Below, piece after piece: positions 1 to 33,117 of a stretch of 33,117 bases of DNA. The notes beneath the pieces were generated by a model, which made no database searches, was not told the DNA's origin, and was given only the letters and a program-made list of their open reading frames with translations. Location of the stretch: contig JAPLDA010000105.1 in the NCBI GenBank assembly GCA_026391945.1, forward strand, positions 1 to 33,117, given 5' to 3'. Source of the stretch: Bacteroidota bacterium (GTDB lineage Bacteria; Bacteroidota; Bacteroidia; AKYH767-A; 2013-40CM-41-45). Numbering within the stretch: the stretch's first letter is position 1; the number at the start of each line of letters is the position of its first letter. Position numbers and translations under genes: made by a program.

Positions 1-176
1 CCCGTTCAGCGTAGTCTTGTACTTGGATTGTGTGATGGGTGACTACGCTGCGAAAAAATAATTAAAATTCCGACTGTCCAATTAAATTATTTACCAATGA
101 GCCGCCAGACTTACCCACTCAAACACTTCCGCACTTAAACACGCACTCAAACACTCACGCACTCAACCACTCACTC
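1..176. repeat. Direct repeat copy 1 (may extend left of the window)
   Basis: This stretch matches 1014-1177 almost base for base. It starts with a 10-bp inverted repeat (CAGCGTAGTC at 7-16, GACTACGCTG at 41-50). A shared AT-rich core follows, and it ends in a degenerate short-period tract of CACTCAAA/CACTCACG type. Compared with copy 2, the hairpin loop carries 11 extra bases (24 versus 13 nt). The similarity begins at base 1, so the true left edge is not visible. Confidence 0.85.
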
Positions 177-236
177 CCCGATGCTACAACGCTGCTATCA
201 TCGAATTTTTCCGAATAGAAAACGACATTTTTTTCC

Positions 237-244
237 TATCTTTG
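237..244 (+). promoter_or_regulatory. Bacteroidota -7 box next to a GTG start
   Basis: TATCTTTG matches the TAnnTTTG -7 consensus exactly. No convincing TTTG lies 19-20 bases upstream. The box ends only 4 bases before the GTG of the next gene, so transcription would start at or next to the start codon. Confidence 0.4.
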
Positions 245-248
245 AAGT

Positions 249-776
249 GTGGCAAAACAAACAAAATATCATTTAGGAATTAAGATTGACAAATTAACAA
301 ACAGCATTGTCAACACCATTTCTGGTGACAGTTTTCCAACTGATGTTCACTCTGTAACTAAAGCCGATTTGAAAAATACGATAAAAAAAAATGGTTGGCT
401 TTTTAATTGGAAAGGTGAATTTAGGCAAACGGACAGGCAAGTGTTCAAACTTACGATTCGCAATAACCCTGAAATAGTTCAAGGACTTTTAAGCATTAGC
501 GATTACCACGATCATTACTATTTACATCTTATTGAAAGTGCACCTTTCAATCTGGGCAAAAACAAACTATATGAAGGTGTGCCAGGCAATTTGTTTGCGT
601 TCACCTGTAAAACATCCTGGGATAAGGGTTATCAAGGTTTCATTTCGTTCACTTCGAAGACAAAGTTGGTGAGCCATTACGAGGAAACTTTAGGAGCAAC
701 TCATGTTGGCAGCCACAAAATGATAATCTTTCCCCAGGAAGCACTTAAACTTATAAGAAAATATTATCCAACTTAA
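249..776 (+). CDS. GNAT-like hypothetical protein of a repeat-flanked gene pair
   Basis: This is a 175-residue soluble protein with no signal peptide or membrane segment. The C-terminal half (about residues 90-172) has the rhythm of a GNAT acetyltransferase fold. There is a GVPGNL turn where the acetyl-CoA loop would sit, then KGYQGFISF, then a KTKLVSHYEETLGA helix like the A/B motif region, and a final helix KLIRKYY. A classical Q/RxxGxG/A motif is not clear, so catalysis is inferred only from overall resemblance. The start is GTG; no in-frame ATG follows nearby. The partner gene begins 12 bases after the stop, which suggests one transcript. The gene is AT-richer than its neighbours and the pair lies between two direct repeats, so acquisition by transfer is plausible. 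A toxin-antitoxin-like role is possible but unproven. Confidence 0.7.
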   Translation: MAKQTKYHLGIKIDKLTNSIVNTISGDSFPTDVHSVTKADLKNTIKKNGWLFNWKGEFRQTDRQVFKLTIRNNPEIVQGLLSISDYHDHYYLHLIESAPFNLGKNKLYEGVPGNLFAFTCKTSWDKGYQGFISFTSKTKLVSHYEETLGATHVGSHKMIIFPQEALKLIRKYYPT

Positions 777-788
777 ATCATCAAGATC

Positions 789-974
789 ATGGGATACATC
801 AAAGAACCAGCGGGCGTTGATTTCCTGGTTGACCCAATACCGTTGACCAGCGAAGATAGAAAGAAAATAAGTGAAATAATTGCTTACTACAAAGCAACAG
901 GGCGAAAACTGTCCTTACCAAAATCAATGACGCGAAACAGCGCTGCAACTTCACGAAAAAAAGTTCGTGCTTAA
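789..974 (+). CDS. Small partner protein of the GNAT-like gene
   Basis: This 61-residue protein has an acidic, proline-containing N-terminal part (GVDFLVDPIPLT), a predicted helix around residues 20-36 (SEDRKKISEIIAYYKATG) and a strongly basic C-terminal tail ending SRKKVRA. I do not recognise a named family. Its size, its position 12 bases behind the GNAT-like gene and its charged tail would fit an antitoxin or accessory subunit, which is inference. The ATG is the only reasonable start. The gene ends about 40 bases before the second direct repeat. Confidence 0.6.
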   Translation: MGYIKEPAGVDFLVDPIPLTSEDRKKISEIIAYYKATGRKLSLPKSMTRNSAATSRKKVRA

Positions 975-1013
975 TTCAACCGACACTCCTTCGTAGTTGA
1001 AAAGCCCAACCGC

Positions 1014-1177
1014 CCCGTTCAGCGTAGTCTTGTGCGATGGGTGACTACGCTGCGAACAAATAATTAAAATTCCGACTGTCCAATTAAATTATTTACCAAT
1101 GAGCCGCCAGACTTACCCACTCAAAAACTTCTGCACTTAAACACTTACGTACTCAACCACTCACGCACTCAACCACT
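1014..1177. repeat. Direct repeat copy 2
   Basis: This is the second copy of the repeat at 1-176, with the same order of parts: the 10-bp inverted repeat (1020-1029 with 1043-1052, loop 13 nt), the AT-rich core, and the degenerate CACTC-type tract. It ends 3 bases before the ATG of the ABC ATPase gene, so it forms the whole immediate 5' region of that gene. Confidence 0.85.
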
Positions 1178-1180
1178 CCC

Positions 1181-1859
<679 letters not shown>

Positions 1860-1879
<20 letters not shown>

Positions 1880-2984
1880 TTTTTTCGATATTTTTCCTGT
1901 TCGAGAAATTCTCCGATAAAATTTTCTCCCGTTTTTCTATTTCGCGTTTCGAAAAATCTTTGGACAGCACTTCTTTTATTTTTTCTTTCATCTTTTCCGC
2001 TGTGTTCGAAACGATGCAAAGGCTTTCCAGCCCGGTGTTCTCCACCATCGGCTTGTTCACAATGCAGAATCTTCCTGCAAAAAGCGAAGAGAGCAATTTT
2101 AATTTAAGTCCCGTGGCCTGGAACGTGGGCAGCACATTGCAATGTGCATTCCGTATCAGGTCATGGATTTCCGCGGGACTCAACTGGTCTTTCAGTTCGA
2201 TATTTTTTTTTCCTTTAACGGCATTCCGGAGTTCATCGGATGGTTTTGATCCAGCTATCACCAGTTTGAAAGGAAGATCATCAAAAACTTTTTTAACGAG
2301 AAACAAAGCGGCTTCGTTGTTTTCCCCGATGGAAAGGTTCCCGTGGTAAAAAGCAAAATTTCCTTTTCCTTCCGGCGATATAACCCTGTCATTCGGATGG
2401 AATGCAGGAACCCAAACTACATTTTTGCAGAAGGAAGAAAAATAAGATGTATCGGCCGGGGAAATGGAGGCAATGCCGGAAGCTTTCTTTAAAACTGTTT
2501 CGTACTTTTTCAGCTTACCGGCTTCGTTGTAAAAATAATACCGCTTGAAAATGTGATGTTCCACTTTCGCCAGGTTTTCATAATAGTCGTGTTCGATGTT
2601 GTGTGTGCGGACGATTATTTTTCTTTTGCTGAAGTCAGGATCGTTTAACAGGAAAGTGGAATGAAGTCCCTCCATCAAAACCGGGTAATTGTTTTTGAGA
2701 AGGTTTTTTTTCAGCGCATCCGAAGTCCTCGTCAATACAATATAAGGAAGGGTGTTGAACAAAAGCGACCGCGCTTTTTTCCTCGGGTAGTAATGAACGG
2801 TCGCGCAAATTTTCTTTAGCACATCCTGCGGCTGCCGTCCGTATTCAAAACAATGAAGATGCACTTTGATTCCGGCATCCGACAAAGCTCTCAGTTTGTA
2901 GTACACATCAATGGCTCCGCCGTAATCGGCCGGGTACGGAACATCGAAGGAGATGATGTGGATATGTTTTTCAGAGGACGTCAT
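1860..2984 (-). CDS. Glycosyltransferase (GT4-like), downstream gene of a pair
   Basis: This 374-residue protein resembles retaining GT-B glycosyltransferases. The N-terminal Rossmann half has the acceptor-side loop [18 protein letters not shown]. The C-terminal donor half has [19 protein letters not shown], then KLVIAGSKP, then a sugar-nucleotide binding stretch with [19 protein letters not shown]. The likely role is sugar addition to a cell-surface glycan or lipid; substrate is unknown. I start it at the ATG at 2984 because the preceding 19 in-frame residues are lysine-rich and lie inside the upstream glycosyltransferase gene. A longer form from 3041 is possible. It overlaps the upstream gene by 14 bases, so the two are probably co-translated, and its end overlaps the convergent FtsE-like gene. 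Confidence 0.85.
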
Positions 2985-4089
2985 GGAAAATATCAAGCAA
3001 TTTTTTTTCTTCTTTCTCCCAGCACAAATCAGCCGCGGCAAGTTTTAAATTTTCTTTCCATTGTGCAAATCTGTTTTCGTCACCGAACATCTCATTTATT
3101 TTTTCAGCGATGTGTTTCGGGTCATGATTTGAAACCGTCATCCCGATGGAATAGCGATCGATTATTTTTTTTACTTCAACAAGAGGAGAAGCGAGAACCG
3201 GCAAACCGGCGTGAATGTAATCGAATAACTTATTGGGAAGAGAATACCGGTAATTGATGTTCGTGTCTTTGTCAAGTGTAAGGCCGATATCGGCGACATG
3301 AGTATAGTTTCTGAGTTCTTCCAGCGGGAGTTTGGGAATAAAATAAACCTTGTCTGCCAGGTTCAGGACAGCGCTCATGCTTTTCAGCTGCTCGATCACA
3401 TCGCCGCTGCCAATGAAAAGCAGGAGGGCATCCTCAACATACAACATGGCTTCCAGCGCTTCTTCAGCGCCGCGGTGAATGTTGATTCCTGCTCCCTGGA
3501 AGAGAATGATTTTTTTATTTTCGGGAAGATTCAGTTCCATTCTTGTTTTGCCAATGAAATTTCCCCTGGCAGCAACGGGAACATTTCTGATCACCGCCAC
3601 CGTTTTGTTGTATTCCTTCCTGTACAATTCAGCAATCGATTCATTCACGGTAAAAACATGTTTGAGTTTTGGGAACAGGAAACGTTCGAGGGTCTTCCAG
3701 ATTTTTTTAACCCTGTTCCTGTTTTCAAGCTCCGGTACTTCCGTGAAATATTCATGGCTGTCGTAAAACAATTCAGCGCCTTTTATTTTCGAAGCAAGAA
3801 AATTCGGAAGAAGGGTGTCGAGGTCATTGGCAACCAGTATATCGGCACGATGAAAAAGAAGGTAGATAAATAAACGGAAGTTATAGGTTGCGTAAAACAT
3901 CGCGCCCTTCTCAAACCAAAGCCCGAACCGGACCGTTTTATAATCACGTGGAGAGAGTGGCAGACTTTTTTTCATTCGTCGCCCGACCAGTGTAACATCC
4001 AGTCCGTGATTCTGAAGTGTCACGGCTGTGCGGTTTACACGCTGATCGGTGACCAGGTCGCTGGTTACTGAAATGATCGCTCTTCTCAT
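2971..4089 (-). CDS. Glycosyltransferase (GT4-like), upstream gene of a pair
   Basis: This 372-residue GT-B type glycosyltransferase opens with a Rossmann strand and acceptor loop ([17 protein letters not shown]). In the middle it has [17 protein letters not shown] and [14 protein letters not shown], which are typical of Bacteroidota GT4-like enzymes. The donor-binding half shows [15 protein letters not shown] and the late motif [19 protein letters not shown], where nucleotide-sugar contacts are expected. It is probably cytoplasmic or membrane-peripheral and involved in surface polysaccharide or glycolipid synthesis; the donor cannot be read from sequence. The ATG at 4089 heads a two-gene unit with the next glycosyltransferase. 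The 145-base divergent spacer to 4235 holds a clear promoter for the other strand only. Confidence 0.88.
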
Positions 4090-4181
4090 ATCCCGCTAAA
4101 GCGCCGGTTTTACTCCGGCTGTTGTTCGTGGCCTGCAATTAAGTGAAAAAAATCCGAATCACCTGCCGGATCCGTTCAGGA

Positions 4182-4213
4182 TTTGGTCAGCAGAGTCAAA
4201 AATGATAGCTTTG
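4182..4213 (+). promoter_or_regulatory. Promoter of the small membrane protein gene
   Basis: TTTG at 4182-4185 and TAGCTTTG at 4206-4213 are separated by 20 bases, matching the Bacteroidota -33/-7 layout. The start codon lies 21 bases past the -7 box. Confidence 0.6.
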
Positions 4214-4234
4214 TTTCATTAAAAGTAACGTCTT

Positions 4235-4669
4235 ATGAAAAAACAAAATTACGCGAATCACCGCCGGTATATTTTCCTGTTTCATTTTTTTCTGCTGGGA
4301 TTGATCTCCTGTGCGTTGATCGGTTCCATTGTAAACCTGACGGAGTCCATCGACAAGGAAGGAAATATTTATTCAGCCTCATTGATCCTGGTGGTGAATA
4401 TTATTTTGATGATGGGATTTTTCTTTTTCAGGAACTTCTCTTTGCGTGCGCAGGATCGTGCGATCAGGGCGGAAGAAAATTTCCGGCATTTTTTGCTCAC
4501 CGGCAAACCTCTCGACACCCGTCTGCACATGAACCAGGTGATCGCACTTCGCTTTGCACCGGACGATGAATTCGTTCCACTGGCTAAGGAAGCGGCAGAC
4601 AAGCAACTGACGTCAGAAGAAATTAAAAAGGCCATCAGGAGGTGGAGAGGCGATTACCATCGCGCCTGA
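4235..4669 (+). CDS. Small two-helix membrane protein (DUF6526-like)
   Basis: This 144-residue protein has two hydrophobic segments, at about residues 13-33 (YIFLFHFFLLGLISCALIGS) and 47-67 (ASLILVVNIILMMGFFFF), joined by a short acidic loop. A soluble C-terminal half follows, with FSLRAQDRAIRAEENFRHFLLTG and a region ending KKAIRRWRGDY. The N-terminal pattern KxQNYxNHRRY and the RAQDRAIRAEE helix match what I recall of the uncharacterised Bacteroidota family DUF6526, from memory only. The function is unknown. It has its own promoter and lies 56 bases upstream of paaA, so partial read-through into the paa genes is possible. Confidence 0.75.
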   Translation: MKKQNYANHRRYIFLFHFFLLGLISCALIGSIVNLTESIDKEGNIYSASLILVVNIILMMGFFFFRNFSLRAQDRAIRAEENFRHFLLTGKPLDTRLHMNQVIALRFAPDDEFVPLAKEAADKQLTSEEIKKAIRRWRGDYHRA

Positions 4670-4725
4670 ATTATTTGTTGATCGGACATGCATAATTCAA
4701 TTCTCCGGTATATTACCAAAACACC

Positions 4726-5667
4726 ATGAACCAGCAGGAACTAGAAAAAAAATTTCAGGATCGCATCGACAAAGGTGAAATCATCGAGCCGAAAGACTGG
4801 ATGCCCGAACAGTATCGTAAACAACTGATCAGGATGATGAGCCAGCATGCTCATTCGGAAGTGGTGGGCATGTTGCCGGAAGGTAACTGGATCACGCGTG
4901 CTCCCAGTCTCAGGAGAAAAGCTGTGTTGCTTGCAAAAGTCCAGGATGAAGGCGGGCATGGACTTTACATTTATAGCGGCGCTGAAACACTTGACATTTC
5001 AAGAGAAGAAATGGTCGGTGAATTTCTGAGCGGCAAGGCAAAATATTCTTCCATCTTTAATTATCCTACACTGAGCTGGGCTGATATGGGAGCCATCGGG
5101 TGGCTGGTTGACGGCGCTGCGATTGTAAACCAGACGGCTCTTGCAAAATGTTCGTACGGACCGTATGCCCGTGCTATGGTGCGTATCTGCAAGGAAGAAA
5201 ATTTTCATCACAAGCAGGGATATGAAATTCTTGCGACACTGATGAAAGGAACGAAAGAGCAACGTGAAATGGCTCAGGATTCGGTGAGCCGTTTCTGGTG
5301 GCCGTCGCTGATGATGTTTGGTCCGCATGATAAAGATTCTCCGCACAGCAGCGATTTGCTTCGCTGGAAGGTGAAATTATTTTCTAATGATACGTTGCGC
5401 CAGCGTTTCATCGACCGTACGATTCCGCAGGCGGAAAATATCGGAATTGAAATTCCGGATCCTGCTCTGAAATGGAACGAAGAGACGAGGCATTATGAAC
5501 ACGGTGAGATTGACTGGAATGAATTTAAGAACGTCATTAGCGGCCGCGGAATCTGCAACAAAGAACGTATGAAAGCGAGAAGGAAAGCACATGAAGATGG
5601 CGCGTGGGTGAGGGAGGCAGCGGAAGCATACGCGCAAAAAAAGGTTTCGAAAGCAGTCGCAGTTTGA
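4726..5667 (+). CDS. paaA: 1,2-phenylacetyl-CoA epoxidase, catalytic subunit PaaA
   Basis: PaaA is the oxygenase subunit that converts phenylacetyl-CoA to its ring-1,2-epoxide, the committed step of aerobic phenylacetate breakdown. The 313-residue length is normal. The ferritin-like di-iron motifs are visible: a glutamate at residue 45, ExxH at 75-78 (EGGH), and a second ExxH at 158-161 (ENFH). The start is supported by the family-typical opening that runs into [23 protein letters not shown]. It is the first gene of paaA-paaB-paaC-paaD-paaG on one strand with short spacers. The cytoplasmic PaaA-PaaC pair forms the catalytic core. Confidence 0.97.
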
Positions 5668-5700
5668 AAAATAATTAACCTGAAATCACTCGTTACGAAT

Positions 5701-5988
5701 ATGACAAAAGAAACTCAATGGCCACTCTGGGAAGTATTTCTTCAGAAAAAATTCGGTGTTCCGTTCGAACATGCCGGCAATGTTCATGCGCCGGATAAAG
5801 AGATGGCGTTGCAGAATGCACGCGATGTGTATTCACGCAGGAATGAGGCGACCTGTATCTGGGTGGTGCCCTCGGAAGCCATTGCTTCTTCATCGCCCGA
5901 AGATGCCGGATCTTTTTTCGATCCCGCCAATGATAAGATTTACAGGCACCCGAATTTTTATAAAACGCCCGGTGCAAGTTTTGAATAA
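5701..5988 (+). CDS. paaB: 1,2-phenylacetyl-CoA epoxidase subunit PaaB
   Basis: This 95-residue protein is the small non-catalytic subunit of the ring epoxidase complex. It shows the family pattern: WEVFLQKKFGVPFEHAGNVHAPDKEMAL near the start, then ARDVYSRRNEATCIWVVPSEAI, a short region of DPANDKIYRHPNFY, and the end. The family links PaaAC units in the larger complex. It sits 33 bases after paaA and 21 bases before the paaC ATG, so it is almost certainly in the same transcript. No key region is missing. Confidence 0.96.
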   Translation: MTKETQWPLWEVFLQKKFGVPFEHAGNVHAPDKEMALQNARDVYSRRNEATCIWVVPSEAIASSSPEDAGSFFDPANDKIYRHPNFYKTPGASFE

Positions 5989-6009
5989 AACGAATGTTGA
6001 TTGCTGAAC

Positions 6010-6777
6010 ATGATGGATACCAACCATAATAAAAATCTTTTTGACTATTGCCTTCGCATCGCCGATACTTCGCTGGTTCTCGGCCAGCGCCTCGGCGAAT
6101 GGTGCGGGCATGCACCGATACTCGAAGAAGACATTGCACTCACCAACATTTCTCTTGATCTCATCGGGCAGGCGCGCATGCTGCTTGAGTACGCGGGACA
6201 AGTAGAAGGGAAAGGCCGGACGGAAGACGATCTCGCTTATTTCCGCGGTGAACGCGAGTTCAGGAATCTCCTGCTTGCCGAACAACCCAACGGTGATTTC
6301 GGACAAACCATCATGCGGCAATTTTTGCTGAGCACGTATCAATATTATTTTTTCACCGGGTTAACGAAATCTTCCGACACGACCTTATCCGCTCTTGCGG
6401 AAAAATCGGTGAAGGAAGTGGCTTACCATGTACGTCACAGCAGTGAATGGGTAAAACGTTTGGGAAGCGGAACGCCGGAAAGCCATCAGCGAATGATGAA
6501 CGCCGTGGATGAACTCTGGATGTACACCGGAGATTTATTTGATGCCGACCAAACGGATGCTGAACTTACAGCAGCGGGAATCGGGGTGGACCTTTCGCAG
6601 GTGAAACTTCAATGGGAAAATAAAGTGAATGAAATTTTTGCTGAAGCAACGTTGCCAGTTCCTCAGAATATTTATTTTATCAAAGGAAGCCGTGAAGGAA
6701 AACATACTGAACACCTCGGCCACTTGCTTGCGGAAATGCAATCGCTGGCAAGAGCTTTTCCGGGTGCCGGCTGGTGA
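6010..6777 (+). CDS. paaC: 1,2-phenylacetyl-CoA epoxidase structural subunit PaaC
   Basis: PaaC is the ferritin-like partner of PaaA and stabilises the catalytic subunit. The protein is about 256 residues from the ATG at 6010. A TTG at 6001 would add three residues, and a second ATG follows at 6013. Family features are LADTSLVLGQRL-like text near residue 20 (IADTSLVLGQRLGEWCGHAP), EEDIALTNISLDLIGQARMLLEYAG, and the late HTEHLGHLLAEMQSLAR end. PaaC lacks a functional iron site in the studied homologues. Its stop codon lies 35 bases before the chosen paaD ATG. Confidence 0.96.
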   Translation: MMDTNHNKNLFDYCLRIADTSLVLGQRLGEWCGHAPILEEDIALTNISLDLIGQARMLLEYAGQVEGKGRTEDDLAYFRGEREFRNLLLAEQPNGDFGQTIMRQFLLSTYQYYFFTGLTKSSDTTLSALAEKSVKEVAYHVRHSSEWVKRLGSGTPESHQRMMNAVDELWMYTGDLFDADQTDAELTAAGIGVDLSQVKLQWENKVNEIFAEATLPVPQNIYFIKGSREGKHTEHLGHLLAEMQSLARAFPGAGW

Positions 6778-6812
6778 TTTCTTACTGCCGGATTGCTTCT
6801 TATAAAAACACC

Positions 6813-7328
6813 ATGCAACGAGGACTACATACCACCATTGATTCTCAGGAACTGGAATCGGTTCGTAAACAAATTTCCGAAATCCCGGATCCGGAAATTC
6901 CCGTCATCACGATTGCTGACCTCGGCATTCTCCGGGAAATAAAAGTGGAGAATGAAAAAATAGTGGTAGTCATTACTCCGACCTATAACGGATGTCCTGC
7001 TATGAAAACCATTGAGAATGAAATCCGGGCTATAATGAATACTCATTCCATTTTGGATTTTGAAATCATTTATACGTATTCACCGGCCTGGACGACTGAC
7101 TGGATCAGTGATTCAGCGAAAGAAAGATTACGCATGTATGGAATCGCTCCTCCTGGAAAAGCGAGTGCAGATAAAAATTCTTTGTTACTTGCTCCGCGAA
7201 AAATAAATTGTCCGCGGTGTCATTCATCCCATACCGAACTGATCAGCCAGTTTGGATCCACGGCCTGTAAAGCATTGTACCGTTGCATCGATTGCAGGGA
7301 ACCATTTGATTATTTTAAATGTCATTAG
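6813..7328 (+). CDS. paaD: PaaD, MIP18-type Fe-S maturation factor of the epoxidase
   Basis: PaaD is thought to help assemble iron-sulfur or metal sites of the phenylacetyl-CoA epoxidase system. From the ATG at 6813 it has about 171 residues. The MIP18/DUF59 domain shows IPDPEIPVITIADLGILR near residues 23-40 and the TPTYNGCPAM loop. The C-terminus has the family zinc-ribbon-like signature: CPRC, then FGSTACKALYRC, then CREPFDYFKC. A GTG at 6774, overlapping the paaC stop, would add 13 residues. I prefer the ATG because MQRGL-type openings are usual. The stop lies 35 bases before the chosen paaG start. Confidence 0.95.
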   Translation: MQRGLHTTIDSQELESVRKQISEIPDPEIPVITIADLGILREIKVENEKIVVVITPTYNGCPAMKTIENEIRAIMNTHSILDFEIIYTYSPAWTTDWISDSAKERLRMYGIAPPGKASADKNSLLLAPRKINCPRCHSSHTELISQFGSTACKALYRCIDCREPFDYFKCH

Positions 7329-7363
7329 AACCCATTTCAAAATTAAGTCAGCTTTTAATACCT

Positions 7364-8146
7364 ATGGAAAATTCCCCGATAAAAATTTCTGTTCACGATG
7401 CCGTTTTGAAAATCATTCTCAACCGGCCCGATAAATTCAACAGTTTCAATCGTGAAATGGCCATGCAATTGCAGCAGGCGCTGGATCGGGCTTCCGGTGA
7501 TAAAAGCATCCGCGCCGTATTGATTACCGGCGAAGGAAAAGCATTTTGTGCTGGGCAGGATTTAAGTGAAGCCGTGGATCCCAACGGACCGGGAATAAAA
7601 AAAATCGTGGATGAACATTACAACCCGGTCATCAAAAAAATCCGTTCGCTTGAAAAACCGGTGGTGTGCGCGGTGAACGGCGTGGCTGCCGGTGCTGGAG
7701 CCAACATGGCGCTTGCCTGTGATGTGGTGATGGCCGGTTCATCGGCTTCTTTCATCCAGGCATTTTCTAAAATCGGTTTGATTCCTGACAGCGGAGGAAC
7801 CTTCATGCTTCCGCGGTTAATTGGCTGGCAACGCGCTTCTGCATTGATGATGCTCGGCGATAAAGTAAGCGCAGATGAAGCACTGAAGATGGGAATGATT
7901 TATAAAGTGGCTGAAGATGCAAACCTGCAGGAGAATGCCATGGCCGTTGCTGTTACCTTGTCACTGATGGCAACCAAAGCCATCGGCCTCACAAAAAAAT
8001 TATTGAACGAATCATTTTTTAATTCTCTTGAAAAGCAACTCGACCGCGAACGCGATGTACAGGCAGAGGCCGCCGACAGTTTTGATTACAACGAAGGGGT
8101 AAAAGCATTTTTGGAAAAACGAAAACCCGTTTTTAAGGGAGAGTGA
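7364..8146 (+). CDS. paaG: PaaG-type ring-epoxide isomerase (enoyl-CoA hydratase family)
   Basis: PaaG converts the ring-epoxide of phenylacetyl-CoA to the oxepin-CoA form. The 260-residue crotonase-fold protein has the CoA-binding start ILNRPDKFNSFNREM, the CAGQDL loop (residues 62-67), the oxyanion-hole glycines in NGVAAGAGANMALACD (105-120) and GLIPDSGGT, where Asp142 matches the single catalytic acid known for PaaG. The second acid of true hydratases is not evident. I use the ATG at 7364, which gives the family length; an ATG at 7319 overlapping the paaD stop would add 15 residues. It is the last gene before a terminator, so downstream paa steps are encoded elsewhere. Confidence 0.9.
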   Translation: MENSPIKISVHDAVLKIILNRPDKFNSFNREMAMQLQQALDRASGDKSIRAVLITGEGKAFCAGQDLSEAVDPNGPGIKKIVDEHYNPVIKKIRSLEKPVVCAVNGVAAGAGANMALACDVVMAGSSASFIQAFSKIGLIPDSGGTFMLPRLIGWQRASALMMLGDKVSADEALKMGMIYKVAEDANLQENAMAVAVTLSLMATKAIGLTKKLLNESFFNSLEKQLDRERDVQAEAADSFDYNEGVKAFLEKRKPVFKGE

Positions 8147-8162
8147 AAAGGAATGGTCATAA

Positions 8163-8192
8163 AAAAACCCGTGACGATCGCCACGGGTTTTT
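8163..8192. terminator. Bidirectional terminator between paaG and the HU gene
   Basis: An 11-bp perfect stem (AAAAACCCGTG at 8163-8173 with CACGGGTTTTT at 8182-8192) encloses an 8-nt loop. A T-run follows on the plus strand and on the complement, so it can stop both convergent transcripts. Confidence 0.92.
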
Positions 8193-8211
8193 GTTTTCTT
8201 AACGGAGTAGC

Positions 8212-8484
8212 TTATCTTACTTTAGAAGCTAACTCAGCACCAGCCTTAAATTTAGCTACTTTTTTAGCAGCAATTTTAATGGGCTTGCCAGTTTGTGGAT
8301 TGCGGCCGTTTCTTGCAGCTCTTTTCGCTACTGAGAAAGTTCCGAAACCAACCAAAGCAACTCTGTCACCTTTTTTCAGAGACTTGGTTGTAGCATTCAT
8401 GAAAGCTTCGAGAGCTCTTGAAGCATCTGCTTTCGTGATTTTGGCTTCTGATGCCATAGCATCAACTAATTCACCTTTGTTCAT
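8212..8484 (-). CDS. HU-family nucleoid DNA-binding protein
   Basis: This 90-residue basic protein is a histone-like HU/IHF family member that bends DNA and compacts the nucleoid as a dimer. It opens [19 protein letters not shown], has the core [14 protein letters not shown], and the DNA-inserting arm [14 protein letters not shown], whose proline would intercalate between base pairs. The open frame extends upstream to 8643, but the family start is the ATG at 8484, and the upstream frame has no family similarity. It converges on paaG with 65 bases between the stops, sharing the terminator. Confidence 0.96.
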
Positions 8485-8529
8485 TTTGTTAATTGTTTGA
8501 GTTAATAAAAACTGATTAATTATCGTGAG

Positions 8530-8561
8530 TAAATGTATAGTGGAATCAAACTGATTGCAAA
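8530..8561 (-). promoter_or_regulatory. HU gene promoter
   Basis: On the minus strand TTTG (8558-8561) and TACATTTA (8530-8537) lie 20 bases apart, a near match to the Bacteroidota consensus with a final A for G. The start codon is 45 bases downstream. Confidence 0.5.
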
Positions 8562-8831
8562 TTCCCGGGCAACGGATCAGCTGATTTGTTAATAAAATAG
8601 GGCGTTTGTTAATAACTTTTGCCCAAAACCCGCTGCTGATCACGTGTTCGGGAAGTGTGCGGAAAAATATTTTCTGAAATGATCAGTGAAAATTAAATTC
8701 AGAAAAAAGTGATCGCTGTGAAAGCGGCTGCAGTAGCGAGTTTCAGCAGGTCAATCAACAATCTTCGAATATAAATGGAGCTTCACGAAAAAGGGCGTCA
8801 GGTGTGGAACACAAAAATCAAAATAGGAAAA
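8562..8831. other. Non-coding spacer upstream of the HU promoter
   Basis: Together with the HU 5' region, this makes 347 bases without a gene between the HU start and the next stop codon. I see AT-rich sequence and no convincing ORF, tRNA, strong hairpin or repeat. Confidence 0.5.
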
Positions 8832-9311
8832 CTATTTTTTTTCAGTACGCACTTCAAAAACATCCATCACCATTTGATTATGACTGGAAGTAGTCCATGT
8901 AAGTCTCGCCTTGTATTTTGTTGCATCCATCCATTTGAACCCGGTTAGTTTTGATTCGACGGAAGGACCATTTTCGCTTTCCCGGAAAGAAACGGATAAG
9001 AATGTGTTGTGATCAGGAATCGTTAACGTATCGGTGCCGATCGGATTCATCTTTGCCGGTTTGGATACATTGTTTTCAGTAATCAATAATGGTACAATGC
9101 CAATGCTTCTGCCATCCTGATCTTCCAGGTTCAACTGACAGCTTACCGTTGGTTTGGTTTTGGACTCAACCAGTTTATATCGAAAAGTTCCTGCTTTGGA
9201 AAATTGTACTTTGTTGTCACCGGATGCTGAAATAAAATCCTGCGACAAAACCCGGTGGCCGGAAAATATAAATGTCAATAACAGAAGTGTCAAGTTTTTT
9301 TTGATAATCAT
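8832..9311 (-). CDS. Exported hypothetical protein
   Basis: I do not recognise the family. From the ATG at 9311 it has about 159 residues. It begins with a clear signal peptide: a lysine pair, then the hydrophobic run LTLLLLTFIFSG and a likely cleavage site near LSQDF. The mature part is a compact, probably beta-rich domain with no cysteine pair or catalytic motif that I can identify. It ends MDVFEVRTEKK. A TTG at 9326 would add five residues; the ATG gives a better signal peptide. It follows the Doc-like gene by 26 bases on the same strand, so it may be co-transcribed. Confidence 0.65.
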   Translation of the reverse strand: MIIKKNLTLLLLTFIFSGHRVLSQDFISASGDNKVQFSKAGTFRYKLVESKTKPTVSCQLNLEDQDGRSIGIVPLLITENNVSKPAKMNPIGTDTLTIPDHNTFLSVSFRESENGPSVESKLTGFKWMDATKYKARLTWTTSSHNQMVMDVFEVRTEKK

Positions 9312-9337
9312 CGGTTTAAATTCCAATAATGAAACAC

Positions 9338-9718
9338 CTATGTTAGTCCGAGGCTATGTTCTTTCAGCCAGGAAGTGATCTGTTCAATTTTCAATTCACC
9401 TGAAGCAATACGGATTACAAACTCAAATTTCTCGTTCTGATTTGCTTTGATATCGAATTTGTATTTTAAAAGCAAGAGACGCATGAGAACGTATCCCATT
9501 CGTTTATTCCCATCAACAAAAGGATGATTGATCACGACACTTTCTATCAGGGCAGCAGCCTTATCGATGGGAGTAGGATAAAGGTCTTTTTTATCAAAGG
9601 TTGCAAAAGGTCTGTTCAAAGCCGACTTTAGAGCATTCATATCTCTGACCTTAGCGCTTCCACCGAATTTTTCCATAATCATTTGGTGGATGCTTAATAC
9701 TTCGTTCAAGTCAATCAT
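9338..9718 (-). CDS. Doc-type toxin (Fic/DOC family)
   Basis: This 126-residue protein is a minimal Fic-fold enzyme of the death-on-curing type. The catalytic loop HPFVDGNKR spans residues 65-73 and matches HxFx(D/N)GNKR exactly, with His65 as the catalytic base. Doc of phage P1 phosphorylates EF-Tu and stops translation; the same activity here is inference. It begins within the antitoxin stop (ATGA overlap at 9715-9718), a usual translational coupling in toxin-antitoxin operons with the antitoxin first. It is intact and has no glycan or membrane domain. The FDKKDLYPTPIDKAAALIESVV helix preceding the loop is typical of the Doc subgroup. Confidence 0.88.
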   Translation of the reverse strand: MIDLNEVLSIHQMIMEKFGGSAKVRDMNALKSALNRPFATFDKKDLYPTPIDKAAALIESVVINHPFVDGNKRMGYVLMRLLLLKYKFDIKANQNEKFEFVIRIASGELKIEQITSWLKEHSLGLT

Positions 9719-9903
9719 TGAGCGAGTCTTTCAAGCAATTCACTGTCCTCCGCTAAAATTTTACGAAGATTTTGTGACAGACTAATCGCATCGGGAGATT
9801 TGCCTTGAATGTTTTTCAAATAGTTTAGAATATCTTCCAATACAACATCTGGAATTGAATCAAGAACTTTTTGAATTTCGGTTTTTATTTGTTTCGTTGT
9901 CAT
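9715..9903 (-). CDS. Putative antitoxin of the Doc-type toxin
   Basis: This 62-residue acidic-helical protein lies directly upstream of the Doc-like toxin and overlaps it by four bases, so position argues that it is the antitoxin. It has two helical parts: residues 1-33 (KQIKTEIQKVLDSIPDVVLEDILNYLKNI pattern) and 41-62 (LSQNLRKILAEDSELLERLA). No Phd or AbrB DNA-binding domain is visible, so it is unlike the P1 antitoxin. It somewhat resembles DUF2281-type small proteins. A good promoter lies just upstream. Confidence 0.65.
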   Translation of the reverse strand: MTTKQIKTEIQKVLDSIPDVVLEDILNYLKNIQGKSPDAISLSQNLRKILAEDSELLERLAQ

Positions 9904-9925
9904 TGGTACTTGACGATTGGGTTTT

Positions 9926-9956
9926 CAAATATATTAAAAAGTAAAGTATCTGCGAA
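9926..9956 (-). promoter_or_regulatory. Promoter of the antitoxin-toxin operon
   Basis: On the minus strand TTCG (9953-9956, one mismatch to TTTG) is followed after 19 bases by TATATTTG (9926-9933), an exact TAnnTTTG box. The antitoxin ATG is 22 bases downstream. Confidence 0.55.
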
Positions 9957-10002
9957 TCGCAGCTAAGAGTTTATTCAGAGAACCCTTTTTATTAATGAGA
10001 CT

Positions 10003-10042
10003 ATGATTTCAGAAGTCGCCGAAGGCGGCGTACTGAAATCAT
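10003..10042. repeat. Palindromic element 1 of the repeat mosaic
   Basis: The outer arms ATGATTTCAG (10003-10012) and CTGAAATCAT (10033-10042) are perfectly complementary. Inner arms rich in GCC/GGC extend the pairing with mismatches. Confidence 0.6.
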
Positions 10043-10049
10043 TAAGTCG

Positions 10050-10105
10050 AATTAATCCCGAGCAACGTCGAGGGCTTTGTCCTGAGCCATGTCGAAGGAT
10101 CTGGT
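10050..10105. repeat. Palindrome-like element 2 of the repeat mosaic
   Basis: This stretch contains CCTGAGCCATGTCGAAGG (10081-10098), a variant of a TCGA-containing intergenic repeat type seen in many bacterial genomes, preceded by AACGTCGAGGGCTTTG. I identify it by resemblance only. Confidence 0.35.
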
Positions 10106-10108
10106 CAA

Positions 10109-10171
10109 TACCCCGCAGCTCTGCTGCGGAAAATGATATTCATATTGATACCCCGCAGCTTGCTGCGGGGT
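10109..10171. repeat. Two copies of a CCCCGCAGC palindrome, msrB-proximal
   Basis: The unit appears at 10111-10129 (imperfect) and at 10151-10170, where CCCCGCAGC and GCTGCGGGG form a perfect 9-bp stem around TT. Both are preceded by ATA. The second sits 4 bases after the msrB stop and could act as its terminator on the minus strand, though the T-run there is short. Confidence 0.6.
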
Positions 10172-10174
10172 CAT

Positions 10175-10678
10175 TCATTTCTTCTCAAACTTCAGCGAAG
10201 CCGAATTCATGCAGTAACGCAAACCCGTTGGTTTCGGTCCATCGTCGAATACATGTCCGAGGTGTGCGCCGCAACGGTGACAGGTTACTTCCGTTCGGAT
10301 CATACCATAAGAAGAGTCTTTGATTTCATCCACGTTTTCTTTTTCAACCGGCGAGTAAAAACTCGGCCAGCCCGTACCCGAATCAAACTTGGTGTCGGAA
10401 CTGAACAAAGATTCACCGCAGCAAACACAATGGTACATTCCCTTATCGTGGTTGTTCCAGTATTCGTTGGCGAAGGCGGGTTCGGTGCCGTGCTTCCGCG
10501 CGACTTCAAATTGTTCGGGAGTCAGTTCCTTTTTCCATTCTTCGTCTGTCTTGATTATTTTTTCTGAATTGGATTTCGTTTCCATGGCGATTGTTTGTTT
10601 ATGTTGATTACTGTTGTTCTGTGCACAGGAAGTGATGCACATCGTGGCTGCAAAAAATAAAACGGGAATTGTTTTCAT
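10175..10678 (-). CDS. msrB: Peptide-methionine (R)-S-oxide reductase MsrB, lipoprotein form
   Basis: MsrB reduces the R form of methionine sulfoxide in oxidised proteins. The 167-residue protein carries an N-terminal lipoprotein-like signal: [18 protein letters not shown], with the likely lipidated Cys18. This predicts a periplasmic, membrane-anchored enzyme. The MsrB domain spans about residues 43-164. Zinc-binding pairs are C84/C87 and C133/C136, the substrate-site stretch is SGTGWPSF, and the catalytic Cys156 is in [10 protein letters not shown] cytoplasmic form from Met32 would keep the whole catalytic domain, but the signal sequence argues for the full-length start. No msrA lies next to it. 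Confidence 0.93.
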
Positions 10679-10911
10679 GTTGAATGTGATGCATGATTGT
10701 TCGTTTGATCCAAACGATACAACGATGAAAATATTTTCCGGCCCAGTGTCTACAAAAAAAGTTCCCCGGCTTGCGAAGGACGTTTTACATTTTTAAAATA
10801 GTGTTATGTTAGCTATGAATGGACACAGTTAATATGTCACTATTGCCTTGTTATAAAGGGTAACCGGTTTTAACTTTTGACTTTTGAGATTTAACTTAAC
10901 ACGATGCGTTG

Positions 10912-13221
10912 TCAGCTCAGGCTTACCTGAGAACGAATGATGTTCAATGCTCCGCCCGCCTTGAACCACTCAATCTGGTTTTCATTATAGCTTTGATTCA
11001 CCGTAATGATTTCATGATCACCATCGGTGTGATGCAAAACTATTTTCAGCGGAACTCCCGGCTTGAATTCAGTGAGGCCGAGAATGTCAAACGTATCGTC
11101 TTCTTTTATTTTGTCGTAATCGCTTTTGTTTGCAAACGTCAATGCAAGCATTCCCTGTTTCTTCAGGTTCGTTTCGTGAATGCGCGCGAATGATTTCACG
11201 AGGATGGCACGCACACCGAGATGACGCGGTTCCATCGCTGCATGCTCGCGCGATGAACCTTCACCGTAGTTTTCATCACCCACCACAACACTTCCGATGC
11301 GGGCGGCTTTGTAGGCACGTTGAACGTTCGGAACAGAATCGTATTGGCCTGTCAGGTGATTTTTCACCGAATCGGTTTTGTCATTGAATGCATTCACAGC
11401 ACCGATCAGCATGTTGTTGGAAATGTTATCGAGATGCCCGCGGTACTTCAACCATGGTCCGGCCATGCTGATGTGATCGGTCGTGCATTTGCCTTTTGCT
11501 TTGATGAGCAACCGGAGTCCTTTCAGATCCATTCCTTCCCATGCCGGAAACGGATCGAGCAATTGCAAACGATCGGAAGAAGGAGAAACTTTTACCTGCA
11601 CGTTACTTCCGTCTTTTGCCGGAGCCTGGTAGCCTGCATCTTCCACAGCAAATCCTTTCAAAGGCATTTCGATGCCAAGCGGTTCTTTCAGTTTTACTTT
11701 TTCTCCTTTGTCATTCACGAGGGAATCCGTGAGCGGGTTAAACGTGAGATCACCTGCAATCGCAAAGGCCGTGACTATTTCAGGTGATGCAACAAAAGAA
11801 TGTGTGTTGGGATTGCCATCGTTCCGTTTCGCAAAATTCCGGTTGAAGGAAGTGATGATGGAATTTTTCCTGTTGGGATCATTGGTATGGCGCGCCCATT
11901 GCCCGATACAAGGGCCACATGCATTTGCCAGGACAACGCCGCCCATTTTTTCAAACGTGCCGAGGAAGCCATCGCGTTCAACGGTGTAGCGCACCAGTTC
12001 AGAACCCGGAGTAATCGTGTATTCCGCTTTTGCCTTGATGCCGGCATCAACGGCTTGCCTGGCAACAGATGCGGCACGGCTGATGTCTTCGTAACTTGAA
12101 TTGGTACAGGAACCGATGAGTCCTACTTCCAGTTTCGCAGGCCAGTTGTTTTCTTTCACCGCCGCTGCAAATTTTGAAAGTGGCCATGCTAAATCCGGTG
12201 TGAACGGCCCGTTCACATGTGGTTCGAGTTCGGAGAGATTGATTTCAATCACCTGGTCGAAGTATGCAGCTGGATTTTCATACACTTCTTTGTCACCGCG
12301 AAGATGTTCCGCAACGGCATCAGCGGCAGATGCCACATCAATTCGTGAAGTTCCCCTGAGGTATTCCGACATTTTTTTATCGTAACCGAAAACGGAAGTG
12401 GTGGCTCCGATTTCCGCGCCCATGTTGCAGATGGTTCCTTTGCCGGTGCAGGAAAGTGAATCAGCTCCTTCGCCGAAGTATTCAACGATGGCATCCGTTC
12501 CGCCTTTTACAGTCAGTATTCCGGCCACTTTCAGAATGACATCTTTCGAAGAAGTCCAGCCGCTTAATTTACCAGTGAGTTTGACGCCGATGATTTTTGG
12601 AAATTTCAATTCCCATGGAAGTCCGGCCATCACATCGCATGCATCGGCACCACCAACTCCGATGGCTATCATTCCAAGTCCGCCGGCATTCACCGTATGA
12701 GAATCCGTACCGATCATCAGTCCGCCTGGAAAAGCATATTGTTCGAGGATCACCTGGTGAATAATTCCTGCTCCCGGTTTCCAGAAACCTAATCCATATT
12801 TGTCGGAAACAGAGGAAAGAAAATCATACACTTCTTTATTTTTATCAAGAGCAGTAGTCAGATCTTCTTTTGCTCCTGACTTCGCCTGTATCAGGTGATC
12901 GCAGTGTACGGTGGAAGGTACGGCAACCTTTGGTCTTCCTGCTTGCATAAACTGAAGCAATGCCATCTGAGCTGTTGCATCCTGCATGGCTACGCGATCG
13001 GGATTAAAATCCACGTAACTCACTCCTCGTTTGAATTCTCCGGTTCCCCGCTTCTCCGGCTCGGATGAATCGGCGACAGGGAGAATCGGCGACAGGGAGA
13101 GGTGTGAATAAAGAATTTTTTCAGTGAGCGTCAACGGGCGCCCGAGTACTTTTTTTGCAGCAGCAATGCGTTCGGGTAAACGTTGATATACTGCCTGGAT
13201 CATGTCGAAATCAAAAGCCAT
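10912..13221 (-). CDS. acnA: Aconitate hydratase, mitochondrial type, with N-terminal insertion
   Basis: Aconitase interconverts citrate and isocitrate in the TCA cycle through a [4Fe-4S] cluster. The 769-residue protein aligns by eye along its length with mitochondrial-type aconitase. The cluster cysteines are in GSCTNSS (near residue 369) and ACGPC (near 431-436). Other fixed motifs include [32 protein letters not shown] and [15 protein letters not shown]. Between LYSHL and RGVSYVDF the normal short loop is replaced by about 22 residues ([20 protein letters not shown] and a few more) encoded by repeat-like DNA at 13033-13098. The frame is intact, so the enzyme is probably functional. The symbol acnA is used loosely; acn is equally fair. 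A TAnnTTTG box lies upstream. Confidence 0.95.
13033..13098. repeat. In-frame repeat-like insertion inside the aconitase gene
   Basis: A 16-bp unit starting GAATCGGCGACAGGGA is perfectly duplicated in tandem (13067-13082, 13083-13098). Next to it TTCTCCGG occurs twice (near 13036 and 13052). The total of 66 bases keeps the frame and sits exactly where aconitases normally have a short surface loop. Confidence 0.65.
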
Positions 13222-13273
13222 GTTTTTAGAAATTACAGATTATTGTGATGTTGAATGATGAATAAACCGGCGT

Positions 13274-13281
13274 CAAAGGTA
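13274..13281 (-). promoter_or_regulatory. -7 box of the aconitase promoter
   Basis: On the minus strand TACCTTTG matches TAnnTTTG. The position 20 bases upstream reads only ATTT, a weak -33. The start codon is 52 bases downstream. Confidence 0.45.
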
Positions 13282-13768
13282 GTGAATAGAATGATTTTGT
13301 AAATGCAGGTTTGGCAATGATGATGAACGTCATAATCGAATCATTCGGATTGAGAAAAGTGATGACGGCCGGAAAACGATAATGGAAAACTCTGAAATGT
13401 TTTTGAAAAAAATGTCGAAAAAAAACTGGTTCCTGAAAAGAAATGACTGAAAGGAAATTTCCTTACAACCGCATGATGGCAGGGTGAGAATGTTTTCCGG
13501 AAACATGATCGGCATTCAACGATTTCTCTTTTTGAAGCTGGCTTTCACCATCGATTTCATTTGTTCTCTTACAAAATCAATTCGTGATTCGTTTCTGGCC
13601 GTTCCTGCAATCATTGCCAGCGTATACTGGTGAGAAAAAGTCCGGCAGATCAGGAGGATTTAATGCGGATGATTGACCTCATGAAATGCAGTAACAGGAT
13701 TCATTCGCCTGGTTGCAAATAATAATATGGTGTTCATCCGGTCATACAGCAAACATTAATCATTATCC
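13282..13768. other. Spacer with no supported gene
   Basis: This stretch and the part around the next feature form a 903-base region between aconitase and secDF. Short open frames exist on both strands, but none has recognisable motifs. One minus-strand frame ending near 13520 encodes a short basic peptide and could be a decayed gene end. I see no tRNA, no clear repeat and no strong terminator. Confidence 0.45.
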
Positions 13769-13867
13769 ATGAAAGCAAAAGAAGCAAGGCAAATCGGTTT
13801 TGCGATGATTACCAGCATGATCATCCTGGCTGTTTTGCTCATCATTCATTTATTTATCATCGTCTGA
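13769..13867 (+). CDS. Possible 32-residue single-helix membrane peptide
   Basis: ATG at 13769 opens a 32-codon frame ending TGA. The peptide has a basic N-terminus (MKAKEARQ) followed by one strong hydrophobic segment: IGFAMITSMIILAVLLI and on to the end, with a single histidine near the C-terminus. This is the layout of small membrane proteins (positive-inside, one transmembrane helix). I cannot assign a function. No clear promoter is seen. It is isolated, between aconitase and secDF, so it may be real or chance. Confidence 0.4.
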   Translation: MKAKEARQIGFAMITSMIILAVLLIIHLFIIV

Positions 13868-14051
13868 GGCTGACTCATTCATTTTTTCATTCCTGTCTTT
13901 TGGCTTAAGCCGGAAGAAATTACGATTACCGCATTCACTTCATGTCCGGGTATTTGTTCCCCGGTATTTCCGATTCCGGGTTCGGTAAAAAATCATATTT
14001 CATTTTTTTTGAGAAATAAGAGAAGGTTCAGAGAATTTTGATGCTTAATTC
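13868..14051. other. Spacer upstream of the secDF promoter
   Basis: The region is AT-rich with one weak CCGGGTA...CCCCGGTA hairpin around 13945-13964. I see no gene. Confidence 0.4.
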
Positions 14052-14082
14052 TTTGTGTTTTTGCAAAATTCGTGTACGTTTG
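14052..14082 (+). promoter_or_regulatory. secDF promoter
   Basis: TTTG (14052-14055) and TACGTTTG (14075-14082) are exactly 19 bases apart, an ideal Bacteroidota promoter. The ATG is 42 bases downstream. Confidence 0.75.
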
Positions 14083-14124
14083 CAGGCTCTAAAAAATTGA
14101 ATCAACTATTTAAATCAAAAATAC

Positions 14125-17100
14125 ATGCAAAGTAAAGGTGCAGTTAAGTTTTTTGCGGTAGCGATGGCCATTGTCTGTCTCTACCAGCTTTCATTCACAT
14201 TCGTCACAAAACACTGGGAAAACAAAGCGAAAGATCATGCAAAAGGGAACCCGGTTTTGGAGAAAGCCTATCTCGATTCCATCTCTACGGTGCCGATTTA
14301 TAACATCCTGGTAAAAAATTATACGTATCGTGAGTGCAAGGAAAATGAAATCAACCTCGGTCTCGACTTAAAAGGAGGGATGAACGTAACCATGGAGGTT
14401 TCCCTGGTGGATCTCATCCGTGCTATGGCCAACTACAGTACGGATCCTACTTTTAACAAGGCTATTGACAATGCACTGAAAGCACAGTCGAACAGCCAGA
14501 AGGACTTTGTAACTCTTTTCGGTGAAGAGTTTACCAGGCTGGATCCCAATGCCAAGCTCGCTGCAATCTTTGCTACCAAAGAGCTGCAGGATAAAGTGAG
14601 CTACAATTCGAACAACACCGATGTGATGAAGGTGATCAAGACGGAAGCAGATGCTGCGTTCGACCGTACCTACCAGATCCTCAAAACCCGTATCGACAAA
14701 TTCGGTGTGGCACAGCCCAACGTTCAGAAAATCGGTAGCGGACGGATTCTCGTTGAACTGCCCGGTATCAAAGAACCGGATCGCGTGCGCAAACTCCTCC
14801 AGGGAACTGCGAAGCTTGAATTCTGGGAGACCTTTGATAACAAGGATATCTACCCGATGCTTGAAGAAGCCAATAAGACGTTGAAACTGATTGGAGGAAT
14901 GGATTCTGTTGAAGGTGTAAAACCTGATACTGCAGGAGCCAACTTATTGGCATCAAAAAATGACACGATAAAAGAAGTTGCAGTTCCCGGTGATACGGCG
15001 AAAAAGAATTCACTGATGCAGCAAATCTCAAAAACCGAAAAGGCTGATACAGCTAAAACAGATACTTCAAAAGCCCCTAAGACTCAGGAACAGCTGATGA
15101 AAGAAAATCCATTGTTCGCTGTGTTGATTCCGGCCATTCAGCAGAATGAAAAAAATCAGCAAGAGCTTCGCAAAGGGCCGGTGATTGGTTCCGTGAATGT
15201 AAAAGATACCGGTAAGGTGAACCGCATTTTCAACATGGACCAGATCCGTGCGAAATTTCCAAAAGAGTTCAAGCCGCTGTGGTCAGTAAAACCAATTGAC
15301 AAAGAAGGTAAATATGTTCAGTTGATTGCAATCAAAATGCCGGCACGCGATCGTGTGGCACCTTTGGATGGTTCTGCCGTTACCGATGCAAGAAAAATGA
15401 AAGGACAGTTTACGGATAACTGGGAAATTTCCATGAGCATGAATGCGGAAGGAGCACGTATCTGGAAACGCATCACCCATGACAACGTGAATCATTCGAT
15501 TGCTGTGGTACTCGACGATTATGTGTACTCATACCCGAATGTGATCCAGGAAATTTCCGGTGGTAATACTTCCATTACCGGAAGCTTTTCACTCCAGGAA
15601 GCAGAAGATCTTGCCAACATTTTAAAAGTCGGTAAACTTCCGGCGCCTGCAAGAATTGTGGAGGATACCGTTGTGGGTCCTACACTGGGACAGGAAGCCA
15701 TCAACGCCGGCTTCCTTTCGTTTGTGATCGCCTTGATCCTGGTACTCCTGTTTATGATTTCCTATTACGGAAATGCAGGATGGGTGGCCGATCTGGCCTT
15801 GTTTGCGAACGTGTTCTTTATCATGGGTGTGCTTGCTTCGCTTGGCGCGGTGCTCACACTTCCGGGTATTGCCGGTATCGTGCTTACCATCGGTATGTCG
15901 GTGGATGCGAACATCCTGATCTTCGAGCGTGTCCGTGAAGAATTAAGTTTAGGTAAAGGAGTGAGGCTGGCGGTTTCAGATGGTTTCAAACATGCCTATT
16001 CATCCATCATCGACTCCAACGTAACCACCTTGTTGCTCGGTATCATCCTGTACACCTTCGGTACAGGCCCGATCCAGGGTTTTGCAACGACACTGATCAT
16101 CGGAATTCTTTCATCACTCTTCTGTGCCATTTTCATTTCGCGTTTGATATTCGAATGGGCGCTGGGCAAAAACAAAGTGCTTACCTTCTGGAATAAATAC
16201 ACGCAGGGAGCCTTCAAGAACATCCACATCAACTTCGTTGAAAAAAGAAAAGCGTATTACATTTTTTCCAGTGTGATCATCCTTGCCGGCGTTGTTGCCT
16301 TTTCGATGAAAGGGTTGAACTTCGGAGTGGATTTCCAGGGCGGAAGAACATATGTGGTTCGTTTTGAAAAACCGGTGACGACCGTTGAAGTGATTGATGC
16401 TTTGAAGAGTCCGTTTACCAAATCACCTGAAGTAAAAACTTTCGGCAGCGGTAATCAGGTAAAAATTACAACCAGCTACTTAATAGATGATCAGTCGCCG
16501 GATGCCGAACAAAAAGTGGTGGAAAAATTGAACACCGGGTTAAAAGTGTTGAATGCAAAATACGACGTACTCAGTTCGCAAAAAGTAGGGCCTACCATTG
16601 CTGATGACATCAAAGCATCTGCCGTGTGGGCAATTTTATTCTCCTGTGCGCTCATGTTCCTGTACATCTTTGTTCGTTTCAGGAAATGGCAGTATGGCCT
16701 CGGAGCCGTGGTGGCTCTCTTCCATGATGTGCTGGTGGTACTTTCATTCTATACCATCTTCAACGGCATCCTTCCGTTCTCTCTTGAAATCGACCAGGCA
16801 TTTATCGCCGCCATCCTCACCGTGATGGGATACTCCATGACAGATACCGTGGTGGTGTTCGACAGGATCAGGGAATTTGTAGGCGTGCATCACCATGCAA
16901 AAGACCAGCGCAAGGTGATCAACGATGCGTTGAATGCTACGCTAAGCAGAACCATCAATACCTCGCTTACCATCTTCTTCGTACTCCTTGCCATCTTTAT
17001 TTTTGGTGGCGAAGTGATTCGCGGATTTACGTTTGCCTTGTTGATCGGAATCGTGATCGGAACATATTCTTCCATTTGTATTGCAACACCGATCGTTGTT

Positions 17101-17127
17101 GACTTTGCAAAAAAGGAGAAAGTATAA
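14125..17127 (+). CDS. secDF: Protein translocase SecDF fusion
   Basis: SecDF uses the proton gradient to pull proteins through the SecYEG channel on the outer side of the inner membrane. This 1000-residue fusion has the first membrane helix at about residues 7-27 and the SecD D1 motif LGLDLKGGM at 78-86. The periplasmic P1 domain contains AAFDRTYQILKTRIDKFGV. A lysine- and threonine-rich low-complexity insert lies at about 290-330. The SecD membrane domain has GMSVDANILIFERVREEL near 592-610. The SecF part starts near 700, with NFGVDFQGGRTYVV near 733 and MTDTVVVFDRIREF near 905. Twelve membrane helices are expected. It has its own promoter and terminator, so it is a single-gene unit. Confidence 0.97.
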   Translation: MQSKGAVKFFAVAMAIVCLYQLSFTFVTKHWENKAKDHAKGNPVLEKAYLDSISTVPIYNILVKNYTYRECKENEINLGLDLKGGMNVTMEVSLVDLIRAMANYSTDPTFNKAIDNALKAQSNSQKDFVTLFGEEFTRLDPNAKLAAIFATKELQDKVSYNSNNTDVMKVIKTEADAAFDRTYQILKTRIDKFGVAQPNVQKIGSGRILVELPGIKEPDRVRKLLQGTAKLEFWETFDNKDIYPMLEEANKTLKLIGGMDSVEGVKPDTAGANLLASKNDTIKEVAVPGDTAKKNSLMQQISKTEKADTAKTDTSKAPKTQEQLMKENPLFAVLIPAIQQNEKNQQELRKGPVIGSVNVKDTGKVNRIFNMDQIRAKFPKEFKPLWSVKPIDKEGKYVQLIAIKMPARDRVAPLDGSAVTDARKMKGQFTDNWEISMSMNAEGARIWKRITHDNVNHSIAVVLDDYVYSYPNVIQEISGGNTSITGSFSLQEAEDLANILKVGKLPAPARIVEDTVVGPTLGQEAINAGFLSFVIALILVLLFMISYYGNAGWVADLALFANVFFIMGVLASLGAVLTLPGIAGIVLTIGMSVDANILIFERVREELSLGKGVRLAVSDGFKHAYSSIIDSNVTTLLLGIILYTFGTGPIQGFATTLIIGILSSLFCAIFISRLIFEWALGKNKVLTFWNKYTQGAFKNIHINFVEKRKAYYIFSSVIILAGVVAFSMKGLNFGVDFQGGRTYVVRFEKPVTTVEVIDALKSPFTKSPEVKTFGSGNQVKITTSYLIDDQSPDAEQKVVEKLNTGLKVLNAKYDVLSSQKVGPTIADDIKASAVWAILFSCALMFLYIFVRFRKWQYGLGAVVALFHDVLVVLSFYTIFNGILPFSLEIDQAFIAAILTVMGYSMTDTVVVFDRIREFVGVHHHAKDQRKVINDALNATLSRTINTSLTIFFVLLAIFIFGGEVIRGFTFALLIGIVIGTYSSICIATPIVVDFAKKEKV

Positions 17128-17151
17128 AAGTCATTTTTTAATAAGCTTGAG

Positions 17152-17178
17152 AAGCCCGCCGGAAACGACGGGCTTTTT
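17152..17178 (+). terminator. secDF terminator
   Basis: Stem AAGCCCG (17152-17158) with CGGGCTT (17169-17175), extended by an inner CG/CG pair closing a GAAA loop, then a run of five T. It begins 24 bases after the secDF stop. Confidence 0.9.
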
Positions 17179-17235
17179 CATGGCTTCAAACCCGACATTG
17201 TTTCATTCTCTACTGCCATTCAAAAGGAAACTCTT

Positions 17236-17400
17236 TAGAACCCATCTCAAATTATCTTATAATCTTTTTCTACGCATCAGAACTTCCTGCGGCGTTGCTT
17301 TTCTCACTCAGACAACTTCCAGTATGACCTTCGAAAAGCGCCTTGCAGGAAGTCCCGATACTTAAAAAATTCTTAAGACCTAATTTTAAGATGGGTTCTA
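17236..17400. mobile_element. 165-bp MITE-like inverted-repeat element
   Basis: The ends are near-perfect inverted repeats: TAGAACCCATCTCAAATTA at the left and the complement of TAGAACCCATCTTAAAATTA at the right. Inner sub-repeats also pair: ACTTCCTGC with GCTTTTC on the left side, against GAAAAGCGCC and GCAGGAAGT on the right. The whole unit can therefore fold into one long hairpin. It has no ORF of its own. The outermost bases are TA on both sides, so a TA target duplication is possible. It lies in the spacer between the secDF terminator and the GAPDH gene. Confidence 0.7.
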
Positions 17401-17600
17401 GTAACATTCATGTAAGGCACTTGGATCTGATGTTGTTGCCTTTCATTTTTTGTCTTTGGTTTCAATTTTTTTTCAAAACACTATGTGGATATTATACCAG
17501 GAAAATGCTTTCGGTTTTTCAACGATTGTCATTGAACCTTGTGAATGATAGTTTTTTATATTCATGCATTTAATACTTTTACCCGCTAAATCTTTATTCA

Positions 17601-18599
17601 ATGAAAAAAATTAGAATTGCCATTAATGGTTTTGGCCGGATTGGAAGAATGACAGCGCGTGTAATCCTCCATAATCCTAATCTTGAGCTCGTCGCCGTCA
17701 ATGACCTGACTGACAGTTTCACCCTGGCTCATTTATTCAAATATGATTCTATTCACAGGAAGTTCGACGGAACCATCCTGGTCGTTCCGGGTGGTATCCA
17801 GGTAAACGGAAATCCCGTAAGAGTTTTTTCTGAAAAGGATCCGTCGCGGTTACCCTGGAAGGATCTGGAAATTGATGTGGTTCTTGAATGCACAGGAAAA
17901 ATTCTGGATGCAGCTGGTGCCGGGCTTCACCTTGAAGCCGGAGCGCGCAAGGTCATCCTGTCGGCGCCATCTAAAGAAAAGGACGGAGTTAAGACGTATG
18001 TCATTGGAGTAAATGATCATTTGCTGACCCAGGATCAGCGGGTCATTTCCAATGCTTCCTGTACCACAAACAATGCAGCACCGATGTTGAAAGTGCTGGA
18101 TGAAAACTGGGGAATCGATCTCGCTTATGTAACCACCATCCATTCTTATACCGGTGATCAGAATATTCATGATGCACCTCATCGCGATTTGCGGAGGGCC
18201 AGGGCTGCGGCAGTCAGCATCATTCCCACCACCACCGGAGCGGCCAAAGCTTTGAATGATGTTTTGCCAGGGTTGAAAGGAAAAATTGGCGGAGCAGGTG
18301 TCAGGGTACCTGTACCCGACGGGTCATTAACCGACATCACATGCACCTTGCATAAGAAGGCGACGATCGAAGAAATTAACAAGGTCTTTAAAAGTGCTTC
18401 AGAAAATGAACTGAAGAACATACTTCAATATACGGAGGATCCAATCGTTTCAGTTGATATCGTCGATAATCCGCATTCCTGCATATTCGATTCCCAACTG
18501 ACTTCAGTTCTAGGACAGATGGCTAAAGTGGTGGGTTGGTATGATAATGAAATCGGTTATAGCAACCGCCTGGCAGAATTAGCAGAACGAATTGGTTGA
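17601..18599 (+). CDS. gap: Glyceraldehyde-3-phosphate dehydrogenase, type I
   Basis: GAPDH oxidises glyceraldehyde-3-phosphate to 1,3-bisphosphoglycerate with NAD in glycolysis and runs in reverse in gluconeogenesis. The 332-residue length is normal. The NAD-binding NGFGRIGR is at residues 9-16, and Asp35 in VNDLTD suggests NAD preference. The catalytic Cys154 lies in SNASCTTN and His181 in TIHSYTGDQ. The second position after SCTTN is Asn instead of the Cys seen in many homologues. The C-terminal helix with WYDNEIGYSNRL is complete. It stands alone downstream of the MITE-like element; its promoter may be the TACTTTT-containing stretch near 17574, which is weak. Confidence 0.97.
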   Translation: MKKIRIAINGFGRIGRMTARVILHNPNLELVAVNDLTDSFTLAHLFKYDSIHRKFDGTILVVPGGIQVNGNPVRVFSEKDPSRLPWKDLEIDVVLECTGKILDAAGAGLHLEAGARKVILSAPSKEKDGVKTYVIGVNDHLLTQDQRVISNASCTTNNAAPMLKVLDENWGIDLAYVTTIHSYTGDQNIHDAPHRDLRRARAAAVSIIPTTTGAAKALNDVLPGLKGKIGGAGVRVPVPDGSLTDITCTLHKKATIEEINKVFKSASENELKNILQYTEDPIVSVDIVDNPHSCIFDSQLTSVLGQMAKVVGWYDNEIGYSNRLAELAERIG

Positions 18600-18629
18600 T
18601 AAAAAAATGAAAGGTCTTTACTGAGTTCT

Positions 18630-18650
18630 AAGGGAAACTGGCTTCCTTTT
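18630..18650 (+). terminator. Weak terminator-like hairpin after GAPDH
   Basis: AAGG and AA pair with TT and CCTT around a bulged G, followed by only four T. It is 30 bases after the stop. Confidence 0.3.
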
Positions 18651-18839
18651 GGATTGTGTTGCCGGTTAATTAAACTCGCGTTATCCTTTGTTTGAGCTGC
18701 TTAATCACCCGTTTGTAATATTTATATTATTTTTTTTTCCGGGGTTGTAAATGTGACTGACAATTCTGTTATTGCACCCATTGCTGGTATGATAGTTGAC
18801 TTCCTTCATTCATAAAACAATTTTAATTATTTAATTGCC

Positions 18840-19022
18840 GTGAACAGATACAAAGCTCATTCAAAGATGATTACCAAGAAGAAAAAGGTTCCCAAGGGTA
18901 CTCATGACAGTTCGACAAGAATCAAAGTTCAGTTAGACCATAAAACTACCATGATTGTACATAGTATGCAGGCCTTTAAATTATGGAAAAAGCGTTACCC
19001 GCTTGCCCGGGTGATTGCATGA
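18840..19022 (+). CDS. Small basic hypothetical protein before the tRNA cluster
   Basis: The frame is 60 residues from a GTG, or 51 residues from the ATG at 18867. It is very lysine-rich (KKKKVPKGTH near the start) and ends KLWKKRYPLARVIA. There is no signal peptide, cysteine or membrane segment. A rho-independent terminator directly follows it, which supports a real transcription unit. I do not recognise the family; a nucleic-acid-binding role would fit the charge but is only inference. The 240 bases between it and GAPDH hold nothing clear apart from a weak hairpin. Confidence 0.5.
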   Translation: MNRYKAHSKMITKKKKVPKGTHDSSTRIKVQLDHKTTMIVHSMQAFKLWKKRYPLARVIA

Positions 19023-19053
19023 TCAGGTTAAAGTGATTTTTCCACGAGGATTG

Positions 19054-19089
19054 ACCTTCCGTTTAAACGCGGGAGGTTTTTTCTTTTTA
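19054..19089 (+). terminator. Terminator of the small basic ORF
   Basis: ACCTTCCG (19054-19061) pairs with CGGGAGGT (19070-19077) with one T-G wobble around an 8-nt loop. A T-rich tail follows. It lies 32 bases after the stop of the small ORF and before the tRNA promoter. Confidence 0.8.
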
Positions 19090-19180
19090 ACAGGGTCAGA
19101 CAAAAATGGTCATCAAAATTTTTTGATTTTTTTTGAAGGCTATTCACCCCCTTTCCTGTTCAAATTTTTTTTATTAATTA

Positions 19181-19211
19181 TTTGCACATAGAATATTGTT
19201 TTCTACATTTG
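19181..19211 (+). promoter_or_regulatory. Promoter of the tRNA-tuf cluster
   Basis: TTTG (19181-19184) and TACATTTG (19204-19211) are exactly 19 bases apart, with an AT-rich spacer. The first tRNA begins 48 bases downstream. The same spacing is seen at the secDF promoter. Confidence 0.75.
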
Positions 19212-19259
19212 CAATCCCTTTTAAAAGGGGTAGTGTAATCTTCGAAATTTGAAGAATTT

Positions 19260-19333
19260 GCCGATGTAGCTCAGATGGCCAGAGCTACTGATTTGTAATC
19301 AGTGGGTCGGGGGTTCGAATCCCTCCATCGGCT
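19260..19333 (+). tRNA. tRNA-Thr (anticodon TGT)
   Basis: Acceptor arms GCCGATG (19260-19266) and CATCGGC (19326-19332) pair perfectly. The anticodon stem ACTGA/TCAGT encloses TTTGTAA, giving anticodon TGT. The T arm has the GGTTCGAATCC pattern. CCA is not encoded. It reads ACA codons and is the first tRNA after the promoter. Confidence 0.95.
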
Positions 19334-19364
19334 CTCGTTCTTTGTAAAATAAGGTATTAGGGAA

Positions 19365-19447
19365 GGGGAGATACCAGAGTGGCCAAATGGGGCAGACTGT
19401 AAATCTGTTGTCTTTCGACTTCGGAGGTTCGAATCCTCCTCTCCCCA
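19365..19447 (+). tRNA. tRNA-Tyr (anticodon GTA)
   Basis: This is a long class II tRNA of 83 nt. Acceptor arms GGGGAGA and TCTCCCC pair perfectly. The anticodon loop CTGTAAA gives GTA. A long variable arm (TTGTCTTTCGACTTC region) is followed by the T arm GGAGG/CCTCC. The discriminator is A and CCA is not encoded. Confidence 0.95.
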
Positions 19448-19518
19448 CAATAATGTTGAAGTGTGCCACCGGTTAAAGAGTCGTCATTCATTGGTATTCT
19501 TCATGACGAAACGAAAAA

Positions 19519-19574
19519 GCGGAAGTAGCTCATTTGGTAGTCCGCCAGAGGCGGATCCAAAGCTATAGGTGCTC
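19519..19574 (+). pseudogene. Disrupted tRNA-Gly copy
   Basis: The first 22 bases (GCGGAAGTAGCTCATTTGGT and two more) are identical to the intact tRNA-Gly at 19587. Then the 5' anticodon arm is replaced by the palindrome TCCGCCAGAGGCGGA. The matching text CCAAAGCTATAGGTG resumes, with one added A, and then stops before the T arm. It has no anticodon stem, no T arm and no 3' acceptor strand, so it cannot be a tRNA. Confidence 0.85.
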
Positions 19575-19586
19575 AGAAAATAATAA

Positions 19587-19659
19587 GCGGAAGTAGCTCA
19601 TTTGGTAGAGCGATAGCCTTCCAAGCTATAGGTGGCGGGTTCGAGCCCCGTCTTCCGCT
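19587..19659 (+). tRNA. tRNA-Gly (anticodon TCC)
   Basis: Acceptor arms GCGGAAG and CTTCCGC are perfectly paired. The anticodon stem ATAGC/GCTAT encloses CTTCCAA, giving TCC. The T arm GCGGG/CCCGT is normal. The discriminator is T and CCA is not encoded. The broken copy lies 12 bases upstream. Confidence 0.95.
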
Positions 19660-19732
19660 CAAGGCTAAGTGAAACATTGTAAGTTAGCCGTCATGAATTC
19701 AGGAATCGACTGATAACGGATAATTTAATCAA

Positions 19733-19805
19733 GCCAATGTAGCTCAGTTGGTAGAGCACATCCATGGTAAGGATGAGGTCACCAGTTCGATCCTGGTCAT
19801 TGGCT
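19733..19805 (+). tRNA. tRNA-Thr (anticodon GGT)
   Basis: Acceptor arms GCCAATG and CATTGGC pair perfectly. The anticodon stem CATCC/GGATG encloses ATGGTAA, giving GGT, which reads ACC and ACT. With the TGT species upstream it covers most threonine codons. It lies 94 bases before tuf. Confidence 0.95.
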
Positions 19806-19899
19806 CTTTCGGAAAATTGAAATGAATGAAAAAATAGTTACGCTTCCATTAACTCAAATTATAAACTAATAATTCAACAACAATTAATCAACTAATAAA

Positions 19900-21087
19900 A
19901 TGGCAAAAGAAAAATTTGATCGTTCCAAACCACACGTAAATGTTGGAACTATAGGTCACGTTGACCACGGTAAAACTACTTTGACAGCAGCAATCACAAC
20001 CGTGCTTGCAGCACAGGGATTATCCGAAGTTCGTTCGTTCGATTCAATTGATAACGCTCCTGAAGAAAAAGAGCGCGGTATTACCATCAACACAGCACAC
20101 GTTGAGTATTCTACTGCTAAACGTCACTATGCACACGTTGACTGTCCTGGTCACGCCGACTATGTAAAGAACATGGTTACGGGTGCTGCCCAGATGGACG
20201 GCGCAATTCTCGTTGTTGCCGCTACCGATGGTCCGATGCCGCAGACACGTGAGCACATTCTTCTTGCCCGCCAGGTTGGTGTGCCTAAAGTGGTCGTATT
20301 CCTCAACAAAGTGGATATGGTTGATGATCCTGAATTGCTTGACCTCGTTGAAATGGAAGTTCGTGAGCTATTGAACTTTTATGAGTTCGATGGGAACAAC
20401 ATTCCTGTCATTCGTGGTTCTGCACTGGGTGGATTAAACAACGATCCGAAATGGGTTCCGAAAATTATGGAGCTGATGGATGCTGTAGACAGCTATATTC
20501 CTATTCCTCCACGCCTGGTTGAACTCCCGTTCCTGATGCCGGTGGAAGACGTGTTCTCCATCACCGGTCGCGGTACCGTTGCAACAGGTCGAATTGAGAG
20601 GGGTGTTATCAATTCCGGTGAAAACGTTGAAATTATCGGAATGCAGGAAAAAAAACTTACCTCTACTGTTACTGGAGTTGAAATGTTCCGCAAAATCCTT
20701 GACAGAGGTGAAGCCGGTGATAACGTTGGTCTTCTGTTAAGAGGTATTGAAAAGGATGATATCCGCAGGGGAATGGTGGTGGCTAAGCCAGGTTCCATTA
20801 CACCGCATACTGATTTCAAAGCTGAGATTTATGTTTTGAAAAAAGAAGAAGGTGGACGTCATACTCCTTTCCACAATAAATACCGTCCGCAGTTTTACCT
20901 CAGAACAACTGATGTAACCGGTGAAATTGTACTTCCTGAAGGAAGAGAAATGGTCATGCCTGGTGATAACGTAACCATCACCGTTGCATTGATTCAACCG
21001 GTTGCCATGGAAAAAGGACTTCGCTTCGCTATTCGTGAAGGCGGACGTACTGTGGGTGCCGGACAGGTAATTGAGATCATTAAGTAA
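19900..21087 (+). CDS. tuf: Elongation factor Tu
   Basis: EF-Tu is the GTPase that delivers aminoacyl-tRNAs to the ribosome. The 395-residue length is standard. The GTPase motifs are complete: G1 GHVDHGKT (residues 19-26), G2 [13 protein letters not shown]3 DCPGHADY, G4 NKVDMVDD and G5 GSAL. Domain II has [13 protein letters not shown], and domain III ends [11 protein letters not shown]. It is embedded between tRNA genes, a layout known from many bacteria and kept in this phylum (tRNA-tuf-tRNA-secE-nusG). It is probably co-transcribed with the tRNAs, since no terminator separates them. Confidence 0.99.
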
Positions 21088-21093
21088 TCATAG

Positions 21094-21152
21094 GGTTTAC
21101 GGTTTACGGTTTGCTGTGTCCGGTTTAAGTCCCGGCTTGTAAACTGTAAACC
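21094..21152. repeat. GGTTTAC inverted repeat in the tuf-tRNA-Trp spacer
   Basis: GGTTTACGGTTTAC (21094-21107) is complementary to GTAAACTGTAAACC (21139-21152) apart from one G-U-type mismatch. The heptamer GGTTTAC is itself repeated, and another GTAAACT follows at 21160. Confidence 0.65.
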
Positions 21153-21173
21153 GGAGACTGTAAACTCTAACAA

Positions 21174-21246
21174 ACGGGTGTAGCTCAATTGGCAGAGTAG
21201 CGGTCTCCAAAACCGTTGGTTGTAGGTTCGACTCCTGCCACCCGTG
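21174..21246 (+). tRNA. tRNA-Trp (anticodon CCA)
   Basis: Acceptor arms ACGGGTG and CACCCGT are paired. The anticodon loop CTCCAAA gives CCA. The discriminator G is the usual identity base for tryptophan. The position between tuf and secE is classical. Confidence 0.96.
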
Positions 21247-21317
21247 CAAAATCCGGTTGTTCATTGTCGAGAATGAAAAATATACATAATGAATGACTCT
21301 TACCAGATACTAATAAG

Positions 21318-21512
21318 ATGAGCAAAGTCACAGCGTACGTTAAAGAATGTTATGTGGAGCTGAAAGACAAAGTCAGTTGGCCCGCATGGGATGAACTTCA
21401 GAGCAGCGTGATCCTTGTGATGATCGCATCTCTGATTATCGCAGTTACGATATTTGTGATGGACGCCGGGTTTCAGGCCATCATGAATTTGTTTTATAAA
21501 ATGCTGGCTTAA
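21318..21512 (+). CDS. secE: Preprotein translocase subunit SecE
   Basis: SecE clamps the SecY channel in the inner membrane. This 64-residue short form has an amphipathic helix with YVKECYVELKDKVSWPAWDEL (residues 7-27), where the K-V-x-WP motif is the family mark. It ends with a single membrane helix at about residues 30-52 (VILVMIASLIIAVTIFV). It lies 71 bases after tRNA-Trp and 13 bases before nusG, in the universally conserved secE-nusG order. Confidence 0.96.
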   Translation: MSKVTAYVKECYVELKDKVSWPAWDELQSSVILVMIASLIIAVTIFVMDAGFQAIMNLFYKMLA

Positions 21513-21525
21513 GACAAAGGGTGCA

Positions 21526-22089
21526 ATGGCAACAGATACAGTAAAAGGAGAAATTGTAAGAAAGTGGTATGTCGTCAGGGCTATCAGCGGTAAAGAGAAG
21601 AAGGTTAAGCAATATATCGAGAACGAAATTAACCGCCTGAAGCTTACTGATTATGTTTCCCAGGTTTTGATTCCCACGGAGAAAATTTACCAGATCCGTG
21701 CGGGAAAAAAAGTAAGCAAGGAAAGAAGTTTTTTTCCCGGTTACATTTTGATTGAAGCCGCGCTGACAGGAGAGGTTCCTCACATCATCGAAAACATTTC
21801 CGGTGTGATCGGATTTCTCGGGCAAAAAGGCGAAACACCTGCCCCGCTTCGCCAGTCGGAAGTGAATAGGATTTTGGGAAAGGTCGACGAACTTGCAGAA
21901 AGCGAAGCCGTGATGAATGTGCCTTACGTCGTCGGAGAATCAGTGAAAGTGATCGATGGTCCGTTTAACAGTTTCACCGGTATCATCGAAGAAATAAATG
22001 AAGAAAAGAAAAAGCTTAAAGTGATGGTCAAAATCTTCGGAAGAAAAACACCGCTTGAGCTGAGTTATATGCAGGTAGAAAAAGAATAA
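21526..22089 (+). CDS. nusG: Transcription termination/antitermination factor NusG
   Basis: NusG binds RNA polymerase, supports processive elongation and couples it to the ribosome or Rho. This 187-residue form has the NGN domain with WYVVRAISGKEKKVKQYIE (residues 10-28), the polymerase-contact region SFFPGYILIEA, and the KOW domain with VIDGPFNSFTGIIEEIN and a final FGRKTPLELSY. It is somewhat longer at the N-terminus than the E. coli protein. It is next to secE and upstream of the ribosomal protein genes. Confidence 0.97.
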   Translation: MATDTVKGEIVRKWYVVRAISGKEKKVKQYIENEINRLKLTDYVSQVLIPTEKIYQIRAGKKVSKERSFFPGYILIEAALTGEVPHIIENISGVIGFLGQKGETPAPLRQSEVNRILGKVDELAESEAVMNVPYVVGESVKVIDGPFNSFTGIIEEINEEKKKLKVMVKIFGRKTPLELSYMQVEKE

Positions 22090-22109
22090 AATCAATTTGA
22101 TAATTAGCC

Positions 22110-22193
22110 AATTTGAAAATTTGAAAATGATTCAGCACGCTTCCGTCTGAACAATTCAAATCTCAAATTCACAGGTTCTCAAATCTTCAAATT
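22110..22193. repeat. Inverted repeat in the nusG-rplK spacer
   Basis: AATTTGAAAATTTGAAA (22110-22126) pairs with TCTCAAATCTTCAAATT (22177-22193) with two mismatches, and further CAAATTTGA-like words lie between. The spacer is 112 bases and otherwise holds nothing obvious. Confidence 0.6.
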
Positions 22194-22201
22194 AAAAAAA
22201 A

Positions 22202-22639
22202 ATGGCAAAAGAAATATCAGGGTTCGTTAAATTACAAGTGAAAGGTGGCGCAGCTAACCCGGCACCCCCGATTGGTCCTGCTCTCGGTGCAAAAGGAGTT
22301 AACATCATGGAGTTCTGCAAACAGTTCAATGCAAGAACCCAGGATCAGCCAGGAAAAGTGTTGCCCGTTATCATCACCGTTTATACCGACAAATCATTTG
22401 AGTTCGTTATCAAAACTCCGCCGGCAGCCGTTCAACTCATGGATGCAGCCAAAATCAAAGGTGGATCCAAAGAATCGAACCGCCTGAAAGTCGGCACGGT
22501 CAACTGGGAACAGGTAAAAAGTATTGCTGAAAGCAAAATGCCCGATCTCAATTGCTTCACGATTGAATCTGCCATGAGTATGGTGGCCGGTACAGCACGA
22601 AGCATGGGTATCGAAGTGAAAGGTGATAAACCTTTCTGA
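22202..22639 (+). CDS. rplK: Ribosomal protein uL11
   Basis: L11 forms the GTPase-associated base of the ribosomal stalk with 23S rRNA. The 145-residue protein has the N-terminal [20 protein letters not shown] stretch (after residue 8) with the conserved proline pair, and the RNA-binding C-terminal domain ending [17 protein letters not shown]. It is complete. It precedes rplA, as is usual, but the spacer to the rplA family start is 124 bases. Confidence 0.98.
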
Positions 22640-22763
22640 AAAGATAGTTAGGTGGCCGGCTGTTAAACGTGTTGCGGCAGGCCCCGGCAAAGTAAAATGA
22701 ATACGTTCATCGAAGGAGGACGAGATGATTTCAACTCCGCTTGCACTTCACAAAACCATTCAC

Positions 22764-23459
22764 ATGGCAAAAATCAGTAAGAAGAGAAAACAAGCACTCT
22801 CTAAAGTCGAAAAAAGTAAAGCCTATTCCCTGGCTGAAGCTTCTAAACTTGTAAAAGAAATCTCCACCACTAAGTTTGATTCATCGGTTGACCTGAGCAT
22901 CCGTCTCGGCGTTGATCCGCGTAAAGCGAACCAGATGGTAAGGGGTATTGTGACCTTGCCTCATGGCACCGGGAAAACAGTCCGCGTACTGGTTCTTTGT
23001 ACTCCTGATAAAGTACAGGAAGCTCAGGATGCAGGTGCGGATTATGTTGGTTTGGATGAATACATTCAAAAGATTGAACAGGGCTGGACGGATATTGATG
23101 TTGTGATCACCATGCCTTCAGCAATGGGAAAAGTAGGTAAACTCGGAAAAGTACTCGGCCCGCGCAACCTGATGCCAAATCCTAAAACAGGAACGGTTAC
23201 CAATGATATCGGGAAAGCTGTGAAAGAAGTGAAAGCCGGTAAAATTGATTTCAAAGTCGACAAGCAAGGTATTATTCATACGTCTGTCGGCAAAGCGTCT
23301 TTCGATGCAAAGAAAATCGAAGAGAACGCTCATGAAATTCTTAATTCCATCATCAAATTAAAACCTTCTTCTGCGAAAGGTACTTATATGAAAAGTGTTT
23401 ATTTGTCAAGTACGATGAGTCCTTCGTTGATGATTGACACCAAAACATTAGCTTCCTGA
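22764..23459 (+). CDS. rplA: Ribosomal protein uL1
   Basis: L1 forms the mobile L1 stalk that guides tRNA release from the ribosome. From the ATG at 22764 it has 231 residues, the family length, and begins MAKISKKRK. It shows [20 protein letters not shown], the RNA-binding region [15 protein letters not shown] and a normal end. An upstream in-frame ATG at 22725 adds 13 residues ([13 protein letters not shown]) and, unusually for this genome, is preceded by a perfect AAGGAGG five bases away. In other bacteria L1 represses its own operon by binding the mRNA; a site here is not evident to me. Confidence 0.95.
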
Positions 23460-23498
23460 TCATCCTAAGAAAAAGGTAATTTTAAAAAATCAAATCCA

Positions 23499-24020
23499 AT
23501 GAGAAAAGAAGAAAAAGACGTAATCATCAATGAGATTACGGAACTCCTGAATAAATACCCGACGATTTATGTCACGGATACTTCCAGCCTGACTGTTGAA
23601 AAAACCAACCAGCTCAGACGGTTGTGTTTTAATAAAGGCGTGAAGATGCTGGTGGCAAAAAACACGCTTATCCAGAAAGCGATGGAACGGAAAAGCGAAG
23701 AGTATACACCGATCTTTGAATCGTTGAAAGGTACGACTGCGCTGATGTTCTGTGAAGCAGGAAATGTCCCCGCCAAGCTCATTAAAGAATTCCGTAAGAA
23801 AGGCGATCGTCCGCGCCTGAAAGGCGCTTATGTTGAAACAGCTGTCTTCCTCGGCGACAGTCAGCTCGATATCCTGATCGCCATCAAATCGAAGAACGAA
23901 CTGATAGGTGATATCATCGGCTTGTTACAATCTCCTGCAAAGAATGTAATCGGTGCCTTACAAAGCGGCGGCGGGAAACTGGCAGGCCTTGTGAAAACAT
24001 TATCCGAAAGACCGGAATAA
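23499..24020 (+). CDS. rplJ: Ribosomal protein uL10
   Basis: L10 anchors the L7/L12 stalk dimers to the ribosome. This 173-residue protein starts [17 protein letters not shown] and contains [25 protein letters not shown], typical of the N-terminal rRNA-binding domain. Its C-terminal helix, residues about 140-170, is the L7/L12 docking segment. In E. coli L10-L7/L12 represses translation through the leader; I do not see a comparable fold in the 39-base spacer. Confidence 0.97.
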
Positions 24021-24124
24021 TAAAAAAATGCGGTCCGCTTGAGACGGATCGGAATCAAAAAGAATGCTTCCAACCAAATTATAAATTCGAAACAGTAACT
24101 AAACAATTTAAAACCTCAATAACA

Positions 24125-24502
24125 ATGGCAGATTTAAAAGCATTCGCTGAACAGTTAGTAAACCTGACAGTGAAAGAAGTAAACGAGTTAGCAAAAATCA
24201 TGAAAGATGAGTATGGCATCGAGCCGGCAGCCGCTGCAGTAGCAGTAGCAGCAGGTGGTGGTGCAGGTGGCGGAGAAGCCGCAGCTGAAAAAACCACTTT
24301 CGATGTAATCCTGAAAGCTCCGGGCGGTGCTAAACTTGCAATCGTGAAACTGGTGAAAGAAATCACCGGTCTTGGCCTGAAAGAAGCAAAAGACCTGGTT
24401 GATGGCGCTCCAAAACCAGTGAAAGAAGGTATTGCTAAAGAAGAAGCTAATTCCATCAAACAACAATTAGAAGAAGCAGGAGCTGAAGTTGAGATTAAGT
24501 AA
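24125..24502 (+). CDS. rplL: Ribosomal protein bL12 (L7/L12)
   Basis: L7/L12 forms the flexible stalk that recruits translation factors such as EF-Tu and EF-G. The 125-residue protein has the N-terminal dimerisation part (to about residue 35), an alanine- and glycine-rich hinge, and the factor-binding C-terminal domain with [19 protein letters not shown] and the [20 protein letters not shown] signature. It is intact. A strong hairpin follows it, before rpoB. Confidence 0.98.
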
Positions 24503-24514
24503 TGTCATTAGCTC

Positions 24515-24532
24515 CCGGGGAACTATTCCCGG
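24515..24532. other. Small hairpin after rplL
   Basis: CCGGGGAA (24515-24522) pairs with TTCCCGG (24526-24532) with one bulged G. It is not followed by a T-run. It lies just before the larger hairpin. Confidence 0.5.
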
Positions 24533-24541
24533 AAAGCAACT

Positions 24542-24600
24542 ATAGACCTTGTTCTCCCGTCTTTTTAAAGCCGGGAGAACCTGGTCTATCGGTATTTTTA
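24542..24600 (+). terminator. Attenuator-like hairpin between rplL and rpoB
   Basis: ATAGACC (24542-24548) pairs with GGTCTAT (24583-24589), and GTTCTCCCG (24551-24559) pairs with CGGGAGAAC (24572-24580), a 16-bp stem with one 2x2 internal loop. A T-rich stretch follows at 24592-24600. It sits where E. coli has its rplL-rpoB attenuator, so partial termination that lowers rpoBC relative to ribosomal proteins is likely. Confidence 0.75.
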
Positions 24601-24672
24601 TTAGGTGAATGCGATGTCATGCAAACATCATCACAGAGAATAAAAATTAAACTTTCTTAAAACTCTCGCACT

Positions 24673-27600
24673 GTGCACACGACCACCAACCCCAAAAGAA
24701 TAAGTTTTGCTTCCAGCAAGCACCCGATTGATTACCCTGACTTTCTTGACATACAGCTGAAATCGTTCAGGGATTTTTTCCAGCTTGAAACCACTTCCGA
24801 CAACCGCCATACAGAAGGGCTGCACAAAGTATTCAGTGAGAACTTTCCGATTTCGGATTCACGGAATAATTTCGTGCTCGAGTTCCTCGATTATTTCATC
24901 GATCCGCCACGTTACTCGATTGAAGAGTGTATCGAGCGGGGACTGACGTATAGTGTTCCGCTGAAAGCGAAACTGAAACTGTATTGCACGGATCCGGAAC
25001 ACGAAGATTTCGAAACCATCGTACAGGATGTGTACCTCGGTACCATTCCGTACATGTCGCCGAAAGGAACGTTCATCATCAACGGTGCTGAACGTGTGGT
25101 GGTATCACAGCTTCACCGTTCTCCAGGAGTATTCTTCGGACAAAGCCGCCATGCCAACGGAACGAAATTGTATTCAGCCCGTGTGATTCCTTTCAAAGGA
25201 TCCTGGATTGAATTCGCCACCGACATCAACAATGTGATGTATGCGTACATCGACAGGAAGAAAAAATTCCCGGTCACTACGTTGTTGCGTGCCATCGGTT
25301 ACCAGACCGACAAAGACATTCTTGAAATATTCGGACTCGCCGATGAATTTAAAGTCAGTAAATCCGGAATCAAAAAAGCAGAAGGAAGAAGACTTGCTGC
25401 CCGTGTTTTGAAAACCTGGGTGGAAGATTTCGTGGATGAGGATACCGGTGAAGTGGTTTCCATCGAACGGAACGAAGTCGTTCTCGAGCGTGAAGTCGTA
25501 TTGGAAGAACATCACCTCGATTTAATTCTTGAAGCCGGTGTAAAAACCATCATCCTTCATAAAGAAGAAGTGAACACGAATGATTATGCAATCATTTACA
25601 ACACGCTTCAGAAAGATACTTCCAACTCGGAAAAAGAAGCGGTGGAACACATTTACCGCCAGTTGAGAAATGCCGAACCGCCCGATTATGAAACAGCACG
25701 TGGTATCATCGACAAACTTTTCTTCTCTGATAAACGATATGACCTCGGTGACGTCGGACGTTACCGCATCAATAAAAAATTGGGCCTTGAGATTCCTGAA
25801 GATACCAAGGTTCTCACCAAGGCTGACATCATCGAAATCATCAGGCAGCTGATTCAGTTGATCAACTCCAAAGCGGAGGTGGATGATATCGACCACTTAA
25901 GTAACAGAAGGGTTCGTACCGTTGGCGAGCAGTTGTATTCGCAATTCGGTGTCGGGCTAGCACGTATGGCGCGTACCATCCGCGAGCGGATGAACGTCCG
26001 GGATAACGAAGTGTTCACTCCATCCGACCTGATCAACGCAAAGACGTTGTCATCGGTGATCAATTCATTCTTCGGAACGAACCAGCTTTCTCAGTTCATG
26101 GACCAGACGAATCCGCTGGCGGAAATTACGCACAAGCGCAGGTTGTCGGCACTCGGGCCAGGCGGTCTTTCAAGAGAACGCGCCGGTTTCGAAGTTCGTG
26201 ACGTACACTACACGCATTACGGACGCCTCTGTACCATTGAAACACCGGAAGGACCGAACATCGGGTTGATTTCTTCCTTGTGTGTTTATGCGAAGATCAA
26301 CAACCTCGGATTTATTGAAACACCTTACCGTACCGTTACAAGCGGAAAAGTTGATGTTGAAAAGGACGTGGTATACCTGACTGCTGAAGAAGAAGATTCA
26401 AAAGTGATTGCCCAGGCGAATGCCGGCATCACCGATCTTGGTAAGTTTGAAGAAGCCAAAGTGAAAGCACGTTACCAGGGCGATTTCCCGATTCTTGAAC
26501 CGGAAAAAATTGATCTGATGGATGTGGCGCCGAACCAGATTGCTTCCATCGCCGCTTCCCTGATTCCTTTCCTGGAACATGATGATGCCAACCGTGCACT
26601 CATGGGATCAAACATGCAACGCCAGGCTGTTCCTCTTCTGAGAGCGGAAGCTCCTATCGTGGGAACAGGCCTTGAAGGCCTTGTTGCACGTGACTCACGT
26701 GTACTGATCAATGCTGAAGGCGATGGTGTGGTTGAATATGTGGATGCCAATGAAATCACCATCCGTTATAACAGGAAAGAAAATGAACGCCTGATCAGTT
26801 TTGAAGATGATGTAAAAACATATCCGCTCACCAAATTCCAGAAGACCAACCAGAGTACCTGCATCAACCTGAAGCCGATCGTGAAGAAAGGCCAGAAGGT
26901 GAGAAAAGGACAAGTGCTTTGCGAAGGATATGCGACCCAGGACGGAGAACTGGCTCTCGGAAGAAACCTGAAAGTGGCTTTCATGCCATGGAAAGGAAAT
27001 AACTTCGAGGATGCCATCGTGATCTCTGAACGCGTGGTTCGTGAAGATGTGTTTACGTCTCTTCACATCGATGAATATTCTCTTGAAGTACGCGATACCA
27101 AACGCGGTCTCGAAGAACTCACCGCTGACATTCCAAACGTAAGCGAGGAAGCTACGCGTGAACTCGATGAAAACGGAATCATCCGCCTCGGTGCTGAAGT
27201 TACGGAAGGAGATATCCTCATTGGAAAAATCACTCCGAAAGGAGAAACCGATCCTTCACCGGAAGAAAAATTATTGCGCGCCATCTTCGGCGACAAAGCC
27301 GGTGATGTGAAAGATGCATCGCTGAAAGTGCCACCATCCGTAAAAGGTGTAGTCGTCGACAAAAGACTGTTCTCCAGGATTCTTGCAAAGGATAAATCGC
27401 AGAAGACGGATGAAAAAGTTCAGATTGAAAAAATCGACAAAGAATACAACCACCAGGTTTCCGAGCTGAAAGAAAAACTGATTGATAAATTGTTCGTCCT
27501 CGTCAGCGGAAAAACTTCCCAGGGAGTCACCGACATTTTCAAAGAAGTGGTCATCGCAAAAGGAGCGAAGTTCACCCAGAAAATGCTGACGGAAATTAAT

Positions 27601-28485
27601 TTTGAAACGGTGAACCCGACGAAGTGGACAACCGATAAGGAACGTAACGAACAGATCAAGCAACTGCTGCATAATTATACCATCAAGTACAATGATATCA
27701 CCGGTATTTATAAGCGTAAGAAATTTGCGCTCACCGTGGGTGATGAACTTCCTGCTGGTATCATCCAGCTTGCCAAAGTGTATATCGCCAAAAAGCGTAA
27801 GCTGAAAGTGGGAGATAAGATGGCCGGCCGTCATGGTAACAAGGGTATCGTTGCGAAAATTGTTCGCGATGAAGACATGCCGTTTCTCGAAGACGGAACA
27901 CCGGTGGATATCGTACTGAACCCGCTGGGCGTACCGTCACGGATGAACCTTGGACAGATCTATGAAACTGTTCTGGCATGGGCCGGGGACAAACTGGGAT
28001 TGAAATTCGCCACCCCGATTTTTGACGGAGCTTCCGTAGCGCAAATCGATGATTATGTCACCAAAGCCGGGCTGCCGAAATTCGGTAGTACGTATTTGTA
28101 TGACGGAGGAACCGGTTCACGTTTCGATCAGCCGGCGACAGTGGGAATTATTTACATGCTGAAACTCGGCCACATGGTGGATGATAAGATGCACGCCCGT
28201 TCAATCGGACCGTATTCCCTCATCACTCAACAGCCTCTCGGTGGTAAAGCACAGTTCGGAGGCCAGCGTTTCGGAGAAATGGAAGTGTGGGCGATTGAAG
28301 CATTCGGTGCCGCCAACATCCTCCAGGAAATTCTCACCGTTAAATCAGATGATGTCATCGGTCGCGCGAAAGCTTACGAAGCAATCGTGAAAGGTGATAA
28401 CATGCCTGCTCCCGGAATTCCGGAATCATTCAATGTACTCTTACATGAGTTACGCGGATTGTGTTTGAAGATTACGTTGGATTAA
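24673..28485 (+). CDS. rpoB: RNA polymerase subunit beta
   Basis: RpoB forms half of the polymerase active cleft and the rifampicin pocket. The 1270-residue length is normal for the phylum. The protein starts at a GTG (24673), giving [12 protein letters not shown]; this matches the family N-terminus leading into [13 protein letters not shown]. Around residue 475 lies [45 protein letters not shown], the rifampicin region, with wild-type-like residues as far as I can judge. [14 protein letters not shown] (near 1045) is a nucleotide- and beta-prime-contacting motif, and the C-terminus GLCLKI is complete. It is expressed after the hairpin at 24542. Confidence 0.99.
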
Positions 28486-28602
28486 CGTGAACGGAGGTGA
28501 TTCAGTTCATTGTATTGACTGGAAAAACAGTCGCTGCATCCTGATCAACTCATTTGCCTTAATCATCTTAATCAACTCCATTAACCTAATTAACCAACCA
28601 AG

Positions 28603-31600
28603 ATGGCAACTAGAAAAGAAATAAAAATCAAAAGTAATTTCACAAGGATTACGATCAGTTTGTCTTCACCTGAAAACATTCTCGAACAATCGAGTGGTGA
28701 AGTACTGAAACCGGAAACGATCAACTACAGAACGTACAAGCCTGAACGTGATGGTTTGTTCTGCGAACGTATTTTCGGACCTGTAAAAGATTGGGAATGT
28801 CATTGTGGAAAATACAAACGCATCCGTTACAAAGGAATTGTTTGCGACCGTTGCGGTGTGGAAGTGACGGAGAAAAAAGTTCGCCGGGAAAGAATGGGTC
28901 ATATCCAGCTTACCGTTCCCGTGGCTCACATCTGGTATTTCCGTTCATTGCCAAATAAAATCGGTTACCTGTTAGGTCTTCCTACCAAGAAACTCGATAT
29001 GATTATTTACTACGAACGTTACGTGGTAATTAATGCCGGTGTGAAAGCTGCTGATGGAATCAACTACCTTGATTTCCTCACGGAAGAAGAGTACCTGATG
29101 ATTCTAGAAGCTTTACCGAAAGACAACCAGCATCTGGATGATGCTGATCCGAATAAATTCATCGCCAAAATGGGCGCTGAAGCATTGTTTGATTTGTTAT
29201 CACGATTGAAACTGGATGAACTTTCATTCAGCCTCCGTAACCAGGCCAATACCGAAACTTCACAGCAAAGAAAAAATGAGGCGCTGAAACGCCTCAATGT
29301 TGTGGAAGCTTTCCGTTCGGCCAACCAGCATATCGAAAACCGCCCGGAGTGGATGATCGTGAAAGTGGTGCCGGTGATTCCTCCTGAACTCCGCCCACTC
29401 GTTCCCCTGGATGGTGGCCGTTTTGCAACATCCGATCTCAATGATTTATACCGCCGCGTGATCATCCGCAACAACCGTTTGAAACGTCTGTTGGAAATCA
29501 AAGCTCCTGATGTGATCCTCCGCAACGAGAAACGTATGTTGCAGGAATCAGTGGATTCTCTTTTTGACAATTCACGTAAAGTGAATGCGGTTAAGACGGA
29601 ATCAAACCGTGCCTTGAAATCACTCTCCGATTCACTCAAAGGAAAACAAGGACGTTTCCGTCAGAACCTGTTGGGAAAACGTGTTGACTACTCAGCCCGT
29701 TCCGTCATTGTCGTAGGACCTGAATTAAAACTGCATGAGTGTGGTCTTCCGAAGGACATGGCAGCAGAACTTTTCAAGCCATTCATCATCCGCAAGATGA
29801 TTGAAAGAGGCGTGGTGAAAACCGTGAAGAGCGCGAAAAAAATTGTGGACAGAAAAGATCCGATCGTATGGGACATTCTTGAAAATGTTCTGAAAGGACA
29901 TCCTGTTCTGCTCAACCGTGCTCCGACGCTCCACCGTTTAGGTATTCAGGCATTCCAGCCAAAACTGATTGAAGGAAAAGCGATCCAGTTGCATCCGCTC
30001 GTTTGTACGGCGTTCAACGCCGACTTTGACGGTGACCAGATGGCCGTTCACGTTCCGCTGGGCAATGCCGCCATTCTCGAAGCACAGATGCTGATGCTGG
30101 CATCACACAATATTCTTAACCCTGCCAACGGAGCTCCTATCGCCGTTCCTTCACAGGACATGGTGCTTGGGTTATATTACATCACCAAAGGACGCAAGAG
30201 CGAAGGAAAAGTGAAAGTGAAAGGTGAAGGAAGTATTTTTTATTCACCGGAAGAAGTCATCATCGCCTACAACGAAGGACGTGCTGAACTGCATGCCTGG
30301 GTGAAGGTGAAGCTTCACAACGTGATGGAAGACGGCAAGATGATCGGCAAGGTCGAAGAGACCACGGTTGGCCGTGTACTCTTCAACCAGGTTGTTCCTG
30401 AAGAGGTGGGTTACATCAACGAACTCCTTACCAAGAAATCACTTCGTGATATCATCGGTAACGTGCAGAAGAAATGCGGTATCGCCAAAACAGCCAAGTT
30501 CCTTGATGATATGAAAGATCTCGGTTTCGGAATGGCGTTCAGGGGCGGGTTGTCGTTCAACCTGGAAGATGTAAAAATTCCTGAAGAGAAAGTCAAACTG
30601 GTTGAAAAAGCAAACCAGGAAGTGGAAGAAGTGTTGAGTAACTACAACATGGGATTCATCACCTTCAACGAGCGTTACAACCAGATCATCGATATCTGGA
30701 CCCGTACCAATTCACGGATCACTGATACGCTGATGAAACAATTATCCACCGACAAGCAAGGATTCAATTCAATCTACATGATGCTTGACTCCGGTGCGAG
30801 GGGTTCAAAAGAACAGATCCGCCAGTTGGGTGGAATGAGGGGACTGATGGCGAAACCACAAAAGTCGGGAGCTACCGGCGGTGAAATCATCGAGAACCCG
30901 ATTCTTTCAAACTTTAAAGAAGGTCTTTCTAGCCTTGAGTATTTCATCTCAACTCACGGAGCACGTAAAGGTCTTGCCGATACAGCCCTGAAGACGGCTG
31001 ATGCCGGTTACCTTACACGGAGGCTCGTGGATGTTGCACAGGATGTCATCATCACCGATGAAGACTGCGGAACGTTGCGCGGACTTGCAGAAACGGCTCT
31101 GAAGAACCAGGAAGAAGTAGTGGAAAGTTTATTCGACCGGATTTTAGGACGGGTATCCTTACATAATATTTATCACCCGATTACCAGTGAACTCATCGTG
31201 AAATCAGGCGATGAAATTACGGAGAGCGTTGGAAAAAAAATTGAAGAGTCACCGGTTGAAATGGTGGAGATCCGTTCGGTGTTAACCTGCGAATCCATCA
31301 AAGGTGTTTGCGCGAAATGCTACGGCAGAAACCTCGCAACCGGAAGAATGGTTCAGAAAGGTGAAGCCGTCGGAGTCATCGCTGCACAGTCGATCGGTGA
31401 GCCTGGAACACAGCTTACACTTCGTACCTTCCACGTGGGTGGTACGGCCAGCAAAGCGGCAACAGAGAGTGAACTGAAAGCAAAATTCTCAGGCAAACTG
31501 GAACTGGAAGAAGTAAAAACAGTTTCTTATAAATCCGGAAACAAGACAACAGATGTTGTCATCGGTCGTTCGGGAGAATTCAGGATTGTGGATACCAGCA

Positions 31601-32898
31601 CCGGAACGGTCCTCACCACTTCCAATATTCCGTATGGCGCACACTTGTATGCGAAGAACGGTGAAAAGGTAGAAAAGGGACAACTTGTTTGTTCATGGGA
31701 TCCTTACAACGCTGTGATCTTATCCGAGTTCGCAGGTAAAATTGAATTCGAACACATCGAAGAAGGCCTTACGTTCCGTGAAGAATCAGATGAACAAACG
31801 GGCTATAAAGAGAAAGTAATTATTGAAACCCGCGATAAGACGAAGAACCCGTTAATCAAGATCGTGGATGAGAAGAAAGAACTGATCAAAGGCTACAACA
31901 TTCCTGTGGGCGCTCACATCATCGTGAACAAAGCACAGAAAATACAAGCCGGAGATATCCTCGTTAAGATCCCGCGTTCAACAGGAAGATCCGGTGATAT
32001 TACCGGCGGTCTGCCGCGTGTAACGGAATTGTTCGAAGCGCGTAACCCTTCCAACCCGGCTGTTGTTTCTGAAATTGACGGAGTGATTTCTTACGGCGGA
32101 GTGAAACGCGGTAACCGTGAAATCATCATCACCTCGCGCGACGGCGAAGTGAAAAAGTATCTCGTTCCGCTTTCGAAACACATCCTTGTTCAGGATAATG
32201 ATTTCGTAAAAGCAGGTGATGCTTTATCCGATGGCGCCATTACGCCTTCCGACATTCTCTCCATCAAAGGACCGGGAATGGTACAGGAATACCTCGTGAA
32301 TGAAATCCAGGAAGTGTATCGTTTGCAGGGTGTGAAGATCAACGACAAACACTTTGAAGTGATTGTCCGCCAGATGATGCGTAAGGTGATCATCGATGAT
32401 CCAGGAGATACCATGTTCCTCGAAAGAGAATTCGTTGACCGCATCGACTTCATGAAAGAAAACGATGAGATCATTGACAAAGTCGTGGTGCTTGACCCGG
32501 GAGATTCGGGCGAAGCAAAACCAGGACAGATCATTTCCCTGCGTAAACTCCGCGAAGAAAATTCGGTGTTAAAGCGCAAGGACATGAAACAGATCGAAGC
32601 ACGTGATGCCATGCCGGCGACGTCTTCACCGATGCTGCAGGGAATTACGCAGGCATCGTTGCATACGAAGAGTTGGATTTCTGCTGCATCCTTCCAGGAA
32701 ACGACGAAGGTGCTGAACGAAGCCGCCGTGAATGGTAAAGTGGATGATCTTCTCGGACTGAAAGAGAATGTCATCGTTGGTCATTTGATTCCTGCCGGTA
32801 CCGGTTTGAGAGCGTACGATAAACTCATCGTTGGTTCACAGGAAGAATATGATCTGCTGATGGCTTCCAAGAAAGAAGAAGAACTATCTGCACGATAA
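28603..32898 (+). CDS. rpoC: RNA polymerase subunit beta-prime
   Basis: RpoC carries the catalytic magnesium. The 1431-residue protein has the N-terminal zinc ribbon ([20 protein letters not shown], residues about 66-85) and the lid/rudder region. The catalytic loop [12 protein letters not shown] is near residue 472. The second zinc site is [16 protein letters not shown] near residue 900, followed by the bridge-helix/trigger-loop neighbourhood with [18 protein letters not shown]. The ATG is 117 bases after rpoB. A strong terminator closes the cluster. Confidence 0.99.
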
Positions 32899-32918
32899 AA
32901 TAAAAGTCATTTTTTTTT

Positions 32919-32958
32919 CGCCTCTTTGTCGGTCATGTGCCGGTAAAGAGGCGTTTTT
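32919..32958 (+). terminator. Terminator of the rpoC cluster
   Basis: CGCCTCTTT (32919-32927) pairs with AAAGAGGCG (32945-32953), with an inner CGG/CCG pair, followed by TTTTTA. It begins 21 bases after the rpoC stop. Confidence 0.93.
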
Positions 32959-32998
32959 ATTTTCAGGCATGTTGCATTTTTTTTTTTATTTTTAACCA

Positions 32999-33117
32999 AT
33001 GAGATCATTCCTTTTCACGGCCGCTGTTGTCATCATCATCCTTCTTTCTTTTTTTCTCTACTCGCAAAGTCACAGCCCGATCCTGAATTCCGATGGTGCC
33101 ATCAGCGTACTGATGAC
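32999..33117 (+). CDS. Exported or membrane-anchored protein, N-terminal part only
   Basis: The window ends inside this gene. The visible 39 residues start MRSFLFTAAVVIIILLSFFL, a signal peptide or anchor, and continue YSQSHSPILNSDGAISVLMT. The ATG follows a T-rich stretch after the rpoC terminator. The product cannot be identified from this fragment. Confidence 0.55.
   Translation, partial: MRSFLFTAAVVIIILLSFFLYSQSHSPILNSDGAISVLM

Follow-up and report, generated by a model that had tools for sequence, protein, structure and literature searches.

SegB, a GIY-YIG homing endonuclease of phage T6 and the T-even phages, cuts tRNA genes with the motif RAWTSGAAC, and this cutting drives tandem amplification of the tRNA-bearing segment by recombination (PMC13096335). 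Judged from its letters, the motif appears to be the complement of the T-loop. The loci described below resemble the SegB system in that a GIY-YIG nuclease gene adjoins tRNA genes and a tRNA segment is amplified in tandem; however, SegB is a phage gene, the tRNA it amplifies is full-length, and the accessible part of the account does not report palindrome-scarred halves (PMC13096335). By profile, the closest solved relatives of the tRNA-linked nucleases are UPF0213/SLX1-type GIY-YIG proteins (1zg2 and 1ywl of UPF0213, and the SLX1 structure-specific endonucleases), for which no description as tRNA-linked tandem cassettes was found in the open-licence literature. Rickettsia palindromic elements, one case of which is cited in PMC3733652, are palindromes inserted in genes. 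They are longer and known in open reading frames, whereas the palindromes treated here are short hairpins in duplicated tRNA halves. REP/RAYT and IS200-IS605 hairpins (PMC3733652, PMC6006769) resemble the present palindromes, which are short, have conserved stems, occur in genes and spacers and in some cases reach high copy number (81 copies of one in the relative G005), but the present ones keep to certain tRNA positions that recur and to the neighbourhood of GIY-YIG genes. No account of palindrome-scarred tRNA copies was found in the open-licence literature, and the recurring class of such partial copies in Bacteroidota apparently has not been described so far.

The window (the whole stretch of 33,117 nucleotides that was analysed) contains a cluster of tRNA genes and tuf, all on the same strand, in keeping with the placement given in the preliminary description. 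Within it, a 68-bp unit (19519-19586) holding a broken tRNA-Gly copy, a palindrome and an A-rich spacer precedes the intact tRNA-Gly(TCC). The features are as follows.

19260-19334, forward strand: tRNA-Thr(TGT), with which the cluster begins (ARAGORN, Rfam)
19365-19448, forward strand: tRNA-Tyr(GTA) (ARAGORN, Rfam)
19519-19540, forward strand: broken tRNA-Gly copy, bases 1-22, 100% identical to the intact gene
19541-19555, forward strand: palindrome TCCGCCAGAGGCGGA, 6-bp stem and 3-base loop, replacing tRNA bases 23-32
19556-19571, forward strand: resumption of the broken copy, tRNA-Gly bases 33-48 with one extra A, ending at the start of the T-arm
19572-19586, forward strand: A-rich spacer CTCAGAAAATAATAA, closing the 68-bp unit
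19587-19660, forward strand: intact tRNA-Gly(TCC) (ARAGORN; Rfam, 68.8 bits)
19733-19806, forward strand: tRNA-Thr(GGT) (ARAGORN)
19900-21087, forward strand: tuf (EF-Tu), 395 amino acids (ORF and protein sequence)
21174-21247, forward strand: tRNA-Trp(CCA) (ARAGORN)

The preliminary description had seen a tRNA-Gly copy that equals the intact gene for 22 bases, exchanges the 5' side of its anticodon arm for a palindrome and then resumes. The identity, the palindromic swap and the resumption all stand, but the exchange reaches further than was thought: what is lost is approximately bases 23-32, which form the D-stem's 3' strand as well as the 5' strand of the anticodon stem. Because bases 23-32 are replaced, a hairpin-for-hairpin exchange of the anticodon arm was rejected for this copy, although it holds at 17 other loci. 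The broken copy stops 15 bases short of the intact gene, and A-rich ends resembling CTCAGAAAATAATAA occur in other 5'-type units too. Neither ARAGORN nor Rfam recognises a cloverleaf in the broken copy, the intact copy alone being called, and promoter and terminator scans around the broken copy gave only chance-level hits. The unit folds as one extended hairpin (-23.5 kcal/mol, z -4.1), and its 68 bp contain no ORF and hence none of the nuclease genes that a homing unit would carry; the genome has three small GIY-YIG genes, all of them away from this unit.

Palindromes of the TCCGCCAGAGGCGGA type (at most one mismatch) number one in the window against 0.05 expected, and the exact 15-mer is found at one site in the whole genome, which excludes a dispersed copy-paste source for it. 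The genome search for the palindrome that was proposed earlier finds more with the looser pattern TCCGCCNNNGGCGGA, which with at most one mismatch occurs at 25 sites against 3 for a control pattern. Four of the eight exact TCCGCCNNNGGCGGA sites are at tRNA loci, namely the window, a tRNA-Arg 3' half and two in duplicated tRNA-Asn leaders; with TCCGCCAGAGGCGGA at one exact site and TCCGCCNNNGGCGGA at eight, neither is the high-copy dispersed palindrome of a REP/RAYT system. Other tRNAs of the same genome are scarred as well. The tRNA-Arg 3' half has TCCGCCCCAGGCGGA in place of the anticodon stem-loop, and a second broken tRNA-Gly, of type GCC, is scarred by palindromes in two places, the anticodon arm and the D-arm. 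At tRNA-His, at least three tandem units with CTCCGATTGAAATCGGAG replacing the anticodon arm are followed by the intact gene and then a GIY-YIG gene, and at tRNA-Asn a scarred 5' piece is followed by a GIY-YIG gene and the intact tRNA gene, so that full units with a nuclease gene are present at both. The tRNA-His array (L033/L049) reaches a contig end, where it probably broke the assembly; the 3' end of its GIY-YIG gene runs into a tRNA D-arm and palindrome, so the C-terminus TVGLSTPI is translated tRNA-like sequence. Downstream of a tRNA-Gln (L031, ~1575-1840), its 3' end and terminator occur in two further copies in tandem, with a longer structured insert and no short palindrome.

The preliminary description had proposed to look for an intact tandem tRNA-Gly in relatives. 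The cluster was found in nine family members, and each of them has a single intact tRNA-Gly(TCC) at this place. The window unit is thus derived, a gain, and these relatives and the window together offer both the empty and the filled sites expected of a homing unit. One relative with a single intact tRNA-Gly in the same cluster, G002, carries the exact palindrome of the window, TCCGCCAGAGGCGGA, in each of two scarred 3' copies of tRNA-Thr(GGT), the second of which has a T-arm palindrome as well; its tRNA-Trp, the orthologue of the window's tRNA-Trp(CCA), has one palindrome-bearing 3' copy. The palindrome with 81 copies in G005 is TCCCGATAGCTATCGGGA, and among the copies inspected most lie off tRNAs, which makes some palindromes general repeats, while in G024 and G022 the majority of TCCCGATAGCTATCGGGA copies are inside scarred tRNAs. 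Upstream of tRNA-Gly(GCC) in G009 (L306/L309) is a tandem array with a shortened anticodon arm and without a clear palindrome.

A wide scan of 84,980 species genomes for a palindrome followed by a T-arm, whose design favours the TCCGCC palindrome, returned at least 117 stretches, mainly from Bacteroidota and including isolates. Eighteen matches fell in the variable arms of intact tRNA-Ser and tRNA-Leu, where the pattern is ordinary; with these set aside, at least 123 non-tRNA matches remain. A normal tRNA-Ser variable arm can be shaped like TCCGCCNNNGGCGGA (L060, L065, L070 and others), an ordinary feature that mimics the pattern. Among the matches listed, 66 of 123 have an intact tRNA, mostly initiator tRNA-Met, within 1.2 kb upstream, and a GIY-YIG ORF is nearby in 61 of 123. 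The commonest layout among them is an intact tRNA, a terminator, a GIY-YIG ORF of ~82 residues and a palindrome with a tRNA 3' half; tandem repeats in the same matches measure ~360 bp with the ORF and ~105-113 bp without it, and mirror-image 5' forms like the window unit are also among them. In an even sample of Bacteroidota the exact composite pattern is present in 6 of 395 genomes (control 0); this particular palindrome is therefore uncommon, and other palindromes serve elsewhere.

The positions of these scars recur. At 17 loci, comprising 12 tRNA types and at least 11 different palindromes, the whole or nearly whole anticodon stem-loop is replaced, most commonly exactly canonical positions 27-43; in the initiator tRNA the palindrome stands in place of 38-47 and in tRNA-Asp of 38-49, and further palindromes replace D- or T-loop bases in other tRNAs. 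Nearly all 5' copies with a palindrome at the anticodon arm end at or within the T-arm (positions 47 to 63), and 68 of 86 3' copies reach the tRNA end. Tandem units either break off within the T-arm or begin within the D-arm or the anticodon arm. Of 58 truncated tRNA edges, 38 have a perfect hairpin, compared with 3.9% of random positions, and several of the remaining 20 have longer imperfect palindromes. The stem TCTCGTC/GACGAGA, with loops that vary, is common to the tRNA-Asp units of three genomes from two families. Since scarred partial copies recur in tandem at many tRNAs and with GIY-YIG genes, copying and palindrome look like one process. The duplication and palindrome swap proposed in the preliminary description thus survive, but a one-off event at one member of a pair of full-length tRNA copies does not.

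A profile of the tRNA-linked nucleases gave more than 100 matches in 33 of 41 relatives, some of the genomes compared being drafts. Among 70 GIY-YIG loci of the relatives (one of which is counted twice, L204 = L239), 43 have a tRNA no more than 1 kb away, where ~1-2% would be expected by chance as estimated from tRNA density. All 43 are on the same strand as the neighbouring tRNA and 36 are downstream of it; the other 27 loci, several at contig ends, have no tRNA within 1 kb. Scarred tRNA-Met, Asp, Val, Arg, Leu, Ser, Asn, Ala, Lys and others adjoin GIY-YIG genes, with other palindromes. The linked proteins match Pfam PF01541 (E 2e-10 to 5e-18) and carry the catalytic Tyr, Arg, His and Glu of the family, with Y5, Y16, G18, R26, H30 and E63 invariant in 26 of them. 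On the protein tree the initiator-tRNA-linked nucleases, a set gathered partly by palindrome, fall into a single clade (1 change, where shuffling never gave fewer than 21) that spans Bacteroidota, Balneolota and Kryptoniota, and three initiator loci found by protein alone have the same stem. Nucleases linked to tRNA-Arg(CCT) and tRNA-Asn group more weakly. Target-specific nuclease lineages, another property of homing units, are thus represented by the initiator-tRNA clade.

From the observed units, their boundaries and recurrence, the GIY-YIG link, the nuclease lineages and the single-copy relatives, we consider the best explanation to be a homing-like duplication of segments at tRNA genes that is driven by the nuclease and whose extra half-tRNA bears the palindrome, with a probability of roughly 0.6, and the window unit would be its ORF-less derivative. 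The GIY-YIG gene next to the scarred copies probably drives the copying. How the DNA would be cut and repaired, and what the palindrome would do, we infer along the following lines. A full unit would consist of a tRNA half (either a 5' half with its upstream leader or a 3' half with its downstream terminator), a palindromic hairpin replacing one arm of that half, and the GIY-YIG gene. The nuclease would cut a particular tRNA gene, probably near the T-arm or anticodon region, and recombination repair via tRNA homology would make a tandem copy of the tRNA half, its flank and the nuclease gene. An intact tRNA would be retained, and the palindrome borne by the displaced half may ensure that this half neither serves as a target nor competes as a tRNA. 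Units that lack the gene might be leftovers, or mobile in trans. Against the nuclease model stand the gene-less window unit, with the genome's small GIY-YIG genes elsewhere, the GIY-YIG loci far from tRNAs and the use of TCCCGATAGCTATCGGGA as a general repeat in G005; moreover, the target keeps an intact tRNA after insertion, which is hard to square with a nuclease that spares its own host. A bolder reading, held tentatively and at less than even odds, is that these are a new class of tiny mobile element on tRNA genes, the window unit being the non-autonomous form. Here a hairpin-recognising GIY-YIG nuclease would put its own palindrome where the displaced half had a tRNA arm, with the intact tRNA restored.

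An ordinary tandem partial tRNA duplication could also be followed by the landing of REP-like mobile palindromes in the spare copies, where they would settle because intact genes cannot tolerate insertion, with the GIY-YIG genes as independent passengers. tRNA genes are common insertion sites, units occur both with and without the nuclease gene, and the mostly non-tRNA TCCCGATAGCTATCGGGA copies inspected in G005 behave as such palindromes would. Neutral decay of this kind is nevertheless rather unlikely, as most partial copies have the palindrome at the truncated edge, the same stem-loop has been lost from many unrelated tRNAs, most palindrome copies in G024 are inside scarred tRNAs, and nuclease lineage tracks tRNA type.

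The low folding energy of the window unit, the conserved stems with variable loops, the location of the copies on the tRNA strand and the replacement of whole arms by palindromes would all suit scarred copies kept as structured parts of tRNA transcripts (in processing, or as decoys or regulatory hairpins), the palindrome preserving a stem where the anticodon arm was. However, the further scarred units that were tested fold no better than shuffles, units are lineage-specific, variable in number and differently truncated, and beyond the hairpin no conserved RNA was found; we regard a retained RNA function as improbable. An assembly artefact of the tandem repeat might be suspected in a genome of 114 contigs whose tRNA-His array lies at a contig end. 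Yet the palindrome sets the broken copy apart from the intact gene, a difference that repeat collapse cannot create, and the like anatomy in isolates of Psychroflexus, Epilithonimonas, Subsaximicrobium and Nitritalea, as well as in near-complete assemblies and a ten-contig relative, makes an artefact very improbable indeed.

For annotation, the scarred copies are best treated as neither tRNAs nor random debris. If the nuclease-driven explanation is true, tRNA genes across a major phylum host very small nuclease-linked units, which would account for the clustering of small GIY-YIG genes at tRNAs and for the occurrence of partial tRNA repeats with palindromes, and the system would be a cellular counterpart of phage SegB, whose tRNA cutting drives gene amplification. 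Should the units prove to be mobile elements in their own right, an element of a few hundred bases could spread via essential genes of many phyla while its host survives.
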